The notes beneath the pieces are model-generated. The model had not been told where the DNA came from. It searched no databases and was given only the letters and a program-made list of their open reading frames with translations. The position numbers and the translations under genes are program-made. From an uncultured Erysipelotrichaceae bacterium (GTDB lineage Bacteria; Bacillota_I; Bacilli_A; Erysipelotrichales; Erysipelotrichaceae): a stretch of DNA of 62,418 bases. Location of the stretch: the NCBI GenBank assembly GCA_947649125.1, contig CANSQL010000007.1, positions 1 through 62,418 on the forward strand, read 5' to 3'. Shown here in pieces: positions 1 to 62,418 of this stretch (positions are counted from its first letter, which is position 1; each line of letters opens with the position of its first letter).

Positions 1-636
1 TTATATTTTCAAACTTTTTCATAAAACTGCTTGACTTTTATATAGTTAGCTTTCTTATCATCAATCATGGATGAATTCATTCAAAAACTTCCTCCTTTCC
101 ACCATTCATTCATACACGTTGATGATATACAAGCTAATTATAAGACTATGGAAATGAATTTTCAAGCGATAGGGAAAATGTCTTATAAGAAAGTAAAGCA
201 TCGGTACCGAGATGCGATGCTTTTGTTTGGCAAGATAGATTTGAGATGACAGATATGAGCACATTTCAACAGAATATGACTTGATATAATTTCATCATGA
301 TTATACAATCAATAATTTTAGGCCAAAAAAACAAAGAATTCGTTTATCTTTTTTACTACAGCCTTGTAATCACCGGTGCTTACGAATAAGCTGTTCACGT
401 TTCGAAATATTTTAAATGATTCTATCTTTCATTTCTTTTTATATAACTTCAATGATCTCTTAAAAATTATCCATTGAATGTTCTTACAGATGGAATCGTA
501 ATTGCTTCTGCACTATACTTTTCTTCCATATCAGATAATAAGTACTCCTACACAGTTCATTAATGTACAAGCGTGTTTACTAAATTGCCATTATCAATTT
601 ATTTTTCTATAGACTATGTCATATATTTAAGCATAT
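1..636. other. AT-rich stretch without a recognisable gene
   Basis: The longest plus-strand frame (60 codons from an ATG at 67) has no ribosome binding site and resembles no family I know. It could be the decayed end of a gene lying outside the window. A near-palindrome around a GGTACC core lies at about 199-217. I see no RNA gene or mobile-element end here. Confidence 0.4.
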
Positions 637-662
637 TAAAAACTCGAACTAAAAGTCCGAGT
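637..662 (-). terminator. Rho-independent terminator after tRNA-Thr
   Basis: On the minus strand an 8-bp stem (ACTCGGAC with GTTCGAGT, one G-U pair) with a 5-base loop is followed by five T. It lies 13 bases beyond the CCA end of the tRNA and would end the DUF1461-maf-tRNA transcript. Confidence 0.8.
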
Positions 663-674
663 CTCCTTTCAAGC

Positions 675-748
675 TGGTGCCGACACGCAGAATTGAACTG
701 CGAGCTGAGCATTACCATTGCTCTGTATTACCATTATACTATGTCGGC
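675..748 (-). tRNA. tRNA-Thr (anticodon GGT)
   Basis: The minus strand folds into a full cloverleaf. It has a 7-bp acceptor stem (GCCGACA with TGTCGGC), a 4-bp D stem, a 5-bp anticodon stem (GAGCA with TGCTC) around the loop ATGGTAA, a T stem CGCAG/CTGCG with loop TTCAATT, discriminator A and an encoded CCA. The anticodon GGT reads ACC/ACU threonine codons, and the GCCGAC acceptor start is usual for bacterial tRNA-Thr. The 5' end lies one base after the maf stop codon, so the tRNA must be cut from a maf transcript or made from a promoter inside maf. Confidence 0.9.
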
Positions 749-749
749 A

Positions 750-1301
750 CTATTCATAGGCTTTTAAGCGCTGCATAAGCTTCGCTATCGGTAAGCCTAC
801 TATATTATAATAGTCTCCGGCGATTTTTGCAACAAAAACCGCACCTTTTCCTTGAATACCGTATGCACCCGCCTTGTCAAACGGCTCCTTACTGTCAATA
901 TAAGCAGTGATTTCCTTATCAGAAAGTGAATAAAAGGTCACATCGCTTACCGAATGAAAGCACTCCTTCTTACCGTCGGCACATATCGCAACACCGGTAA
1001 TCACCTGATGCGTTTGCCCCGATAAGCGCTGAAGCATTTCCCTTGCCCCTTTTGCATCCTGCGGCTTACCGAGCACCTGTTTACCCAAGCACACCAAGGT
1101 ATCGGCACCGATTACGATATCGTTCGGATACAGCTTCGCCACATGTTCCGCCTTAGCGAGCGCCAAACGCTCAATTGCCTGCGGAATCGGCAAAGATTCA
1201 TCCATCATTTCGTCTACGTCCGCCGGGTGAACGAGAAAGCGCAGACCGACCTGTTCCATAATTTCCCTTCTGCGAGGACTTTGACTGGCTAATACTATCA
1301 T
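750..1301 (-). CDS. maf: Maf-family nucleoside triphosphate pyrophosphatase
   Basis: This is a 183-residue cytoplasmic Maf/HAM1-fold protein. The family hydrolyses non-canonical or modified nucleotides (dTTP/UTP and modified pyrimidines) to monophosphates and has been linked to septum control in Bacillus. Visible signatures are the N-terminal LASQSPRRREI (residues 4-14), GADTLV (65-70) and LGKP (77-80). I chose the ATG giving MIVLAS because GGGAG lies just upstream. A longer frame runs 23 codons further back, but it would overlap the upstream gene. The start lies 2 bases after the stop of the DUF1461 gene, so the two are translationally close, and tRNA-Thr follows one base after the stop. Confidence 0.93.
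   Translation of the reverse strand: MIVLASQSPRRREIMEQVGLRFLVHPADVDEMMDESLPIPQAIERLALAKAEHVAKLYPNDIVIGADTLVCLGKQVLGKPQDAKGAREMLQRLSGQTHQVITGVAICADGKKECFHSVSDVTFYSLSDKEITAYIDSKEPFDKAGAYGIQGKGAVFVAKIAGDYYNIVGLPIAKLMQRLKAYE
804..832 (-). promoter_or_regulatory. Possible tRNA promoter inside maf
   Basis: On the minus strand TTGCAA and TATAAT are separated by exactly 17 bases. The -10 lies about 56 bases before the tRNA 5' end. The match sits within maf codons, so it may be chance, but it would let the tRNA be transcribed independently of maf. Confidence 0.4.
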
Positions 1302-1303
1302 AA

Positions 1304-2014
1304 TCAAGACTCCCTTCTCAAGCGTTGACGAAGCGCAAAGCGATGTCCGTAACAAAATGCCGCTGCCCACAATAATCCGAAGCAGACAACAAACGATATT
1401 GTGATTCGCAGTACCATATGAAAGAAAAACACCTCAGGAAACATATTGATCATCAAGTCCGTATGAGGATTCAACAGCCACAGCTCATTGGTAAAAAACA
1501 ATCGATGAAAGCTTTCCCATAATGAGGTAAAATCCACCGCCGCCCAGATTGCCAAGAAAGCGACAAATAATAAAAATCCCAAGGCACACTGCGAATACGC
1601 AACGGAAAGCATCTCCCAAAGCTGCGAACGCTTTTTCCACCACAATAACGCTACGGAAGCTACTAGTACAATCCCCGAAACCAAGCGCAGCTTTAACGCA
1701 AACCGATACAGTCCCAACACATCGACCATATGCTGCGTCTCACGCTCATTAAACGCCTCACGCTCAAAGCCATTGACCTCAATCACCGCAGTGATATGCT
1801 CCTGCTTTCCCTGCAGATAATCAAGCAGGGCATCGGTAGCTTTCATCAAATCCCGATGGCTCATATTCAAATCCTCTGCCGTCTTTAGCGAAGCATATTC
1901 CCGCTCATAAAAGCTTCTGTTGAAGCAATGAATATCAATACACGTAACCAATAAAAACAGGATGGCACTGACTGCCGCTGCATACGCTGATAACGCAAAG
2001 CCCTTTTGCTTCAT
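1304..2014 (-). CDS. DUF1461 (TIGR01906-type) integral membrane protein
   Basis: This 236-residue protein has one N-terminal membrane segment (about 10-28), an exposed region of about 80 residues rich in charged positions, and three further membrane segments (about 109-126, 140-160 and 196-222). The layout and composition fit the DUF1461 family of Bacillota membrane proteins, whose function is unknown. It is the first gene of the DUF1461-maf-tRNA unit. Family assignment rests on overall resemblance and topology, not on a catalytic motif. Confidence 0.7.
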   Translation of the reverse strand: MKQKGFALSAYAAAVSAILFLLVTCIDIHCFNRSFYEREYASLKTAEDLNMSHRDLMKATDALLDYLQGKQEHITAVIEVNGFEREAFNERETQHMVDVLGLYRFALKLRLVSGIVLVASVALLWWKKRSQLWEMLSVAYSQCALGFLLFVAFLAIWAAVDFTSLWESFHRLFFTNELWLLNPHTDLMINMFPEVFFFHMVLRITISFVVCFGLLWAAAFCYGHRFALRQRLRRES

Positions 2015-2183
2015 ATAATCACCTGAATCCGTTCCTTTATATACACTGAATACCTACCTATCTTACCACAAAGCCTCACACATAGAAAGCAAAAAAAGCG
2101 GAAATCATCAAATCATTCATGCGCATTGACCCCCTAAGGAACGCTTACATAAATGCACAAATACAACCGCTTCAATTAAAGGA

Positions 2184-2212
2184 TTGTAATCCCGATTCAT
2201 CTATGTTATGAT
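2184..2212 (+). promoter_or_regulatory. Sigma-A-like promoter
   Basis: TTGTAA and TATGAT are separated by 17 bases. The -10 ends 48 bases before the start of the small monooxygenase-like gene, whose binding site AAGGAG is also clear. Confidence 0.6.
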
Positions 2213-2260
2213 ACTATCAGTTATTACAGAATAAATAAAAGAATATAAGGAGCACGACAC

Positions 2261-2560
2261 ATGACAAAAACAGCATGGATATTTTCCTATAAGCTAAGGA
2301 ACAATGTTACAGACGAGCATTTCATTGCATGCACCCAAAAGCTGCATGATGAAGTGATCTCAAAGGCCGACGGCTTTATTTCATGGGAGCACTACAAACA
2401 AGGGGATACATGGACCGATTTTGTATTATGGGAAAGCAAGGAAGCTGCCGAAAATGCAACAACCATCGGACAAGGAAAGGCTGTCACCGAGGATTTTTAT
2501 GCCTGTATCAGAATGCAGACATGCCGAGCATTGATTTCAGAGCTGGTGAAAAAATATTAA
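2261..2560 (+). CDS. Small antibiotic-biosynthesis-monooxygenase-like protein
   Basis: A 99-residue soluble protein with its own promoter and terminator. Its pattern (an N-terminal beta strand with aromatic residues, a central helix, F-I-S-W-E-H and V-L-W-E-S strands) is that of the dimeric alpha/beta-barrel ABM fold (ferredoxin-like). Members act as small monooxygenases, haem-degrading enzymes or proteins of unknown role, and I cannot name a substrate. The start is supported by AAGGAG ten bases upstream. It stands alone, facing the minus-strand ACT-thrB-thrC operon. Confidence 0.6.
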   Translation: MTKTAWIFSYKLRNNVTDEHFIACTQKLHDEVISKADGFISWEHYKQGDTWTDFVLWESKEAAENATTIGQGKAVTEDFYACIRMQTCRALISELVKKY

Positions 2561-2569
2561 TAAAGTATG

Positions 2570-2602
2570 AAACAGTCAACGACACCCGCTGACTGTTTTT
2601 AT
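2570..2602 (+). terminator. Rho-independent terminator
   Basis: A 9-bp perfect stem (AAACAGTCA with TGACTGTTT), an 11-base loop and a T run, starting ten bases after the monooxygenase-like gene. Confidence 0.85.
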
Positions 2603-2616
2603 ATCTCATTAAAGCC

Positions 2617-2650
2617 GCAAAAAATCCCTTTGACTGCATCATCAAAGGGA
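2617..2650 (-). terminator. Rho-independent terminator of the thrC-thrB-ACT operon
   Basis: On the minus strand a 9-bp perfect stem (TCCCTTTGA with TCAAAGGGA) is followed by six T. It lies seven bases after the ACT gene stop. Confidence 0.85.
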
Positions 2651-2657
2651 CATTTCA

Positions 2658-3092
2658 TTATTCTACTGCCTCAAGGTACACATCATTTACACCCTTCATC
2701 ACCTTCAGCTTATCGATCATGGCTTCCAGTGAAACATTCATTTCGGTCATTTCAAATGAAATCATTACGGTTGCGACATCATGAATCGGAATATTTTGAT
2801 TCAATGTGATAATATTCGCCTTTACCGAGGACATGCAATCCAATACCTTGGAAAGTACCCCCGACTGATGCTTCAGTTTCAAGGACATTATGACCTTGCG
2901 ATTTCCCAAGGAAGCTCCGGGGGCAAATATTCTGTCCTTATATTTATAATAAGTACCTCGTGAGATTCCGACTGCTTTGGCCGCAGTGGTAATACGGCTG
3001 ACCTTGCCCTTTCTTAACAGCTTACGTGCTTCAACGACCTTGACTAACACCTCAGGCAAAATATCGCCGTCAACAATATAATATTTACCCAT
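2658..3092 (-). CDS. ACT-domain protein with N-terminal HTH (PheB/UPF0735 type)
   Basis: This 144-residue protein has an N-terminal segment with a helix-turn-helix look (about 25-50; KVSRITTAAKAVGISRGTYY) and a C-terminal ACT domain (about 70-144), the small amino-acid-sensing fold. It matches the UPF0735/PheB group, named for its place beside pheA in Bacillus; the molecular function is unproven. Here it is the last gene of thrC-thrB, so a sensor or regulator of threonine-branch metabolism is likely (inference). The start was chosen at the ATG preceded by AAGGAG. This gives an 8-base overlap with thrB and translational coupling. A frame ten codons longer has no binding site. Confidence 0.8.
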   Translation of the reverse strand: MGKYYIVDGDILPEVLVKVVEARKLLRKGKVSRITTAAKAVGISRGTYYKYKDRIFAPGASLGNRKVIMSLKLKHQSGVLSKVLDCMSSVKANIITLNQNIPIHDVATVMISFEMTEMNVSLEAMIDKLKVMKGVNDVYLEAVE

Positions 3093-3996
3093 GAGTATTC
3101 TCCTTAACGCTGAGTGCTTCATTTACTGTCGCACCGTCATTATCCACTCGCAACAGCTTGGCCTGCCAATGCGGCTTACGCTGTAATATCTCCTGTATCA
3201 AGGCTTCGGCCTTTTCCTTACCATCGAATATCAGCATCATCGTTGAGCCTGAACCGCTGATATACCATGTCAATGCCTGATGCTTGTCTGCCAAACGGTC
3301 CACTTCCTCATAATCGGGAATCAGCACCTTGCGATACGGCTGATGCAGCACATCATCACAGGCGTGTGAAACAAGCTCAATATCTCCGTCGCTGAGTCCT
3401 TTTGCCAAGACTGCACATCTGCCGATATTATACAATGCGTCATGAAAGCTTACCTGCTTCGGCAACACACTGCGCGCATCGGCTGTCAGCACGGGATAAT
3501 CCGGAATCAAGGCACAAAAGACAAAGCGCTCATGTACCTGATTTTTTACGGTGAACACCTTCTCGCCTTCACAGAAGGAAATCGTCAAGCCGCCGTACAA
3601 CGCAGGCGCAACATTATCCGGATGCCCCTCCATTTCCGTACAAAGCGTAAGCATTTCCTCCTTTGACAACGGATTACCGAGCAGCGCATTCGCCCCGACA
3701 ACTCCGCCTACGATACAAACGGCACTGCTTCCCAGTCCTCTTGCCTCGGGAACCTCATGCGCATCGATTTCAATCGTCAAACCGCTGATTTCCTTACCAC
3801 ATTTAGAGAACACCTTGACGCATGCCTGATAAACAAGATTTTGTTCATTCTGCCACTGCTTCGGGCAGCCCGTAATACAAAGTCCGTCCCCTGTTTCTGA
3901 AAAACGAAAGCTCGCATAAGCAGTTACCGCCAGTCCCATGCAGTCAAAGCCGGGCCCGACATTTGCGCTTGTTGCGGGTACACGTACCTCAATCAT
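3085..3996 (-). CDS. thrB: Homoserine kinase
   Basis: A 303-residue GHMP-family kinase that phosphorylates homoserine with ATP to O-phosphohomoserine, the substrate of threonine synthase. Evidence: the N-terminal PATSANVGPGFDCMG (7-21), the ATP-binding ARGLGSSAV loop (85-93) and a C-terminal GSGSTMM motif. The length is typical. The chosen ATG overlaps the thrC stop as ATGA and has GAGG upstream; the frame extends 11 codons further without support. It is cotranscribed with thrC and the ACT protein. Confidence 0.96.
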   Translation of the reverse strand: MIEVRVPATSANVGPGFDCMGLAVTAYASFRFSETGDGLCITGCPKQWQNEQNLVYQACVKVFSKCGKEISGLTIEIDAHEVPEARGLGSSAVCIVGGVVGANALLGNPLSKEEMLTLCTEMEGHPDNVAPALYGGLTISFCEGEKVFTVKNQVHERFVFCALIPDYPVLTADARSVLPKQVSFHDALYNIGRCAVLAKGLSDGDIELVSHACDDVLHQPYRKVLIPDYEEVDRLADKHQALTWYISGSGSTMMLIFDGKEKAEALIQEILQRKPHWQAKLLRVDNDGATVNEALSVKENTHG

Positions 3997-5477
3997 CGAA
4001 ACAGCCTCTTTGTTTTGGCTTCTACACATGCCTTCATTTCACCGATTTCAATCACATCGCGATGCAGGATTTCCATATCCTGCAGTCCCTTTAGGTTCTT
4101 AGGCGCCGCTGTATTCGTACGCTGTTCCAGTTGTTCCATCACCTTGAATTCATTATCATCAGCTTTTCCGAACAACGCTTCATAAACAGCACTGCAGAAT
4201 TTATACGGACTTGCCGTAGCCATCAATACACAAGCATGCTCAGCATCCTTTTCCTTTTCCATTACCGCATATCCGCAGGCACTGTGCGGATCTAACACAT
4301 AGCCGTCCTGTTGATACTTTTTCTGAATCGCCGCCGTACATTCCTCATCACTCGCAAAGCCGACACTGAACATTGATTGAATATTTGTCAGCACCGAGGT
4401 CTTGACCTGATACTTGCCGTATGAATTCAATTCATCCATTAAGGAAGCAACATAATTCGCATCCTTATCACTTGCGTAATACAACAAGCGCTCTAAATTA
4501 CTGGAAATCAAAATATCCATTGAAGGTGAAATCGTTTTATGAAACGGACGATTACGATTATAAATACCGGTTTTTAAGAAATCATAAAGTACATTATTCG
4601 CATTGGCTGCCACAATAAAGCGATGCACCGGAAGCCCCATCAGCTTCGCATAATAGCCTGCCAGCACATTACCGAAGTTTCCTGTCGGAACACAGAAATC
4701 TACCTTATCACCGAACGCAATGCGCTTTTCTTCAACCAAACGCTTATAAGAATAGAAATAATAAACGACCTGCGGAATCAAACGACCGATATTGATGGAA
4801 TTCGCACTGGAGAAAATAATATTGTCCTTCGCAAATTGATTTTTAAACGCTTCATCATGGAAAATACGTTTTACACCGCTTTGTGCATCATCAAAGTTGC
4901 CCTTGATTGCGATAACATTGGTGTTTTTTCCCTGCTGAGTCACCATCTGCAGGCGTTGAATTTCACTGACGCCGTTATCGGGATAGAATACGGTAATCCC
5001 GACATTATCGACATCCTGAAAGCCGGCCAATGCTGCCTTTCCCGTATCACCGCTCGTTGCCGTTAATATCATGACCTCAGCGTTCTGCTTCTGCTTCAGC
5101 GAAACAGACATCAGCTGCGGCAGCATGCGTAAGCCAACATCTTTAAAGGCTGAAGTAGGTCCGTGAAACAGCTCACAGATCGCATCATCACCGCTGAATA
5201 CGACCGGTGTGATTTCCTCATTGTCAAACTGTCCGTCATATGCCTGAGCTACGCACTGCTTTACCTCTGCATCACTGAAATCAAACAACAGCGCAGATAA
5301 CACCGTCTCTGCCATCTGTTTATAATCCATTTTCATCATATCATCCAGCGGCAGCTTGATTTGATCGATATCATCAAATACGAATAAACCGCCGTCTGCG
5401 GCTAAGCCCTTAATAACAGCTTCTTTAGGCTGTGCCTGAATTTTACTGCTTCTTGTGCTGTTGTAATTTTTTCCCAT
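3993..5477 (-). CDS. thrC: Threonine synthase
   Basis: This 494-residue PLP enzyme converts O-phosphohomoserine to threonine. It belongs to the longer threonine-synthase class: an N-terminal cap (about 1-95), the PLP lysine in GPTSAFKDVG (Lys112), the phosphate-binding stretch TATSGDTGKAAL, and NSINIGR. The start ATG has AAGGAG upstream. It is first in a minus-strand operon read divergently from hom, so the two ends of the threonine branch share an intergenic control region. I see no T-box specifier structure upstream. Confidence 0.96.
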   Translation of the reverse strand: MGKNYNSTRSSKIQAQPKEAVIKGLAADGGLFVFDDIDQIKLPLDDMMKMDYKQMAETVLSALLFDFSDAEVKQCVAQAYDGQFDNEEITPVVFSGDDAICELFHGPTSAFKDVGLRMLPQLMSVSLKQKQNAEVMILTATSGDTGKAALAGFQDVDNVGITVFYPDNGVSEIQRLQMVTQQGKNTNVIAIKGNFDDAQSGVKRIFHDEAFKNQFAKDNIIFSSANSINIGRLIPQVVYYFYSYKRLVEEKRIAFGDKVDFCVPTGNFGNVLAGYYAKLMGLPVHRFIVAANANNVLYDFLKTGIYNRNRPFHKTISPSMDILISSNLERLLYYASDKDANYVASLMDELNSYGKYQVKTSVLTNIQSMFSVGFASDEECTAAIQKKYQQDGYVLDPHSACGYAVMEKEKDAEHACVLMATASPYKFCSAVYEALFGKADDNEFKVMEQLEQRTNTAAPKNLKGLQDMEILHRDVIEIGEMKACVEAKTKRLFR

Positions 5478-5515
5478 TGTTAAAACTCCTTTTCTCTTGC
5501 GTTTACATACTTAAT

Positions 5516-5544
5516 ATGATACAATGTTCACGCTTTAAATACAA
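5516..5544 (-). promoter_or_regulatory. Promoter of thrC-thrB operon
   Basis: On the minus strand TTGTAT and TATCAT are separated by 17 bases, 39 bases upstream of the thrC start. Confidence 0.55.
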
Positions 5545-5636
5545 GTGTTTTTTTAAAGAATACATAATCATATGCTTGTTTGCCCTGTAAAAACAAAAAA
5601 TCAGAATGTGCGGTATGCAGAAACAAGATAGTAAGA

Positions 5637-5691
5637 GATGTGGTGATGGTTGATAGGAATCATATTTAGGGATTCCGTTAGGAAGCACATC
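5637..5691. other. Nested hairpin between thrC and hom
   Basis: GATGTG pairs with CACATC on the outside and GGAATC with GATTCC on the inside, making a stem interrupted by internal loops in the divergent thr/hom control region. It does not match a T-box, lysine or other riboswitch I recognise. It could be an operator or an RNA element in the hom leader. Confidence 0.35.
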
Positions 5692-5789
5692 CAAATTGAT
5701 CGTTCTTTGTTTGACACAATCAAAACGTAATACTGCCGCAGGATTCTTTTTTATAAGGAAAACAAACATAAGGAATGAGGAGGATGAAC

Positions 5790-6968
5790 ATGAAAACAGC
5801 GATTTTAGGTTACGGTACGGTAGGAAGCGGAGTCGGCGAGATTATTGACTCATTACGCGACATAAATATTGAGGTCGCGCATATTTTAGAGCGTGCCGAG
5901 AATTTACATAAGCATCCGTTAATGTGTGATGATATCAATGTCATTTTAAATGACGATGAGGTCGAGGTCGTTGTGGAAACAATGGGCGGTATTGAACCGG
6001 CACACAGCTTTATTATGCAGGCACTGCAGGCGAAAAAGCATGTCGTTTCCGCGAATAAGGCGGTAATTGCTCGTTATATGGAAGAATTCCATGCCTGCGC
6101 AAAGGAAAACGGAGTGCGCTTTTTGTATGAGGCAAGCTGCGGCGGCGGTATTCCTTGGCTTCATAATTTATATAATGCGCTCAGAATTGATGAAATCGAT
6201 GAAATTCACGGTATCTTTAACGGTACGACAAATTATATTTTAGATCATATGGAGAAGGAACAGGCACAGTTTGATGTGATTCTGCATAAGGCACAGGAGC
6301 TCGGTTATGCGGAAAGTGATCCGAGTGCGGATATTGACGGCTATGATATTCAAAACAAGCTGCGTATTTCCGCAAGCATTGCCTTTGAAAGCAATGTTCC
6401 GCTGACCTTCCCGGTATTCGGTATTCGCAATATTTGTAAGAGTGATATCGATTATGCGAAATCGCTGCAGAAAAAAATCAAGCTGTTGGCAGTTGCGAAG
6501 CGCTCACAGGATCGATATTATGCGGCAGTAGAGCCGACGATGTATGCCGAAACACAAACAGAGGCTTCCATTGCGGAAAACTTTAACCTGACCTGCCTGC
6601 ACGGTGAAACGATCGGTGATTTGAAATTCTACGGGCAGGGTGCCGGCAAGCTTCCGACCGCAAATGCCGTCGTTCAGGATATCATCGATATTTATGAAGG
6701 AATCAATACTCAACCGGTTGCGAAACAAAAGGAGCTGCGTGTCGATGCTTCCTTAGTCAGCGGAACCTATATTCTTCGCAGTAATGCCGATGAAGCGTTG
6801 ATTAAGGAATTATTTGCGGATGCGTATACAAAAAAGGACGTATTTGACAACTGTAATTATTATCATATTACTCCGATTTCCTCTTATTTGATGCACCAAA
6901 AGGCAGCGGAGCTGATGAAAACCGACGGCAATCTGTTCTTTGCCCATGTCGCTGAGGTGGAGGCATGA
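5790..6968 (+). CDS. hom: Homoserine dehydrogenase
   Basis: This 392-residue NAD(P)H enzyme reduces aspartate semialdehyde to homoserine. Visible features are the Rossmann motif GYGTVGSG (7-14), the catalytic-domain stretch SANKAVIA (87-94) and the NGTTNYIL motif (144-151). A C-terminal region of about 75 residues resembles a short ACT domain, so threonine feedback is likely. Three in-frame ATGs lie together. I chose the last because GGAGG lies six bases upstream, and that GGAGG overlaps the two earlier ATGs. It overlaps the aspartokinase gene by ATGA. Confidence 0.94.
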   Translation: MKTAILGYGTVGSGVGEIIDSLRDINIEVAHILERAENLHKHPLMCDDINVILNDDEVEVVVETMGGIEPAHSFIMQALQAKKHVVSANKAVIARYMEEFHACAKENGVRFLYEASCGGGIPWLHNLYNALRIDEIDEIHGIFNGTTNYILDHMEKEQAQFDVILHKAQELGYAESDPSADIDGYDIQNKLRISASIAFESNVPLTFPVFGIRNICKSDIDYAKSLQKKIKLLAVAKRSQDRYYAAVEPTMYAETQTEASIAENFNLTCLHGETIGDLKFYGQGAGKLPTANAVVQDIIDIYEGINTQPVAKQKELRVDASLVSGTYILRSNADEALIKELFADAYTKKDVFDNCNYYHITPISSYLMHQKAAELMKTDGNLFFAHVAEVEA

Positions 6969-8284
6969 TCAAGGTCGTTAAATTCGGAGGCAGCTCGTTA
7001 GCCGATGCAAAGCAGTTTGAAAAGGTTAAACAGATCGTCAGCGCAGATGATGCCCGTCGCTTTGTCGTTGTATCAGCGGCAGGTCGCAGACATAAGGATG
7101 ATAATAAAATAACGGATTTATTGTATTTGTGTCATGCCCATTTAAAGTACAGTGTAAACTGCGATCCGATTTTTCAGATGATTGAGGAACGCTTTCTGGC
7201 AATCAAGCATAATTTGCATCTGTCTTATCCGATTGAAAAGGATTTGTCTTATTTAAAGAGTGCGCTGAGAAAGAATATTCCGTTGGATTATCTTGTCAGC
7301 CGCGGTGAATTTTTAACGGCGAAGCTGATGGCGGAGTATCTCGGTTATACCTTTTTAGATGCGAAGGACTTTATCTATTTCTCCTATGACGGACAGATTG
7401 ATTTTATCAAAACAAAGGAAATGATGGAGCACCATTTGGCACAGCACGATCATTTCGTGATTCCGGGCTTTTACGGTGCGATGCCTGACGGACAGGTGCG
7501 TATCATGGCACGCGGGGGCAGTGATATCACGGGAGCGATTGCGGCGAAGGTCGTTAATGCCGATGTATATGAAAACTGGACCGATGTTTCCGGTATTCTG
7601 ATGGCCGATCCGCGCATCGTAGAAAATCCGAAGCGCATCGAAAAGATCACCTACAGTGAGCTGCGTGAGCTGTCTTATATGGGAGCCAATGTCCTGCATG
7701 AGGATGCGATCTTCCCGGTCAAGGAGAAGAATATCCCGATCAATATCAGAAATACGAATGAGCCTGATAATCCCGGTACCTTGATTATGGAGGCAGACAA
7801 TGATGCGATGAATGAAATTTCCCCGATTACCGGTATCGCCGGCAGTAAAGATTTCACCGTTGTCGCTATTTATAAAAATCATATGTCTAATGAGGTCGGC
7901 ATCGTGCGACGTGCCTTAGAGGTATTCGAGCGTTATCAAATCAGTATTGAGCATATCCCGAGCGGCATTGATTCCTTTTCCATCGTTGTGAACAGTGCCG
8001 ATATCAAAGATAAGATTTACGATATCGTGGCTCAGGTGAAGGAGCACTGTCGTCCCGATAAGGTCAAAGTAATCAATGATATCGCCTTGATCGCTACCGT
8101 GGGCCGTCATATGTCGTCAAGACCGGGCATATCCGGTCAGCTGTTTGCGGAGCTGGGCAAAAATGATATCAATATTCGTATGATTGCGCAGGGCAGTGAT
8201 GAAATCAATATCATTGTCGGTGTGGAAAACAAGGATTTTGAAAAAACCACAAAAGTCATTTACAATCGCTTTGTGGAAGCATAG
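6965..8284 (+). CDS. Aspartate kinase
   Basis: A 439-residue aspartokinase phosphorylating aspartate, the first step towards lysine, threonine and methionine. The N-terminal KFGGSS (6-11) and a central SRGE-F segment mark the amino-acid kinase domain. The last ~130 residues carry tandem ACT domains, the usual site of lysine or threonine feedback. Its place between hom and asd suggests a threonine-branch isoenzyme (inference). It starts within the hom stop (ATGA). Confidence 0.95.
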   Translation: MIKVVKFGGSSLADAKQFEKVKQIVSADDARRFVVVSAAGRRHKDDNKITDLLYLCHAHLKYSVNCDPIFQMIEERFLAIKHNLHLSYPIEKDLSYLKSALRKNIPLDYLVSRGEFLTAKLMAEYLGYTFLDAKDFIYFSYDGQIDFIKTKEMMEHHLAQHDHFVIPGFYGAMPDGQVRIMARGGSDITGAIAAKVVNADVYENWTDVSGILMADPRIVENPKRIEKITYSELRELSYMGANVLHEDAIFPVKEKNIPINIRNTNEPDNPGTLIMEADNDAMNEISPITGIAGSKDFTVVAIYKNHMSNEVGIVRRALEVFERYQISIEHIPSGIDSFSIVVNSADIKDKIYDIVAQVKEHCRPDKVKVINDIALIATVGRHMSSRPGISGQLFAELGKNDINIRMIAQGSDEINIIVGVENKDFEKTTKVIYNRFVEA

Positions 8285-8310
8285 TATAATAAATGGAATG
8301 GAGAGATTCG

Positions 8311-9327
8311 ATGAAAAAATATCATGTGGCTATATTGGGCGCTACCGGTGCCGTCGGCATGCAGATGCTTGAGGTACTGTTGGAGCGCGACTTCCCGCTC
8401 GCAAGTCTGCATCTGCTTGCCAGCAAGCGCAGTGCGGGAAAGGTTATCACGATGAAGGGGCAGAGCTTTACCGTAGCTGAGGCAACCGAAAACAGCTTTG
8501 AAGGTATCGATATTGTCTTAGGTGCGGCTGAGAATGATATTGCGAAGCGTTTTATCCCGCATGCGGTTCGCGCAGGTGCAGTCGTTATCGACAATTCAAG
8601 CGCTTATCGCTTAGATGACAGTGTTCCGCTTATTATTCCCGAGGTCAATCCCGAGGCTGTTCAGAAGCATAAGGGAATTATCGCCAATCCGAACTGTGCG
8701 ACGATCATTGCGCTTGTTGCCCTGCAGCCGTTACATGCGAAGGCGAAAATCAAACGTATGGTCGTAAGCACTTATCAGGCTGTATCGGGCGCAGGTGTCA
8801 ACGGCTTAAAGGAGCTTGATGATCAAATCGACGCATTGAGAAATAATGAGCCGGTAACGATCAAGACCTTCCAGCATCAAATCGCTTATAATCTGATTCC
8901 GCAGATCGGCGGTTTTGATGAAGCAGGCTATTCAAGTGAAGAAATGAAGATGCAGAATGAGGGCAGAAAAATTCTGAATCTGCCTGAGCTTCAGGTAAAT
9001 TGTACCTGTGTGCGTGTTCCTGTTTATCGTTCTCATTCGGAGTCTATTATGGTAGAGTTTGAACAGCCGTTATCGGCGGAAACCGCAAAAGAGCTGATTC
9101 AAAACGGCAACGGGGTAAAGCTTGCGGATGACCCAAACAACAGCGTTTACCCGATGCCGCTGGATACAAGCGATCAGGACCTTGTGTATGTCGGACGTAT
9201 TCGTGAGGATCTCAGCGGTCATGCCAATGCGTTAAGCCTGTGGTGCTGCGGCGATCAGGTTCGCAAAGGGGCGGCTACCAATGCCGTTCAGATTGCGCAG
9301 CTGTTGATTGAACAAAGTGCGGAATGA
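8311..9327 (+). CDS. asd: Aspartate-semialdehyde dehydrogenase
   Basis: This 338-residue enzyme reduces aspartyl phosphate to the semialdehyde, feeding Hom. The nucleotide loop GATGAVG (10-16), the catalytic Cys129 in NPNCATI, and QAVSGAG are visible. The start was set at the ATG following GGAGAG; an ATG six codons earlier has no binding site. It is the third gene of hom-aspartokinase-asd and is followed by a clear terminator. Confidence 0.95.
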   Translation: MKKYHVAILGATGAVGMQMLEVLLERDFPLASLHLLASKRSAGKVITMKGQSFTVAEATENSFEGIDIVLGAAENDIAKRFIPHAVRAGAVVIDNSSAYRLDDSVPLIIPEVNPEAVQKHKGIIANPNCATIIALVALQPLHAKAKIKRMVVSTYQAVSGAGVNGLKELDDQIDALRNNEPVTIKTFQHQIAYNLIPQIGGFDEAGYSSEEMKMQNEGRKILNLPELQVNCTCVRVPVYRSHSESIMVEFEQPLSAETAKELIQNGNGVKLADDPNNSVYPMPLDTSDQDLVYVGRIREDLSGHANALSLWCCGDQVRKGAATNAVQIAQLLIEQSAE

Positions 9328-9370
9328 AATAAGTGAGGAAGCATTTGTTTTGAATCATGTATAATATAAG

Positions 9371-9408
9371 AAACCGTTTATGGATGATTACGACATAGAC
9401 GGTTTTTT
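9371..9408 (+). terminator. Terminator of the hom-asd operon
   Basis: An 11-bp stem with one G-U pair (AAACCGTTTAT with ATAGACGGTTT), a 13-base loop and six T. Confidence 0.85.
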
Positions 9409-9564
9409 CTGACTCTCTAATGGGCTTGTGAATGGGACAGAGCGATATGATCTTTATTGCGCTTTCCTATATTTCATATTATAATAGCCTTAGAAAACAA
9501 TTATGTTGTAAGTAAAATCAGAAAAGGCACTGTCCTATATAGAATTTAAAGAGGTGAGATCATT

Positions 9565-9810
9565 ATGAATCGATTAGACCCTGAAATATTGGACTATTAT
9601 AATAATGAGGTAGTCAGAATGATGATTGAGAAATATTGCTTAGAGCCTATGTAGGCTTTCAAGCTGTTCGCAGAATCAAAAACACATGAAATGTTGGAAA
9701 ACACAGCTTACGGCATGACTGAATTCGGTGCAGCTGCTGTTTTTGAGATTTGGGAATGCGAAAAAATTACCGGTGATCCTCGAAGCTCCATCTATATAAG
9801 AGGTGAATAA
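9565..9810 (+). pseudogene. DUF3791-like gene broken by an amber codon
   Basis: GAGGTG precedes an ATG opening an 81-codon frame. It is interrupted only by TAG at codon 30 and otherwise runs through to TAA. The text (…LEPM*AFKLFAESKTHEMLE… ending DPRSSIYIRGE) matches my memory of the small DUF3791 proteins of gut Bacillota, usually found in pairs and beside a DUF3990 protein. The stop replaces a position that would be CAG (Gln) by one C-to-T change. The rest is intact, so the mutation is recent or is a sequencing error. Confidence 0.6.
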
Positions 9811-9811
9811 T

Positions 9812-10021
9812 ATGGATGAAAAAATGAAATTCTTTATGTATTTGATTGAAAATTATGCAGATTATAAAAACAGAACGACAGGCGATGTCTTTAAAGAATG
9901 GGAACGCTGCGGTATTATATCAACAATCTACGATAATTATTGGCTTTACCATACAGAAGCGATGCAAAACGCTTATGCGGACATCGACAGCCTAATCCAA
10001 ACCGGCAAACACGCTTGGTAA
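9812..10021 (+). CDS. Small DUF3791-like protein
   Basis: A 69-residue, acidic, mostly helical protein with no signal or membrane segment. It ends in YADIDSLIQTGKHAW and resembles the second member of DUF3791 gene pairs in Firmicutes; the function is unknown. The ATG lies one base after the stop of the broken partner, with AGAGGTG upstream. The DUF3990 protein that often accompanies such pairs is not present, so this may be an orphaned remnant. Confidence 0.6.
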   Translation: MDEKMKFFMYLIENYADYKNRTTGDVFKEWERCGIISTIYDNYWLYHTEAMQNAYADIDSLIQTGKHAW

Positions 10022-10272
10022 CGACAGCGCTCCGTTCTTTATCTGCCGCATTAAGGCTTTGTTTATTTTTAAGCATAAAAGCCCTTTTTACTGCGCTTCT
10101 TTCATTCCTCTTACCTGACAGTTTTATTTTTTCTCAATAAACGTTTGCTTTTTCAGTAATTTCTCCCTATATTTTTATTGTTTTAAACATTCACTTTTAC
10201 CAGTTTATAAAAATTATCCTATCTAAATATCGTATTTTATATAATATGGAAAATAAAGTAGAGGTTAAAAGA

Positions 10273-10662
10273 ATGACGGAAAAAGAAATAAATAAAATAT
10301 TGAATTATAATTTCGGGGAGTTTCTAAAGGAAAAGGTCGATGACAGAGACATCAATCTGAAAAAGCTGAGTCAAATCACCCATTTAGATTATACGATCAT
10401 ATCAAAGATAACTGCATCAAAGCCACGCAAAACTACCTTTCAGGAGTTTATTGTGATAATGGATGCATTGGATGAGGATATCAATGACTTTATCGATTAT
10501 GTGCTGGAAAGACCTGATATCGGCAAACAAAAGCGTTATCTGGTGAATCATATGTCTATCAATGAAATGGTCGTACTGAAGCATTTATTCAGTTTCCCGG
10601 ACAAGGTGAGAAAATCAGTGATAGCGGCTATCGGCAATCTGATTGACAGCTTTATACGATAA
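10273..10662 (+). CDS. Small helix-turn-helix (XRE-like) regulator
   Basis: This 129-residue protein has a Cro/CI-like DNA-binding region at about 12-65 (F-L-K-E-K-V … L-K-K-L-S-Q-I-T … I-I-S-K-I-T). A helical C-terminal part contains SINEMVVLKHLFSFPDKVRK and may mediate dimerisation. The start at the ATG after AGAGG is preferred over one nine codons earlier. No target operon is evident. It is followed by a long terminator hairpin that separates it from spoVT. Confidence 0.65.
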   Translation: MTEKEINKILNYNFGEFLKEKVDDRDINLKKLSQITHLDYTIISKITASKPRKTTFQEFIVIMDALDEDINDFIDYVLERPDIGKQKRYLVNHMSINEMVVLKHLFSFPDKVRKSVIAAIGNLIDSFIR

Positions 10663-10731
10663 ATAAGGATTATCGATGAAGCAGATACAGAGTAAGAAAC
10701 AGTCATGACAGGAATTTTATATATAATAAAG

Positions 10732-10789
10732 GTGTGTCAAACTTATATATGTTACGTTTTGTGACATATGAAGACTTGGCACACTTTTT
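10732..10789 (+). terminator. Terminator after the HTH gene
   Basis: A 9-bp outer stem with one G-U pair (GTGTGTCAA with TTGGCACAC), a long partly paired arm, and five T. Confidence 0.7.
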
Positions 10790-10870
10790 ATACATACGAA
10801 TACTCACAGGATATGATTCAGTGCTTCACTGCATGCAGGCTATATCCGCTGATAAAAAGCAGTGATATCA

Positions 10871-10900
10871 AGTATAAGCATTTCTTTATTGCCCATACTA
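10871..10900 (+). promoter_or_regulatory. Possible sigma-G/sigma-F promoter of spoVT
   Basis: AGTATA and CATACTA are 17 bases apart. The CATACTA hexamer region is the usual forespore sigma -10. In Bacillus spoVT is sigma-G dependent, which supports the reading. The -35 agrees at four of six positions. Confidence 0.4.
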
Positions 10901-10924
10901 TGGTTAGTAAGCATAAAGGAGTGC

Positions 10925-11425
10925 ATGAAATTGAAAGCAACAGGAATTGTAAGAAGGTTAGATGATTTAGGTCGGCTTGTAATCCCTAAGGAAATAAGAA
11001 AACAGTATCGTTTAAAGGAAGGCGATTCCATTGAATTTTTTATTGAGAATGACCGTATCGTCATTCAACGCTTTGATGTATTGTCTAAGCATATGGAAGA
11101 AATCAACACTATGGTTGAGACCTTACAGGCTTTGTATCAGGAACAGGTGCTGTTTGTTCAAGAGGAATGGCTGCGTATCCATCATACGCAAATAAGTGAG
11201 TCATTTTTTAAAATGTCGCACACACATCGAGTGACGCGATTTCATCAAGAGGCGCTGTTCAGCGATAAAGAGGAAGTATATGACGGGCTGATCTTTCCGG
11301 TGATTGCCTTCGGCGACTGGCTGGGTGCATTTGTGATTCTGCTTCAGCAGCACAGCTATGAGCCGGAACAAATACCTGCATTTCAAGCATATTGTGAGCT
11401 TTTATCTCGCCAACAGAGTCAATAA
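10925..11425 (+). CDS. spoVT: SpoVT/AbrB-family forespore regulator
   Basis: This 166-residue protein has an N-terminal AbrB/MazE swapped-hairpin DNA-binding domain (TGIVRRLDDLGRLVIPKEIRK, about 5-25). The C-terminal GAF-like domain (about 60-160) is typical of SpoVT, which tunes late forespore gene expression. The start is set by AAAGGAG five bases before the ATG; the frame extends 21 codons upstream without support. It opens the spoVT-rqcP-yabP-yabQ-divIC neighbourhood known from Bacillus. Confidence 0.88.
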   Translation: MKLKATGIVRRLDDLGRLVIPKEIRKQYRLKEGDSIEFFIENDRIVIQRFDVLSKHMEEINTMVETLQALYQEQVLFVQEEWLRIHHTQISESFFKMSHTHRVTRFHQEALFSDKEEVYDGLIFPVIAFGDWLGAFVILLQQHSYEPEQIPAFQAYCELLSRQQSQ

Positions 11426-11461
11426 TGTGGTAAAATACTTCCGTAAAGGAAGGATATTGCC

Positions 11462-11740
11462 ATGCGACTTGATAAGTATTTAAAAACCGCGCGCATTTTA
11501 AAGCGGCGCAGTGTTTCAAAGGAATTGGCCGATCAACAGCGTGTCTATGTGAATGAGCGAATCGCTAAACCGAGTACCGAGGTGAAGGAAGGCGATTTGA
11601 TTAAGGTGCTGTTCGGCAATCGTGAATTAACAGTACGTGTTTTACAGCTGCAGAAGCAGGCAAATAAAAATGATGCCGCACTGATGTTCGAGATTGTAGA
11701 GGAAACGATAATTCATAAGCCTACGCTGTCTGAGTCTTAA
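11462..11740 (+). CDS. rqcP: S4-domain RNA-binding protein RqcP (YabO)
   Basis: A 92-residue S4 RNA-binding protein (MRLDKYLKTARILKRRS at the start). RqcP binds the 50S subunit and helps RqcH add alanine tails during ribosome-associated quality control. Length and order next to spoVT match Bacillus yabO. AAAGGAAG precedes the ATG. The terminator behind it overlaps its last codons and separates it from the inserted sortase block. Confidence 0.9.
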   Translation: MRLDKYLKTARILKRRSVSKELADQQRVYVNERIAKPSTEVKEGDLIKVLFGNRELTVRVLQLQKQANKNDAALMFEIVEETIIHKPTLSES

Positions 11741-11757
11741 ACGGACAGCTTTTCTTT
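11725..11757 (+). terminator. Terminator after rqcP
   Basis: A 7-bp stem (GCTGTCT with GGACAGC, one G-U pair) overlapping the rqcP stop, a 12-base loop and TTTTCTTT. Confidence 0.7.
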
Positions 11758-11862
11758 CTTATTGATTATTTATTATAAATCACTGAACAAATAAACAAGA
11801 GGTAAAAAGCATCAAAAAACAGGAGACAAAAATATTGTGCTTCCTGTATCTGATCGCTTCGC

Positions 11863-12558
11863 TTATTCCTCAGCATTATTCTCTTCTTGATCACCACTTG
11901 CGGTTTCTTGTTGGTTTGTAGGCTCTGTATGTTCAAACTTCAGCTTATATGTATTTAAATCAAACTGCTTGCCGATAAAGCCCTTCAACAGCTCCTCGGC
12001 ATTTTTAGCAGCATCATCAAATAAACCGTTTTCCTTTGCTTCTTCGGCTGCCTTTTTCTTCAGTTCAATCCGTGCTTCATTGTTTTCCGTCAAAGTAATC
12101 GGTGTAAATATGCTTTCCTTTTCTAAATAAATTTCAAGGGAATCGTCCTTGATTTCACTGCTCAATATTTTAACTGGCGGCATTTTCAGCGTTATTGTTT
12201 GATTGTCCTCATCGACGATCGGTTCAATTTCCGCAAAATTAAAGCCGGCCTTGATGATCACATCATAGCTGTATACATATTTCGACTGTGTAAAGGGAAT
12301 ATCCATTCCGAATAATGTGCGTACATCACTTGTCACATTGATTTGCCGACAATAGGCCGATTGAGTCGCAAGCTCTCCGATGTCCTCAAAGCCCATTTTG
12401 ATCGTGTTGTTTTTATTAAAATGCGTCGTGCCGAAGCCGGTTTTAAAGGACACTGTCAATACCGCAATTACGACCGCTAAAAATAACAGGCCCTTGATCG
12501 GTACGGTATGTTTAATTACTGCCCAAAGCCTGCTCGGCTTTTTTTCTTTTTCCGCCAT
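11863..12558 (-). CDS. DUF4230 membrane-anchored protein
   Basis: This 231-residue protein has a short cytoplasmic N-terminus, one membrane segment (about 17-37) and an extracytoplasmic domain. The pattern of that domain (early Y-x-Y-D-V-I-I-K-A-G-F-N, then V-D-E-D-N-Q-T-I-T-L-K-M-P) fits the DUF4230 family of Bacillota and Bacteroidota. The C-terminal 30 residues are Glu/Gln-rich. The function is unknown. The start was chosen at the ATG behind GGAGGG. It is divergent from the sortase gene and lies inside the spoVT-divIC cluster, against the cluster's direction. Confidence 0.72.
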   Translation of the reverse strand: MAEKEKKPSRLWAVIKHTVPIKGLLFLAVVIAVLTVSFKTGFGTTHFNKNNTIKMGFEDIGELATQSAYCRQINVTSDVRTLFGMDIPFTQSKYVYSYDVIIKAGFNFAEIEPIVDEDNQTITLKMPPVKILSSEIKDDSLEIYLEKESIFTPITLTENNEARIELKKKAAEEAKENGLFDDAAKNAEELLKGFIGKQFDLNTYKLKFEHTEPTNQQETASGDQEENNAEE

Positions 12559-12603
12559 CTTATCTTTACCCTCCTCTGTAACATATAGTTGATAGTCGCT
12601 ATC

Positions 12604-12632
12604 ATTATACACAAAAGGGTGGATTTTGTCGA
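12604..12632 (-). promoter_or_regulatory. Promoter of the DUF4230 gene
   Basis: On the minus strand TCGACA and TATAAT are 17 bases apart, 46 bases upstream of the start. Confidence 0.7.
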
Positions 12633-12767
12633 TTTTGTTTTTCGATTCGGCAGCGGTCTTACGCCCGATGCAACAAAAGAAAGGACACAGTATTCGTTGA
12701 ATCCTGCTTTTATTAAGCAAATTTATATACTTTTTCTTTGTTCGCGGTTAAGCACCGTAAGTATTTA

Positions 12768-12776
12768 TGTTATAAT
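12768..12776 (+). promoter_or_regulatory. Extended -10 of the sortase gene
   Basis: TGTTATAAT is an extended -10 with no good -35, 31 bases upstream of the TTG start. Confidence 0.5.
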
Positions 12777-12807
12777 AGCGATAAGTATTATTAAGGAAGT
12801 GATTATA

Positions 12808-13449
12808 TTGCGTAAATGGTTGTTATGGGCATGTGATATTATTATCGGAGTGCTGCTTGTTTTCGGTATTCAGTATCTCCTAAAGCCGTATTATGACAAA
12901 CAGATGCATCTGTATGAGGAGCAGGCACAGCTGGAGGCTCAGCAGCATGTAAGTAAAATTCTCTCGATCATCGCCGGTGATGAGACGATTATAAAAAGCT
13001 CGCAGGTAAAGCGTCCGACACATAAAGAGGCATATGCAACAATCAGTAATGAAAAGCGTAATTTCAGTAAGCAGATTTATTTCGGCGATACACCGGATAT
13101 ATTGTCGCTGTCGATCGGGCAGTATGAGTACAGCGGTATTCCCGGTGAAGGGAAAGCAATTTTATTGGCCGGGCATAACAGCACGCATTTTAAGGAGCTT
13201 CGGAATTTTAAAAAGGGCGACCATGTTAAAATCGATACAGCATACGGCAGCTTTTTATATGAGGTCGGTGATTCGGAAATACTCCTTGCGGATGATTTTG
13301 ATATAACACTGCTGGATAAACAGGAGGAGTTTCTGATTATGTACTGCTGCTACCCGTTTGATTCCTTAAGCACCGACTATCGCTATTTTGTATACGCAAA
13401 GAAAATTGACGGGCCGAAGATTGAAGGGGACGGATCATGGAAAGAATAA
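12808..13449 (+). CDS. Class D-like sortase
   Basis: A 213-residue membrane-anchored transpeptidase that would join surface proteins to peptidoglycan or to each other. It has one N-terminal membrane segment (4-24), a helical linker and the sortase barrel. Catalytic residues visible are His123 in AGHNS, Cys181 in YCCYPF and Arg192 in YRYFVYA. The usual Thr before the cysteine is replaced by a second Cys. No ATG is suitable; a TTG lies nine bases after AAGGAAG and starts exactly before the membrane segment. The next gene starts inside its end, and no LPxTG substrate is encoded nearby. Confidence 0.85.
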   Translation: MRKWLLWACDIIIGVLLVFGIQYLLKPYYDKQMHLYEEQAQLEAQQHVSKILSIIAGDETIIKSSQVKRPTHKEAYATISNEKRNFSKQIYFGDTPDILSLSIGQYEYSGIPGEGKAILLAGHNSTHFKELRNFKKGDHVKIDTAYGSFLYEVGDSEILLADDFDITLLDKQEEFLIMYCCYPFDSLSTDYRYFVYAKKIDGPKIEGDGSWKE

Positions 13450-14015
13450 ACGGATTGTGCCGAGTTGTGGCTGTTTGTGCACTGACAATGCTGCTTGCTG
13501 TCGGGCAGTTCGGGCTGTTAGAGAAAAGTGAGGCGGCCAAGCAGGCTGAGGATGTGCTGAGTGAACAAATCTACGAAATACAAACGGCATTGAATGAGGA
13601 CCATAAGAAAAAAATTGTATTATTTAAAGCAGGAAGCTTATCTGAGGACTACACACAAGAACAGCTGGATCAAATGATTTCGGCATGGATAAAAAAAGCA
13701 GCCGACGGGCGCACCTACTCCAAGAAAGCAATCAGCGAGATGCAAAAGGAAATAACGGCACTGTATAAGAAACAAAAGGAAATTGCTTCTGACCCGTTAT
13801 ATACTGCTGTTTTCAACCGGATTTTTTACCTGTCTGTCGCAGTATTGATTATCTGTACTCTGAATGTCTTATTGATACACGTAAGAAAACGCAAGGCAAA
13901 GCAGACAAAAGAAAATAATATCGCAGACGAAGCTAAGAAGTCTTTCGATTCGCTTGTTTCAGATGAAGAAAGCAGCTCTGCGGCATCAAATGATGACAGT
14001 AATAACGCTAAATAA
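13437..14015 (+). CDS. Two-segment membrane protein coupled to sortase
   Basis: This 192-residue protein has an N-terminal membrane segment or signal anchor (about 9-27), a helical, lysine- and glutamate-rich outer region likely to form coiled coil (about 32-120), a second membrane segment (about 127-146) and a Ser/Asp/Asn-rich tail. I recognise no family. It overlaps the sortase end by 13 bases, so the two are probably translated together and may act together at the surface (inference). It carries no LPxTG motif. Confidence 0.7.
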   Translation: MERINGLCRVVAVCALTMLLAVGQFGLLEKSEAAKQAEDVLSEQIYEIQTALNEDHKKKIVLFKAGSLSEDYTQEQLDQMISAWIKKAADGRTYSKKAISEMQKEITALYKKQKEIASDPLYTAVFNRIFYLSVAVLIICTLNVLLIHVRKRKAKQTKENNIADEAKKSFDSLVSDEESSSAASNDDSNNAK

Positions 14016-14178
14016 GATTTCTATCGAAAATACGCCTTATTTTACCTATACTCGATTGATCATAATCTATGACCAAACCTGTCAATTCATACAAAATTGC
14101 ATAAACTTGACTTACAAATATTGGAATTCTATGCCTTATATATAATATATAGGAAAGCAGTTTTCGAAAATTACGGAT

Positions 14179-14203
14179 AAAACCGGATGAATCATCCGGT
14201 TTT
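14179..14203 (+). terminator. Possible terminator after the sortase block
   Basis: A strong 9-bp stem (AAAACCGGA with TCCGGTTTT) around TGAATCA, followed by only a short T tract that belongs to the stem. Preceded at 14134-14153 by an AT-rich palindrome. Confidence 0.5.
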
Positions 14204-14291
14204 CCTATGCTTCCTTGCGACTCAACAGATAAAGAATACACAATTCCCCCCTTCACAGTTTCACCTTCTGTTAAAATATCCGTTCGCTTAA

Positions 14292-14320
14292 GAATGTTTT
14301 AATCTCCCGTATCATATATA
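14292..14320 (+). promoter_or_regulatory. Possible sigma-E promoter of yabP
   Basis: GAATGTT and CATATATA are 14 bases apart, close to mother-cell sigma-E elements. yabP is sigma-E dependent in Bacillus, which supports the reading. Confidence 0.4.
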
Positions 14321-14343
14321 TAAAGTGATGAGGAGGTATCGGC

Positions 14344-14643
14344 ATGGAAGAAACCAACAATCCGCTTCGTTTTGAAACGAATCCCTATCATAACGTCATT
14401 ATGAAGGATCGCAAAACATTGGATGTTACCGGTGTAAAACAGATTGACAGCTTTGACGCTTCGGAATTTTTAATTGAAACCGCTCAAGGCTGGATGGTGA
14501 TTCAAGGTAAGGAGCTTGTATTGGATAAGCTTGATAAGGATCGCGGCGATGTGAGTATCCGCGGCATTATCGAATCACTGTCTTATGTTTCCAGTAATAA
14601 AAACGGCGGTAAGGAATCAATGATTTCTAAAATCTTCAAGTAG
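14344..14643 (+). CDS. yabP: Sporulation protein YabP
   Basis: A 99-residue YabP/YqfC-family protein, needed for sporulation in Bacillus and made in the mother cell. The beta-rich body with R-K-T-L-D-V-T-G-V and S-F-D-A-S-E-F-L-I-E-T is typical. GAGGAGG lies eight bases before the ATG. The gene order yabP-yabQ-divIC agrees with the family neighbourhood. Confidence 0.88.
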   Translation: MEETNNPLRFETNPYHNVIMKDRKTLDVTGVKQIDSFDASEFLIETAQGWMVIQGKELVLDKLDKDRGDVSIRGIIESLSYVSSNKNGGKESMISKIFK

Positions 14644-14646
14644 CGT

Positions 14647-15111
14647 ATGTTATTGCCGCAGCAAATACAGGCGATACTGTATCACCTGATGATGGGGTGG
14701 TGCTATGGCTGCACATTTTCTTTTTTGTGCAGCCTTACTGTTTATTTACGCTTTAAACTGATAAAAGGAATCGCAGAAATCCTGTTTCATATCGCTTTTA
14801 TATTACTGGCATTCTATGGCTTATACGGCATAAACGGCGGTATTACAAATATTTACTTAACCATTATTTTCCTATTCGGAGTTCTGATTTACTATAAATG
14901 GTATTTACCTGTATTCACCGGTTTCTTTCGATGGTTTATCCGCTTATTTCGCCCTGTAAAACGCAAATTACATCTTGCCAAAATGAAATTAATTGGTATA
15001 ATAATTATACGACGTAAAAAGCGGGCAAAAAGGAGAGCGGAGCATGAAAAACGCAAAAAGAAAAAGCGGAAACAAAAAGAAGCGATACAATCCGATGAAG
15101 AAGTTCTTTAG
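14647..15111 (+). CDS. yabQ: Spore cortex protein YabQ
   Basis: This 154-residue membrane protein has three to four hydrophobic segments (about 20-42, 46-62, 68-92) and a strongly basic tail (K/R-rich from about 100). It fits YabQ, a mother-cell membrane protein required for spore cortex formation. It begins three bases after yabP with a weak binding site, suggesting coupling. Its last 22 codons overlap divIC in another frame. Confidence 0.82.
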   Translation: MLLPQQIQAILYHLMMGWCYGCTFSFLCSLTVYLRFKLIKGIAEILFHIAFILLAFYGLYGINGGITNIYLTIIFLFGVLIYYKWYLPVFTGFFRWFIRLFRPVKRKLHLAKMKLIGIIIIRRKKRAKRRAEHEKRKKKKRKQKEAIQSDEEVL

Positions 15112-15397
15112 TGTTTTTTTAGTTATGATCGGATGCAGCTTCACCTATATGTCTGCGAAGGAAATTATCACCACGATGCAGCTGCAGCAGGAAATCAAAC
15201 AAACTGAGGCTGAAATCGAGGCTTTGAAAATTGAACAATCTAAGCTGGAGGAACAAAAAGAAAAGTTTTCCGATGAGGAATATGTGAAGCGCTATGCACG
15301 AGGAAAATTCCTGTTATCTAAGGAGGGAGAAACCTTGTATAAGCTGAACGGACAAGAAAGCTCAAACAATAATGAAGCGAATACCGATAAGGAATAG
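15044..15397 (+). CDS. divIC: Septum formation protein DivIC (FtsB-like)
   Basis: A 117-residue bitopic protein with a basic N-terminus, a membrane segment (about 21-40), a leucine-zipper-like coiled coil (about 42-76) and the E-x-Y-V-K-R-Y-A-R segment typical of FtsB/DivIC. With FtsL and DivIB it forms the division subcomplex. AAGGAG precedes the ATG, and the first 68 bases overlap the yabQ end. The terminator stem uses its final codons. Confidence 0.88.
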   Translation: MKNAKRKSGNKKKRYNPMKKFFSVFLVMIGCSFTYMSAKEIITTMQLQQEIKQTEAEIEALKIEQSKLEEQKEKFSDEEYVKRYARGKFLLSKEGETLYKLNGQESSNNNEANTDKE

Positions 15398-15412
15398 GTT
15401 TCGCTTTTTTTA
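15377..15412 (+). terminator. Terminator of yabP-yabQ-divIC
   Basis: GCGAATACC pairs with GGTTTCGC (one bulge) around an 11-base loop, followed by seven T. It overlaps the divIC stop. Confidence 0.8.
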
Positions 15413-15463
15413 TTCTGTTTGATGGGTACGGCATGAATTCAGTTAGAAATGTTTTTGCGTATA

Positions 15464-15514
15464 TTATTCCGTTGTTTTGATAAATGTTATTCCGATAATG
15501 TTGGTATTGTTCCG
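15464..15514 (+). repeat. Three TTRTTCCG direct repeats upstream of fic
   Basis: TTATTCCG, TTATTCCG and TTGTTCCG start at 15464, 15487 and 15507, that is at 23- and 20-base steps. This is about two DNA turns each, just upstream of a TATAAC -10 candidate. The arrangement looks like an operator, perhaps for the HTH part of the Fic protein itself. Confidence 0.4.
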
Positions 15515-15554
15515 TTAAAATGGTATACTATAACTTAGATCGGAGGGATAGTCT

Positions 15555-16448
15555 ATGTTTATGACAGTTAAGCAGGCTTCTGAAAAATGGGGCATTTCTG
15601 ACAGAAGGGTCCGAGTTCTTTGCGCTGAAGGAAAAATTTCGGGAGCGTACCGAGAAGGACGAGGATGGAAGATTCCTGCGGATGCAAGAAAACCTGCCGA
15701 CGGTCGTTTCAAATCAAAGGAAAGTCTTCTGGCACAAATCGACCGTAAAAAAGTTGAGTTGGACGGCAGAAGACCTTTAACAGCAGGTGAAGCTGCAAGG
15801 CTAAACGAGGAGTTTATCGTGGAGTACACATATAATTCTAACGCTATTGAAGGAAATACACTTACCTTGAGAGAAACAGATTTGGTACTCCGAGGTCTTA
15901 CAATTGACCGCAAACCGTTAAAAGATCACATGGAGGCAGTCAGTCATAAAGAGGCCTTTGACTTTATATGTGAGCTTGTGAAAGATAATGTTTTAATCAG
16001 TGAGAGTATCATCAAGCAGATTCACTATCTTGTTCTTGCCGATAAGAAAGAAGACCGGGGCATCTATCGCAAAGTTCCCGTTCGTATTATGGGCGCACAA
16101 CATGAACCTGTACAGCCGTATCTGATTGAACCGAAAATGAAACAGTTGCTGCAGGATTTTACAGATAGCAGCGAGCATATTGTCACAAGACTGGCTCGTT
16201 TCCATATCGAGTTTGAGGGCATCCATCCGTTTATTGACGGTAACGGCAGAACCGGAAGACTGCTTGTAAATCTCGAATTGATGAAAGCAGGATTTCCACC
16301 GATTGATATTAAGTTTACAGACAGAATTGCCTACTACAATGCCTTTGATGAGTATCATAGTAAGCATAACCTTTCCGCAATGGAAACTCTTTTTGCAGGA
16401 TACATCAACGCAAGACTGGATATGTACTTGGATATGCTGCAGGACTGA
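15555..16448 (+). CDS. Fic-family protein with N-terminal DNA-binding domain
   Basis: A 297-residue protein of two parts. Residues 3-45 form a MerR/excisionase-like winged helix (TVKQASEKWGISDRRVRVL). Residues ~75-290 form a Fic domain with the full core HPFIDGNGRTGR (224-235, catalytic His224). The inhibitory helix motif SNAIEGN (95-101, Glu99) precedes the core, so this is a class II Fic. Such enzymes transfer AMP to target hydroxyls and are held inactive by the glutamate. GGAGGG lies before the first ATG. It is a single-gene unit with its own terminator and upstream repeats, consistent with autoregulation (inference). Confidence 0.88.
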   Translation: MFMTVKQASEKWGISDRRVRVLCAEGKISGAYREGRGWKIPADARKPADGRFKSKESLLAQIDRKKVELDGRRPLTAGEAARLNEEFIVEYTYNSNAIEGNTLTLRETDLVLRGLTIDRKPLKDHMEAVSHKEAFDFICELVKDNVLISESIIKQIHYLVLADKKEDRGIYRKVPVRIMGAQHEPVQPYLIEPKMKQLLQDFTDSSEHIVTRLARFHIEFEGIHPFIDGNGRTGRLLVNLELMKAGFPPIDIKFTDRIAYYNAFDEYHSKHNLSAMETLFAGYINARLDMYLDMLQD

Positions 16449-16461
16449 CGGTCCTGCTTTT
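16439..16461 (+). terminator. Terminator of fic
   Basis: A perfect 7-bp stem (GCAGGAC with GTCCTGC), loop TGACG, four T. It overlaps the stop codon. Confidence 0.8.
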
Positions 16462-16621
16462 GAATTAATAAAGCACCTATGCCTCTTAACAATAACCGGT
16501 TGAAAGTCATAATAAATGCAGAAGCTTATCAGTTACCATTCCGTTAATCAGAAAAAGGTAGTAATATAGGAAGCAATGCGTTAGAATAAGAGTAGGAATT
16601 ATTTAGAAGGAGGCTTTATTT

Positions 16622-16915
16622 ATGGATCAATTGCTTATGTTAATTGTCGGTGGGTTTTATATTGTTTTTATGGGTTTCTTTGTTTTGTTGGTGGTACGCC
16701 TTTATCAAGCATTGACGATTTATGTATACAAAAATGCACATTATTTACCGTCAAACAGATTTAGGCGATATCAGTCGGCTCCTCACCATATCGCTGATGA
16801 TGAAAGTGATATTGACTCTGAAATTATCGAGCAGCTCTTATTTCAATCCTACCCTTCACTTCAACTATTCCCACAGTCTTTAAGCCCATGTGCTTATTCG
16901 TTTTATTGCGCTTAA
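16622..16915 (+). CDS. Small single-pass membrane protein, unknown
   Basis: A 97-residue protein with one long N-terminal hydrophobic segment (4-32), then a basic stretch and an acidic patch (DDESDIDSEI). AAGGAGG lies before the ATG, the main reason to accept it. No family is recognised. The last 25 residues are of low complexity and may reflect a shifted or decayed end. Confidence 0.5.
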   Translation: MDQLLMLIVGGFYIVFMGFFVLLVVRLYQALTIYVYKNAHYLPSNRFRRYQSAPHHIADDESDIDSEIIEQLLFQSYPSLQLFPQSLSPCAYSFYCA

Positions 16916-17030
16916 TTATTTTAATATCCGCAAATATCGCTGTTTCTTGTAATAAGTGAAAATATCCTTTGTCTTTCAACGCTTTAATAATAAACATTTA
17001 TAATTATTCTCTCTATTTCCGATTATTGTA

Positions 17031-17039
17031 TGTTATAAT
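17031..17039 (+). promoter_or_regulatory. Extended -10 of the agr-like regulator gene
   Basis: TGTTATAAT lies 32 bases before the response-regulator start. No convincing -35 is seen, which would fit an activated promoter. Confidence 0.45.
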
Positions 17040-17071
17040 ATTGATAATACATGAGATGAAAAGGTGACTTT

Positions 17072-17737
17072 ATGAAAATTGCCGTTTTAGACGACGAAAG
17101 AATATACATTGAAAAGATATCAACGCTCATTCATGAGCACTTCCCTTATGATTCAATCGATACCTATACAAGCGCCGCTGATTTGATTCATCGAGGAAAT
17201 GCATATGATCTTTTAGTATTGGATATTGAAATGCCTGAAACGGACGGAATCACCTTTGCGAAAAACTATGCACCGCTTTTTAACAGTATACTTTTTGTGA
17301 CTTCATTTGACAAATATGTATTTGATTCTTTTCTCTATAATGTAAAAGGTTTTGTAGTAAAGGATCAAATAAATGAGCGCTTGATTCCTGAAATTCAAAA
17401 GATTAAAAATGAAAGAGAAAACACTGTAAAATTCAATACTGAAGTAGGTGTAGTTACAGTACCTTGCAGCTATATTCAATATTTTTATACTGAGGATACC
17501 TTTGTATATTTAGTTACTTTGACTAAGAAGTATTCTTTGACCAATAAGTCATTGAAGCAGCTTCCGATCAATTATAATGATTATTTCTTTGTGAGCAGAA
17601 GTCATCTGATAAAAACCGCAAATGTTTTAAATCTGTTAAAACATACCGGTAGTATTGAAATGAGAAACAGAGATATCATTAAGGTAAGCCGAAGGAATTG
17701 GAAGGCTTTGATTGATGCCTTTATGAAGGAAATATGA
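17072..17737 (+). CDS. LytTR response regulator (AgrA-like)
   Basis: This 221-residue protein has a receiver domain with acidic pocket D7/D8 and phosphoacceptor Asp51 in LVLDIEMPETDG, then a LytTR DNA-binding domain (about 125-218). LytTR regulators bind pairs of short direct repeats about 20 bp apart, and such a pair lies before agrB. It is directly followed by a kinase remnant and two AgrC-like kinases, so it is the likely partner of both (inference). AAAGGTG precedes the ATG. Confidence 0.88.
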   Translation: MKIAVLDDERIYIEKISTLIHEHFPYDSIDTYTSAADLIHRGNAYDLLVLDIEMPETDGITFAKNYAPLFNSILFVTSFDKYVFDSFLYNVKGFVVKDQINERLIPEIQKIKNERENTVKFNTEVGVVTVPCSYIQYFYTEDTFVYLVTLTKKYSLTNKSLKQLPINYNDYFFVSRSHLIKTANVLNLLKHTGSIEMRNRDIIKVSRRNWKALIDAFMKEI

Positions 17738-17740
17738 TAA

Positions 17741-17861
17741 TGGATACGGATTAAAAACCATTCATGAAATTGCACATAAATATTACGGTAAGGTACTCAT
17801 TGATGTTAAGGATGGATTTATTGATATGCGTGTGTTATTATTTACAGGAAACAAAGAATAA
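17741..17861 (+). pseudogene. 3' remnant of a third AgrC-like kinase
   Basis: Starting four bases after the regulator stop, about 40 codons match the last 40 codons of the two kinases downstream (GYGLK-IHEIAHKY… VLIDVKDGF…LLFTGN) up to the same TAA. The spacer after it is also repeated almost exactly. It has no start codon and no kinase body. It is most easily explained as what is left after recombination removed most of a kinase copy. Confidence 0.85.
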
Positions 17862-17891
17862 TGATTCCTACACAATAGAGAGAGGGATACC

Positions 17892-19136
17892 ATGGAGTGG
17901 GCAGTAGAGTTTGGATTCAGCGTAATGGATTATACGTATTTATTATACTTTTATCACATGCTGATTGATAAGAAGTGGGAATGGAAAAAAGCGATGATCG
18001 GAATACTTTGTATCGCTATGATTCAGTTTGGCAAGGATATGTTGTTTTCATTCGGAACCTTTTCATATATAATAGATGTTTTTCTGGTAACCGGCTTTTT
18101 ATTTTTATACGCCAAAAGCTATAATTTAAGTTATTATTTTTATGCGCTATTGATTGACATTATATTCAATTTCTCAATTACATTTTTTGTATCTATTGCC
18201 ATTAGATTAGGTATTGATATCAGTCAAACCTTGTTATTTGGATATGTACGAATAGTATTCGCAATGCTTTTAAAGTCATTTATACTGTTGGTTTTATGGC
18301 TATCGGTTAAATTTCTTGTCAAACATCGTATACAAGATATGAAAACAGAAACAATTACTGTTGCGATAACAGTAGTAACCTTGGTAATCTTTAACTATTT
18401 ATTAGGCTCTGCGAAAGATAATACCGAAATACTCTTGTACACCGTATTACTGACTCTTGTCATGATTACCAATTTCTATATCTTTTATCGCTACAGTATC
18501 TTTATCAAATCTCAGTCAGAAGCTGAGATCATTAACCAATCGATCAATATCACCTCAGATTATGTAACCAAGCTTCAAAAGGAACAAGAAAATATACGTA
18601 AGATCCGCCATGATATGAAAAATCAATTAACTGTGTTATCTATTCTTTTAACCGACGGTAAAACACAAGAAGCAGAGAATATTTTACACAAGCTTTGTGA
18701 TTCGGTTGATTCTGTCAAGGGTTCAATTTCCGGCAATCTCTTTATCGATGCGATATTAAGACAGAAAATGAATGAATATCAAGACATCGAGTTTCATTTA
18801 GATATTCAAGTAACGAAGGATTGTGTCATAGACGGGAAATATATCATATCCCTATTATCAAATATCATTGACAATGCTTGTGAGGAATTAAGACGAATCA
18901 AAGAAACTGAATTCACCTTACAAATCAACGGCAATCAATCACAAATGATGATAAAAGCACAAAACAAGTGCCGAGATGACATTGACCTTAAAACCGATAA
19001 GGATAAGCATGAACATGGATACGGATTAAAAATCATTCATGAAATTGCACATAAATATGACGGCAATGTACTCATTGATGTTAAGGATGGATTTTTTGAT
19101 ATACGTATGCTATTATTTACAGGAAACAGAGAATAA
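17892..19136 (+). CDS. AgrC-like sensor histidine kinase, copy 1
   Basis: A 414-residue kinase. The N-terminal half holds six to seven membrane segments (about 10-205), the peptide sensor of AgrC-type kinases. A linker helix follows, then the HPK10 phosphoacceptor His240 in KIRHDMKNQL and a GHKL ATPase with N-box SNIIDNACEEL (323-333) and G-box HGYGLKII. Residues 1-34 and ~140-414 are almost identical to copy 2, whereas 35-139 differ strongly. The two copies would therefore signal to the same regulator but may sense different peptides. GAGAGAGGG precedes the ATG. Confidence 0.92.
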   Translation: MEWAVEFGFSVMDYTYLLYFYHMLIDKKWEWKKAMIGILCIAMIQFGKDMLFSFGTFSYIIDVFLVTGFLFLYAKSYNLSYYFYALLIDIIFNFSITFFVSIAIRLGIDISQTLLFGYVRIVFAMLLKSFILLVLWLSVKFLVKHRIQDMKTETITVAITVVTLVIFNYLLGSAKDNTEILLYTVLLTLVMITNFYIFYRYSIFIKSQSEAEIINQSINITSDYVTKLQKEQENIRKIRHDMKNQLTVLSILLTDGKTQEAENILHKLCDSVDSVKGSISGNLFIDAILRQKMNEYQDIEFHLDIQVTKDCVIDGKYIISLLSNIIDNACEELRRIKETEFTLQINGNQSQMMIKAQNKCRDDIDLKTDKDKHEHGYGLKIIHEIAHKYDGNVLIDVKDGFFDIRMLLFTGNRE

Positions 19137-19166
19137 TGATTCCTGCACAATAGAGAGAGGGATACT

Positions 19167-20411
19167 ATGGAGTGGGCAGTAGAGTTTGGATTCAGCGTAA
19201 TGGATTATACGTATTTATTATACTTTTATCATATGTTGATCGATAAGAAGTGGGAATGGAAAAAAGCGATTATTGGAATTTTGCTGATTTCTATACTTCA
19301 ATTTTGTAAAGATGAGATATTATTTTTTGATATGTGGGCAAATATCGTCGATACAATAATTATAACCGGATTTTTATTTCTATATTCTAAACAATATCTA
19401 CTTGATTATTATTTTTATGCTCTATTAATTGACAACATTTTTAGCTTCTCTATCACCATCTTTGTATCTGTGGCGATTAAAATGGGAATAGACGTGAGTC
19501 AAACATTGGTATTTGGTTATGAACGCATCATTTTTGTCATACTTCTAAAAATCTTTGTATTCTTTGTATTATGGTGTGCGGTTAAATTTCTTGTCAAACA
19601 TCGTATACAAGATATGAAAACAGAGACTATTACTGTTGCGATAACAGTAGTAACCTTAATAATCTTTAATTATTTATTAGGCACAACGCAAGACAACGCT
19701 GAAATACTCCTATACACCGTATTACTGACTCTTGTCATGATTACCAACTTCTATATCTTTTATCGCTACAGTATCTTTATCAAATCTCAGTCAGAAGCTG
19801 AAATCATTAATCAATCCATCAATATCACCTCAGATTATGTAACCAAGCTTCAAAAGGAACAGGAAAATATACGTAAGATCCGCCATGATATGAAAAACCA
19901 ATTAACTGTGTTATCTATTCTTTTGACTGATGGTAAAACACAAGAGGCAGAGAATATTTTACACAAGCTTTGTGATTCTGTTGACTCTGCCAAGGGTTCA
20001 ATTTCCGGCAATCTCTTTATCGATGCGATATTAAGACAGAAAATGAATGAATATCAAGACATCGAGTTTCATTTAGATATTCAAGTAACGAAGGACTGCA
20101 TCATAGACGGAAAATATATCATATCCCTATTATCAAATATCATTGACAATGCCTGTGAGGAATTAAGGCGAATCAAAGAAACTGAATTCACCTTACAAAT
20201 CAACGGCAATCAATCACAAATAATGATAAAAGCACAAAACAAATGCCGGTCTGACATCAATTTCAATACCGATAAGGATAAGCATGAACATGGATACGGA
20301 TTAAAAATCATTCATGAAATCGCACATAAATATGACGGCAATGTACTCATTGATTTAAAGAATGGATACTTTGATATACGTGTTTTACTGTTTTTCACCA
20401 ATAATAATTGA
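19167..20411 (+). CDS. AgrC-like sensor histidine kinase, copy 2
   Basis: A second 414-residue kinase with the same layout: His240 in KIRHDMKNQL, N-box and G-box intact. The 30-base spacer before it matches the spacer before copy 1, so the duplicated unit is gene plus leader. The sensor stretch 35-139 is the only strongly diverged part (for example FCKDEILFFDMWANIVD against the copy 1 segment). The last ~10 residues also differ (FFTNNN end). It is nearest to agrB/agrD and is the more likely receptor for the local peptide (inference). Its stop overlaps the first upstream repeat of agrB. Confidence 0.92.
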   Translation: MEWAVEFGFSVMDYTYLLYFYHMLIDKKWEWKKAIIGILLISILQFCKDEILFFDMWANIVDTIIITGFLFLYSKQYLLDYYFYALLIDNIFSFSITIFVSVAIKMGIDVSQTLVFGYERIIFVILLKIFVFFVLWCAVKFLVKHRIQDMKTETITVAITVVTLIIFNYLLGTTQDNAEILLYTVLLTLVMITNFYIFYRYSIFIKSQSEAEIINQSINITSDYVTKLQKEQENIRKIRHDMKNQLTVLSILLTDGKTQEAENILHKLCDSVDSAKGSISGNLFIDAILRQKMNEYQDIEFHLDIQVTKDCIIDGKYIISLLSNIIDNACEELRRIKETEFTLQINGNQSQIMIKAQNKCRSDINFNTDKDKHEHGYGLKIIHEIAHKYDGNVLIDLKNGYFDIRVLLFFTNNN

Positions 20412-20441
20412 CCGTTCACTGGAAAAATCGACCGCTCACTG
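20411..20441 (+). promoter_or_regulatory. Putative LytTR regulator site before agrB
   Basis: ACCGTTCACTG and ACCGCTCACTG, identical in 10 of 11 positions, begin exactly 20 bases apart. They end nine bases before the -35 of the agrB promoter. AgrA/ComE/VirR-type LytTR regulators bind paired direct repeats of this size and spacing, so this is the likely site of the response regulator encoded upstream. Confidence 0.6.
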
Positions 20442-20449
20442 ACAATTCG

Positions 20450-20478
20450 TTGCCTTTTCTCATAGAAACTACTATATT
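20450..20478 (+). promoter_or_regulatory. Promoter of agrB-agrD-amidase
   Basis: TTGCCT and TATATT are 17 bases apart, 22 bases before the agrB start. The weak elements fit activation from the direct repeats just upstream. Confidence 0.6.
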
Positions 20479-20500
20479 AATAGTGAGAAAGGGAGATGGA

Positions 20501-21019
20501 ATGTCGGAACACTTAGGAACAAAACTGGGAGAATGGTTATGCACACAAGGTATGATTGAAAAGAATCAAATTGACTTAATTCGCTATTCATTTGAAATTA
20601 TGTGCAGTGAAATCGCTGAAAACATAATTATATTTGGATACGGATTATTATCAAAGAAACTTATTTTCACACTCATGTATCTTATATTCTTTCATACCTT
20701 AAGACATTACTTTCAAGGCTATCATGCGAAAACAATCATAAGATGCTTCGCATTAACGGTAGGTGCATATCTAACGGCCTTATGCTTATTCACATCTGTT
20801 ACATATGGGTGGGGAGTATTGTTCCTGATCATCAGTTTAAGCTTACAAACAATGTATTGTGTAAAGAAGCAACAGCTTACGCCGATGTTGATATCTATCG
20901 TATTAAAAGCTGCGGTATTAACATTAGGGGGAATCCTGCATGATTTCAGCTTCTTTCAATTGCTGATTATTGTAGAGCTTATTGTATCTGTCAGCGCCCT
21001 TCTTAGAAAGGAGGATTAA
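20501..21019 (+). CDS. agrB: AgrB-like peptide-processing membrane protease
   Basis: A 172-residue polytopic membrane cysteine protease. AgrB cleaves the C-terminal tail of the AgrD precursor and cyclises the peptide. The catalytic pair is visible: His75 in GYHAKT and Cys82, seven residues apart as in the family. There are four or more membrane segments after residue 40. The start follows GGGAGATGG; the frame extends 31 codons upstream into the promoter and is rejected. Its TAA overlaps the agrD start (TAATG). Confidence 0.92.
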   Translation: MSEHLGTKLGEWLCTQGMIEKNQIDLIRYSFEIMCSEIAENIIIFGYGLLSKKLIFTLMYLIFFHTLRHYFQGYHAKTIIRCFALTVGAYLTALCLFTSVTYGWGVLFLIISLSLQTMYCVKKQQLTPMLISIVLKAAVLTLGGILHDFSFFQLLIIVELIVSVSALLRKED

Positions 21020-21129
21020 TGAAGAATAAATTTGCATCTGTTCTGTCAAAAGTATTAATCAAGGTGGGACAAACTTTTGATAGAAACGTATCACCACACA
21101 ATTTTTACAAACCAAAAAAATATAAATAA
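21019..21129 (+). CDS. agrD: AgrD-like autoinducer precursor, predicted serine lactone
   Basis: A 36-residue peptide, translationally coupled to agrB and behind a perfect AAGGAGG. It has an amphipathic N-terminal leader (MKNKFASVLSKVLIKVG), a core RNVSPHNF and a charged tail YKPKKYK resembling the Y-x-P-K-x-P recognition tail of AgrD. AgrD peptides form a five-residue ring closed by Cys. Here no Cys exists anywhere, and Ser26 with Pro-His-Asn-Phe occupies the ring position, suggesting a serine lactone as known for Staphylococcus intermedius. Ring identity is inferred. Confidence 0.82.
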   Translation: MKNKFASVLSKVLIKVGQTFDRNVSPHNFYKPKKYK

Positions 21130-21141
21130 GGAGGAGAAAAC

Positions 21142-22155
21142 ATGAAAATAAAAGCCCTACTATCTGCAATGATGATTTTATGTTTAGGAATAACATCAAC
21201 ACAAGTTGTCAATGCAGAAGATATTGCTGATAAAACACCTGAAAGCGTTAGAGATTTTATTAATGAAAATGCAACTTGGGGAAAAGTCAAAACTAATGGC
21301 AGCGTTCCGGTGGGAAATAAAGAAATATCATTGCTGGTTACTTTCGAGTCACAAGAAGATGCATTACTTAAATTTAAGCAAATGTATAATGAAAACATTT
21401 CTTTAATGAAAGTGCAAGAAAACCTACAGGAATTATCAGATGAAAATTATAATGAATATTTTTCACTACTGAGAAAAGATGGTGAGAAATACTTCCCTCT
21501 TGATGAATTGAACACGATTTACGCATTTTTTGATATATATGAGAACAACGATCATAATCAAATCATAAAGGAAAATGCAATGAAATTAAATTTCAGATCA
21601 ACCTTAACAGAAAAAAATCAGTTGTTGGAAGAGATTGATTCACTATCTCCGGATTATAATGAAAGAGTAAGCCAAGCTGCTGAATCAAGATATGTTACTC
21701 ATTTGAGCCAAATAAATGTATCAGCAGCAACTGCATATGCAAGAAAATATGGTCCGAAAAATAAATATAATAGAAACTACAACTACTATGGAGCTGACTG
21801 CACTAATTTTGCTTCACAAATAGCTTACGCAGGTGGACTAAGACAAGGAACAAGCTGGAAACCGTATACAAAGCCATGGATTAATGCAAATTCATTTGCT
21901 ATTTTATGGGGTAAAAAAGGAAATTCAAAAAAATGGTCTGACTTTGTCAAAACTTTAAAACCCGGAAATTTTATCGGCGCTGACTTTACAGGAGATGGCA
22001 CGCTTGATCATATTGCCTATATAACTGCTAATGGTAGCACCTCTACTGTTAAAGAAATTGCACAACATACAAGCGATTATGTTAAAATGTCTGATATCAG
22101 TGATTGGCGCACGGATTCTTTAACTAGAATTCTTTGGATAATTGGAAATCCATAA
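21142..22155 (+). CDS. Secreted protein with putative amidase domain
   Basis: This 337-residue protein has a signal peptide (1-25, cleavage after VVNA), a helical region (about 30-185) and a C-terminal papain-like amidase domain (PF12671 type). Catalytic Cys220 lies in YYGADCTNFASQ and the probable His290 in LDHIAYI. The domain is thought to act on peptide or peptidoglycan amide bonds. AAGGAGGAG starts right after the agrD stop, so it belongs to the agrBD transcript and is a likely quorum-controlled exported enzyme. Base composition is visibly more AT-rich than in the metabolic operons. Confidence 0.82.
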   Translation: MKIKALLSAMMILCLGITSTQVVNAEDIADKTPESVRDFINENATWGKVKTNGSVPVGNKEISLLVTFESQEDALLKFKQMYNENISLMKVQENLQELSDENYNEYFSLLRKDGEKYFPLDELNTIYAFFDIYENNDHNQIIKENAMKLNFRSTLTEKNQLLEEIDSLSPDYNERVSQAAESRYVTHLSQINVSAATAYARKYGPKNKYNRNYNYYGADCTNFASQIAYAGGLRQGTSWKPYTKPWINANSFAILWGKKGNSKKWSDFVKTLKPGNFIGADFTGDGTLDHIAYITANGSTSTVKEIAQHTSDYVKMSDISDWRTDSLTRILWIIGNP

Positions 22156-22195
22156 TAACATGAACCGGAAATAAATTAAAAGGAGAACAACTAAT

Positions 22196-22687
22196 ATGAA
22201 GTGTTTAACTATTGTAGGTATAATACTTTGCAGTGTCGTATTATCTGGCTGTGATAACAAAAAAACATTAGCTGATATAAAGATTAATGATTTTGATTCT
22301 GAATTATTTACACAAGAAGAATATAATCAAATGCTTGATGAATTTGTGACAGAATTTAATGAAACATTCAGTAAGAAACTTCCTTATGATATTGGCATTG
22401 AGGAAATTTCCTATGTAGGCGATAGATGTTTAAAAATGGAAATACAAGACTTTTATGGAAATAATAAAAGCAGTGCAAATGAAATAGACGAGAATCAAGA
22501 TTTTTTACTTTTAAAATTAAGGTTAGATAAAACTTCTTTAAAGGATAAACTAAATGTCACCGGTTCATACCCCGATGATTATTATTACTTTGTAGGTAAA
22601 AAACAAAACGGCAAATGGGAAGTTCTGAAAGTCGGTATGGCTTATCCGGGTGGGTTCGATTTACAGTGTGAGTTAAATAAGGAATGA
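22196..22687 (+). CDS. Lipoprotein, paralogue of the 25.6-kb lipoprotein
   Basis: A 163-residue protein with a lipoprotein signal (LSGC, Cys19). The body shares SELF-x-x-EEYNQMLDE, EEI-x-YVGD-x-CLK-x-EIQD, a YYYF-x-GK block and the ending DLQCELNK with the gene at 25585. No known family. It follows the amidase gene by 40 bases with AAGGAGAAC before the ATG and ends at a strong terminator, so it is probably the last gene of the agrB operon. Confidence 0.75.
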   Translation: MKCLTIVGIILCSVVLSGCDNKKTLADIKINDFDSELFTQEEYNQMLDEFVTEFNETFSKKLPYDIGIEEISYVGDRCLKMEIQDFYGNNKSSANEIDENQDFLLLKLRLDKTSLKDKLNVTGSYPDDYYYFVGKKQNGKWEVLKVGMAYPGGFDLQCELNKE

Positions 22688-22719
22688 TAAAGACACCTTA
22701 AGCGTTAAAAAAGTAAAAC

Positions 22720-22754
22720 AAGGGGGAAGGATCAAGTATCTTTTCCCCTTTTTC
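22720..22754 (+). terminator. Terminator of the agrB-amidase-lipoprotein operon
   Basis: A 13-bp stem with two G-U pairs (AAGGGGGAAGGAT with ATCTTTTCCCCTT), loop CAAGT and a T run. Confidence 0.88.
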
Positions 22755-22864
22755 TGTTCCTGATAATCATTTAAATCCCATTATTTAACTGGCTTATCCT
22801 ACCAAAAGCATGTATAATGATATCAGATAATAAAACTCATAAAGAATGATATTATATAATGAAC
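22745..22864 (+). repeat. 120-base intergenic repeat, copy 1
   Basis: This copy matches copy 2 at 23249-23368 over its whole length with scattered changes; best conserved are ACTGGCTTAT and CCAAAAGCATGTATAAT. TATAAT with TGGCTT 17 bases before it makes a promoter for the small membrane gene that follows. Confidence 0.75.
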
Positions 22865-22883
22865 AAGTCAGGAGGCTTATAAG

Positions 22884-23174
22884 ATGAATAAAAAAATTAT
22901 TTTTTCAATATACTTGATATTATTAGGCTGTTTATATGTAATGAACCAGCTTCACCTAATATTAATTAATGAATACATCAATTATGCGATCGGGATTCTT
23001 TTGATAGTAATGCTGTTAACAAAAGTACCGTTTCTATATCATAATCTATCCTCGTCAAAAGATAACGAGCATCTGTCCAAAGAACAACAGAATCACGAGT
23101 TTATGGATTTTAAAACATTTTTCATTTTATTAATTCCATTAATAATTTTGTCATTTTTGACATTTCAATCTTAA
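22884..23174 (+). CDS. Small three-segment membrane protein, unknown
   Basis: A 96-residue hydrophobic protein with membrane segments at about 6-26, 31-49 and 76-93 and a charged loop (SSSKDNEHLSKEQQNHE). CAGGAGG precedes the ATG, and the promoter lies in the 120-base repeat. No family is recognised. The position in the agr-linked island suggests immunity, export or envelope roles, but the sequence shows none. Confidence 0.65.
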   Translation: MNKKIIFSIYLILLGCLYVMNQLHLILINEYINYAIGILLIVMLLTKVPFLYHNLSSSKDNEHLSKEQQNHEFMDFKTFFILLIPLIILSFLTFQS

Positions 23175-23248
23175 ATTCATGACATTGTGTTTTGTAGATA
23201 AATTTAATAGCTTATTTCAAACAAAGAGAAAACATACAAGCATCTACT

Positions 23249-23368
23249 CCCCTTTTCTGTACCTAATAATGATACAAAATTCATAAATTTACTGGCTTAT
23301 TCTCCCAAAAGCATGTATAATAATATTAGATAAAACATACCGTAAAGAATAATATTATATTATGAAAC
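23249..23368 (+). repeat. 120-base intergenic repeat, copy 2
   Basis: The second copy of the promoter-bearing repeat (CCAAAAGCATGTATAAT core), before another small membrane gene. It implies tandem duplication of a promoter plus small-gene unit followed by divergence of the coding part. Confidence 0.75.
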
Positions 23369-23443
23369 TAACGCCCCACGACTGCCCCGCTCACCAAACA
23401 ATAAAATTCTAATATTAACGAAAGACAAAAGGAGATGACAACA

Positions 23444-23626
23444 ATGAATAAAGCCACATATACCGTTGTCCTGTATCTGTGCATCGCATTACAGTTAGTA
23501 AATCATTTGCTGTATACACAGGAATGCTACAACAACCAAATCGCATTGCTGATCCTTATCATAATCGCAGCAGTTGTTTACGGCTCTTACAGAAAATATA
23601 AGAAAGCTATAAAAACGGTTGTCTAG
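23444..23626 (+). CDS. Small two-segment membrane protein, unknown
   Basis: A 60-residue protein with two hydrophobic segments (about 5-22 and 30-49) and a basic tail. An earlier ATG three codons upstream touches the AAAGGAG site, so the later ATG is chosen. It may be a shortened relative of the 96-residue protein upstream, as both follow copies of the same repeat. Confidence 0.55.
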   Translation: MNKATYTVVLYLCIALQLVNHLLYTQECYNNQIALLILIIIAAVVYGSYRKYKKAIKTVV

Positions 23627-23724
23627 AATAAAATCAACCCTTATCCGTTCTGCATCAATAATGAAATTATCAACAGCATTACACCTTCAACACAAAAAGA
23701 AATATCATAAATAGGGAGAACTGA

Positions 23725-24108
23725 ATGAAAAAGATTATTTTAGCCTCATTGTTACTACTATTAGTGGTAACTGCATGCACAAGAACCACAAACAATACCA
23801 ATAATGAAAGCAACGGTGCAGTTACAGTGCCCCACGGCATCAAGCCGATCATCTATTATCACGGAAAGCACTACGGTATCTTTAAAAAGGTAGATAAGCT
23901 GCCGCAGGACTTTAAAGACTCCGGTGATAAAATCATCGGCAGTGAGATTGATGACGATACACTTCCGAATCGAGAATGTTATACCTCAACGCTTAACGCA
24001 AACAATGTAGGAGCCGATATTTTTCGAAGCACCGAAAACGATACGCTGATATTCATCAACGTAGAAGGCGGATATTTAGCATTCCGCCATGAGGAATACG
24101 ATAACTAA
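23725..24108 (+). CDS. Small lipoprotein, unknown
   Basis: A 127-residue protein with a lipoprotein signal (VTAC, Cys18), an Asn/Thr-rich linker and a small globular domain with G-K-H-Y-G-I-F-K-K and E-G-G-Y-L-A-F-R. No family recognised. AGGGAG precedes the ATG. It heads a row of closely spaced genes reaching 27.1 kb. Confidence 0.7.
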   Translation: MKKIILASLLLLLVVTACTRTTNNTNNESNGAVTVPHGIKPIIYYHGKHYGIFKKVDKLPQDFKDSGDKIIGSEIDDDTLPNRECYTSTLNANNVGADIFRSTENDTLIFINVEGGYLAFRHEEYDN

Positions 24109-24176
24109 ACAACCACAGCTTTCGTTATCGCTTCCTTTCAATACCGACACAACCAAAAAAGGAGTGAGTGAACCGA

Positions 24177-24605
24177 ATGAATAAAAAACAAATATCCTAT
24201 ATCATAGTCATGCTGATACTGACAGCCGTAATCCTATTATCCGATAAAATCAATCCGATTGATAAGCCATATGAGATCAATAATCAAAAGGCAGCGCTTC
24301 AGTTATTCTGTCAACTGATACTTCCCTGTATCTTAGGGAGCATTATTGCCCAAGTCAGTGCACAATGGATCAAGGCAGAAGGCTTCGCAACCTTTAAAAA
24401 GCATAAACATCTCATTTATATCGTGATTGAGCTGTTAGCCGCATATATACTCTTTATGCTGTATCCGATCTTTTCAATCATGATCGGAACAAGCATGCCT
24501 ACAGCGATCGGCGAATATATGCTGTTCGCTGCCGAAAATCTGTATCTATACATTATTATCTATTTCCTATTGACACTGGGAATTATAAAAGCCTGCAGAA
24601 GCTAA
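24177..24605 (+). CDS. Four-segment membrane protein, unknown
   Basis: A 142-residue polytopic membrane protein with hydrophobic segments at about 7-25, 43-63, 81-106 and 115-137. AAAGGAG lies upstream; I chose ATG over a GTG three codons earlier because the spacing is better and the next gene repeats the same pattern. No motif gives a function. Confidence 0.65.
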   Translation: MNKKQISYIIVMLILTAVILLSDKINPIDKPYEINNQKAALQLFCQLILPCILGSIIAQVSAQWIKAEGFATFKKHKHLIYIVIELLAAYILFMLYPIFSIMIGTSMPTAIGEYMLFAAENLYLYIIIYFLLTLGIIKACRS

Positions 24606-24659
24606 CGAATTCAACAGGCAATGCAGCGACACAACTAAAAAGAAAAGGACGTGACGAAT

Positions 24660-25208
24660 ATGAACAAACAAAATAAAATAACGATCATCGGAATCGTATG
24701 TGCATTTATCATCGGCGGTATCAGCGGCTATATGATAGCTGACAACAAAGCGAAGCAACCAATAAGCTTAGAAAACAGCAATATTGAAAAATACCGATTA
24801 GCGCTCAAAAGAGATGCTTTCGAAACAGATGACATTGTCTACAAGGACGGTAACTTAATCACAAAGCTTTATTTAACCGATGAAGGAACAGAGTATTTGA
24901 AAACGCAGCTGTTTGATAAAAATTATAATGTAACAGTAAGATTGATCAACAATAACACCGATGAGGACAACAATGAATATTTAACATCAGAAGTAATCAA
25001 ATGGAATGTCGAGAAACCACTGGACATTAAAATGTTGATTGATTCGAGTCAAATCAAAGACAAGGATATCCTATCCGATTTCAATGCCCAATTAAATAAA
25101 ATGAAAAAAGGGCAGGAACATCATATACAGTATCAGATAGAATTGGCGTCTGTTTCAGAGCCGGATTACCTTATACGATGGAGCGGAATGCTTTATCCGG
25201 ATAAATAA
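24660..25208 (+). CDS. Membrane-anchored extracytoplasmic protein, unknown
   Basis: A 182-residue protein with an N-terminal membrane anchor (about 8-27) and an acidic, beta-rich outer domain. A GTG three codons before the ATG is rejected by spacing to AAAGGAC. No family recognised. It lies 54 bases behind the four-segment membrane protein and is probably cotranscribed. Confidence 0.65.
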   Translation: MNKQNKITIIGIVCAFIIGGISGYMIADNKAKQPISLENSNIEKYRLALKRDAFETDDIVYKDGNLITKLYLTDEGTEYLKTQLFDKNYNVTVRLINNNTDEDNNEYLTSEVIKWNVEKPLDIKMLIDSSQIKDKDILSDFNAQLNKMKKGQEHHIQYQIELASVSEPDYLIRWSGMLYPDK

Positions 25209-25322
25209 AAGGTAATATCTCTCCCGGCAAGAATGCCTTAACTCCCCCGTCATTCAATAGAATACAGAAAAAATATGTGAATCTATTATAAATTATATAT
25301 TATAAGGAAAGGTGTGAGTTTT

Positions 25323-25550
25323 ATGAAAAAGAAGTGGATCAATGTAACAAGCAAATGGAGCTATTTGTGCTTTATCCCCACTGTTATCGGAATATTAAAA
25401 ATCATTTTCTATGATCTCGGTCTTTCTGACGGTATGGCTGTTATTGCCAAAGAAATTATGATATCATTACTTTTGGTAATTATCGGTATTTACCTATTTA
25501 TCAGAATGAACAGCTATTCCCATCTGTTTAACCCCGATCACCCTCACTGA
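25323..25550 (+). CDS. Small two-segment membrane protein, unknown
   Basis: A 75-residue protein with hydrophobic segments at about 14-31 and 40-59 and a short His/Pro-containing tail. AAGGAAAGG lies before the ATG; a GTG three codons upstream is less likely. An AT-rich palindrome-like stretch lies just upstream. Function unknown. Confidence 0.55.
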   Translation: MKKKWINVTSKWSYLCFIPTVIGILKIIFYDLGLSDGMAVIAKEIMISLLLVIIGIYLFIRMNSYSHLFNPDHPH

Positions 25551-25584
25551 GCCTAACGAGGACAAAAGAAAGGAGCATATCATT

Positions 25585-26079
25585 ATGAAAAAACAAACAT
25601 TACGAAAGCTTCTGCCCTTAATCATTTTAACAGGATGTATTACACTGTGCGGTTGTGCCTCTAAGAACACACGTTCGGACATTAAAGTAGAACCGCTGAA
25701 ATCCGAATTATTCAGTGAAGCGGAATATAATCAAATGCTTGATGAAATCATCGCTGCCTATAACGATACTTCAGAGCGTGATGTCATCGATGAAACACAA
25801 ATTGAGGAAATTATCTATGTCGGCGATGACTGTCTGAAACAAGAGATTCAAGACTGGTTGTCAAAGAAAGATATTGATAATGATATAAAGGATTATATGC
25901 TGCTGAAAATAAAGGAAGGCACCTATCAACTGAAGGATAAGTTTGTGGTAGGAAATCGATATTCGGAATACTACTACTATTTCTTCGGAAAAGATCAAAG
26001 CGGTAAATGGGATATTTTACAAGCCGGTTTGGCTGGATACGGCGCATATGATTTACAATGCGAACTGAATAAGAAATAA
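25585..26079 (+). CDS. Lipoprotein, paralogue of the 22.2-kb lipoprotein
   Basis: A 164-residue protein with a lipoprotein signal (LCGC, Cys24). It shares its whole layout and many motifs with the lipoprotein at 22196 (SELF-x-x-x-EYNQMLDE, YVGDDCLKQEIQD, DLQCELNKK), so the two descend from a local duplication. AGAAAGGAG precedes the ATG. Function unknown. Confidence 0.75.
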   Translation: MKKQTLRKLLPLIILTGCITLCGCASKNTRSDIKVEPLKSELFSEAEYNQMLDEIIAAYNDTSERDVIDETQIEEIIYVGDDCLKQEIQDWLSKKDIDNDIKDYMLLKIKEGTYQLKDKFVVGNRYSEYYYYFFGKDQSGKWDILQAGLAGYGAYDLQCELNKK

Positions 26080-26106
26080 ACAACTAAAATACAGAAAGAG
26101 GTTCCT

Positions 26107-27135
26107 ATGAAAAATCTACTGATGATTTTATGTGCTTCTTTATGCCTATGTGCATGTCAAAAGCCAAAGGAAGCAGAAACGACCGAAACAGCCTTAAGCT
26201 ATAAGGACATTGACTACAATATCACAAAGCTTACCACACTTAAAAATGAAGGGAGCTATATGCCGGTACTGTCAGGCTGTCAAGGCGACACTCTATACGG
26301 TATGGTACAAAACGGCGACGAATTCGATGTAAGCTATAAGACAAAAAAGTTTTTTACCATTGAGAACGGAAAAATGAAAAGCTTCCCGTTTCAAAAAGAG
26401 ACAGTTATTTCAAACCATTTGATGATAGATAAGCAATTATACTACATAAGTCAGCCGAGCGTAGAAAAAAAATCAACCTTATATAAATACAAGGACGGCA
26501 AAAATGATGAGATTATCGGAAAATTACAGGACTATACTTCACTTGTACTACTCCCCTATGATTCCACCTTTTTAGTTACTATATCAAGAGAGGACAGCTT
26601 GGAAATCAATCGTTATTTGGATCAAGGACTCACTCAATTATCTACGATAGAGCTTGAAAAAGACCTAAACGGTATTACTTACTTGGGTGCTTATCAAGAT
26701 GATTTCCTAATTATCACCTACAAGGATGAAGTCAAAACACTTTATGTTTTCGATATCAATACAGGGAAAGAAAAGTATCAGTTGACAGATATAGAATTTG
26801 ATCGATACGTTGTTACAGACAACGAGGTAGTCCTGTATTCCGGTAAAAAAGAAACTGTGTATAATCGCAAGTTCGAGCTTCAACAAACCTATCAAACTCC
26901 GGAATCAAATATGATCGGTGTAACCTACGATGAAAACGGAAACTACGGTGTTCTGATTGATTCTATGCACAATATTTATCTGCGTACTTATAAGGACAAT
27001 ATCGGCTACAGAATAGATGCGGAACAAGACCCGCTGTTAAAGCAGTTAACGATTATACTCGCAACCGAAAATTCATTGATTGCGATGGATTTAGATAATG
27101 CGGTCTATGAAATCTCATTTGATCTCCCGAAGTAA
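26107..27135 (+). CDS. Lipoprotein with probable beta-propeller fold
   Basis: A 342-residue protein with a lipoprotein signal (LCAC, Cys17) and an all-beta body. Repeated strand motifs such as G-D-T-L-Y-G-M-V, L-Y-Y-I-S-Q and T-L-Y-V-F-D-I-N-T-G-K-E suggest a WD/DPP4-type propeller that may bind a ligand or partner. No catalytic motif is seen. It is the last gene of the row, with AGAGG before the ATG. Confidence 0.7.
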   Translation: MKNLLMILCASLCLCACQKPKEAETTETALSYKDIDYNITKLTTLKNEGSYMPVLSGCQGDTLYGMVQNGDEFDVSYKTKKFFTIENGKMKSFPFQKETVISNHLMIDKQLYYISQPSVEKKSTLYKYKDGKNDEIIGKLQDYTSLVLLPYDSTFLVTISREDSLEINRYLDQGLTQLSTIELEKDLNGITYLGAYQDDFLIITYKDEVKTLYVFDINTGKEKYQLTDIEFDRYVVTDNEVVLYSGKKETVYNRKFELQQTYQTPESNMIGVTYDENGNYGVLIDSMHNIYLRTYKDNIGYRIDAEQDPLLKQLTIILATENSLIAMDLDNAVYEISFDLPK

Positions 27136-27137
27136 CC

Positions 27138-27164
27138 TGTAACGTATCTTTGCGATACGTTACA
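27138..27164 (+). other. Strong hairpin without T run
   Basis: A perfect 11-bp stem (TGTAACGTATC with GATACGTTACA) and 5-base loop three bases after the propeller-like lipoprotein. Without a T run it may stabilise the mRNA end rather than terminate. Confidence 0.6.
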
Positions 27165-27222
27165 AAATAATACGCTGACAGAAACACAAATAAATCCGAC
27201 ATAACCATATATACCCACCTTA

Positions 27223-27279
27223 AGTAACCTATATCAGTGAAAGTAATTCTCCTCATAGCTGTGTATAGGTTGCTTTTTT
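27223..27279 (+). terminator. Terminator closing the agr-linked island
   Basis: An 11-bp stem with one G-U pair (AGTAACCTATA with TATAGGTTGCT), a 30-base apical region and six T. Confidence 0.7.
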
Positions 27280-27528
27280 ATTTAAGTAAGATAAAACAAT
27301 GATCCCCGCCAAGATACTGTTTGCTTAGGCAATCGATGAATTATCCGTCTTTCCACACCCCTGTCCCCGCAGATATCTCCTATCCGCTTATGAATAAGCT
27401 CATCCCGCTTAAAAACCACTGAAACTTTACAACTTCCTCTTGATTATTATTGCCAAAACGAGTAAAATTATAGTGTATTTTTGATTCATAAAAATATACT
27501 TGATAAAGTAATGTACAAAAGAAAGGAA
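27280..27528 (+). other. Upstream part of the purE leader, no gene
   Basis: AT-rich, with weak promoter-like elements (TTGATT at 27481 and TAAAGT 17 bases later). There is no purine, PRPP or ppGpp riboswitch pattern that I can recognise. Confidence 0.4.
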
Positions 27529-27549
27529 TCCCCGAAAATTCCCCGAAAA
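27529..27549 (+). promoter_or_regulatory. Tandem PurBox-like motifs
   Basis: TCCCCGAAAA occurs twice, 11 bases apart (one helical turn), about 170 bases before purE. It resembles the CCGAA core of the PurR box of Bacilli, though the usual opposite-strand partner is missing. Confidence 0.4.
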
Positions 27550-27607
27550 ACAGCAAAAACGATGAGCTGCACATTACTTAACTGACATTTTTGAGGAGGT
27601 CTGACGA

Positions 27608-27676
27608 ATGGTCTTTCGTAGCGCTGCTTCAAACAGTACGGATGTAATATTCACACAGAATGTTGTGTTTTTTTAA
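27608..27676 (+). CDS. Possible 22-codon leader ORF before purE
   Basis: TGAGGAGG lies nine bases before an ATG opening 22 codons. The frame ends in a T-rich tract (VVFF then stop) that overlaps a weak CACA/TGTG hairpin with seven T. It could be a translated leader controlling termination before purE. It has no biased amino-acid run and no homologue known to me. Confidence 0.4.
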   Translation: MVFRSAASNSTDVIFTQNVVFF

Positions 27677-27720
27677 AGCACTGTATTCTGTTTTTTTATT
27701 TGATGAAGGAGGAAATCGAT

Positions 27721-28215
27721 ATGGAAACAAAACCACAGGTATGTATTGTGATGGGAAGCAAAAGTGATTTGCCGACAATGGAAAAAGCATGTGAAATGCT
27801 GAAGGAATTCGGTGTTGCTTATGAGGTGAGAGTATTATCTGCACATCGTACACCGAACGATACCCTAAAGCTGAGCGAGGAAGCAAAAGAACGCGGAATC
27901 AAGGTGTTCATTGCCGGAGCGGGCGGTGCAGCACATTTGGCAGGTGTGATCGCATCAAGCACAACACTGCCGGTCATCGGCGTACCGATTCAAACAAGCG
28001 CATTGGGCGGAATGGATTCCTTACTGAGCATCGTTCAAATGCCGGGAGGAATTCCTGTTGCGACAACGGCAATCGGTAATGCAGGAGCGAAAAATGCTGC
28101 AATTCTTGCCGTACAAATGATGGCACTGGCTGACGAAGCACTGGCTGAAAAGCTTGTCGATTTCAAAAAGAAACAGGCTGAAAAGGTACTGGCCGATTCC
28201 TATTTAGAAATCTGA
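27721..28215 (+). CDS. purE: 5-(carboxyamino)imidazole ribonucleotide mutase
   Basis: A 164-residue class I PurE that converts N5-CAIR to CAIR in purine synthesis. The N-terminal [15 protein letters not shown] and [11 protein letters not shown] motifs form the active site. GAAGGAGG fixes the start; the frame extends seven codons upstream. No purK is adjacent. It is the first gene of purE-L-F-M-N-H. Confidence 0.96.
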
Positions 28216-28299
28216 TATAAAAGATAAAACATCTACTGATATGACGGAAATCAATACGCCCCATATCAGAGACAGACAACAGACAAAAGGAGAAAAAGG

Positions 28300-31200
28300 A
28301 TGAATCAAAGAATCTTTGTGAAAAAGAAGGAAGCATTTCAAGTAGAATCTGCTTCTCTGTTCCATGAGCTGGTCAATAATCTGAATCTTCGCGGATTACA
28401 GAGTGTTGAGCTTTACAACAGCTACGATGTGTATCATGCGGACGAAAACGACATCAATTTATTAAAAACAAATGTGCTGTCGGAAATCGTTACCGATGAG
28501 GTCTATGATGAAATCGATTTAAGCGATAAGCAATACGTCGCATATGAGTGTCTGCCGGGACAATACGATCAGCGCTCAGACAGTGCACAGCAATGCTTGA
28601 TGCTGTTGAACAATAAACAGGATGTAGTAATCAAAAGCGGACGAATCGTTATTTTAAACGGTACACTCAGCACAGAGGAACTAAACGCTGTGAAAAAATA
28701 CTTGATCAATCCGGTGGAAATGCGTGAAAAGGATTTAAGTATTTTAAGCTATGAGGAAGATGTTGAAATCGAGCCTGTACCGATTCTGGAAGGCTTCCGT
28801 GAAATGGATGATGAAGCGCTTCGCACATTGATGGCGCAGCAGGGCTTGGCAATGACCTTGGCTGATTTGAAGCATATTCAAAAATACTTCAAACAAGAGG
28901 AACAGCGTGATCTTACCTTAACGGAATTAAAGGTGTTAGATACCTATTGGTCCGATCACTGCCGCCATACGACCTTTGAAACGATCTTAAAGGATATCAT
29001 CATTGACGGGGATGAGCTGCAGCCGCAGCTTCAAAAGGCCTATGAACAATATATCACACTGCGAGAAAAGGTACATGGAAATCAAAAGGTCATGACCTTA
29101 ATGGATATGGCAACGATTGCCGGCAAAGCACTTCGCAAAGAGGGCAAGCTGGACGATATGGAAATCAGCGATGAAATCAATGCATGCAGTATTGAAATCA
29201 AGGTCGATGTTGACGGCGAGGTTCAGGACTGGCTGTTGATGTTTAAAAATGAAACGCACAATCATCCGACGGAAATTGAACCGTTCGGCGGGGCATCTAC
29301 CTGTATCGGCGGAGCGATTCGCGATCCGCTGTCCGGTAGAAGCTATGTGTATCAGGCAATGCGTATCACCGGTGCCGGTGATATCACTAAGGATATCAAG
29401 GAAGCGTTGCCGAACAAACTGCCGCAAAGCAGAATTTCCAAGGGTGCGGCGGCCGGCTATTCCTCTTACGGAAATCAAATCGGCTTGGCTACGACCTATG
29501 TAAAGGAAATCTATAACGAAGGCTATGTCGCAAAGCGCATGGAAGTCGGTGCTGTTATCGGTGCCGCTCCGAAATCCAATGTCATTCGTAAAAAACCGCA
29601 GCCGGGTGATATCGTCGTATTGATCGGCGGGGCAACCGGACGTGACGGTGTCGGCGGGGCAACCGGTTCCTCTAAGGAGCACAACGATACCTCACTTACC
29701 AAATGCTCCAGCGAGGTCCAAAAGGGTAACGCTCCGATTGAGCGTAAGCTACAGCGTTTGTTCCGCAATCCGAAGGCTACGCGCTTAATCAAAAAAGCCA
29801 ATGACTTCGGTGCCGGCGGTGTCAGCGTCGCAGTCGGTGAAATCGCTGACGGACTTCGCATCGATTTAGACAAGGTACCGGTAAAATACAGCGGCTTAAG
29901 CGGTACAGAGCTTGCGATATCGGAATCTCAGGAGCGTATGGCTGTATTGATCGAACCGGATACTTTCGAGGAATTCAAGCAGCTTGCCTATGAGGAAAAC
30001 CTTGATTCCTGCATCGTTGCGACAGTAACCGCAGAGCCTCGCTTGGTGATGAGCTTTCAAGGCAAGGAAATCGTTAATATCTCACGCGCGTTCTTGGATA
30101 CCAACGGTGTGCGCGGAGAACAAAGCGTACATATCAAAGCATTAAAAGAAAATAAAGACCCGTTCCGCAGCGATATTTCCGTCAACGGCAATGATGCCTT
30201 CAAGGAAATGCTTCGCAAGGACAATGTCGCATCACAAATCGGATTATCGGAAATGTTTGACGCGACGATCGGAAAATCGACCGTATTGATGCCGTGGGGC
30301 GGTAAATATCAACTCACTGAGGAAGAGGGCTCGGTACAAAAGCTGCCGGTATTCGGCTTTACCAACACCTGTTCCCTAATGACACACGGCTATAACCCCG
30401 ATATTGCCCAATACTCACCATATCTATCTGCCTCTTATTCGGTAGTTGAGGCATTGGCGAGAATTACGGCATTGGGTGGTGATTATAAGCGCTGTCGTTT
30501 GACAAATCAGGAATACTTCGAGCGTTTACAGAACGATCCTGAAAAATGGGGCAAGCCGATGCAGGCACTGTTAGGCCTGATCGAAGCGGAAATGGCATTT
30601 GAAACACCGTCAATCGGCGGTAAGGATTCCATGTCGGGAACCTTTAACGATATCAGCGTTCCGCCTACTTTAATTACCTTTGCGGTAACAACTCAAAATG
30701 TTGAACATATCACTTCCGCAGCCTTTAAACAGCCGGGAAGCTATATCTACTATGTAAAGCATCATGCGAATGAAAATCATACACCGAATTATGAGGAATG
30801 TAAGACCAATTTCGAAAAGGTGCATCAAAATATCTTAAACAAGAACATCATTGCCGCATCAACGGTAAAATTCGGCGGCTTGGCGGAAGCACTTGCGAAA
30901 ATGAGCTTCGGCAATCATATCGGTCTCAAGGTAACGACAACGGAACCGTTATATGATTTATCGATCGGCTCCATCGTTGTCGAAAGCACTGCGGAAATCA
31001 ACGATCCTGCCTTTACTCTGTTGGGTCGCACCACTGATGACGGTCGCATTTCCATCAACGACATTTGGCTGTCCTGCGAGGAAGCAATCGCGGTATGGTG
31101 TGAGCGCTATGCGGATATCTATCCGATGGCGGTAAATACCGACTTGGGAAAAATCGAAACACCGCTTTATGAAGCAACAGAGCGCAAAGCGCCGAAACAG

Positions 31201-32010
31201 ACGATTGATAAGCCAAAGGTCATTATCCCCGTATTCCCCGGGCAAAACTGCGAATACGACACAATGCAGCAATTCACTCGTGCCGGTGCCGAAGCAGAAA
31301 TCTATGTGTTCAATAATTTAAACGTAGCGGCAATCGAGCGCAGTATCAATGAATTGAGTGCCAAGATCGCCGAAGCACAAATCCTAATGCTGGTGGGCGG
31401 CTTCTCCAGCGGTGATGAACCGGACGGCAGCGGTAAATTTATCGCCAGTGTACTGAAAAATCCAAAGGTCAACACGGCGATTCAAACACTGCTGAAAAAT
31501 GACGGCTTGATTCTGGGGATCTGTAACGGATTCCAAGCATTGATTAAATCCGGTTTACTGCCATACGGCGATATCGATAGACTGAATGAGAAATCACCGA
31601 CGCTGTTCCGTAACGATATCAACCGCCACGTATCACACATTGCCTATACACAGGTAACATCGAATAAATCACCGTGGTTGTCCTCTTTTGAACCGGGCAA
31701 AAAGCACAGTGTTGCGATGAGCCACGGCGAGGGCAAGTTCGTCTGTGATGAAGCAACGGCCAAAAAGCTGTTTGAAAACGGTCAGGTCGCAACGCAATAT
31801 GTTGACTTAGACGGCGATCCGACGATGAACGGCACCTATAATATCAACGGCAGTACCTTAGCGATTGAGGGCATCACAAGCGAGGACGGCCGAATCTTAG
31901 GTAAAATGGGACACAGTGAGCGTTATGAGGACGGCTTATTCCAAAACATTGACGGTGATAAGCTGCAAAGCATTATTGAAAACGGTGTGAATTACTTCAG
32001 AAAGAAATAA
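28300..32010 (+). CDS. purL: Phosphoribosylformylglycinamidine synthase, long single-chain form
   Basis: A 1236-residue enzyme converting FGAR to FGAM with glutamine and ATP. All functions are in one chain: an N-terminal PurS-like domain (about 1-160), two AIRS-type ATPase halves (about 180-950; NHPTEIEPFGGASTC, SIGGKDSMSGTF) and a C-terminal class I glutaminase with Cys1075 in GICNGFQ and His1205 in MGHSERYEDG. Bacilli split this into PurS, PurQ and PurL; the long form is known in Proteobacteria, Bacteroidota and some Clostridia. AGGAGAAAAAGG precedes the ATG. Confidence 0.96.
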   Translation: MNQRIFVKKKEAFQVESASLFHELVNNLNLRGLQSVELYNSYDVYHADENDINLLKTNVLSEIVTDEVYDEIDLSDKQYVAYECLPGQYDQRSDSAQQCLMLLNNKQDVVIKSGRIVILNGTLSTEELNAVKKYLINPVEMREKDLSILSYEEDVEIEPVPILEGFREMDDEALRTLMAQQGLAMTLADLKHIQKYFKQEEQRDLTLTELKVLDTYWSDHCRHTTFETILKDIIIDGDELQPQLQKAYEQYITLREKVHGNQKVMTLMDMATIAGKALRKEGKLDDMEISDEINACSIEIKVDVDGEVQDWLLMFKNETHNHPTEIEPFGGASTCIGGAIRDPLSGRSYVYQAMRITGAGDITKDIKEALPNKLPQSRISKGAAAGYSSYGNQIGLATTYVKEIYNEGYVAKRMEVGAVIGAAPKSNVIRKKPQPGDIVVLIGGATGRDGVGGATGSSKEHNDTSLTKCSSEVQKGNAPIERKLQRLFRNPKATRLIKKANDFGAGGVSVAVGEIADGLRIDLDKVPVKYSGLSGTELAISESQERMAVLIEPDTFEEFKQLAYEENLDSCIVATVTAEPRLVMSFQGKEIVNISRAFLDTNGVRGEQSVHIKALKENKDPFRSDISVNGNDAFKEMLRKDNVASQIGLSEMFDATIGKSTVLMPWGGKYQLTEEEGSVQKLPVFGFTNTCSLMTHGYNPDIAQYSPYLSASYSVVEALARITALGGDYKRCRLTNQEYFERLQNDPEKWGKPMQALLGLIEAEMAFETPSIGGKDSMSGTFNDISVPPTLITFAVTTQNVEHITSAAFKQPGSYIYYVKHHANENHTPNYEECKTNFEKVHQNILNKNIIAASTVKFGGLAEALAKMSFGNHIGLKVTTTEPLYDLSIGSIVVESTAEINDPAFTLLGRTTDDGRISINDIWLSCEEAIAVWCERYADIYPMAVNTDLGKIETPLYEATERKAPKQTIDKPKVIIPVFPGQNCEYDTMQQFTRAGAEAEIYVFNNLNVAAIERSINELSAKIAEAQILMLVGGFSSGDEPDGSGKFIASVLKNPKVNTAIQTLLKNDGLILGICNGFQALIKSGLLPYGDIDRLNEKSPTLFRNDINRHVSHIAYTQVTSNKSPWLSSFEPGKKHSVAMSHGEGKFVCDEATAKKLFENGQVATQYVDLDGDPTMNGTYNINGSTLAIEGITSEDGRILGKMGHSERYEDGLFQNIDGDKLQSIIENGVNYFRKK

Positions 32011-32025
32011 AGGAGAAATAAAGCT

Positions 32026-33453
32026 ATGGAACATGAGTATTTATTTGCGAATAAAATCAATGAGGAATGCGGTGTATTCGGCATCTATAATGTCAGCGAT
32101 CAAGCAGCCTCTATGACCTATTTCGGTCTGCATGCGCTTCAGCATCGCGGACAGGAGGCAGCCGGTATTGCGGCAAGCGATAATGAGAATATCACCTGTT
32201 ACAAGGGCAAAGGATTGTTGACCGAGGTATTCAACCCGCAGATCATCGATACGCTTCCGGGTAAGCATGCATTGGGTCATGTGCGCTATTCCAAAGAGGA
32301 TGCAAATCAGATTGAAAATGTACAGCCGATCATGGTTCGTGCCCATACCGGGCACTTTGCGGTCGCCCATAACGGACAAATCGTAAATGCCAAGGAGCTG
32401 AAGGAAGAGCTGGAAGTCATGGGAAGCATTTTCCAAGGAGAAAGTGACAGTGAGATGCTTGCGCATTGGATTCAGCGCGAAAGCGGCAGCTTTGTCGAGA
32501 AAATCAAAAAAGCATGTCAGCGCTTTGAAGGTGCCTTTGCCTTTATCATTATGACAAAGGACTGCATGTATGCGGTAAGAGATCATAACGGTCTGCGCCC
32601 GTTGGCGATCGCTTCCTTAGAGGACGGCGGTTATTGCGTCAGCTCGGAAACGTGTGCCTTCGATATCGTCGGTGCGAAATATATCCGCGATGTTGAACCG
32701 GGTGAAATCATCAGAATCGCAAATGACGGCGGTGAACCGTTAAAAAGCTTCTATTATACCGATAAAACACAAAAGAAAATGTGTGCGATGGAATATATCT
32801 ACTTTGCCCGTCCCGATTCTACGATCGACGGTGTAAATGTACATACGGCACGTCGTTTGTCAGGTCGTGCATTAGCTAAAATGGAAGATGTTGAGGGTGA
32901 TATCGTTATCGGTGTTCCCGATTCCTCTTTATCTGCCGCAATCGGTTTTTCCGAGGAAAGCGGTCTGCCGTATGAAATCGGCTTGATCAAGAATCGCTAT
33001 GTCGGCCGTACCTTTATTCAGCCGACCCAAAAGCAGCGTGAACGCGGTGTGCGTATGAAGCTTTCCGCAATCCGCAGCATCGTTCAAGGAAAGCGCGTCT
33101 TTATGATTGATGACTCGATTGTGCGCGGTACGACATCAAAGCGCATCGTGCAGCTGTTGAAGGAAGCAGGCGCAAAAGAGGTTCATGTCAGAATCGCTTC
33201 CCCTAACTTCCGCAGTCCTTGTTTCTACGGTGTGGATACCTCAACCTATGATGAATTAATCTCCGCTCATTTAACGACTGAGGAGGTATGTAAGTTCATC
33301 AATGCCGATTCGTTACGCTTCTTAGAGATCGATCAGATGAAGCAGGCATTCGGTACTCCGGATCTATGCGTATCCTGCTTTGACGGCATATATCCGACAA
33401 GCTTATACAGCTACGGCGAAATTTTACAGAAGGAGAAAGAACAACATGAGTGA
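32026..33453 (+). CDS. purF: Amidophosphoribosyltransferase
   Basis: A 475-residue enzyme for the committed purine step, PRPP plus glutamine to phosphoribosylamine. A 14-residue propeptide precedes the N-terminal nucleophile Cys15 ([10 protein letters not shown]), as in the Bacillus type. The glutaminase domain is about 15-240. The PRPP domain carries [16 protein letters not shown] (about 355-370). Cys residues near the C-terminus may hold an iron-sulphur cluster as in B. subtilis. AAAGGAG follows the purL stop. Confidence 0.96.
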
Positions 33454-34477
33454 TAAATATCGTGAGGCCGGTGTTGATTTAGAGGCCGGTTATGAAAGTG
33501 TGCGCTTGATCAAAAGCCATGTCGCACGTACAAAGGTCAAGGGGGCAATGGATTCCATCGGTGCCTTCGGCGGTATGTTTGATTTAAGTGCGCTGAATTT
33601 AAAGGAACCGGTGCTTGTATCGGGAACCGACGGTGTCGGCACAAAGCTGATGATGGCCTTTGAGATGGATCGTCATGACACGGTAGGTGTTGATGCGGTC
33701 GCGATGTGTGTCAATGATGTGCTTGTACAAGGTGCTATGCCAATCTTTTTCTTGGATTATTTAGCAGTCGGCAAAAATGAACCGAAGCGCATTGAACAGC
33801 TTGTCAAGGGCGTAGCGGACGGCTGTGTTCAGGCAGAATGTGCTTTGATCGGCGGTGAAACGGCGGAAATGCCGGATATGTACGCTCATAATCACTATGA
33901 TATTGCGGGCTTCTGTGTCGGTGCCGTTGAAAAAAGCAAGCTGTTGGACGGACAGTCCACAAGAAACGGTCAGGTGCTGATCGGACTGCCGAGCAGCGGT
34001 GTTCACAGTAACGGCTTTTCCTTGGTGCGCAAGGTATTGTTTAAGGATGCTAAGCTTGATCCGCATCAGCGCTATGCGGAATTAGACAATGAGCTGTTAG
34101 GCGATGTATTATTAACTCCGACAAGAATTTATGTAAAAACGATCAAGCATTTATTGGCACACTTGGATATCAAGGGCATGAGTCATATCACCGGCGGCGG
34201 CTTTTATGAGAATGTGCCGAGAATGCTGCAGGACGGTCAAGGTGTTACTATCCGTATGAATTCCTTCCCAAGACCGAAAATCTTTGATTTCATTGCGAAA
34301 ACAGGTAACATTGAGGGCAATGAAATGGCAAATGTATTCAATATGGGCATCGGCTTTATCCTTGCGGTTGAACCAAGTGATGTCGATAAAGCGATGAAAC
34401 TGCTTGCGGATATCAACGAGCCGGCTTATGTGATCGGTGAAATCACCGACAGCGGAAAAGTTGATCTCGTATGGTAA
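33446..34477 (+). CDS. purM: Phosphoribosylformylglycinamidine cyclo-ligase
   Basis: A 343-residue AIR synthetase that closes the imidazole ring of FGAM with ATP. The start [24 protein letters not shown] and [12 protein letters not shown] are family motifs. The ATG overlaps the purF end by eight bases and has AAGGAG upstream; a frame 22 codons longer would lie inside purF. Confidence 0.96.
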
Positions 34478-35082
34478 ACATTGCGATATTTGCGAGCGGT
34501 AACGGTTCTAACTTTGAAAATATCGTCACTGCCGTTTCTAATCAACAGATTCATCATGCGAAGTGCTGTCTGTTGGTCGTTGATAAGGAGCATGCCTTTG
34601 CGTGTGAACGTGCGAAACGGCTCGGTATTCCTTATCTGTATGTCAATCCGAAGGCTTACGCAAATAAAGCGGAATATGAACGCTTTATCTTATCCAAGCT
34701 TCGGGAATATCAGATTGATTTGATCGTGCTTGCCGGTTATATGCGCTTTATCGGTGAGGTGCTGTTACAGGCCTTCCCGTATCGTATCATGAATTTACAC
34801 CCTGCTTATCTGCCGCAGTTCCCGGGTGCTCACAGTATTCAGGATGCCTTTGAGGCGAAGGTTGATTATACGGGAGTAACGGTTCACTATGTCGATGAGG
34901 GTGTGGATACCGGTGAAATCATTTATCAGGAAAAGCTGATGATTGATTCCTCATGGAGCTTAGAGGTTTTGGAGCAGCATGTTCATGAATTAGAGTATCA
35001 TCTGTTCCCTAAGGCAATTCAAATGGTTATAGATAAAATTGAGAATAATAAGGAGGATCATTATGAAACGAGCATTGGTTAG
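34471..35082 (+). CDS. purN: Phosphoribosylglycinamide formyltransferase
   Basis: A 203-residue folate-dependent GAR transformylase. The [10 protein letters not shown] start, [13 protein letters not shown] (catalytic His region) and the [16 protein letters not shown] stretch are typical. It overlaps the purM stop by seven bases and ends inside the purH leader, so translation is probably coupled. Confidence 0.95.
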
Positions 35083-36595
35083 TGTATCGGATAAAACAGG
35101 ACTTGTGGAATTCGTTTCCGGCTTAACACAGCTTGGTTATGAAATCATTTCCACAGGCGGCACCAAGAAGGCATTGGAGACTGCGGGCATTTCTACGATT
35201 TCCATTTCCGATGTGACAGGCTTCCCCGAAATCATGGACGGCCGTGTAAAAACGCTTCACCCTAATGTGCACGGTGCACTGTTATGTGTCAGAGATAATG
35301 AAAGCCACGTACAGGCATTAAAGGATAACAGTATTGAGTATATCGATCTTGTATGTGTCAATCTGTATCCCTTTAAGGAAACGGTTCAAAAAGCAGGTGT
35401 AGCTCATGAGGAGATCATTGAAAATATCGATATCGGCGGTCCTTCCATGTTAAGAAGTGCTTCTAAGAATTATCGTTATATTCCGGTGCTTTGTGACCCT
35501 AATGATTATGACAGAGTGCTTAAGGAGCTTCAGGAAAACGGTGAAACAAGCTTAGAAACAAGAGAGCTGCTTGCCGCAAAGGTGTTCCGTCATACGGCGC
35601 GTTATGATACGATGATTGCCGAGTATCTCACTAAGAAAACGGGCAATAAGTTCCCTGAAAGCTATACGATGACCTTTGATAAGGTACAGTCCCTGCGTTA
35701 CGGTGAAAATCCGCATCAGGAGGCTGCCTTCTATCAGAATATGAATCCGCAGTATTCCTTGGCAAATGCCAAACAGCTGCACGGTAAGGAGCTTTCTTAT
35801 AATAATATTCAGGACGGCAATGCCGCAATCGAAATTCTGAAGGAATTCAGCGGTCAGTGTGCCGTTGTCGGGCTTAAGCATATGAATCCGTGCGGTGTCG
35901 GTATCGGGAAAACGATTGAGGAAGCATGGGACAAGGCTTATGAGGCTGACCCTGTTTCTATTTTCGGCGGTATCGTCGCTATGAATGAGGAAGTCAATGA
36001 AGCAGTCGCAGAAAAGCTTTCTAAGATTTTCTTGGAGATCATCATCGCGCCTTCCTTCAGTGAAGCTGCCTTCGCTGTTTTATCGCAAAAGAAAAATATT
36101 CGTTTGATGACCTTGGATACAAGCTTAAATCCAAGTGCTGAGCTTAAGGTTACCAATGTCAATGACGGCTTATTGGTACAGGATATCGATGCGAAAAACA
36201 TCACCGCGCAGGATTTGACGTGTGTTACCAAGCGTCAGCCGAGCGAGGCTGAAATCGAACAGCTGTTGTTTGCGTGGAAGGTCGTTAAGCATGTGAAGTC
36301 CAATGCGATTGTTTTAGTTAAGGACAATATGACGATCGGTGTCGGCGCCGGACAGATGAATCGTGTCGGTGCGGCGAAAATCGCAATCGAACAGGCACAG
36401 GATAAGGCAAACGGCTCTGTCATGGGGTCTGATGCGTTCTTCCCGATGCCGGATACGGTAGAAGCTGCCGCAAAGGCCGGTATTACCGCAATCATTCAAC
36501 CGGGCGGATCAATCAAGGATCAGCTTTCTGTCGATGAATGCGATAAGCATGGTATCGCAATGGTCTACACCGGTATTCGTCATTTCAAGCATTAG
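35063..36595 (+). CDS. purH: Bifunctional AICAR transformylase / IMP cyclohydrolase
   Basis: A 510-residue enzyme for the last two steps to IMP. The N-terminal MGS-fold IMP cyclohydrolase ([24 protein letters not shown]) and the larger AICAR formyltransferase domain (SLRYGENPHQEAAFY, KHMNPCGVG) are complete. AAGGAGGATC fixes the start inside the purN end. It is the last gene of the operon; purC, purB, purD and purA are elsewhere. Confidence 0.96.
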   Translation: MKRALVSVSDKTGLVEFVSGLTQLGYEIISTGGTKKALETAGISTISISDVTGFPEIMDGRVKTLHPNVHGALLCVRDNESHVQALKDNSIEYIDLVCVNLYPFKETVQKAGVAHEEIIENIDIGGPSMLRSASKNYRYIPVLCDPNDYDRVLKELQENGETSLETRELLAAKVFRHTARYDTMIAEYLTKKTGNKFPESYTMTFDKVQSLRYGENPHQEAAFYQNMNPQYSLANAKQLHGKELSYNNIQDGNAAIEILKEFSGQCAVVGLKHMNPCGVGIGKTIEEAWDKAYEADPVSIFGGIVAMNEEVNEAVAEKLSKIFLEIIIAPSFSEAAFAVLSQKKNIRLMTLDTSLNPSAELKVTNVNDGLLVQDIDAKNITAQDLTCVTKRQPSEAEIEQLLFAWKVVKHVKSNAIVLVKDNMTIGVGAGQMNRVGAAKIAIEQAQDKANGSVMGSDAFFPMPDTVEAAAKAGITAIIQPGGSIKDQLSVDECDKHGIAMVYTGIRHFKH

Positions 36596-36879
36596 TAACA
36601 GTGCTTCTGTCAGTTGTCATTTTCTTTGAGTCAATATTCACTCTGTCCTTCTGGTTTCGTTTCCTTATATAATAGGCACTGCCATGTGTTCCTGCACGGT
36701 ACGCATTAGTACGCATCACGTCTATCCTTATATAATATAAGGAAGGAAAGATAATCGTTATCAAGCTTTCTTGATCGTTATCACAGGTATACCACAGGCA
36801 GAGTATCATAAATAATGGCTTCATACAGGCAATAAGGCTATAAGAAAGCCATTGACAAGACAAATCAGAATACAAATTC
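36596..36879 (+). other. Region after purH without a gene
   Basis: Holds an AT-rich palindrome (CCTTATATAATATAAGG at 36726-36742), a related CCTTATATAATAGG half at about 36661, a doubled GTACGCATTAGTACGC at about 36699 and an interrupted inverted repeat TCAAG/CTTGA near 36770. No ORF with a ribosome binding site. Confidence 0.4.
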
Positions 36880-36913
36880 AAGCTAAGGATTCACAACAAC
36901 TCCTTAGCTTTTT
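36880..36913 (+). terminator. Terminator
   Basis: A perfect 10-bp stem (AAGCTAAGGA with TCCTTAGCTT), 11-base loop and T run. It lies about 285 bases after purH, so it either ends a long pur 3' tail or a separate short RNA. Confidence 0.85.
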
Positions 36914-37058
36914 ATTTCAGCCCATTTTGTAGCTCATCGTTAAAGAAGGAAGCATTCAACCAAGTGCTTTTCGGTAAACATAGAATTTCCAAATAAAGGA
37001 AGCAGGAAAGGATACCCATTGAGATTAAAAAATGTTATAATTGATTCAAGGTGATATT

Positions 37059-37835
37059 ATGCAAAATTCCATATTCAAAGACTGGAGCATCGGCAAATGG
37101 ATATTTAATATATTGATCGTTCTGCTTACGATTGCAGTGCTGTCGCTTTTTATCAATCCTGTGTTTGCGACAGGCTATATCATTATGCTTATCGTTCATG
37201 AATGCGGACATATGATCAGCGCAAAAAGCTACGGCGCTCAGGTGCGCTTCGGCGGCTTTACTCCCTTTGGTGCGTATATTCAAATACTGGATCAAACCTC
37301 AATCAAGGAAAACGCTGTTATCGCAATGAGCGGACCGTTATGCGGCTTATTGAACGCGCTTATTTATTTCTTTATCTTTTCATTTATGAAGGATCAAACC
37401 TTTTTATGGCTCAGCTTCTTTGCGGGTATCGTCTCCTTGATGAATCTGATGCCGCTGAATCCGTTTGACGGCGGAAAGGTTATCTCTGGAACCTATTATT
37501 TCTTTCCCTTACTGTTTATTCCTTTCCTTATATATAGTATTGTGATGTTGACTGAGGAAAAGTGGCTCATTTATATCCAAACACTATTGATTCTGTATAT
37601 CATACTTGATGTTGTGAAGATGCACCGCCTCAATCGCTTGGAGCGAATTTTCCATATCGAAAAGGAACCTAAGGCTTCTATCTTTTTTATCTATCTGTTG
37701 GTAGCTGCACTGCTTGCCGGATTGATGGTTACAATGACGATTGATTTCAAAAATACCCTGCTTCCGCAAATTATTATCCCGGCGGAATGCGAGGAATTTA
37801 TTGAACTCATAAAAAATTTTTTTGTGGGTCTTTAG
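37059..37835 (+). CDS. M50-family site-2-protease-like membrane metallopeptidase
   Basis: A 258-residue polytopic membrane protein with the zinc motif HECGH (47-51) in a membrane segment and NPFDGG (134-139) supplying the third ligand, Asp137, as in SpoIVFB-type proteases. Segments lie at about 14-33, 38-55, 88-108, 112-135, 148-165, 172-190 and 217-236. The substrate is unknown. The nearest sporulation genes are 22 kb away, so a SpoIVFB role is only possible. The ATG follows AAGGTG; an upstream TTG is rejected. TGTTATAAT lies 16 bases upstream. Confidence 0.85.
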   Translation: MQNSIFKDWSIGKWIFNILIVLLTIAVLSLFINPVFATGYIIMLIVHECGHMISAKSYGAQVRFGGFTPFGAYIQILDQTSIKENAVIAMSGPLCGLLNALIYFFIFSFMKDQTFLWLSFFAGIVSLMNLMPLNPFDGGKVISGTYYFFPLLFIPFLIYSIVMLTEEKWLIYIQTLLILYIILDVVKMHRLNRLERIFHIEKEPKASIFFIYLLVAALLAGLMVTMTIDFKNTLLPQIIIPAECEEFIELIKNFFVGL

Positions 37836-38249
37836 CTGTTGAAAAGCCGGTCTTGTATACTGAGAAACCCTTTACATTTTCTTAGGTTAAGCCGAGGGAT
37901 AAAAAGTGAACAAGGTAATGATACCTGTATCAGTCTTTTTGTTTTATTCTTAACCGATGAAAAATTCACGGAGCTGAAGCGGTTACATTCACAATCTGAT
38001 AAAATGTGCCTAACGAAAGCTATCACGCATAGCTATCGCATATGTACGCTATCAGATACGAATATTGAGTGAAATAATTGTTAAAAACAGACGTTATTTC
38101 ACAAGAAGAAAATCAGTGTGATTTTAGCACCCATTGTTGAAAAAGGCTTATTCTATAGGCTTTGATAATATTACAAAAATAAATTCATGTATAAACTAAA
38201 GCATATGAGTATAAAATAGTGAATGCAGGCCGTTCAAAAAAAAGAAAGT
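37836..38249 (+). other. Non-coding stretch before the 3D-domain gene
   Basis: A weak hairpin (TGATACCTGTATCA) followed by a T-rich tract at 37918-37945 may terminate the M50 gene. GCTATC occurs three times between 38020 and 38056. I looked for a cyclic-di-AMP riboswitch, common before cell-wall hydrolases, and do not see its conserved core. Confidence 0.4.
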
Positions 38250-38278
38250 TTGACAAGCTGAAATTCATATGATAGAAT
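38250..38278 (+). promoter_or_regulatory. Strong sigma-A-like promoter
   Basis: TTGACA and TAGAAT are 17 bases apart, 29 bases before the 3D-domain lipoprotein gene. Confidence 0.85.
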
Positions 38279-38307
38279 AAGCGACGTGCCGTAAAAGGAG
38301 GAAATTT

Positions 38308-39093
38308 ATGAAACTGAAAAGAATATGTGCTTTTCTGATCATGGTTTTCGCTCTTTCCGGATGTGCGACAGATATGTCCGGTGATGGAGCAATGGTTAAT
38401 ACCAATCCGGTATCTAATACTGTGATATCACAACTGACACAAAGAGAAAATAAGCTATTAACGCAGCATATGGAAAATAAACCGAGTGCTTCTTTGAAAA
38501 AGGAAGTCAAATCCTATGCGACCGAGAAAAAATTAAATAAAAAGCTGGTGAAGCAGGATGCAGTTAAGGACGCATTTGAGATGCTTGCGAAGGTGAGTAA
38601 AGCAGATCAATATGTTGCCCCTGAACCTGAGGAGCCTGAAATCATTGAAACAAAGACAACGGATAAGAAAGCAACGACTGTTTCCGCTAACGAAAGCTTC
38701 ACAATCAAAACGACATTATACGGCGTTGACTGCTACGGCTGTAACGTAAGAGCCGACGGTACCGGAAATACCGCAATCGGTGTTCAGCTGAATCCCGAGA
38801 AGGGCGTGAAACAAAGCGACGGTACTTGGAAAAGCGGTTTAACGTATGACGGTTATTATATTATCGCAATGGATGCAAGTGTTCCGTTCTACTCTATCGT
38901 AGAAATTACCAATCATGGCTTGAGCGGTATGGGAATTTCACCGGATCAGCCGCTGAAATGTATTGTATTGGATCGCGGCGGTGCCATTACCGGCAACCAC
39001 GTTGATTTATATATCGGCAGTGAGAAAAACGTAAATCAATTCACGCAAAACGGTTCCACACCGACAGCGAAAATCATACGCTACGGGAAATAA
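38308..39093 (+). CDS. Lipoprotein with C-terminal 3D domain
   Basis: A 261-residue protein with a lipoprotein signal (LSGC, Cys19), a lysine-rich helical middle and a Pro/Glu linker. The C-terminal domain (about 130-261) ends with I-V-L-D-R-G-G-A-I-T-G-N-H-V-D-L-Y-I-G, the acidic pattern of 3D (MltA/Sps-like) domains found in peptidoglycan-active proteins. A role in wall turnover is inferred. Two Cys in GVDCYGCNVRADG are unusual for the domain. AAAGGAGG precedes the ATG. Confidence 0.8.
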   Translation: MKLKRICAFLIMVFALSGCATDMSGDGAMVNTNPVSNTVISQLTQRENKLLTQHMENKPSASLKKEVKSYATEKKLNKKLVKQDAVKDAFEMLAKVSKADQYVAPEPEEPEIIETKTTDKKATTVSANESFTIKTTLYGVDCYGCNVRADGTGNTAIGVQLNPEKGVKQSDGTWKSGLTYDGYYIIAMDASVPFYSIVEITNHGLSGMGISPDQPLKCIVLDRGGAITGNHVDLYIGSEKNVNQFTQNGSTPTAKIIRYGK

Positions 39094-39305
39094 TTGTTAT
39101 CAGTCATTATATAAGCTAGAAATATCCCTTAAAATCAGTGTTCACGCAAACAGATGCGGGAAATAATCCTATATCTGTAGATAATGGATACACTGTAAAT
39201 AAGTATATAGGCATATTTGTTACACCCTGTATTGCATATGTTACTTTTAATAGCCTGCAGTATCGATTTATTTCATTAGCTTCTGACTCGAAACAAAACA
39301 GAATA
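39094..39305 (+). other. Intergenic stretch, no gene supported
   Basis: A 103-codon plus-strand frame begins at 39138 but lacks a ribosome binding site and has unbiased composition, so it is not called. Nothing else is recognised. Confidence 0.4.
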
Positions 39306-39342
39306 GAAAATCGCACAGATGGAAAAAAAGGCTGTGCTTTTC
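39306..39342 (+). terminator. Probable terminator after the 3D-domain gene
   Basis: GCACAG pairs with CTGTGC, extended by AAAA/TTTT across a 2-base bulge, with a T-rich end. Confidence 0.55.
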
Positions 39343-39459
39343 TGCTTGTTTCAACGCTTTTCCTGCCTGATTTCTCGTTTAATCATTCTCAAAAATTTTA
39401 TAATATGGTAAAATATATGTGTAAAATACGTGTGATAACCAAATACTGAGGTAGATAGA

Positions 39460-40017
39460 ATGAGGATAAAAGAAATCATTGTCGTAGAGGGAAAGCATGA
39501 TACGCAAAAGCTTCAATCCTGTGTTGAATGCGATACACTTGAAACCTGCGGCTGTCGCTTAACGAAGGAGCGAATCGAGCTGATACGGCAATTACAGAAA
39601 AAACGCGGTGTCATTATCTTTACCGATCCCGATGTTCCGGGTGAGAAAATCAGAAATGCGATCAATACACAGGTTCCCGGCTGTAAAAACGCATTTATTG
39701 AAAAGCGTTTGGCGAAAACGACCAAAAAGGTAGGCGTTGAACATGCCAAGCCGCAGGATATCAAGGATGCGCTCGCTCATTTAATGACTTATGAGGCGCA
39801 GGTAAGCGAAACATTGTCGCTGCAGGAGTTTCATTCCTTAGGTCTTAACGGTGGAAACAACAGCGCTCAGCTTCGGGAAATGTTGGGAAATAGCCTGTTT
39901 ATCGGCAAATGTAATGCGAAAACACTTTGGAAGCGGCTGAATATGCTCGGCCTTTCCGCAAAAGAGGTGGTGCATTTATTAATCAGTATGAAGCAGAATC
40001 AATCAAGGGAGGTGTAG
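39460..40017 (+). CDS. rnmV: Ribonuclease M5
   Basis: A 185-residue Toprim-domain endonuclease that trims 5S rRNA precursors. IIVVEGKHD (6-14) and IFTDPDVPGEKIR are the Toprim acidic motifs. The C-terminal part (about 95-185) binds RNA. It starts rnmV-rsmA-ispE, a cluster conserved in Bacillota; the rsmA start lies one base beyond its stop. Confidence 0.94.
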   Translation: MRIKEIIVVEGKHDTQKLQSCVECDTLETCGCRLTKERIELIRQLQKKRGVIIFTDPDVPGEKIRNAINTQVPGCKNAFIEKRLAKTTKKVGVEHAKPQDIKDALAHLMTYEAQVSETLSLQEFHSLGLNGGNNSAQLREMLGNSLFIGKCNAKTLWKRLNMLGLSAKEVVHLLISMKQNQSREV

Positions 40018-40018
40018 A

Positions 40019-40867
40019 ATGATACCAAGAATTGCGACTCCTTCGCAAACAAAAGCGATTTTGGAAAAGCATGATCTATATGCGAAAAAGAATTACGGTC
40101 AAAACTTCCTGATTGAGTGCGGCATCGTTGATAAGATTGCCCGCCATGCGGTCATCAGCGATCATTGTGCAGTAATTGAAATCGGACCGGGTATCGGTGC
40201 ACTGACCCAGTATTTATGTGAATATGCCGAAAAGGTCATTGCGTTTGAAATCGATTCTCGCTTAGAGCCGGTTTTAAATGAAAACCTGAAGGATTACGAT
40301 AACTTCACTCTCGTTATGCAGGATTTTTTAAACACTGATTTAACGGAATACATAAAGCCGCTTCGTGATGAGGGCTACGATATCGTTGTTGCGGCAAATC
40401 TGCCGTATTATATCACTACACCGATTTTATTTCGACTGTTTGAATACGGTGAAACGATTCAGGCAATCACCGTTATGATGCAGAAGGAAGTTGCCGATCG
40501 TTTCGGTGCCGAGGTAAATTCCAAGGATTACAATGCCTTAAGTGTCATTACCCGTTATCGCTGTGAGGTAGGTAAGGTATGTAAGGTTCCGGCAAATGTT
40601 TTTCAGCCGAAGCCGAAGGTCGACAGCGCAGTGCTGCAGTTTCGCTTTCATAAGGAAAAGCCGCTTGAAAATGAAGCGTTGTTTTTTGAACTGGTCAAGG
40701 AATGCTTCCGTCAGCGAAGAAAGACATTGTTGAACAATTTAGGAAATTACCTGGGAAATAAACAAAAGGCCGAGGAAATCATAGAAAGGGCAGGCATTAA
40801 GCCTGATGCAAGAGCGCAAAGCTTATCTTTAGATGACTTTGTCCGCTTATATGAGGTATGTATATGA
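40019..40867 (+). CDS. rsmA: 16S rRNA dimethyladenosine transferase
   Basis: A 282-residue KsgA-type enzyme that dimethylates the two adenosines near the 3' end of 16S rRNA with S-adenosylmethionine. KNYGQNFL, EIGPGIGALT and the NLPYYITTP catalytic motif are intact. GGGAGGTG precedes the ATG. Its stop overlaps the ispE start (ATGA). Confidence 0.96.
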   Translation: MIPRIATPSQTKAILEKHDLYAKKNYGQNFLIECGIVDKIARHAVISDHCAVIEIGPGIGALTQYLCEYAEKVIAFEIDSRLEPVLNENLKDYDNFTLVMQDFLNTDLTEYIKPLRDEGYDIVVAANLPYYITTPILFRLFEYGETIQAITVMMQKEVADRFGAEVNSKDYNALSVITRYRCEVGKVCKVPANVFQPKPKVDSAVLQFRFHKEKPLENEALFFELVKECFRQRRKTLLNNLGNYLGNKQKAEEIIERAGIKPDARAQSLSLDDFVRLYEVCI

Positions 40868-41799
40868 ATGAAATTGAAAATGAAAATGATAAAATAACAG
40901 AGTACGCATATGCGAAGGTAAATTTGTTGTTGGACGCAACCGATAAAAGACCCGACGGCTATCATAATCTGAATTCGGTACTTGTGCCGTTGAATATTTA
41001 TGATACCATAACGATTGAAAAAGCGGATCAAATGAGCTATTCCTGTGATGATGAGTCATTGCCGTTTGATTCCTCAAATACGGTAGTAAAGGCTGTAAAA
41101 CTGATGAAGAAAACCTTTCATATCAAGGACAACTATCGAATCACGGTAAACAAGGCCATTCCGATGCAGGCAGGACTCGGCGGCGGAAGCAGTGATGCGG
41201 CTGCGGTCATGCGCGGAATCCTAAAGCTCAGCAACATAGAGACGGAGCTTCCTTACTTACAGATGCTGGCGCTTGAAATCGGTGCCGATGTACCGGCCTG
41301 TTTAGCCAAGAAATGTACGCTTGTATCAGGTATCGGTCAGGTTAAGGAGCGTTTGGATCGCCGCTTTGATTTGATTTTTCTGTTGATAAAGCCTGAACAG
41401 GGAATCAGCACGAAGCTCGTGTATGAAAATTTGAATCTTGAAACATGTGCACACCCATGTCTTGAAACCTTTATGAATGAATGGAGACGAGGAAATGCCG
41501 ACGGCGTTTTGAAGCAGTGCGGAAATTCTCTTGAGGACAGCACATTTCAGCTTGTGGAAGGGCTTGCCGATCTTAAACAGGAGCTGTTAGACTGCGGTTT
41601 TCCGTGCGTAAACATGTGCGGCAGCGGCACTACCATATTCGCAACCGGCAAAAGCATGTCGGAAACATTAGAAATCGCCGAGAAGTTTAAGGGAAGATAT
41701 CCGTTTGTACAGGTTACCACAACCTATCCGGCACCACTCAGTCCTTCGGCCAAGGCAAGACATGATTTCGTGAGGCGCTTTTTGGGATATGACATTTGA
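40864..41799 (+). CDS. ispE: 4-diphosphocytidyl-2-C-methyl-D-erythritol kinase
   Basis: A 311-residue GHMP kinase of the methylerythritol phosphate isoprenoid pathway. The AKVNLLLDATDKRPDGYH start and the ATP loop PMQAGLGGGSSDAA are diagnostic. The ATG eight bases after GAGG is chosen over one two codons earlier that touches the site. It is translationally coupled to rsmA. Confidence 0.94.
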   Translation: MNEIENENDKITEYAYAKVNLLLDATDKRPDGYHNLNSVLVPLNIYDTITIEKADQMSYSCDDESLPFDSSNTVVKAVKLMKKTFHIKDNYRITVNKAIPMQAGLGGGSSDAAAVMRGILKLSNIETELPYLQMLALEIGADVPACLAKKCTLVSGIGQVKERLDRRFDLIFLLIKPEQGISTKLVYENLNLETCAHPCLETFMNEWRRGNADGVLKQCGNSLEDSTFQLVEGLADLKQELLDCGFPCVNMCGSGTTIFATGKSMSETLEIAEKFKGRYPFVQVTTTYPAPLSPSAKARHDFVRRFLGYDI

Positions 41800-41921
41800 G
41801 TGAGAAAGACGGTAAGATACAGTGAAGGAGTTGTAACGCATTAGGTAAGAACTTATGCATATAGCTTCTTTTATTACTGTTCAGTGTCCGATGTATATGA
41901 TTGTTATTAGGAGACTTGCAG

Positions 41922-42017
41922 ATGAAAGAATCAGTAGTTGCAAATTTTGCAACAACTGCCAATGACGCAAAGACATTTCAAATTTATAATTCAACCGCAG
42001 ATGTTTCTTTATACTAA
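41922..42017 (+). CDS. Possible 31-residue small protein
   Basis: TTAGGAGA lies eight bases before an ATG opening 31 codons (MKESVVANFATTANDAK… ending STADVSLY). The product is soluble, without Cys, and of no family known to me. The stop overlaps the A run of the convergent terminator, whose stem could also end this transcript. No clear promoter is seen. Confidence 0.4.
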   Translation: MKESVVANFATTANDAKTFQIYNSTADVSLY

Positions 42018-42046
42018 AAAACCGGAGTGCATTCATTATCTCCGGT
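42015..42046 (-). terminator. Terminator of the PBP gene
   Basis: On the minus strand ACCGGAG pairs with CTCCGGT around a 12-base loop, followed by six T, about 65 bases after the PBP stop. Confidence 0.8.
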
Positions 42047-42109
42047 ATTATATTACGGCAGCTGTTTTCTTATGCGTTACAGCGCCTTTTTCATACTCCA
42101 TACAGCCAA

Positions 42110-43978
42110 TCATTCCTTGAGATACCAATACGGACTGCCCTGTGAGCTCAGCTTCCCGCTGACCGGGTCCACATAGCGCTCCTCAATTTCATCGCTCGGG
42201 GAATACCAAGGCCCGTCCCCTTTCGGATACAACTCATCAAAGGTCCGTTTAAAAATCGATTTCGCTTCCTCATAATAGGTTTTTTCTAAAAAGCGGTTAT
42301 CATCAAAGCCGGTCCATATCGCAACCGTATAGCCGGGATTAAAGCCGACGACCCACCCGTCCCAATCACTTGTGCCCGACTTCACTCCTACCTTGGTTTT
42401 CGGCGCACTGCCGGTCATGGTCGGATACGTTGTGGTTCGATTGCGCAGATCATAGGTAGATGTCAGCATTTGATTCAACACCAAGGTCTTATCACGATCC
42501 ATCAAGCGCTTATTTTGTGTATCCACCTCATACAGCACCTGATTTTCCTCATCGCTGACTCTTTGAATAAAGCTTGCCTCACGATACAAGCCCTCTGAGG
42601 CAAAGGTATTATAAATATTGCCCAGCTCATACACCGACATATTCACTGTTCCCAGTGCCTCACTGGGATTTTCCTGCGACTGCTTGATCCCAAAATCCAA
42701 CAATGAATTATGAAGCGTTGCCGTCCCTAAAAACAAATGAGTCTTTACCGCATAGATATTATCTGACATCGCAATCGCATTGATCATCGATATTTCACGA
42801 TACGGATATCGATTATTATAATTATGCGGCTCATATTCACCGTTTTCGATCTGAAAGGTCGTCGGCTGTGAAATAAAGGTCGATGATGGAGTAAAGCCCT
42901 GACACAGCGCATTATAATACAACAGCGGCTTGATTGTACTGGCTACCTGTCGCTTGGCATACATCGCACGATTAAACTGTGAGATCGTATAATCCTTTCC
43001 GCCCGCTATCGCAAGTACATGCGAGGTAAACGGCTCTAAAACGATACCTGCACACTCCAGCTCATTTTCCTTGCTCATGCTTTCATCAATGCTTTTCATC
43101 AAGGCTCTTTGCACCTTAGGATCATAGCTTGTATACACATGAAGCGTATTGCTTCGATCCAACAGATCCTTTTGCGCAAGCTCCTCTAATACGACAGTGA
43201 TAAAATACTCATCATTGCCGTAAACATTTTGTTCATCCTCATGTGCGGCATATACGAGCACCTCATCCTTTGCCGCTTGATATTCCTGTTCACTGATCAA
43301 GTCTCTTTGTGCCAATATCGATAAGATCAATTCCTGTCTGGACTTCGCATACTCCGGATGTAAATACGGACTGTATAATGACGGTCCGTTCGGTATTGAG
43401 ATCAGCATCGCAACCTGTGCGGTATCAAGCTCCTTCAATTCCTTATCAAAAAAGAATTTTGCGGCATTTCTGACACCGTAGATACCGTGTCCGTAATACA
43501 ATGTATTTAAATACCCCTCCAGTATTTCCGCCTTACTGTACTGCATCTCTAAGCGTGTCGCATAAAAGAATTCCTGTATTTTACGAGAAACGGTCTGTTC
43601 ATTGGTAAGAAACAGATTTTTCGCATATTGTTGGGTAATCGTACTTCCGCCCTCCACAACACTTCCCGATAAAATATTGTTTTTTAATGCCTTTGCGATT
43701 CTTAAGGGATCAAATCCGGCATGATAATAGAAACGCTTATCCTCTACACTGACAAATGCATCTTGAATAAACTCGGGTATTTCATCGATAGAGGTCCATT
43801 CCATGTTTTTCTTGAAATTGGATTCATACAGGACATCTCCGTTTGTATCATATATCGTAATGCTTTTTCTTGTTTCATTGATATCTAACGGATCAAGCAT
43901 CGCATAGGTATAGATTGCCAGTAACGCACTCAGGCAAAGATAGATCATGAAAAAGAGAAGCTTTTTCCAGTACCTCAC
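42110..43978 (-). CDS. Class A penicillin-binding protein
   Basis: A 622-residue bifunctional murein synthase. It has a short cytoplasmic tail, one membrane segment (about 7-27), a GT51 glycosyltransferase (about 45-225; SVEDKRFYYHAGFD, GGSTITQQYAKNL) and a transpeptidase. The serine motif is STIKPLLYY, the second motif SDN, the third KSGT. No ATG fits. Two GTG codons lie together, and the second is eight bases after AAGGGG and preferred; the first would add three residues. The third motif KSG in place of KTG occurs in some members. Confidence 0.93.
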   Translation of the reverse strand: MRYWKKLLFFMIYLCLSALLAIYTYAMLDPLDINETRKSITIYDTNGDVLYESNFKKNMEWTSIDEIPEFIQDAFVSVEDKRFYYHAGFDPLRIAKALKNNILSGSVVEGGSTITQQYAKNLFLTNEQTVSRKIQEFFYATRLEMQYSKAEILEGYLNTLYYGHGIYGVRNAAKFFFDKELKELDTAQVAMLISIPNGPSLYSPYLHPEYAKSRQELILSILAQRDLISEQEYQAAKDEVLVYAAHEDEQNVYGNDEYFITVVLEELAQKDLLDRSNTLHVYTSYDPKVQRALMKSIDESMSKENELECAGIVLEPFTSHVLAIAGGKDYTISQFNRAMYAKRQVASTIKPLLYYNALCQGFTPSSTFISQPTTFQIENGEYEPHNYNNRYPYREISMINAIAMSDNIYAVKTHLFLGTATLHNSLLDFGIKQSQENPSEALGTVNMSVYELGNIYNTFASEGLYREASFIQRVSDEENQVLYEVDTQNKRLMDRDKTLVLNQMLTSTYDLRNRTTTYPTMTGSAPKTKVGVKSGTSDWDGWVVGFNPGYTVAIWTGFDDNRFLEKTYYEEAKSIFKRTFDELYPKGDGPWYSPSDEIEERYVDPVSGKLSSQGSPYWYLKE

Positions 43979-44217
43979 TCTTATCACCCCTTATGTGCTA
44001 GTATGCACATTCTTTTCGCGGATAAACCTGTCTTAAGCCTCTTTCATTATTTTTTGATTGGGAATCGCTTTTCTGTGTCCTTATTTACTGATTGATTCAA
44101 ATAAAGGTAATGATAAAATATGGAAATTGTTGATTGATTCTGTCTTGTTTATCTACTCTCTTTTGATTAAAAGGCATGGAAATTCCACAGAAAGCATAAA
44201 ATTTATGAAAGTTATAC

Positions 44218-44245
44218 TTGCACCTCAGCAAATATCTGTTATAAT
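44218..44245 (+). promoter_or_regulatory. Promoter of the DUF1934-argS-rpoE operon
   Basis: TTGCAC and an extended TGTTATAAT are 16 bases apart. Transcription would begin near 44252, which rules out the ATG at 44251 as start. Confidence 0.75.
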
Positions 44246-44268
44246 TCACCATGGTAAGTGGTGATGAG

Positions 44269-44661
44269 ATGAAAAAAAAGCTCATAGTAAAAAGAAAGCA
44301 TCGTTATCAGGAGGACCGTGATATCTTGTTTGACGGCTTCGCTGATGTGATGAAAGCAAATGACGGTATAAAAATCTGTTATACGGAAGAAAATAAAGAA
44401 GCGTGTGTTGATGTTGAGGTGAAAGCCGATAAGCATCAGCTGGAAATCAGAAGACTGGCTGAGACTAAAAGTCATATGCTTTTTGTGTTAAATGAGAAGA
44501 CACAGGGGGTTTTATCTACTCCTTACGGAGATATTTCGATTGAGCTTTTCACGCATCGTTATATTTTTAAGGAACAGATCATTACCTTAGAGTATGATAT
44601 TTATAACGGTGACAGCTGTATCGGCGGTTATCGTATCATTTGGAGTATCAAGGAGGCATAG
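44269..44661 (+). CDS. DUF1934 protein (YwiB-like)
   Basis: A 130-residue lipocalin/calycin-like beta-barrel protein of the DUF1934 family; function unknown. The position immediately before argS is conserved (ywiB-argS in Bacillus), which supports the assignment. The ATG six codons into the frame is chosen because the first ATG lies at the predicted transcription start. argS begins one base after its stop. Confidence 0.85.
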   Translation: MKKKLIVKRKHRYQEDRDILFDGFADVMKANDGIKICYTEENKEACVDVEVKADKHQLEIRRLAETKSHMLFVLNEKTQGVLSTPYGDISIELFTHRYIFKEQIITLEYDIYNGDSCIGGYRIIWSIKEA

Positions 44662-44662
44662 T

Positions 44663-46303
44663 ATGAGTGATTTAGAATATCAATTAAAGGAAGCCATTCA
44701 GAAGGCTTTTGAAGGTGCTTTTGAACAGAGTGTATCACTTGATGATATTGTGATAGAAATTCCTAAGGATAAGGCACACGGCGATTATGCGACGAATATC
44801 GCAATGAAATCGGCAAGAGTGTTGAAAAAAAGTCCTCGTGATATTGCGGCTTCTTTGATTGCGCATATGAGTGATGAGGTGATTTCGCATTGTGAGTTAG
44901 CGGGTCCGGGCTTTATCAATTTCACAATGAAGCAGACGGCATTAAGCAATGTGATCGATAAAGTGCTTAACGCAGGTGATGCATACGGTAAGAATGACAG
45001 CGGTCAGGGCATGAAAATCAATGTGGAGTATGTATCGGCGAATCCGACCGGTGATCTGCATTTGGGACATGCGCGTGGTGCTGCTTGGGGCGACAGTGTT
45101 ACAAGAATGATGAAGGCAAGCGGTTATGAGGTTTGTCGTGAGTATTATGTGAATGATGCCGGCAATCAGATTCATGCGTTGGCTTTGTCATTGGCGGCTC
45201 GCTATGCACAGATTTTCAATGTGGATAAGGAAATGCCGAAGGACGGCTATTACGGCAAGGATGTCATTGCGATTGCGAAGCGAATTGCCGAGGAGAAGCA
45301 GGACAGCTTATTGAATGAGCCTGAGGATATTGCGTATGCTTATTTCCGCAAGGAAGGCATGAAGCAGGAGTTAGCGAAGCTGCAGCGAGATCTGGATTTG
45401 TTTCGTGTGCATTTCGATGTGTGGTCGAGTGAGCAGCAGCTCCATGACAGCGGTCAAGTTCAAAGGGTGTTGAAGCAGCTCGGTGAGCTTGGTGTAACGT
45501 ATGAGCAAGAGGATGCGCTTTGGTTTGCATCGTCGAAGTACGGTGATGATAAGGATCGTGTATTGCGTAAAAGTGACGGCTCTTATACATATCTGGTACC
45601 CGATATTGCATACCATATAACGAAGTTTGAGCGCGGCTTTGATAAGCTGGTGAATTTATGGGGTGCAGACCATCACGGGTATATTCCGCGTATGAAGGCT
45701 GCGATGTCAGCGTTGGGTAAGGATGCCGATCAGCTTGAGGTCGATATCATTCAAATGGTTCGGCTTGTGGAGAATAAGGAAGAAATCAAAATGAGCAAGC
45801 GTACCGGCAATGCGGTTACGGTACGTGAGCTGTGCGAAGAGGTCGGTGTTGACGCTGTTCGTTATTTCTTTGTTCAGCGTGCATTGGATACGCATCTGGA
45901 TTTTGATTTGGCTTTGGCGCGTAAGCAAAGCAATGATAATCCCGTGTATTATGCACAGTATGCCCATGCGCGTATTTGTTCCATTCTGAAGCAGGCGGAT
46001 GATTCTTTAAGCTGTGACAGCTATGAGCTGTTGAATGATGAAAAAGAGGTTCAGCTGTTGAAGTATATCAATGAATTCCCTGCCGTTGTCGCTGATGCGG
46101 CCAGGAATCGTGCACCGAATAAGGTCTGCAACTACATTCAGAAGCTTGCGGCCTATTTCCATAGCTTCTATAATGCCTGCAAGGTCATTGATTCTAATAA
46201 TGCAGCGCTCAGCGCTCAGCGTTTGGCTTTATTGAAGGCAACAAAAATCACTTTAAAAAATGCTTTATACCTGATCGGTGTTGAAGCAGCGGATAAAATG
46301 TAG
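44663..46303 (+). CDS. argS: Arginyl-tRNA synthetase
   Basis: A 546-residue class I synthetase. It has an N-terminal Add-1 domain (about 1-105), the HIGH-type motif SANPTGDLHLGHARGAAWG, the KMSKR-type loop in IKMSKRTGNAV and a helical anticodon-binding domain (about 420-546). AAGGAGG fixes the ATG; the frame begins 23 codons earlier inside DUF1934. It is followed by rpoE, as in Bacillus. Confidence 0.96.
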   Translation: MSDLEYQLKEAIQKAFEGAFEQSVSLDDIVIEIPKDKAHGDYATNIAMKSARVLKKSPRDIAASLIAHMSDEVISHCELAGPGFINFTMKQTALSNVIDKVLNAGDAYGKNDSGQGMKINVEYVSANPTGDLHLGHARGAAWGDSVTRMMKASGYEVCREYYVNDAGNQIHALALSLAARYAQIFNVDKEMPKDGYYGKDVIAIAKRIAEEKQDSLLNEPEDIAYAYFRKEGMKQELAKLQRDLDLFRVHFDVWSSEQQLHDSGQVQRVLKQLGELGVTYEQEDALWFASSKYGDDKDRVLRKSDGSYTYLVPDIAYHITKFERGFDKLVNLWGADHHGYIPRMKAAMSALGKDADQLEVDIIQMVRLVENKEEIKMSKRTGNAVTVRELCEEVGVDAVRYFFVQRALDTHLDFDLALARKQSNDNPVYYAQYAHARICSILKQADDSLSCDSYELLNDEKEVQLLKYINEFPAVVADAARNRAPNKVCNYIQKLAAYFHSFYNACKVIDSNNAALSAQRLALLKATKITLKNALYLIGVEAADKM

Positions 46304-46315
46304 GAGGATCATATC

Positions 46316-46648
46316 ATGAGTACAAAATCTATGATTAATATCGCATATGAATTAATGGTTAAAAAGCGTAAGCCGGTTACTTTTTTGAAGCTTTGGGAAG
46401 ATGTAGCGACGATGATGGGCTTCAATGAGCAGCAAGAGGAGGACAATATCGCTCAGTTCTATAATGATGTTTCGCTTGATGAGCGTTTTGTGTGCATCGG
46501 TGAGAATAAGTGGGATCTGCGTTCTCGTCATACGTTTGTTGAGTCGGTCGTCGATACTGATGAATTGATTATCGAGGAAGGCGACGAGGACGGCGTTTAT
46601 GTCGAGGAAGAGCCGATCAAGGACGTTGTGATTGATGATTATAATTAG
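46316..46648 (+). CDS. rpoE: RNA polymerase delta subunit
   Basis: A 110-residue RpoE: a folded N-terminal HARE-HTH domain (about 1-80, SMINIAYELMVKKRKPVTF-type start) and an acidic disordered tail. The tail is only about 30 residues (Bacillus delta has about 80), so the displacement activity may be weaker (inference). AGGAGG precedes the ATG. It ends the DUF1934-argS-rpoE operon. Confidence 0.9.
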   Translation: MSTKSMINIAYELMVKKRKPVTFLKLWEDVATMMGFNEQQEEDNIAQFYNDVSLDERFVCIGENKWDLRSRHTFVESVVDTDELIIEEGDEDGVYVEEEPIKDVVIDDYN

Positions 46649-46673
46649 CGGGAGTGAGCGATTGGATTAAGTG

Positions 46674-46716
46674 AAACAGCAGCGAGGGCCGAATGTGGGC
46701 TGTCGCTGTTTTTTTA
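46674..46716 (+). terminator. Terminator of the argS-rpoE operon
   Basis: AAACAGC/GCTGTTT with an inner AGCGA/TCGCT alternative, a GGGCC-containing apical loop, then seven T. Confidence 0.8.
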
Positions 46717-46830
46717 AGGGTAAAGGTGAAGCTATGGGGGAGATCGGGGTAATGAATAGGGGTATCATAAGGTAGGGACAAGAGCACATTTGTATCCTTG
46801 TTTTCATATAAATACTCGTAAAAGTGTGAA

Positions 46831-46872
46831 AAGGTGCAAACAACTCATCAAAAAACATGTAAAAAGGTGCAA
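46831..46872 (+). repeat. AAGGTGCAA direct repeat before the ATPase gene
   Basis: AAGGTGCAA occurs at 46831 and 46864, 33 bases apart (three turns), the second about 18 bases before the -35. A GTGCAA core recurs between -35 and -10. Possible operator. Confidence 0.4.
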
Positions 46873-46889
46873 TTAATGTGCTGAAAAAC

Positions 46890-46918
46890 TTGCTTATACG
46901 TGCAACTTATGCCATAAT
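46890..46918 (+). promoter_or_regulatory. Promoter of the AAA/DUF4143 gene
   Basis: TTGCTT and CATAAT are 17 bases apart, 29 bases before the start codon. Confidence 0.6.
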
Positions 46919-46947
46919 GTACGTAAATAAGGCCGGAGGATCAAGCT

Positions 46948-48309
46948 ATGGAAAGAAACGCTTTGAAGCAGCTAATTGAATGGAATCAAGCCAAACGCAG
47001 AAAACCGCTGATCGTATGGGGTGCACGACAGGTAGGAAAAACTTATTTGATTAAAAATATTTTTGCCGAAACCTGCTACAAAAACCGCACGATTTATATT
47101 GACTGTAAAATCGAGGATGAAATCAGAGAATTCTGTACCAAGAGTGCCGATGCTAAAAAAATCATTGAATTTATATCGCTGTTTAAAGGAAAACAAATTG
47201 ATGAAAACACACTGCTGATCTTTGATGAGGTACAAGAGTGCCCGAATATCATATCCGCATTAAAGTACTTTTGTCAGGATTTCAGACATATTCCCGTTAT
47301 TGCGACCGGTTCAATGGTTCGCATAAAGCTTGAAAGAGAAACCCGCAAACGCGGAACTGCGGATCATTCTAAGTTTCTGTTTCCGGTCGGTAAAATCGAT
47401 CAGCTGACAATTTACCCTATGAGCTTCGATGAGTTTTTGATGAACTCAAATCGAGTGCTGTTTGATGCGATAAAAACCGCTTATGAAAACAAAGAACCGT
47501 TAGCTGCGGATATTCATACGCTTGCGATGGATCACGTATATAAATATTTGTTGATCGGCGGAATGCCGGAGGCTGTAGATGCTTATATAGAGGAAAACAG
47601 CCTTTTCCCCGCCCAAGAAATATTAAAAGCATTATATGATAACTATTTATCTGATATGGATTTATATCAGGCAAGCAGAGAAGCTGTATTACGTTCCCGA
47701 GCATTATTTTCTAACATTTATCAACAACTGAATAAAGAATCTAAGAATTTTTCACCGAGCTTTTTAGAGGCGAACCGCAAAACCAGAGATTTTGAGGCTT
47801 CTGTTCATTGGCTTACGACTGCCCATATCATTCATCAATCGTTTCAGCTGAAGGAGCACATTACGCTGCCGCTGATATCTGACAATTCAAATCATTTTCG
47901 TTTATTCTTAGCAGATATCGGTATGTTTTCTTATCAAAGCGGAATTAATGCGGCATCGTTTATCGCTAATGACAGGGAGAATACGTTATCCGGTATTTTT
48001 TATGAGAACTTTGTCGCTAATGAGCTGTGCGCAAAGGGACTGAAGCTTTTTTACTGGCGCGAAAAAGCTTCTGCGGAGCTTGAGTTTATTATTGAGTCTG
48101 ATAATAAGCTTTATCCGATAGATGTAAAAAAGGGCAGAGGAACCTTGAATTCATTGGCTAAATTTTCTCATCATAATAAATATGAGGCGGCAATCAAGGT
48201 ATCAAACGGTAATTACGGTTATCACGTTGAACAAAGGCTGTTGACGATTCCGTTTTATTTCATTTCATTTGCGGCTGAGGACCTTGCGAAGGGAACACTG
48301 CGGGTGTAA
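46948..48309 (+). CDS. AAA-family ATPase with DUF4143 domain
   Basis: A 453-residue protein. The N-terminal P-loop ATPase has Walker A GARQVGKT (25-32) and Walker B LLIFDEVQ (about 91-98), with a sensor ATGS. The C-terminal DUF4143 part (about 200-430) includes a nuclease-like core (E-L-E-F-I-I-E … Y-P-I-D-V-K-K-G) resembling PD-(D/E)xK enzymes. These genes are frequent in gut anaerobes, often in many copies, with unknown role; a mobile or defence link has been suggested. GGAGG precedes the ATG. Confidence 0.88.
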   Translation: MERNALKQLIEWNQAKRRKPLIVWGARQVGKTYLIKNIFAETCYKNRTIYIDCKIEDEIREFCTKSADAKKIIEFISLFKGKQIDENTLLIFDEVQECPNIISALKYFCQDFRHIPVIATGSMVRIKLERETRKRGTADHSKFLFPVGKIDQLTIYPMSFDEFLMNSNRVLFDAIKTAYENKEPLAADIHTLAMDHVYKYLLIGGMPEAVDAYIEENSLFPAQEILKALYDNYLSDMDLYQASREAVLRSRALFSNIYQQLNKESKNFSPSFLEANRKTRDFEASVHWLTTAHIIHQSFQLKEHITLPLISDNSNHFRLFLADIGMFSYQSGINAASFIANDRENTLSGIFYENFVANELCAKGLKLFYWREKASAELEFIIESDNKLYPIDVKKGRGTLNSLAKFSHHNKYEAAIKVSNGNYGYHVEQRLLTIPFYFISFAAEDLAKGTLRV

Positions 48310-48385
48310 AGCGCTTTTTGATTCCTGTTTTCAGTTGTTTCGTTGCGTTGATCGAATATCCATTTCAGAAAGTCCCCTTTCCTAT

Positions 48386-48417
48386 ATAAAAAAGTGAAAA
48401 CTCAATGAATCTTCACT
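48386..48417 (-). terminator. Terminator of the HTH-membrane gene
   Basis: On the minus strand AGTGAA pairs with TTCACT, then a run of T, about 25 bases after the stop. Confidence 0.6.
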
Positions 48418-48442
48418 CCTGATAATCGGCTGACTGTAGGAA

Positions 48443-49426
48443 TCAGCCCTTTCTTTTATTACGCAATTCATTAATCATCGTTATGATCGGATAGATGAGT
48501 CCGGCAATCACCCATATGATCCAACTGAATTGCCAGTTGTTTGTCATGATGCTGTAGCTTAAATAAATCGCCGTTATAATCAGCCAATAAATAGTTGAAA
48601 TTACCGATACAAAAGCCTGATTCTCCTTTTTCTTTTTCGAGTAATCACCCTCCTGCAGCAGCTTTTCATAGCCTGCCCATATAATTCCGTTGCTGACAAA
48701 GAAAATGACTCCGATACCTGCAATCACAAAGGAAACAGACAGCATATAGATCATCAGCATATCACTATCATCGTTAATGATTGCGCCGATGAAAAGCGGA
48801 ACCAATGCCATAATAGAAAGAACCGTACCGATGATGTTTTTGCTTGTATAGGTGCTGCGGTATTGTGCTTTTTGTTTTTTCAACATTTCAACAACACCGT
48901 AATCCATATCGAACACTTCTTTTTCTATATATTCAAATTCAGCATTTCTTCGCTCACATGACATAAAGATCACTACTGCGACGGAAACAATCATAAGCAA
49001 CACGATCATTCCGATACCACCTGCCGCAGCCTCACTGAAATTAGATGAATCCTCTTGAGCGAATCCGCCTAATATAAACAGACAGATCGGTGATAATATA
49101 CACAGAAATACGGCCAAGGCTTTTATTTTCGCTGTTTCCGCTGTCATCGTTAAAAAGCTCTTTACCTCATCCATAGACACATGTCTTAATAACGGTGCTT
49201 TTTCAGGGACAATTCCCTCATCACTTTCAATTTCATCCTTCATCAGGTAATCCATACTTACACCAAACAGTCTGGATAACCTCAGCATTTTTTCAATATC
49301 GGGTATCGCTTGTGCGCCTTCCCACTTTGATACGGATTGTCTTGTGACATCCATTTGTTCGGCCAGCTCCTCTTGCGACCAGCCGGCTTTTTTACGAAGC
49401 TGTATCAGCTTATCGGCAAATATCAT
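48443..49426 (-). CDS. XRE-type HTH protein with membrane domain
   Basis: A 327-residue protein with a Cro/CI helix-turn-helix at the N-terminus (about 5-60; WSQEELAEQMDVTRQSVSKWE) and a linker. The membrane part has about six hydrophobic segments (about 100-120, 133-155, 197-217, 225-247, 275-294, 299-317). This fusion is common in gut Bacillota and is thought to sense envelope or membrane conditions. The ATG after GGGAGG is chosen; the frame begins eight codons earlier. Divergent from the aro leader. Confidence 0.82.
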   Translation of the reverse strand: MIFADKLIQLRKKAGWSQEELAEQMDVTRQSVSKWEGAQAIPDIEKMLRLSRLFGVSMDYLMKDEIESDEGIVPEKAPLLRHVSMDEVKSFLTMTAETAKIKALAVFLCILSPICLFILGGFAQEDSSNFSEAAAGGIGMIVLLMIVSVAVVIFMSCERRNAEFEYIEKEVFDMDYGVVEMLKKQKAQYRSTYTSKNIIGTVLSIMALVPLFIGAIINDDSDMLMIYMLSVSFVIAGIGVIFFVSNGIIWAGYEKLLQEGDYSKKKKENQAFVSVISTIYWLIITAIYLSYSIMTNNWQFSWIIWVIAGLIYPIITMINELRNKRKG

Positions 49427-49571
49427 AATTTTATCCTCCCGGTTTCTCATTTCACAAAGATTTTACCATTATCTTTCAGCGAATACTACCAATTCAACCC
49501 ATTCAATCTGTCAACCTGTAGTTGCGGCGACCGTAATTCGGGTTGTTTTCATAAGAAAATTGCTTTGATAA
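49427..49571. other. Intergenic stretch, nothing recognised
   Basis: Contains the upstream region of the HTH-membrane gene. No clear promoter hexamers were seen on the minus strand. Confidence 0.3.
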
Positions 49572-49690
49572 TGATCGGTATTCAGGTTATGGGTCGTTTT
49601 ATGAATCGTGTTATGGATTACCTTACGAGTTTCTTCATGAAGCGTATTATAGATTACCTTATGGATTTCTTTAAGGGTCGTTTTATACAA
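49572..49690 (+). repeat. Imperfect 36-base tandem repeat
   Basis: Two adjacent 36-base units (49608-49643 and 49644-49679; shared GATTACCTTA and TTTCTT) are flanked by a weaker unit before and a partial one after. Read on the plus strand they encode related 12-residue blocks (RVMDYLTSFFMK and RIIDYLMDFFKG), but no start with a binding site is present. Origin unknown. Confidence 0.6.
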
Positions 49691-49803
49691 AATAACACTT
49701 CAATAACACTTCAACCGACATCCATCGCATCATTAAAATCACTTTTACGCATACCGAGCTGTTACCTTAGGTACATAAATACACCCGCAGTGAGTGTTTC
49801 TAC

Positions 49804-49832
49804 TTGCCAAACAAGCCGTTTTGTATTAGAAT
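49804..49832 (+). promoter_or_regulatory. Promoter of the aro operon
   Basis: TTGCCA and TAGAAT are 17 bases apart. Transcription would begin near 49839, just before the leader-peptide binding site. Confidence 0.7.
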
Positions 49833-49855
49833 ATTGACAAACGGAGGCATAAGAC

Positions 49856-49891
49856 ATGCGTAAAAATGCTTATTTTTATTATTATGAATAG
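49856..49891 (+). CDS. Tyr/Phe leader peptide of the aro operon
   Basis: GGAGG lies eight bases before an ATG encoding MRKNAYFYYYE then TAG. Five of the last six residues are aromatic (Tyr, Phe, Tyr, Tyr, Tyr). Placed between a promoter and a terminator hairpin, 126 bases before aroB, it has the design of attenuation leader peptides such as those of enterobacterial pheA and trp, where ribosome stalling on scarce charged tRNA decides termination. Here the sensed amino acids would be tyrosine and phenylalanine, the end products of the operon. Confidence 0.75.
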   Translation: MRKNAYFYYYE

Positions 49892-49892
49892 T

Positions 49893-49981
49893 TCCTATTA
49901 GTAAACCGGCTCTGCGCATGGACTTTTTTGCTTCTAATAGGACAAACAAAAGCATCGTACCGATTCAAACGATGCTTTTTT
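49893..49981 (+). promoter_or_regulatory. Attenuator: pause-type stem and terminator
   Basis: TCCTATTAG, starting one base after the leader stop, pairs with CTAATAGGA (49934-49942; 9 bp). Then an 11-bp terminator (AAAAGCATCGT 49948-49958 with ACGATGCTTTT 49969-49979) ends in six T. A competing pairing exists: GGAC plus TGCTT (49920-49933) with AAGCA plus GTaCC (49951-49961). It lies inside the first hairpin loop and uses the terminator's 5' arm, so it could serve as antiterminator when the ribosome stalls and blocks the first stem. The terminator is clear; the switch is inferred. Confidence 0.7.
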
Positions 49982-50016
49982 CTTAAAACAGTGATAAAAC
50001 AAAAGGAGGAAACAGG

Positions 50017-51027
50017 ATGAAAATACATATGAATCTTGGTGAACACAGCTATGATATCATCTTAGAGCGCGGATGTCTTGCGAAGCTCAATGAATACGTC
50101 GATCTTTCGCATAAAGCGATGATTATCAGTGATGATCATGTTCCGCAGCAATATATCGATACGATTGCGGCGCAATGCAGGGAGCATGCTGTCCATATCG
50201 TAGCGCATGGAGAACAGGCGAAGTCAATGAACTGCTTTCAAGAAATCTGTGCTGATTTATTGACGCATCAGTTTTCACGCAAGGATATGATTATTGCGGT
50301 GGGCGGCGGTGTTGTCGGTGATTTGGCGGGATATGCGGCAGCCTCTTATATGCGTGGAATCGGTTTCATACAGGTTCCTACGACTACCCTGTCGCAAATC
50401 GATTCATCAATCGGGGGCAAGGTCGCAATCAACTTTAACGGAGTGAAGAATGTAATAGGGGCATTTTATCAGCCGAAGCTTGTGTTAGCCGATCCCGAAA
50501 CATTGAGCACACTGACGACGAGACATTATATCAACGGACTCGTTGAAGCACTGAAGGCAGGCTTGATTTATGATAAAACCTTATTAGAGTTGTTTGAACA
50601 AGATAACATTGAAAATCACATTGATGAAATTATCGCAAAAGCATTGATGGTGAAAAAAGCCGTTGTTGAACAGGACGAAAAGGAACAGGGTCTTCGTAAG
50701 ATATTGAATTTCGGTCATACGATCGGACATGCGATAGAGGCAGACAATCATCTGCATGACCTCTTTCACGGGGAATGTGTTGCGTTGGGAATGCCGTATT
50801 TTATCGGTGATCCGCTGTTAAAGGAGCGTACCCAATCGATTTGTCAAAAGCTCGGCTTGCCGATGAAGGTCGAATCCAATCATAAGGCTTGGATCGAGCT
50901 GATGAAAAATGATAAAAAAGCCGATCGTGATACGATTGATACGGTATGGGTCAATGAGGCGGGACATGCGAAAATCAAACAAATGAGCTTAACGGAAATC
51001 GAAGCTTTGTTGGAGGCATCAAAATGA
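50017..51027 (+). CDS. aroB: 3-dehydroquinate synthase
   Basis: A 336-residue NAD- and metal-dependent enzyme making 3-dehydroquinate from DAHP, the second shikimate step. AVGGGVVGDLAGYAAASYMRG, the PTTLLSQ-type PTTTLSQIDSSIGGKVAIN stretch and NFGHTIGHAIE (metal ligands) are intact. AAGGAGG precedes the ATG. It is the first structural gene after the attenuator and overlaps aroC by ATGA. Confidence 0.96.
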   Translation: MKIHMNLGEHSYDIILERGCLAKLNEYVDLSHKAMIISDDHVPQQYIDTIAAQCREHAVHIVAHGEQAKSMNCFQEICADLLTHQFSRKDMIIAVGGGVVGDLAGYAAASYMRGIGFIQVPTTTLSQIDSSIGGKVAINFNGVKNVIGAFYQPKLVLADPETLSTLTTRHYINGLVEALKAGLIYDKTLLELFEQDNIENHIDEIIAKALMVKKAVVEQDEKEQGLRKILNFGHTIGHAIEADNHLHDLFHGECVALGMPYFIGDPLLKERTQSICQKLGLPMKVESNHKAWIELMKNDKKADRDTIDTVWVNEAGHAKIKQMSLTEIEALLEASK

Positions 51028-52142
51028 AAAATACGATCGGAAGGCATATCAGCTGTACTATATTCGGTGAAAGCCACGGCAGCGCAATCGGCGTTACGTT
51101 AGACGGACTCCCGGCAGGAATTGCGATTGATGAGCAGTTTATCGCGGCACAAGGGGAAAAGCGCAAGGCAAAGGGAAGAATTTCCACTCAGCGTCATGAG
51201 GCGGATATCCCGCATATTATCAGCGGTGTATTTGAGGGCTATACAACAGGCACACCGCTTACGATTTTAATTCAAAACAACGACCAGCATTCTGCCGATT
51301 ATGAGAAAACGAAAAATCGTCTGCGCCCGTCGCATGCGGATTATACGGCAGATGTGAAGTATCTCGGTTATCAGGATTATCGCGGCGGCGGTCATTTCAG
51401 CGGCAGAATCACCGCACCGTTAGTTGCGGCAGGTGCGATAGCGATACAGATTCTTTCCGATATGGGAATTCATATCGGGAGTCATATTATGAAATGTCAC
51501 GGGGTCAGCGATGATCCCTTCGCTTCGGATATCGATTTATTGAATACGCAGATAGCGAAGCTGCAGACTGCGGCATTCCCTGTTATTAATGAAAATGCAC
51601 AAAGGGAAATGACGGCGGAAATTGAACGGGCAGCCGCTGACGGGGACAGTGTCGGCGGTATTATCGAAAGTGCCGTAATCAATCTGCCGGCAGGAATCGG
51701 AGAGCCGTTCTTTGATTCCTTGGAAAGCATTATCGCTCATTACTTGTACAGTATCCCGGCGGTAAAGGGCGTTGCCTTCGGCTTGGGCTTTCGCTTCAGT
51801 GATTATACGGGCAGTGAGGTCAATGATGCGCTTGCCTATAAAGACGGTGTCGTTATCACTGAAACAAACAACAACGGCGGTATTAACGGCGGCATCTCAA
51901 ACGGTATGCCGATCGTGATTCAAACCTGTGTGAAGCCGACTCCTTCTATATATAAGGAACAGGATACGATCAACAAACAGACGAAGCAGGCTGAAAAGCT
52001 GATTATCAACGGCCGTCATGATCCGGCCATTATACATCGTGCCTGTGTTGTCGTTGACAGTGTGTTGGCATTGGCTATATTGGATTGTTATATGGAACGA
52101 AGTGCTTCCTTAGCACTGCAGAATCATAGAAAAGAGGACTGA
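51024..52142 (+). CDS. aroC: Chorismate synthase
   Basis: A 372-residue FMN enzyme converting EPSP to chorismate. The family start GRHISCTIFGESHG (6-19), SHADYTADVKY and a GGINGGISNGMPI motif near 280-295 are present. It overlaps aroB by four bases and has GAGG upstream. Confidence 0.96.
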   Translation: MKNTIGRHISCTIFGESHGSAIGVTLDGLPAGIAIDEQFIAAQGEKRKAKGRISTQRHEADIPHIISGVFEGYTTGTPLTILIQNNDQHSADYEKTKNRLRPSHADYTADVKYLGYQDYRGGGHFSGRITAPLVAAGAIAIQILSDMGIHIGSHIMKCHGVSDDPFASDIDLLNTQIAKLQTAAFPVINENAQREMTAEIERAAADGDSVGGIIESAVINLPAGIGEPFFDSLESIIAHYLYSIPAVKGVAFGLGFRFSDYTGSEVNDALAYKDGVVITETNNNGGINGGISNGMPIVIQTCVKPTPSIYKEQDTINKQTKQAEKLIINGRHDPAIIHRACVVVDSVLALAILDCYMERSASLALQNHRKED

Positions 52143-52146
52143 TAAT

Positions 52147-53166
52147 ATGATTATTACAATGAAGAAAAATGCGCCTAAACAAGAAATCGATGCGTTGATG
52201 GGACGTCTGTCCGATCGTGGATTGAGTGTTCACTCCAGTATCGGTGAGAATTACAATGTATTCGGTTTGGTCGGTGATACTTCCGTGATCGATCCGAAAC
52301 AAATTGAGGCAAATCCTTATGTGGAAAGCGTTGTGCGTGTTGCCGCACCGTATAAAAAGGCAAATCGCTTATTCCACCCCGAGGATAGCGTTATTACGGT
52401 CGGTAATTATCGCATCGGCGGTAATGAGCCGCTTGTCGTTATCGGCGGTCCGTGTTCTATCGAGGGCTTGGAGCCGACAGTGAAAATTGCCGAGGCAGTA
52501 AAGGAAGCGGGCGGCTGTATGCTGCGCGGCGGTGCCTATAAGCCGCGTACCTCTCCTTATGCGTTTCAAGGCATGGGAACAGAGGGGATTTTGGCAATGT
52601 GTGAGGCTCGAAAACAAACCGGATTACCGATCGTTTCCGAATTGATGAGTGCCGATAAGCTGGATGAGTTTGTTGAGCATGTCGATATGATTCAAATCGG
52701 TGCTCGTAATATGCAGAACTTTGATTTATTGAAGGCTGTCGGTAAGGTGGATAAGCCGGTGCTGTTAAAGAGAGGCTTGGCTAATACGATCGAGGAATGG
52801 ATCATGGCGGCGGAATATATCATGTCAGAGGGCAATGATAAGGTCATTTTCTGTGAGCGCGGTATTCGTACCTTTGAAAAATATACAAGAAATACGCTTG
52901 ATCTCAGTGTCATTCCGATTATCAAGGAAAAGACGCATTTACCGATCATCATTGACCCGAGTCACGCAACCGGTGATTGGAAGCTTGTGGAATCAATGTC
53001 TCTTGCGGCGATTGCGGCAGGTGCTGACGGCTTGATTATTGAGGTTCATGAAAATCCCGAATGTGCGTGGTCTGACGGTGCCCAAACCTTGAAGCCGAAA
53101 AAATTCGCTGAATTGATTGCGAAGGGCAGAAGCATCGCACGTGTCATCGGGAGGGATATCGCATGA
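52147..53166 (+). CDS. aroF: DAHP synthase, type I-beta with N-terminal regulatory domain
   Basis: A 339-residue enzyme condensing phosphoenolpyruvate and erythrose 4-phosphate to DAHP, the entry to the pathway. The N-terminal ~70 residues form the ferredoxin-like ACT-like domain seen in Thermotoga DAHP synthase, where it mediates tyrosine/phenylalanine feedback. The barrel carries GGPCSIEG, RGGAYKPRTSPY and DPSHATGDW. So the operon may be controlled twice by the same amino acids: by attenuation and by enzyme feedback (inference). Confidence 0.95.
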   Translation: MIITMKKNAPKQEIDALMGRLSDRGLSVHSSIGENYNVFGLVGDTSVIDPKQIEANPYVESVVRVAAPYKKANRLFHPEDSVITVGNYRIGGNEPLVVIGGPCSIEGLEPTVKIAEAVKEAGGCMLRGGAYKPRTSPYAFQGMGTEGILAMCEARKQTGLPIVSELMSADKLDEFVEHVDMIQIGARNMQNFDLLKAVGKVDKPVLLKRGLANTIEEWIMAAEYIMSEGNDKVIFCERGIRTFEKYTRNTLDLSVIPIIKEKTHLPIIIDPSHATGDWKLVESMSLAAIAAGADGLIIEVHENPECAWSDGAQTLKPKKFAELIAKGRSIARVIGRDIA

Positions 53167-54431
53167 TTGCGAAGGTATTTCCCGGAAAATGCAGCGGAAA
53201 GCTGACGATTCCCCCAAGCAAAAGCATGGCGCATCGCTCTATCATCTGCGCTTCCTTGGCAAAGGGTGTCAGCCGTATTGATAATGTCGCGTATTCTCAG
53301 GATATTTTAACTACGATCAAGGGGATGCAGGCATTAGGTGCGCAAATCATCACGCATGATGACTTTATCGAGGTAACAGGGATCGGTAAGCCGACTGCCT
53401 GTGAAGCACGGGAAATATTCTGTAATGAAAGCGGCTCTACGCTGCGCTTCTTTATTCCGATTTTCTCTTTAACGAATCAACCGATTACGTTTACGGGTCA
53501 AGGTCGTTTGATGGATCGCCCGCAAAGTGTTTATGAAACGATATTCAAGGAGCAGGGCTTATCCTTTGTGCACAAAGACGGAACCATTTCCATAAACGGT
53601 GCATTACAGGGCGGTGAATTCATTTTAGACGGAAATGTTTCCAGTCAGTTTATCAGCGGCTTGTTGTTTGCGCTTCCGTTGTGTGATATGTCGTCTACCC
53701 TTGTGATCAAGGAGCCGTTTGAATCCCGCTCTTATGTCTGTTTAACGATGCAGATGCTGGAGCATTTCGGAATTGAAGCGGAATTCACGGATTCTAATAC
53801 GATTTATATCAAGGGCAGACAGGAGTATCATCCGGGCTGTTATTCGGTTGAGGGTGATTTCTCACAGCTTGCATTCTTTGCCTGCTTGGCTGCCTTAAAT
53901 AATGATTTAGAGGTTTGCGGTGTTCATCATAATTCTCGTCAGGGGGATAAGGTGATCATGAAGCTGTTGAAGCAGGCCGGTGTCAGCTTTAAGGAGTCGG
54001 TCAACGGTTATGTGATTGATAAAAGTGAGGTAACGGGCAGTGAAATTGATTTGGCCGATTGTCCTGATTTAGGGCCGATTCTTTGTGTGCTTGCGGCTTT
54101 TGCGAACGGTTCTACGCATATTAAAAATGCCGGCAGACTGCGTATCAAGGAGAGCGATCGCATTGCGGCGATGGAGTGTGAGCTGAAAAAGCTCGGTGTG
54201 GCAATTCGCAGTGAGGAAAATGATATTTATATTGAGGGTCAGCCTAGCTATCATGGTGATGTCGTATTTGATGCCCATAACGATCATCGCATTGCGATGA
54301 GCTTGGCAATCGCGGCTACCTTGTGTGAAAAACCTTGTACCATTGAGGGGGCAGAGGCTGTCCGCAAGTCTTATCCGCAGTTTTTTGAGGATTTGATGCG
54401 CTTGGGAATTGAGGTCGAGCGGTATGAATAA
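53163..54431 (+). CDS. aroA: EPSP synthase (3-phosphoshikimate 1-carboxyvinyltransferase)
   Basis: A 422-residue enzyme joining shikimate 3-phosphate and phosphoenolpyruvate. PPSKSMAHRSII near the start, NESGSTLRFFIP, SSQFISGLL and RIKESDRIAAM are the substrate-binding motifs. The segment NESGSTLRF replaces the usual NAGTAxR, as in class II-like enzymes tolerant to the inhibitor glyphosate (inference from motif only). It overlaps aroF by ATGA and tyrA by eight bases. Confidence 0.95.
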   Translation: MIAKVFPGKCSGKLTIPPSKSMAHRSIICASLAKGVSRIDNVAYSQDILTTIKGMQALGAQIITHDDFIEVTGIGKPTACEAREIFCNESGSTLRFFIPIFSLTNQPITFTGQGRLMDRPQSVYETIFKEQGLSFVHKDGTISINGALQGGEFILDGNVSSQFISGLLFALPLCDMSSTLVIKEPFESRSYVCLTMQMLEHFGIEAEFTDSNTIYIKGRQEYHPGCYSVEGDFSQLAFFACLAALNNDLEVCGVHHNSRQGDKVIMKLLKQAGVSFKESVNGYVIDKSEVTGSEIDLADCPDLGPILCVLAAFANGSTHIKNAGRLRIKESDRIAAMECELKKLGVAIRSEENDIYIEGQPSYHGDVVFDAHNDHRIAMSLAIAATLCEKPCTIEGAEAVRKSYPQFFEDLMRLGIEVERYE

Positions 54432-55278
54432 GGATACGCGATTTTTGATTATCGGGCTCGGACTGATGGGCGGCAGCTATGCCTATGCGCTATCAAAGCG
54501 CGGTTATCATGTTTCGGGGATCGATATCAAGCAGGAGAGCATTGATTATGCGCTTGCCAACGGTCTGATTGAACAGGGCAGCACTGATCCGCAGGCTGAT
54601 TTTATCGCTGAGGCCGATGTCGTGTTTTTCGGTCTTTACCCGAACGCTATGATTGACTGGATCAAGGCTTACGGTGCTTCGTTTCAACCGGGCTGTCTGA
54701 TCAGTGATGTTTCCGGTGTGAAGTGTAATGTCGTTGATGCGGTTCAGGAGCTGTTGAAGGATCAAGCAGTGGAGTTCATCGCTTCGCATCCGATGGCGGG
54801 TAAAGAGGTCAGCGGTGTGGTTTATGCGAATGATGCGATGTTTCAACAGGCAAATTTCATCATTACTCCGACTTCCGCGAATTCCGATGCCGCGATTTCC
54901 TTTTTACGTGAGTTTGCGAAGGAGCTGAATTTTGCGAATATCAGTGTGTTATCGGCGCAGAAGCATGATGAAATGATCGGCTATGTTTCTCAGCTTACGC
55001 ATGTGATTGCGATTTCGTTAATGAATGCGAATGATAATCCTGATTTGGTGCATTATACGGGCGACAGCTTTCGTGATCTCACAAGAATCGCACGAATCAA
55101 TGAGCATTTATGGACGGAGCTGTTCTTTTTGAACAAGGATAATTTAATTCGTGAAATCGATGATTTTGAGGAATCGCTTCAAGCGCTGAAGCAAGCTTTA
55201 TTGAATGAGGACAGTGATGCGTTGAAGCAGATGATGGTTACTTCGACAGAGCGTCGTGCTTGGTTTGATAAGAAGTAG
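54424..55278 (+). CDS. tyrA: Prephenate dehydrogenase
   Basis: A 284-residue NAD enzyme oxidising prephenate to 4-hydroxyphenylpyruvate for tyrosine. The Rossmann loop GLGLMGGSYA (about 10-19) and the catalytic SHPMAGKE (His in the middle) are present. It lacks the C-terminal ACT domain of longer homologues, so feedback would rest on other steps. The ATG after GAGG overlaps the aroA end; a start five codons earlier is less likely. Confidence 0.93.
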   Translation: MNKDTRFLIIGLGLMGGSYAYALSKRGYHVSGIDIKQESIDYALANGLIEQGSTDPQADFIAEADVVFFGLYPNAMIDWIKAYGASFQPGCLISDVSGVKCNVVDAVQELLKDQAVEFIASHPMAGKEVSGVVYANDAMFQQANFIITPTSANSDAAISFLREFAKELNFANISVLSAQKHDEMIGYVSQLTHVIAISLMNANDNPDLVHYTGDSFRDLTRIARINEHLWTELFFLNKDNLIREIDDFEESLQALKQALLNEDSDALKQMMVTSTERRAWFDKK

Positions 55279-55345
55279 GCGTATGTGTGGTTTTCTCTCT
55301 TTCAATGAGAGGACTTACCTTGTCTCGGCTTAAATTTATTTCTTT

Positions 55346-55374
55346 TTAACTATGATATGTATACGATGTATAAT
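55346..55374 (+). promoter_or_regulatory. Promoter-like element between tyrA and the terminator
   Basis: TTAACT and TATAAT are 17 bases apart. Only about 85 bases separate the predicted start from the end of the next terminator and there is no ORF, so it could drive a short RNA. Confidence 0.35.
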
Positions 55375-55405
55375 ATAATCTAATATAGTCTAATGTAATG
55401 TATAA

Positions 55406-55466
55406 AAAAGGCACTGCGTTATCTGCCCGTTGACGGCAGAGGATGTACAGTGCCTTTTCTTTTTAC
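55406..55466 (+). terminator. Branched terminator, possibly bidirectional
   Basis: AAAAGGCACTG pairs with CAGTGCCTTTT (11 bp); inside, CTGCC pairs with GGCAG. T-rich on the plus strand (TTTTCTTTTT) and, by the AAAAAA before it, on the minus strand. It separates tyrA from the convergent kinase gene. Confidence 0.85.
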
Positions 55467-55590
55467 CTTTTTACGTTCTTTGTCTTTCCTCGTATCTTTT
55501 CCTTTGTTTTTTCTTTTGTTTATTCACTCATTTTTCTGTTGTTTATTCACTTGTTTTTCTGTTGTTTTCCGATGTAATTGACTTTTACTA

Positions 55591-57090
55591 TCATTCTGTT
55601 GTTGTTTTTGTTTCTATAGTTATCGGCAGTTCAAACCAGAAGCAGCTTCCCTTACCTACTTCGCTTTCTACCCCATATGCGGCATGATGCAGCTCCAGTA
55701 TGCTTTTAACAATACTTAGACCGATTCCACTTCCTGTTTTGGAGCGTTTATGATGCTTGTTTTTATAGTAGCGCTCCCATACATAGGGCAGCTGTTCTTT
55801 CGGAATTCCTTCGCCGTGATCGATAATTTCGATTCTGACGACATCGGGCTTCTTAATTTGTTTCATGATTATCAAGCGATCCTCACCGCAATAGGTTATC
55901 GCATTATTGACAAGATTGTAGATCACTTGGGTTATTTTTATTTCATCTGCCTGTACATAACAGCTTTCATCGCATTGCAGGTTAATTTGACACGGCTCCT
56001 CCTGCTGCATTTTCGCATAGCGCTCCGCGACCTGCTTCATGATTTCGGTAATCGGACAGCTTTGCAGGGCCAAGGCCTGTACACCGGCCTGCAGCTTTGA
56101 GAGGTCCAGAATATCATTGACAAGATAGGTCAAACGATTGGCTTCATCAATGATGATCTGAACATTTTCCGGTGTATTTTCTCCGGGTATATCGCGCATC
56201 ATCTCACCGTAGCCGCTGATCATCGTCAGCGGTGTTCTTAAATCATGACTCATATTGGCGATCAACTCGCGCTGCAACTGTTGAACCTTGCTGAGCTCCT
56301 CTGCCGCATAGCGCAAAGTATCATTTAACTCACTGATTTCTCGATATTCACTGCCGTTAAAGCTGACCGCATAGTTTCCTTTTGCCAGCTGCTTCGCATT
56401 TTGATTCACGGCGATCATCGGCTTCGCTATTTTTTTTGACATGATGTATGCCAGCAGCATTCCCAACAGTATCAGCACTGCGGTGATGATGACAAGCTGT
56501 GTACGAATTGTCTCAACAGTCGCATTGACCGGTGATATTTGTGCATTTACCAATACTACAAGTGCTTTATCCGCCTCATTTTTTATTACACTTGCGTATG
56601 TCATGTTCTGCAGTCCTTTTTCTTTTTTTATCAGCTCATTGCCGGGAGTGAAGTCTGTCATTTCAGGCGGTATTTCGCTCATTTGTCGATTTCTTGCTTC
56701 ATCTGTTTCAATAAAGCGCTCGGTATTGCCGCCGTTGGCGACTGCCTCTCGATATATGGAATTGATTTCACTTTGTTTCAGCCTGTCAATCATACAGCGC
56801 GGATCACGACGATTGCTGGTGTATATCTCAGTAAGGTCCTCGTTCAACACAGAAACGCATAGATCGTTTTTTCTCGCTATCGCTTCTATCTGTTCCTTAT
56901 AATCTTCGTCATCGTTAATGACCTGTTGGATACTGACAGCGGCATTTTTTACGGCATGTGATTTTATCATACGATAAAATTGATCGAGAAACTGCACTTG
57001 AAATACCCAAAGCAACAGCAGCATAATCCCGCTGAACACTAAGAATGCGGAAAAAAGCTTACTTCTGATGCTTCGTTTATTTTGCTGCAT
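55591..57090 (-). CDS. Sensor histidine kinase (OmpR-system partner)
   Basis: A 499-residue kinase: N-terminal membrane segment (about 11-30), extracytoplasmic sensor (about 32-185), second membrane segment (about 188-212), HAMP (about 213-265), HisKA with phosphoacceptor in NMSHDLRTPLT and an HATPase with N-box QVIYNLVNNAITY and G-boxes DHGEGIP and GSGIGLSI. The start ATG lies behind GAGGG and five bases after the regulator stop. The signal is unknown; the architecture resembles envelope-stress kinases. Confidence 0.92.
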   Translation of the reverse strand: MQQNKRSIRSKLFSAFLVFSGIMLLLLWVFQVQFLDQFYRMIKSHAVKNAAVSIQQVINDDEDYKEQIEAIARKNDLCVSVLNEDLTEIYTSNRRDPRCMIDRLKQSEINSIYREAVANGGNTERFIETDEARNRQMSEIPPEMTDFTPGNELIKKEKGLQNMTYASVIKNEADKALVVLVNAQISPVNATVETIRTQLVIITAVLILLGMLLAYIMSKKIAKPMIAVNQNAKQLAKGNYAVSFNGSEYREISELNDTLRYAAEELSKVQQLQRELIANMSHDLRTPLTMISGYGEMMRDIPGENTPENVQIIIDEANRLTYLVNDILDLSKLQAGVQALALQSCPITEIMKQVAERYAKMQQEEPCQINLQCDESCYVQADEIKITQVIYNLVNNAITYCGEDRLIIMKQIKKPDVVRIEIIDHGEGIPKEQLPYVWERYYKNKHHKRSKTGSGIGLSIVKSILELHHAAYGVESEVGKGSCFWFELPITIETKTTTE

Positions 57091-57094
57091 AAGC

Positions 57095-57775
57095 CTAGCC
57101 CTCAAAACGGTACCCTACCCCTCGAAGTGTTACGATTAAGCGGCTGTATTCGTTCAAGCATTTTCTTAACAGCTTGATATGGGTATCCAGTGTTCGATCA
57201 TCGCCGTAGAAATCATAGCCCCAAACATCTCGTATCAATGTTTCTCTTGTGAGCGCTATGCCTTTGTTTTTAATAAAGTAAAATAACAGCGAGTATTCCT
57301 TCGGTGTCATCGTAATTCGCTTGTTGTCGATGGTTACGATTCGGGCGGTCATATCCACACAGAGTCCTTCATAGGTATAGATTTCTTTATCGAGGGTATC
57401 TTTGTTTATGGTTTGGCGCGTCCTTTTTAAAACGGCATTGATTCGCATCATCAATTCCTTCGGTGAAAACGGCTTCACTACATAATCGTCAACCCCGGTC
57501 TCAAAGCCATGCAGCTTGTCGTATTCCTCACCGCGTGCCGAAAGCATGATGATCGGTATCGCCTTGGTTTTTAAGATTTCCTTGCTTGCGGAAAAGCCAT
57601 CGAGGATCGGCATCATTACGTCCATAACGATTAAATCGTAATCGTTTTCTCGACACATGGTAACTGCCTGCATTCCCTCTTGTGCTTCTTCTACCTCATA
57701 GCCTTCAAATTCTGCGTACTTGCGAATCATGTCTCTGATTCTTTTTTCATCATCTACAATTAATAGCTTGCTCAT
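57095..57775 (-). CDS. OmpR/PhoB-family response regulator
   Basis: A 226-residue regulator: receiver with D9/D10 and Asp52 in DLIVMDVMMPILDG, Lys in VVKPFSPKE, and a C-terminal winged helix (about 130-224; TPKEYSLLFYF … DDRTLDTHIKLLRKCL). It is followed at once by its kinase. The start has GAGGTG upstream. Target genes are not evident in the window. Confidence 0.93.
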   Translation of the reverse strand: MSKLLIVDDEKRIRDMIRKYAEFEGYEVEEAQEGMQAVTMCRENDYDLIVMDVMMPILDGFSASKEILKTKAIPIIMLSARGEEYDKLHGFETGVDDYVVKPFSPKELMMRINAVLKRTRQTINKDTLDKEIYTYEGLCVDMTARIVTIDNKRITMTPKEYSLLFYFIKNKGIALTRETLIRDVWGYDFYGDDRTLDTHIKLLRKCLNEYSRLIVTLRGVGYRFEG

Positions 57776-58553
57776 GTTTTCACCTCTGTTTTCTGTTGCC
57801 GGTTATATTTTATGTAATTATTTTAAGCTTTTTATATATTTGATTTCACGTTGTTTCTATCATTCACTTTATCCCTGACAGTATCCTCTTTATTTTATTG
57901 CCGCCTCATTCCTTTCTTTCTGTATCAATGTAGCTTGATACAGTTGTCTTATTGATTTCGAAATCGGTGATACCTTTTTGATAAAGCCGTTTGACTTCGG
58001 TATTTCCATCGTTTCATGCCCCCTATTATTATAACTGATTTCTTTATGTTTTTGTGTGTTTATCTGCTGAATTTTTCACTTTGATATTTTCACCTGTTTT
58101 TCACAGTTTTCATTATAATTTTATTATATTATAATATTGGTATATAAATGGTTGCGGCGGCTTATATCCCTTAATAAAAGGCTTTATTTATTCTCTTCAC
58201 TCCATCTATCTTATCATCTTTCTTGTGAATTTGTTCAAAGCGAATTGCCGCACTGTCGGTGTGTTTCCTGAATTCAAGTGATTTTCAGCCTGGATCCTGC
58301 TTTAGGTTAGACACAGATAACACCTCAGTCTATTTCCCGTTATTCAAGCGTGATTCAGAGTACGGGTATTTTAATACAATGACTGTCACGATCATCTGTT
58401 CCCATCACTTCACTTCTATAATTTAAAGGGGATGGGTTTCTTATTTACCGAGAAAATATGTTGATCTCTGTGAGTATTTGTAAGAATATTATTTCTTACC
58501 TACTTTGATAAAGGCATTACGCTTCCTATTATGATAAGAGCCGTGATTGATCT
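57776..58553. other. Long AT-rich region without genes
   Basis: About 780 bases with no ORF above 60 codons on either strand that has a binding site. It includes the upstream region of the response regulator, very AT-rich runs around 58085-58150 (candidate -10 elements TATAAT on both strands) and several TGATA/TATCA pairs. It may hold a decayed gene or a non-coding RNA; nothing can be named. Confidence 0.4.
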
Positions 58554-58581
58554 TTATTTATGGAATTGATTCCATAAATAA
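58554..58581. repeat. Perfect 13-bp inverted repeat
   Basis: TTATTTATGGAAT, two bases (TG), then ATTCCATAAATAA: a 28-base palindrome. There is no T run on either side, so an operator, replication or recombination site is more likely than a terminator. Confidence 0.65.
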
Positions 58582-58677
58582 GGGTGCTGCATCTCTCGGT
58601 TCATCATATTCATATAGCGCTACTGTTTATATTGGTTAGGGACATCTATTAACATTTATTCATGCCTGATTTTATGA

Positions 58678-58707
58678 TAAAAAATTGCGCTGAACCTCAA
58701 CGCAATT
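58678..58707 (-). terminator. Terminator of the tmk-holB-ricT-rsmI operon
   Basis: On the minus strand AATTGCGTTGA pairs with TCAGCGCAATT (one G-U), tight loop GGT, then six T, eight bases after rsmI. Confidence 0.88.
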
Positions 58708-58714
58708 CTCTGTC

Positions 58715-59569
58715 TTATGACAGGTTTTCATGATACTGTCGATACAGCTCATTCTTGGAACAGCCGTTTTCCTTGGCAACCTTTTTGATTGCCTCTTTAC
58801 TGCTGAGTCCGTCCGCAATGTACGCATTGATTTTTTGATACAACAGACTTGGATCGATTTCTTTCTCTAAGTATTCTTGTGCTCCCTTTACAACGAGCAC
58901 CATCTCACCCTTACAGGAATCCGCAATCTCTGATACCTCTTGAATCGTCCCGCGGATAAATTCCTCATATCGTTTTGTGAGCTCTCTCGCTAAGCACATT
59001 TCACGATTGCCGAATACAGCCAACATATTCTTCAGCGTTTTTTGAATACGGTGCGGCGCCTCGTAAAACAGCAGTGTTTGCGGATAATCCTTCAGCTTTT
59101 CCAGTTCCTGTATTTGAAGTGAATCCTTCGGCTTCAGAAATCCGTAGAAAAGAAAGGATTGAGTCGGCAAACCGCTGGCAACCAACGCATTCAGCATCGC
59201 ATTGGCACCGGATATCGGTACAACGGGATATCCCGCTTCGATTACCTTACTTGTTAAACATTGACCCGGATCGGATATCAAGGGATAGCCGGCATCGCTG
59301 ACAAGCGCAACATGATTTCCCTGTTCCAACAGCTGTAATAAACCTTGGGCGCTTTCATTTTCATTGTATTGATGGTGAGCGATCAGCTTCGTGTGGATAT
59401 CAAAGTGACTTAAGAGCTTGCGCGTATTTCGCGTATCCTCTGCCGCAATCACATCGACTTGCTTCAACACAGCGATGGCTCTCGGTGTCAACTCCTCTAA
59501 ATTACCGATCGGTGTCGCAACTAAATATAAGGTCGGCTTTTCCTCTGTAAAGCTTTTTTGTCGTTTCAT
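58715..59569 (-). CDS. rsmI: 16S rRNA 2'-O-methyltransferase RsmI
   Basis: A 284-residue tetrapyrrole-methylase-fold enzyme that methylates C1402 of 16S rRNA. The start LYLVATPIGNLEELTPRA, IAAEDTRNTRKLL and VSDAGYPLISDPG are family hallmarks. A C-terminal HTH-like end (LSSKEAIKKVAKENGCSKNE) is usual. AGAGG precedes the ATG; the frame extends 12 codons upstream towards ricT. Confidence 0.95.
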   Translation of the reverse strand: MKRQKSFTEEKPTLYLVATPIGNLEELTPRAIAVLKQVDVIAAEDTRNTRKLLSHFDIHTKLIAHHQYNENESAQGLLQLLEQGNHVALVSDAGYPLISDPGQCLTSKVIEAGYPVVPISGANAMLNALVASGLPTQSFLFYGFLKPKDSLQIQELEKLKDYPQTLLFYEAPHRIQKTLKNMLAVFGNREMCLARELTKRYEEFIRGTIQEVSEIADSCKGEMVLVVKGAQEYLEKEIDPSLLYQKINAYIADGLSSKEAIKKVAKENGCSKNELYRQYHENLS

Positions 59570-59585
59570 ACTTTGCCTCTGATCC

Positions 59586-60530
59586 TTAACGCTTTGTGAA
59601 ATCAATTTCAGGCCACAGCTCTTTAAAGCTTAAAAACTGCACATCCTCTTTATTTTCAATTTTAGCTTGCTGAAGCAGTACGTTTAAACCGGTGATCCGA
59701 TAACGCTGTCCTTTATATTCAATCTGTGAATTTAACCTCGGCAATCCTTCACGTAATTTTTTATATTGATGATCCTCATATTTTAAGCAGCACATCAGCT
59801 TGCCGCACTGTCCGCTCAGCTTTTGAATATTCAGCGCAAGCAGTTGATTTTTCGCCATATTGATGGAAACCACATCAAAATCATTTAAGAATCGGCTGCA
59901 GCAGGTTTCCATACCGCACATACCTAAGCCACCGATAATCTTTGATTTATTTCTCGGTCCGATCTGGCGCAATTCAATTCGACATTTGAATTCAGCCGCA
60001 AGCTCCTTTAACAGCTCTCTGAAGTCTACTCGCTCATCTGCCACATAGACAAAGATGATTTTACTGCGATCCAGTGTGTATTCGGCTTCGATCAGCTTCA
60101 TATCTAAATTCAGTTTTTTGATATAGCCGTCGCATACGACCATAGCATCTTTCGCAGCCTTTGCGTTTGCTTCTACATCCTCAATATCCTTTGGCTTAGC
60201 TTTTCTTACGATTGGCTTTAATGTCAGTCCGGAGTTATGATTGATATAGGTTTCACATTCCTTCACAATTTCTCCGACCTCTAATCCTCGTATCGTTTCA
60301 ACGATTACTTGATCGCCAACCTTATAATCTATGGAATCAGTTCCAAAAGTATAAATCTTTTTTGATGCCTTAAAGGAAACAAATGCTACATAAGGGAAGC
60401 TCTGTTGCTTCGTCTCTTTGTTATTTGCTTCGCGTTGTTCCTTTGGCTGTTCCTTATGTTTATTAGAATCCTGTTTATGATTGTGCTTATGATTTTGATG
60501 CTGATGTTGATTATGATTTTGTTGATTCAT
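59586..60530 (-). CDS. ricT: RicT (YaaT), Y-complex / PSP1-domain protein
   Basis: A 314-residue member of the YaaT/RicT family. In Bacillus RicT with RicA and RicF binds iron-sulphur clusters, promotes RNase Y-dependent mRNA maturation and affects sporulation and competence. The conserved Cys groups MCGMETCCSRF and SGQCGKLMCCLKYED are intact. The first ~43 residues are an extra low-complexity tail made almost only of Asn, Gln, His, Lys and Glu, absent from Bacillus RicT; it could bind metal or be disordered. Gene order holB-ricT-rsmI is conserved. Confidence 0.92.
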   Translation of the reverse strand: MNQQNHNQHQHQNHKHNHKQDSNKHKEQPKEQREANNKETKQQSFPYVAFVSFKASKKIYTFGTDSIDYKVGDQVIVETIRGLEVGEIVKECETYINHNSGLTLKPIVRKAKPKDIEDVEANAKAAKDAMVVCDGYIKKLNLDMKLIEAEYTLDRSKIIFVYVADERVDFRELLKELAAEFKCRIELRQIGPRNKSKIIGGLGMCGMETCCSRFLNDFDVVSINMAKNQLLALNIQKLSGQCGKLMCCLKYEDHQYKKLREGLPRLNSQIEYKGQRYRITGLNVLLQQAKIENKEDVQFLSFKELWPEIDFTKR

Positions 60531-60617
60531 AGAATCGCCTCTTTCCTTAACTATCTATTTTAACTATCTATTTTCAGTAACAGGGGTTATTATCAGTTCT
60601 GTATATCCGCGGTTCCT

Positions 60618-61601
60618 CTATTGGATATCGTTTTTCATCCGATAAACCATTTGATCGCACAACAGATTCAGATTCACCGATTTCCACAGCTTATCTCTTG
60701 TCGTAAGCAATATCTCAAGCATATGCTGCGGATTGCGATATATGGCTTTTTGTTTATTCAGACAGCGTTGATACAGTTCATGTTGAATAATCGCATTTCC
60801 TTTTATCATATCGCGATAAAATGTCATCAGCATTTCTAGGAAATATCGCATGCATTGCTTGCCGTCGATTCTTTTGTTGTCAAAGCCTTCTTTTAACAGT
60901 GAAGCGTGTGCTTGATGCAGTGATGTACAGCTTTGTTCAATGAAGCTGAAGAACAGAGCTTGCGCATGTTGATATGCTTCGCTTTCACTTACCGCTTTCA
61001 TTTCCTGAGGACTGTGAATCATACCGCTCAATAAGTAAGCATCTAATTCCCCCAGCTCCTCTTTACAGAGATTGAAACAGATTTCACTGCTTAACGGGTG
61101 AAACGGAATCAGCTGACATCTCGATATTATCGTAGGAAGCAGCCGCTCCAGTTGATCACATAACAAGATCGCTACCATTTGTCCGCTTGGTTCCTCCAAG
61201 AATTTCAACAACGAATTCAGTGCATCCGGCGTAGCATTTTCGGCCTGATTAATCATATAGATTTTCTTTCCCGTATGCTCGAGTCCGGTCTTTGCGAATT
61301 CATGTTGTAATTTTAGAATATTCTCTTTTTTAATAGATGCCGATGTGCCATCTAAATAAATGAAATCCGTCATCTGATGTTCCTTTATTCTGCGGCAATC
61401 TGCACATTCTCCGCAGGCAAAGCCGTCCTCATCGCGATTTGCGCAAAGAATGCTTTGGGCCAATAATTCGGCTCCCGCGCCCTTCGGTGTACCGGCAGGT
61501 CCGTGAAATAAATACGCGTGGGCCAGCTTGTCATCCTTTAAGGCATGCGATAATGTACGATAGGCGATCGGCTGTTCCTGCTTCAGCTGTTGTTTATTCA
61601 T
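60618..61601 (-). CDS. holB: DNA polymerase III delta' subunit
   Basis: A 327-residue clamp-loader subunit. The N-terminal AAA+ domain has HAYLFHGPAGTPKG in place of a full Walker A, a zinc-type C-x(8)-C-x-x-C-x-x-C cluster near 53-70 and the SRC motif in ISRCQLIPF; delta' does not hydrolyse ATP. The ATG overlaps the tmk stop by eight bases. The upstream GAGGAG is far (13 bases), so coupling to tmk is likely. Confidence 0.92.
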   Translation of the reverse strand: MNKQQLKQEQPIAYRTLSHALKDDKLAHAYLFHGPAGTPKGAGAELLAQSILCANRDEDGFACGECADCRRIKEHQMTDFIYLDGTSASIKKENILKLQHEFAKTGLEHTGKKIYMINQAENATPDALNSLLKFLEEPSGQMVAILLCDQLERLLPTIISRCQLIPFHPLSSEICFNLCKEELGELDAYLLSGMIHSPQEMKAVSESEAYQHAQALFFSFIEQSCTSLHQAHASLLKEGFDNKRIDGKQCMRYFLEMLMTFYRDMIKGNAIIQHELYQRCLNKQKAIYRNPQHMLEILLTTRDKLWKSVNLNLLCDQMVYRMKNDIQ

Positions 61602-62226
61602 ATGCGTGGATAAGCTCCTCACATTTTCTCAATGTTTCCTGAAACACAGTGTCCATATCTGCCTCAGCATCGATCTCATACATGCGCTCAGAAAACATTT
61701 CCTTCACTTTTTCATATCCTTCAGCTACGCGACGATGAAAATCGGAAGCCTCTTGATCCATGCGGTCAAGCTCACCTCTAGCAGCTACCCGCTTCATTCC
61801 TGTTTCCAATGATACGCTCAAAAATATTGTTGCGTAAGGCATATGCTTTTCAATCGCGAATTCATTGATTCGAAGCACTTCGTCGATTCCGATTCCTCTG
61901 CCGATTCCCTGATAAGCCAAAGAGCTGTCGATAAATCGATCGCATAGGACGATTTTCCCCTCTGCCAAGGCAGGCAGAATTTTTTCCACCAAGTGCTGAC
62001 GACGACTTGCCGCATACAATAATGCCTCGCATCGTGCATCCATCGCCGTATGCTTCGGGTCCAGGATAATTGTGCGAATTTTTTCGGCTATTTCAATCCC
62101 GCCCGGCTCTCTTGTATAAATCACAGGATATCCCTTTTCTAATAAAGCATCGTATACTTTTTTAGATATCGTGGTTTTTCCTGAACCGTCGTTTCCTTCA
62201 AATGTAATGAATATTCCCTTGTGCAT
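61594..62226 (-). CDS. tmk: Thymidylate kinase
   Basis: A 210-residue P-loop kinase making dTDP from dTMP. FEGNDGSGKTT (about 8-18; P-loop), the DR motif in LCDRFIDSSLAYQG and the lid region RVAARGELDRMD are present. GAGGAGCG precedes the ATG; the frame extends five codons further. It is the first gene of tmk-holB-ricT-rsmI in this window. Confidence 0.95.
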   Translation of the reverse strand: MHKGIFITFEGNDGSGKTTISKKVYDALLEKGYPVIYTREPGGIEIAEKIRTIILDPKHTAMDARCEALLYAASRRQHLVEKILPALAEGKIVLCDRFIDSSLAYQGIGRGIGIDEVLRINEFAIEKHMPYATIFLSVSLETGMKRVAARGELDRMDQEASDFHRRVAEGYEKVKEMFSERMYEIDAEADMDTVFQETLRKCEELIHAYE

Positions 62227-62250
62227 ATTATCGCTCCTCACACATGTATC

Positions 62251-62256
62251 ATTATA
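62251..62256 (-). promoter_or_regulatory. -10 element before tmk
   Basis: TATAAT on the minus strand, 25 bases before the tmk start. No good -35 is seen. Confidence 0.5.
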
Positions 62257-62355
62257 CCATGCTTTGCCTGTTCTTGCTTAATGAAATTGTTTCCTGTCCT
62301 GATTATTTTTATCTTTTATGTATATATTTTTTATTTCTGCATAGAATGTTAAATA

Positions 62356-62374
62356 GGAAAGTACATCTTTCCTG
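62356..62374. other. Short perfect hairpin near the window end
   Basis: AGGAAAG, loop TACAT, CTTTCCT. No T run follows directly, so its role is unclear; the remaining bases hold no gene. Confidence 0.4.
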
Positions 62375-62418
62375 GTATATTATAAATGGCTCATCAAACA
62401 GTCATTTAAATATACCTT

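Follow-up and report, generated by a model that had tools for sequence, protein, structure and literature searches.

The aroB operon of this uncultured Erysipelotrichaceae bacterium is preceded by a conserved, probable leader-peptide attenuator for aromatic synthesis that, as far as sequence comparison shows, would work like classical ribosome-mediated attenuation. Tyr and Phe are probably sensed via the speed at which the ribosome reads a short leader open reading frame (ORF). By our reading of the sequences and folding models, this element is very likely a ribosome-mediated transcription attenuator that senses charged Tyr-tRNA (Tyr- and Phe-tRNA in the relatives). A first-pass annotation of the window (the whole stretch of 62,418 nt that was analyzed) had placed a promoter, a GGAGG, an 11-codon ORF, a 9-bp stem and a terminator of 11 bp and six T before aroB-aroC-aroF-aroA-tyrA, and all of these can be read directly in the sequence, as follows.

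49804 to 49809 and 49827 to 49832, + strand: promoter, TTGCCA and TAGAAT with a 17-nt spacer (10 of 12 consensus matches), also present in the near relatives L002-L004.
49843 to 49847, + strand: Shine-Dalgarno (SD) site of the leader ORF, GGAGG; most relatives have SD-like sites.
49843 to 49862, + strand: 5' side of structure A (SD and start codon region), from the MFE fold of the leader and the own-versus-swap test.
49856 to 49891, + strand: leader ORF, MRKNAYFYYYE and stop, read directly, with 51 homologous peptides.
49871 to 49885, + strand: aromatic run Y-F-Y-Y-Y, followed by one Glu codon and TAG (49889 to 49891).
49893 to 49901, + strand: 5' arm of stem B1, TCCTATTAG, beginning one base past the stop codon; identified by covariation.
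49903 to 49921, + strand: inner hairpin B2 region, CC...GG, whose arm pairing covaries in leaders with an SD-like site (SD-type leaders).
49913 to 49935, + strand: 3' side of structure A (TGCGCATG, CTT and TGCTTCT), overlapping B2 and the U-tract.
49920 to 49929, + strand: GG and then a U-tract, GGACTTTTTT, a candidate NusG-dependent pause signal by the motif definition of PMC12288461.
49934 to 49942, + strand: 3' arm of stem B1, CTAATAGGA, pairing with 49893 to 49901 over 9 bp; identified by covariation.
49948 to 49981, + strand: intrinsic terminator with an 11-bp stem (49948 to 49958 with 49969 to 49979) and six T (49976 to 49981); its arms covary.
50017 to 55278, + strand: operon aroB-aroC-DAHP synthase (aroF)-aroA-tyrA, assigned with NCBIfam, with the aroB start at 50017.

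Transcription would start at about position 49839. The products of aroB, aroC, the DAHP synthase gene and aroA scored above the curated NCBIfam cut-offs, and that of tyrA matched several prephenate dehydrogenase models, each below its cut-off. The whole leader folds at -38.2 kcal/mol (z of -4.1 versus shuffles). On both strands of the window, the leader ORF is the only one with an SD site and at least five Tyr/Phe residues making up at least 40% of the peptide, where 0.03 such ORFs per strand are expected in first-order Markov windows. Upstream of the promoter, positions 49587 to 49694 hold degenerate direct repeats of ca. 12 and 24 to 36 nt (TTATGGATTACC and similar), in five copies with 61 to 75% identity.

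The arrangement of the leader is not a product of chance. A covariance model built from seven leaders and then rebuilt twice (match threshold of E <= 0.001) retrieved 55 leaders from 40 of 273 Erysipelotrichaceae genomes, representing 21 of 60 genera. We analyzed 52 leaders, each read individually, and two late matches were also checked, while L114, L116-L119, L146, L148, L149 and L103 were dropped as chance or uncertain matches. The named relatives belong to Erysipelotrichales or Erysipelotrichaceae, and the aroB leader is also found in five other species of the source genus and in one further genus. Every leader whose downstream gene was read precedes an aromatic-synthesis gene, either aroB, DAHP synthase or an aroE-aroK fusion (shikimate dehydrogenase plus shikimate kinase domains). 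A second leader of the same genome (G000:C3:72823-72981, - strand) lies before aroE and encodes the peptide MKLHHSFFYCFTFR, followed by a stop codon. Genomes of the same order outside Erysipelotrichaceae gave a single weak match to the model (E of 0.03), and 395 genomes sampled from the class gave one match and no credible leader outside the family. The match outside the family in genome G348 (L156) was discarded as a bare terminator. The comparison of related leaders that the first-pass annotation had proposed came out in its favor, since those before aroB, aroF and aroE in 21 genera retain a Tyr/Phe-rich ORF, a covarying stem at its end and a terminator.

The 51 homologous peptides contain 141 Tyr, 99 Phe and no Trp residues (Tyr plus Phe, 37%), and their codons vary while the residues stay (TAT 98, TAC 43, TTT 93 and TTC 6). 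Exactly one codon separates the last aromatic codon from the stop in 44 of the 51, with two codons in 4 and none in 3. Leaders of DAHP synthase genes are mostly Tyr-rich, and those of aroE mostly mix Phe and Tyr. In one leader (L005:1325-1475, species G004), the ORF keeps YYY and has lost its stop codon, with reading continuing through stem B (MHKPMVDYYYALLRLEPIDRMDIFTF); stem and terminator are kept. Nine leaders without an SD site, counted after clustering at 80%, have a -10-like box near their ATG, and we infer that they may be leaderless mRNAs. In aroB leaders of this kind (L137, L138, L126, L128, L139, L140 and similar), the box lies a few bases 5' of the ATG.

Stem B1 starts at or directly after the stop codon, encloses the small hairpin B2 and has a U-rich bulge on its 3' side. 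In an alignment of 52 distinct sequences, compensatory changes were found at 9 of 9 pairs of B1 and 98.5% of cells were paired, and its covariation score was reached by none of 500 shuffles. This alignment had been fitted to the structure, and an independent own-versus-swap test was used as well, in which every 5' region is matched first with the 3' region of the leader it comes from and then with those of other leaders. With 37 leaders at 80% clustering (28 with an SD-like site and 9 without), z was -15.8 for B1 and -11.8 for the terminator arms. Hairpin B2 is weak in the source leader (CC...GG) and reads CCA(A/U)...UGG in most relatives; the z of its arm pairing was -3.9 in SD-type leaders. 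The sequence of B1 turns over completely and the inner loop of B1/B2 is not conserved, while the U-rich bulge is, and the distance from the end of B1 to the terminator is 2 to 8 nt in all leaders. The core CA of the terminator (mostly GCAUC) is nearly invariant in the 52 leaders, though B1 turns over.

Folded as a whole, the leader has as its MFE structure not B but the rival structure A, in which the SD/start region pairs with the 3' arm of B2 and the U-tract. Its own-versus-swap z was -4.5 in the 28 SD-type leaders and -0.6 in the 9 without an SD site, an absence that is expected if structure A acts on the SD site. A map with finer windows of the SD-type leaders showed it as the start region against B2 (z of -4.0), and it was less clear on the small seven-sequence alignment. 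A role for structure A as a general antiterminator regulator was rejected because leaders that have no SD site lack it. When the ribosome footprint was forbidden from pairing in constrained folding, a stall at the first aromatic codon gave mean probabilities for SD-type leaders of 0.92 for B1 and 0.04 for A, and a ribosome on the stop codon gave 0.02 and 0.57, respectively. In the source leader, the stall gave 0.58 to 0.77 for B1, and the stop position gave 1.00 for A and 0.00 for B1. In these models, the position of the ribosome would toggle between the conserved fold A, which hides the leader's own ribosome site, and B. A stalled ribosome covers the start and leaves B1 free, and one at the stop does the reverse, so that the length of the peptide and its fixed aromatic run fit a ruler.

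Within the B region, GGN1-4TTTT occurs in 45 of 52 leaders compared to 8.7 in shuffles (maximum of 16), and a strict TTNTTT within two bases of GG in 24 of 52 compared to 3.6 (maximum of 11). The combination of a hairpin with a TTNTTT-like tract is similar to a NusG pause site, and in the source leader the predicted pause signal GGACTTTTTT is preceded by the weak B2 hairpin. The NusG of the source genome reads YIVRNTPGVTGF and contains RNTPG with its Asn-Thr pair, the motif in which we take the Asn-Thr pair of Bacillus subtilis NusG to be located. Two NusG paralogues are found in the source genome as well (G000:C26:4146-4646 and G000:C13:42288-42722), the former resembling the specialized NusG proteins of the LoaP type. 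B. subtilis NusG, whose Asn-Thr pair has been named as the reader of TTNTTT, pauses polymerase at TTNTTT in positions -11 to -6 with an RNA hairpin 11 to 12 nt upstream of the RNA end, and at tlrB the NusG-dependent pause allows time for translation of the leader peptide (PMC12288461).

Put together, RNA polymerase would make the leader and pause after B2 and the U-tract, in a predicted NusG-dependent manner, which would give the ribosome time to begin translating the leader ORF. If charged Tyr-tRNA is present, the ribosome would get to the stop codon and cover the 5' arm of B1, structure A could form again across the start site of the leader, and transcription would end at the terminator. With uncharged Tyr-tRNA, it would halt in the Tyr run, cover the start region and block A, and B1/B2 would form just ahead of it, a state taken to allow polymerase into aroB. 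Comparison among the leaders establishes the aromatic ORF and its fixed distance to the stop, B1/B2, structure A in SD-type leaders, the terminator and the link with aro genes, and folding gives the toggle between A and B; the sensing of tRNA, the pausing and the lowering of termination by B1 are what we infer. Several points count against the attenuator reading. Under constrained folding, SD-type leaders form the terminator at a predicted probability of ~1.0 whatever the ribosome state, no region has a covarying pairing with the terminator 5' arm or the U-tract that is kept throughout the family, the leader L005 has no ORF stop, and ribosome and polymerase are regarded as less tightly coupled in B. 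subtilis than in Escherichia coli.

How a stalled ribosome would spare the terminator can be pictured in more than one way. In a textbook 1:2/2:3/3:4 attenuator, an antiterminator formed via the U-tract or the last codons would sequester the terminator 5' arm upon stalling. Pairings of this kind can be drawn, between the last codons and the terminator base in leaders without an SD site (z of ca. -3 to -4) and between the U-tract and AAAAG in truncated transcripts, and the portion of the ORF ahead of the aromatic run is similar to the terminator 5' arm, a likeness also seen between regions 1 and 3 of classical attenuators. However, the family as a whole showed no own-versus-swap signal between the terminator 5' arm and any upstream region, Tyr-type leaders (the source leader among them) lack the last-codon pairing, and the predicted terminator probability stays near 1, leaving the textbook arrangement rather unlikely in our view. 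The first-pass annotation had drawn a competing antiterminator pairing and judged it weak; the weakness holds, and beyond that no conserved one was found across the family. An extension of B1 via the last codons and the terminator base was rejected, being overall no better than swapped partners and better only in leaders without an SD site, and so was a pseudoknot between the U-bulge and the terminator A-run, as several terminators (e.g., those of L126 and L129) have no A-run. The terminator U-tail showed no own-versus-swap preference across the family either, and its sequestration, as proposed for Staphylococcus aureus, was dropped. An invariant pairing escapes this test, so a contact of the U-tract with the A-run could still exist. 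The pre-aromatic ORF does covary with the terminator 3' arm (z of -3.0 in SD-type leaders, -3.6 in those without an SD site and -4.2 together), and this pairing and the terminator stem would both end at the U-tract. The attenuator could also be gated by the ribosome without any base-paired antiterminator, B1 ahead of the stalled ribosome altering termination via the polymerase (pausing, NusG or NusA) and not by competing for the terminator arms, a variant that we hold to be unlikely.

Other readings give the ORF or the RNA a different part. Arrest by the nascent peptide, with YYYY or FYFYF stalling the ribosome in response to free Tyr/Phe as TnaC does with Trp, would suit a short, conserved peptide with aromatics close to the stop, but Tyr and Phe interchange freely among the homologues, the residues upstream of them show no conservation, the final residue can be E, R, Q, K, S, C or L, all three stop codons are found and the logic of a biosynthetic gene fits starvation sensing, all of which makes it very unlikely. 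Structure A, which covaries, lies over the SD site of the leader, and this would suit an element that acted on translation only, with A governing repeated rounds of leader translation and the terminator serving as a constitutive brake. This we consider highly improbable, as leaders without an SD site drop structure A and keep everything else, and the terminator covaries and sits 2 to 8 nt from B1 throughout. B1/B2 with its conserved U-rich bulge does look like a structured motif that could bind a metabolite or protein (T-box, riboswitch or TRAP-like), with the ORF being incidental, yet there is no Rfam match, the inner loop is not conserved, and nothing in the leaders is as constant as the aromatic content and spacing of the ORF, whereas the sequences of the stems turn over; we give this reading hardly any credence.

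The leader locus contains no T-box (RF00230) and no other Rfam family reaching its threshold, in line with the earlier remark that no T-box motif is present. The source genome has 18 T-box matches, 11 of them over the cut-off and none before the aro operon. They precede tyrS, pheS and trpS, and further ones lie before leuS, hisS, ileS, alaS and others, genes assigned by the first part of their protein sequences alone. A sub-threshold T-box match (G000:C35:2865-3102) was seen before a probable ABC transporter substrate-binding protein, adjacent to a metG-like T-box of the same contig. One genome thus has T-boxes at tyrS, pheS and trpS and leader peptides at aroB and aroE, so that the choice of sensor can be compared side by side.

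The aromatic leader family of Erysipelotrichaceae would add to Bacillota a regulon-wide case of leader-peptide control for aromatic amino acids, in a group in which T-boxes and TRAP are the expected devices and the coupling between ribosome and polymerase is regarded as loose, and the conserved hairpin with its TTNTTT-like tract suggests how such bacteria could synchronize the two. We found no Rfam family for it and no report in the open-access papers searched. Leader attenuation is less exceptional in Bacillota than the first-pass annotation had held, having already been predicted or supported there (PMC9413887, PMC5794164, PMC2965389, PMC8632094). It has been proposed for the his operons of Erysipelotrichales, Peptostreptococcaceae and the B. 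cereus group (PMC9413887), for hisS/hisZ in bacilli (PMC2965389) and, as the leader-peptide motif uORFC-13-1, for Acholeplasma aroF (PMC8632094), and has experimental support for S. aureus ilv-leu (PMC5794164).

The His attenuators share the host order, three to five consecutive product codons, a predicted attenuator and a terminator with our leaders but differ in the amino acid (histidine), the operon (his) and a reported antiterminator hairpin, and aromatic genes were not reported (PMC9413887). The S. aureus ilv-leu leader is likewise a case of leader-peptide attenuation in Bacillota, and the antiterminator proposed for it does not disrupt the terminator stem; it sequesters the U-tail, whereas a comparable pairing did not covary here (PMC5794164). 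Motif uORFC-13-1, compared by its published description only, shares an aromatic pathway gene, promoter, ribosome-binding site, short ORF with Phe codon(s), a further stem and a terminator. It has been reported only from Acholeplasma and environmental sequences, before aroF and with at least one Phe, while our leaders have Tyr/Phe runs and precede three operon types (PMC8632094); the sample of 395 genomes from the class may not include Acholeplasma. Like the NusG pauses of B. subtilis trp, tlrB and vmlR, the leader has a hairpin and then TTNTTT, with an Asn-Thr NusG (PMC12288461), but pausing here is predicted, and about half of the leaders have a strict TTNTTT and most GGN1-4TTTT. With the enterobacterial trp, his and pheA leaders, finally, it shares a short ORF rich in product codons, an adjoining hairpin, an intrinsic terminator and a biosynthetic operon 3' of it. 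In contrast to these, comparison of our leaders turned up no conserved antiterminator that overlaps the terminator; instead, a stem reaches from the stop codon to 2 to 8 nt before the terminator, and the alternative fold hides the leader's ribosome site.
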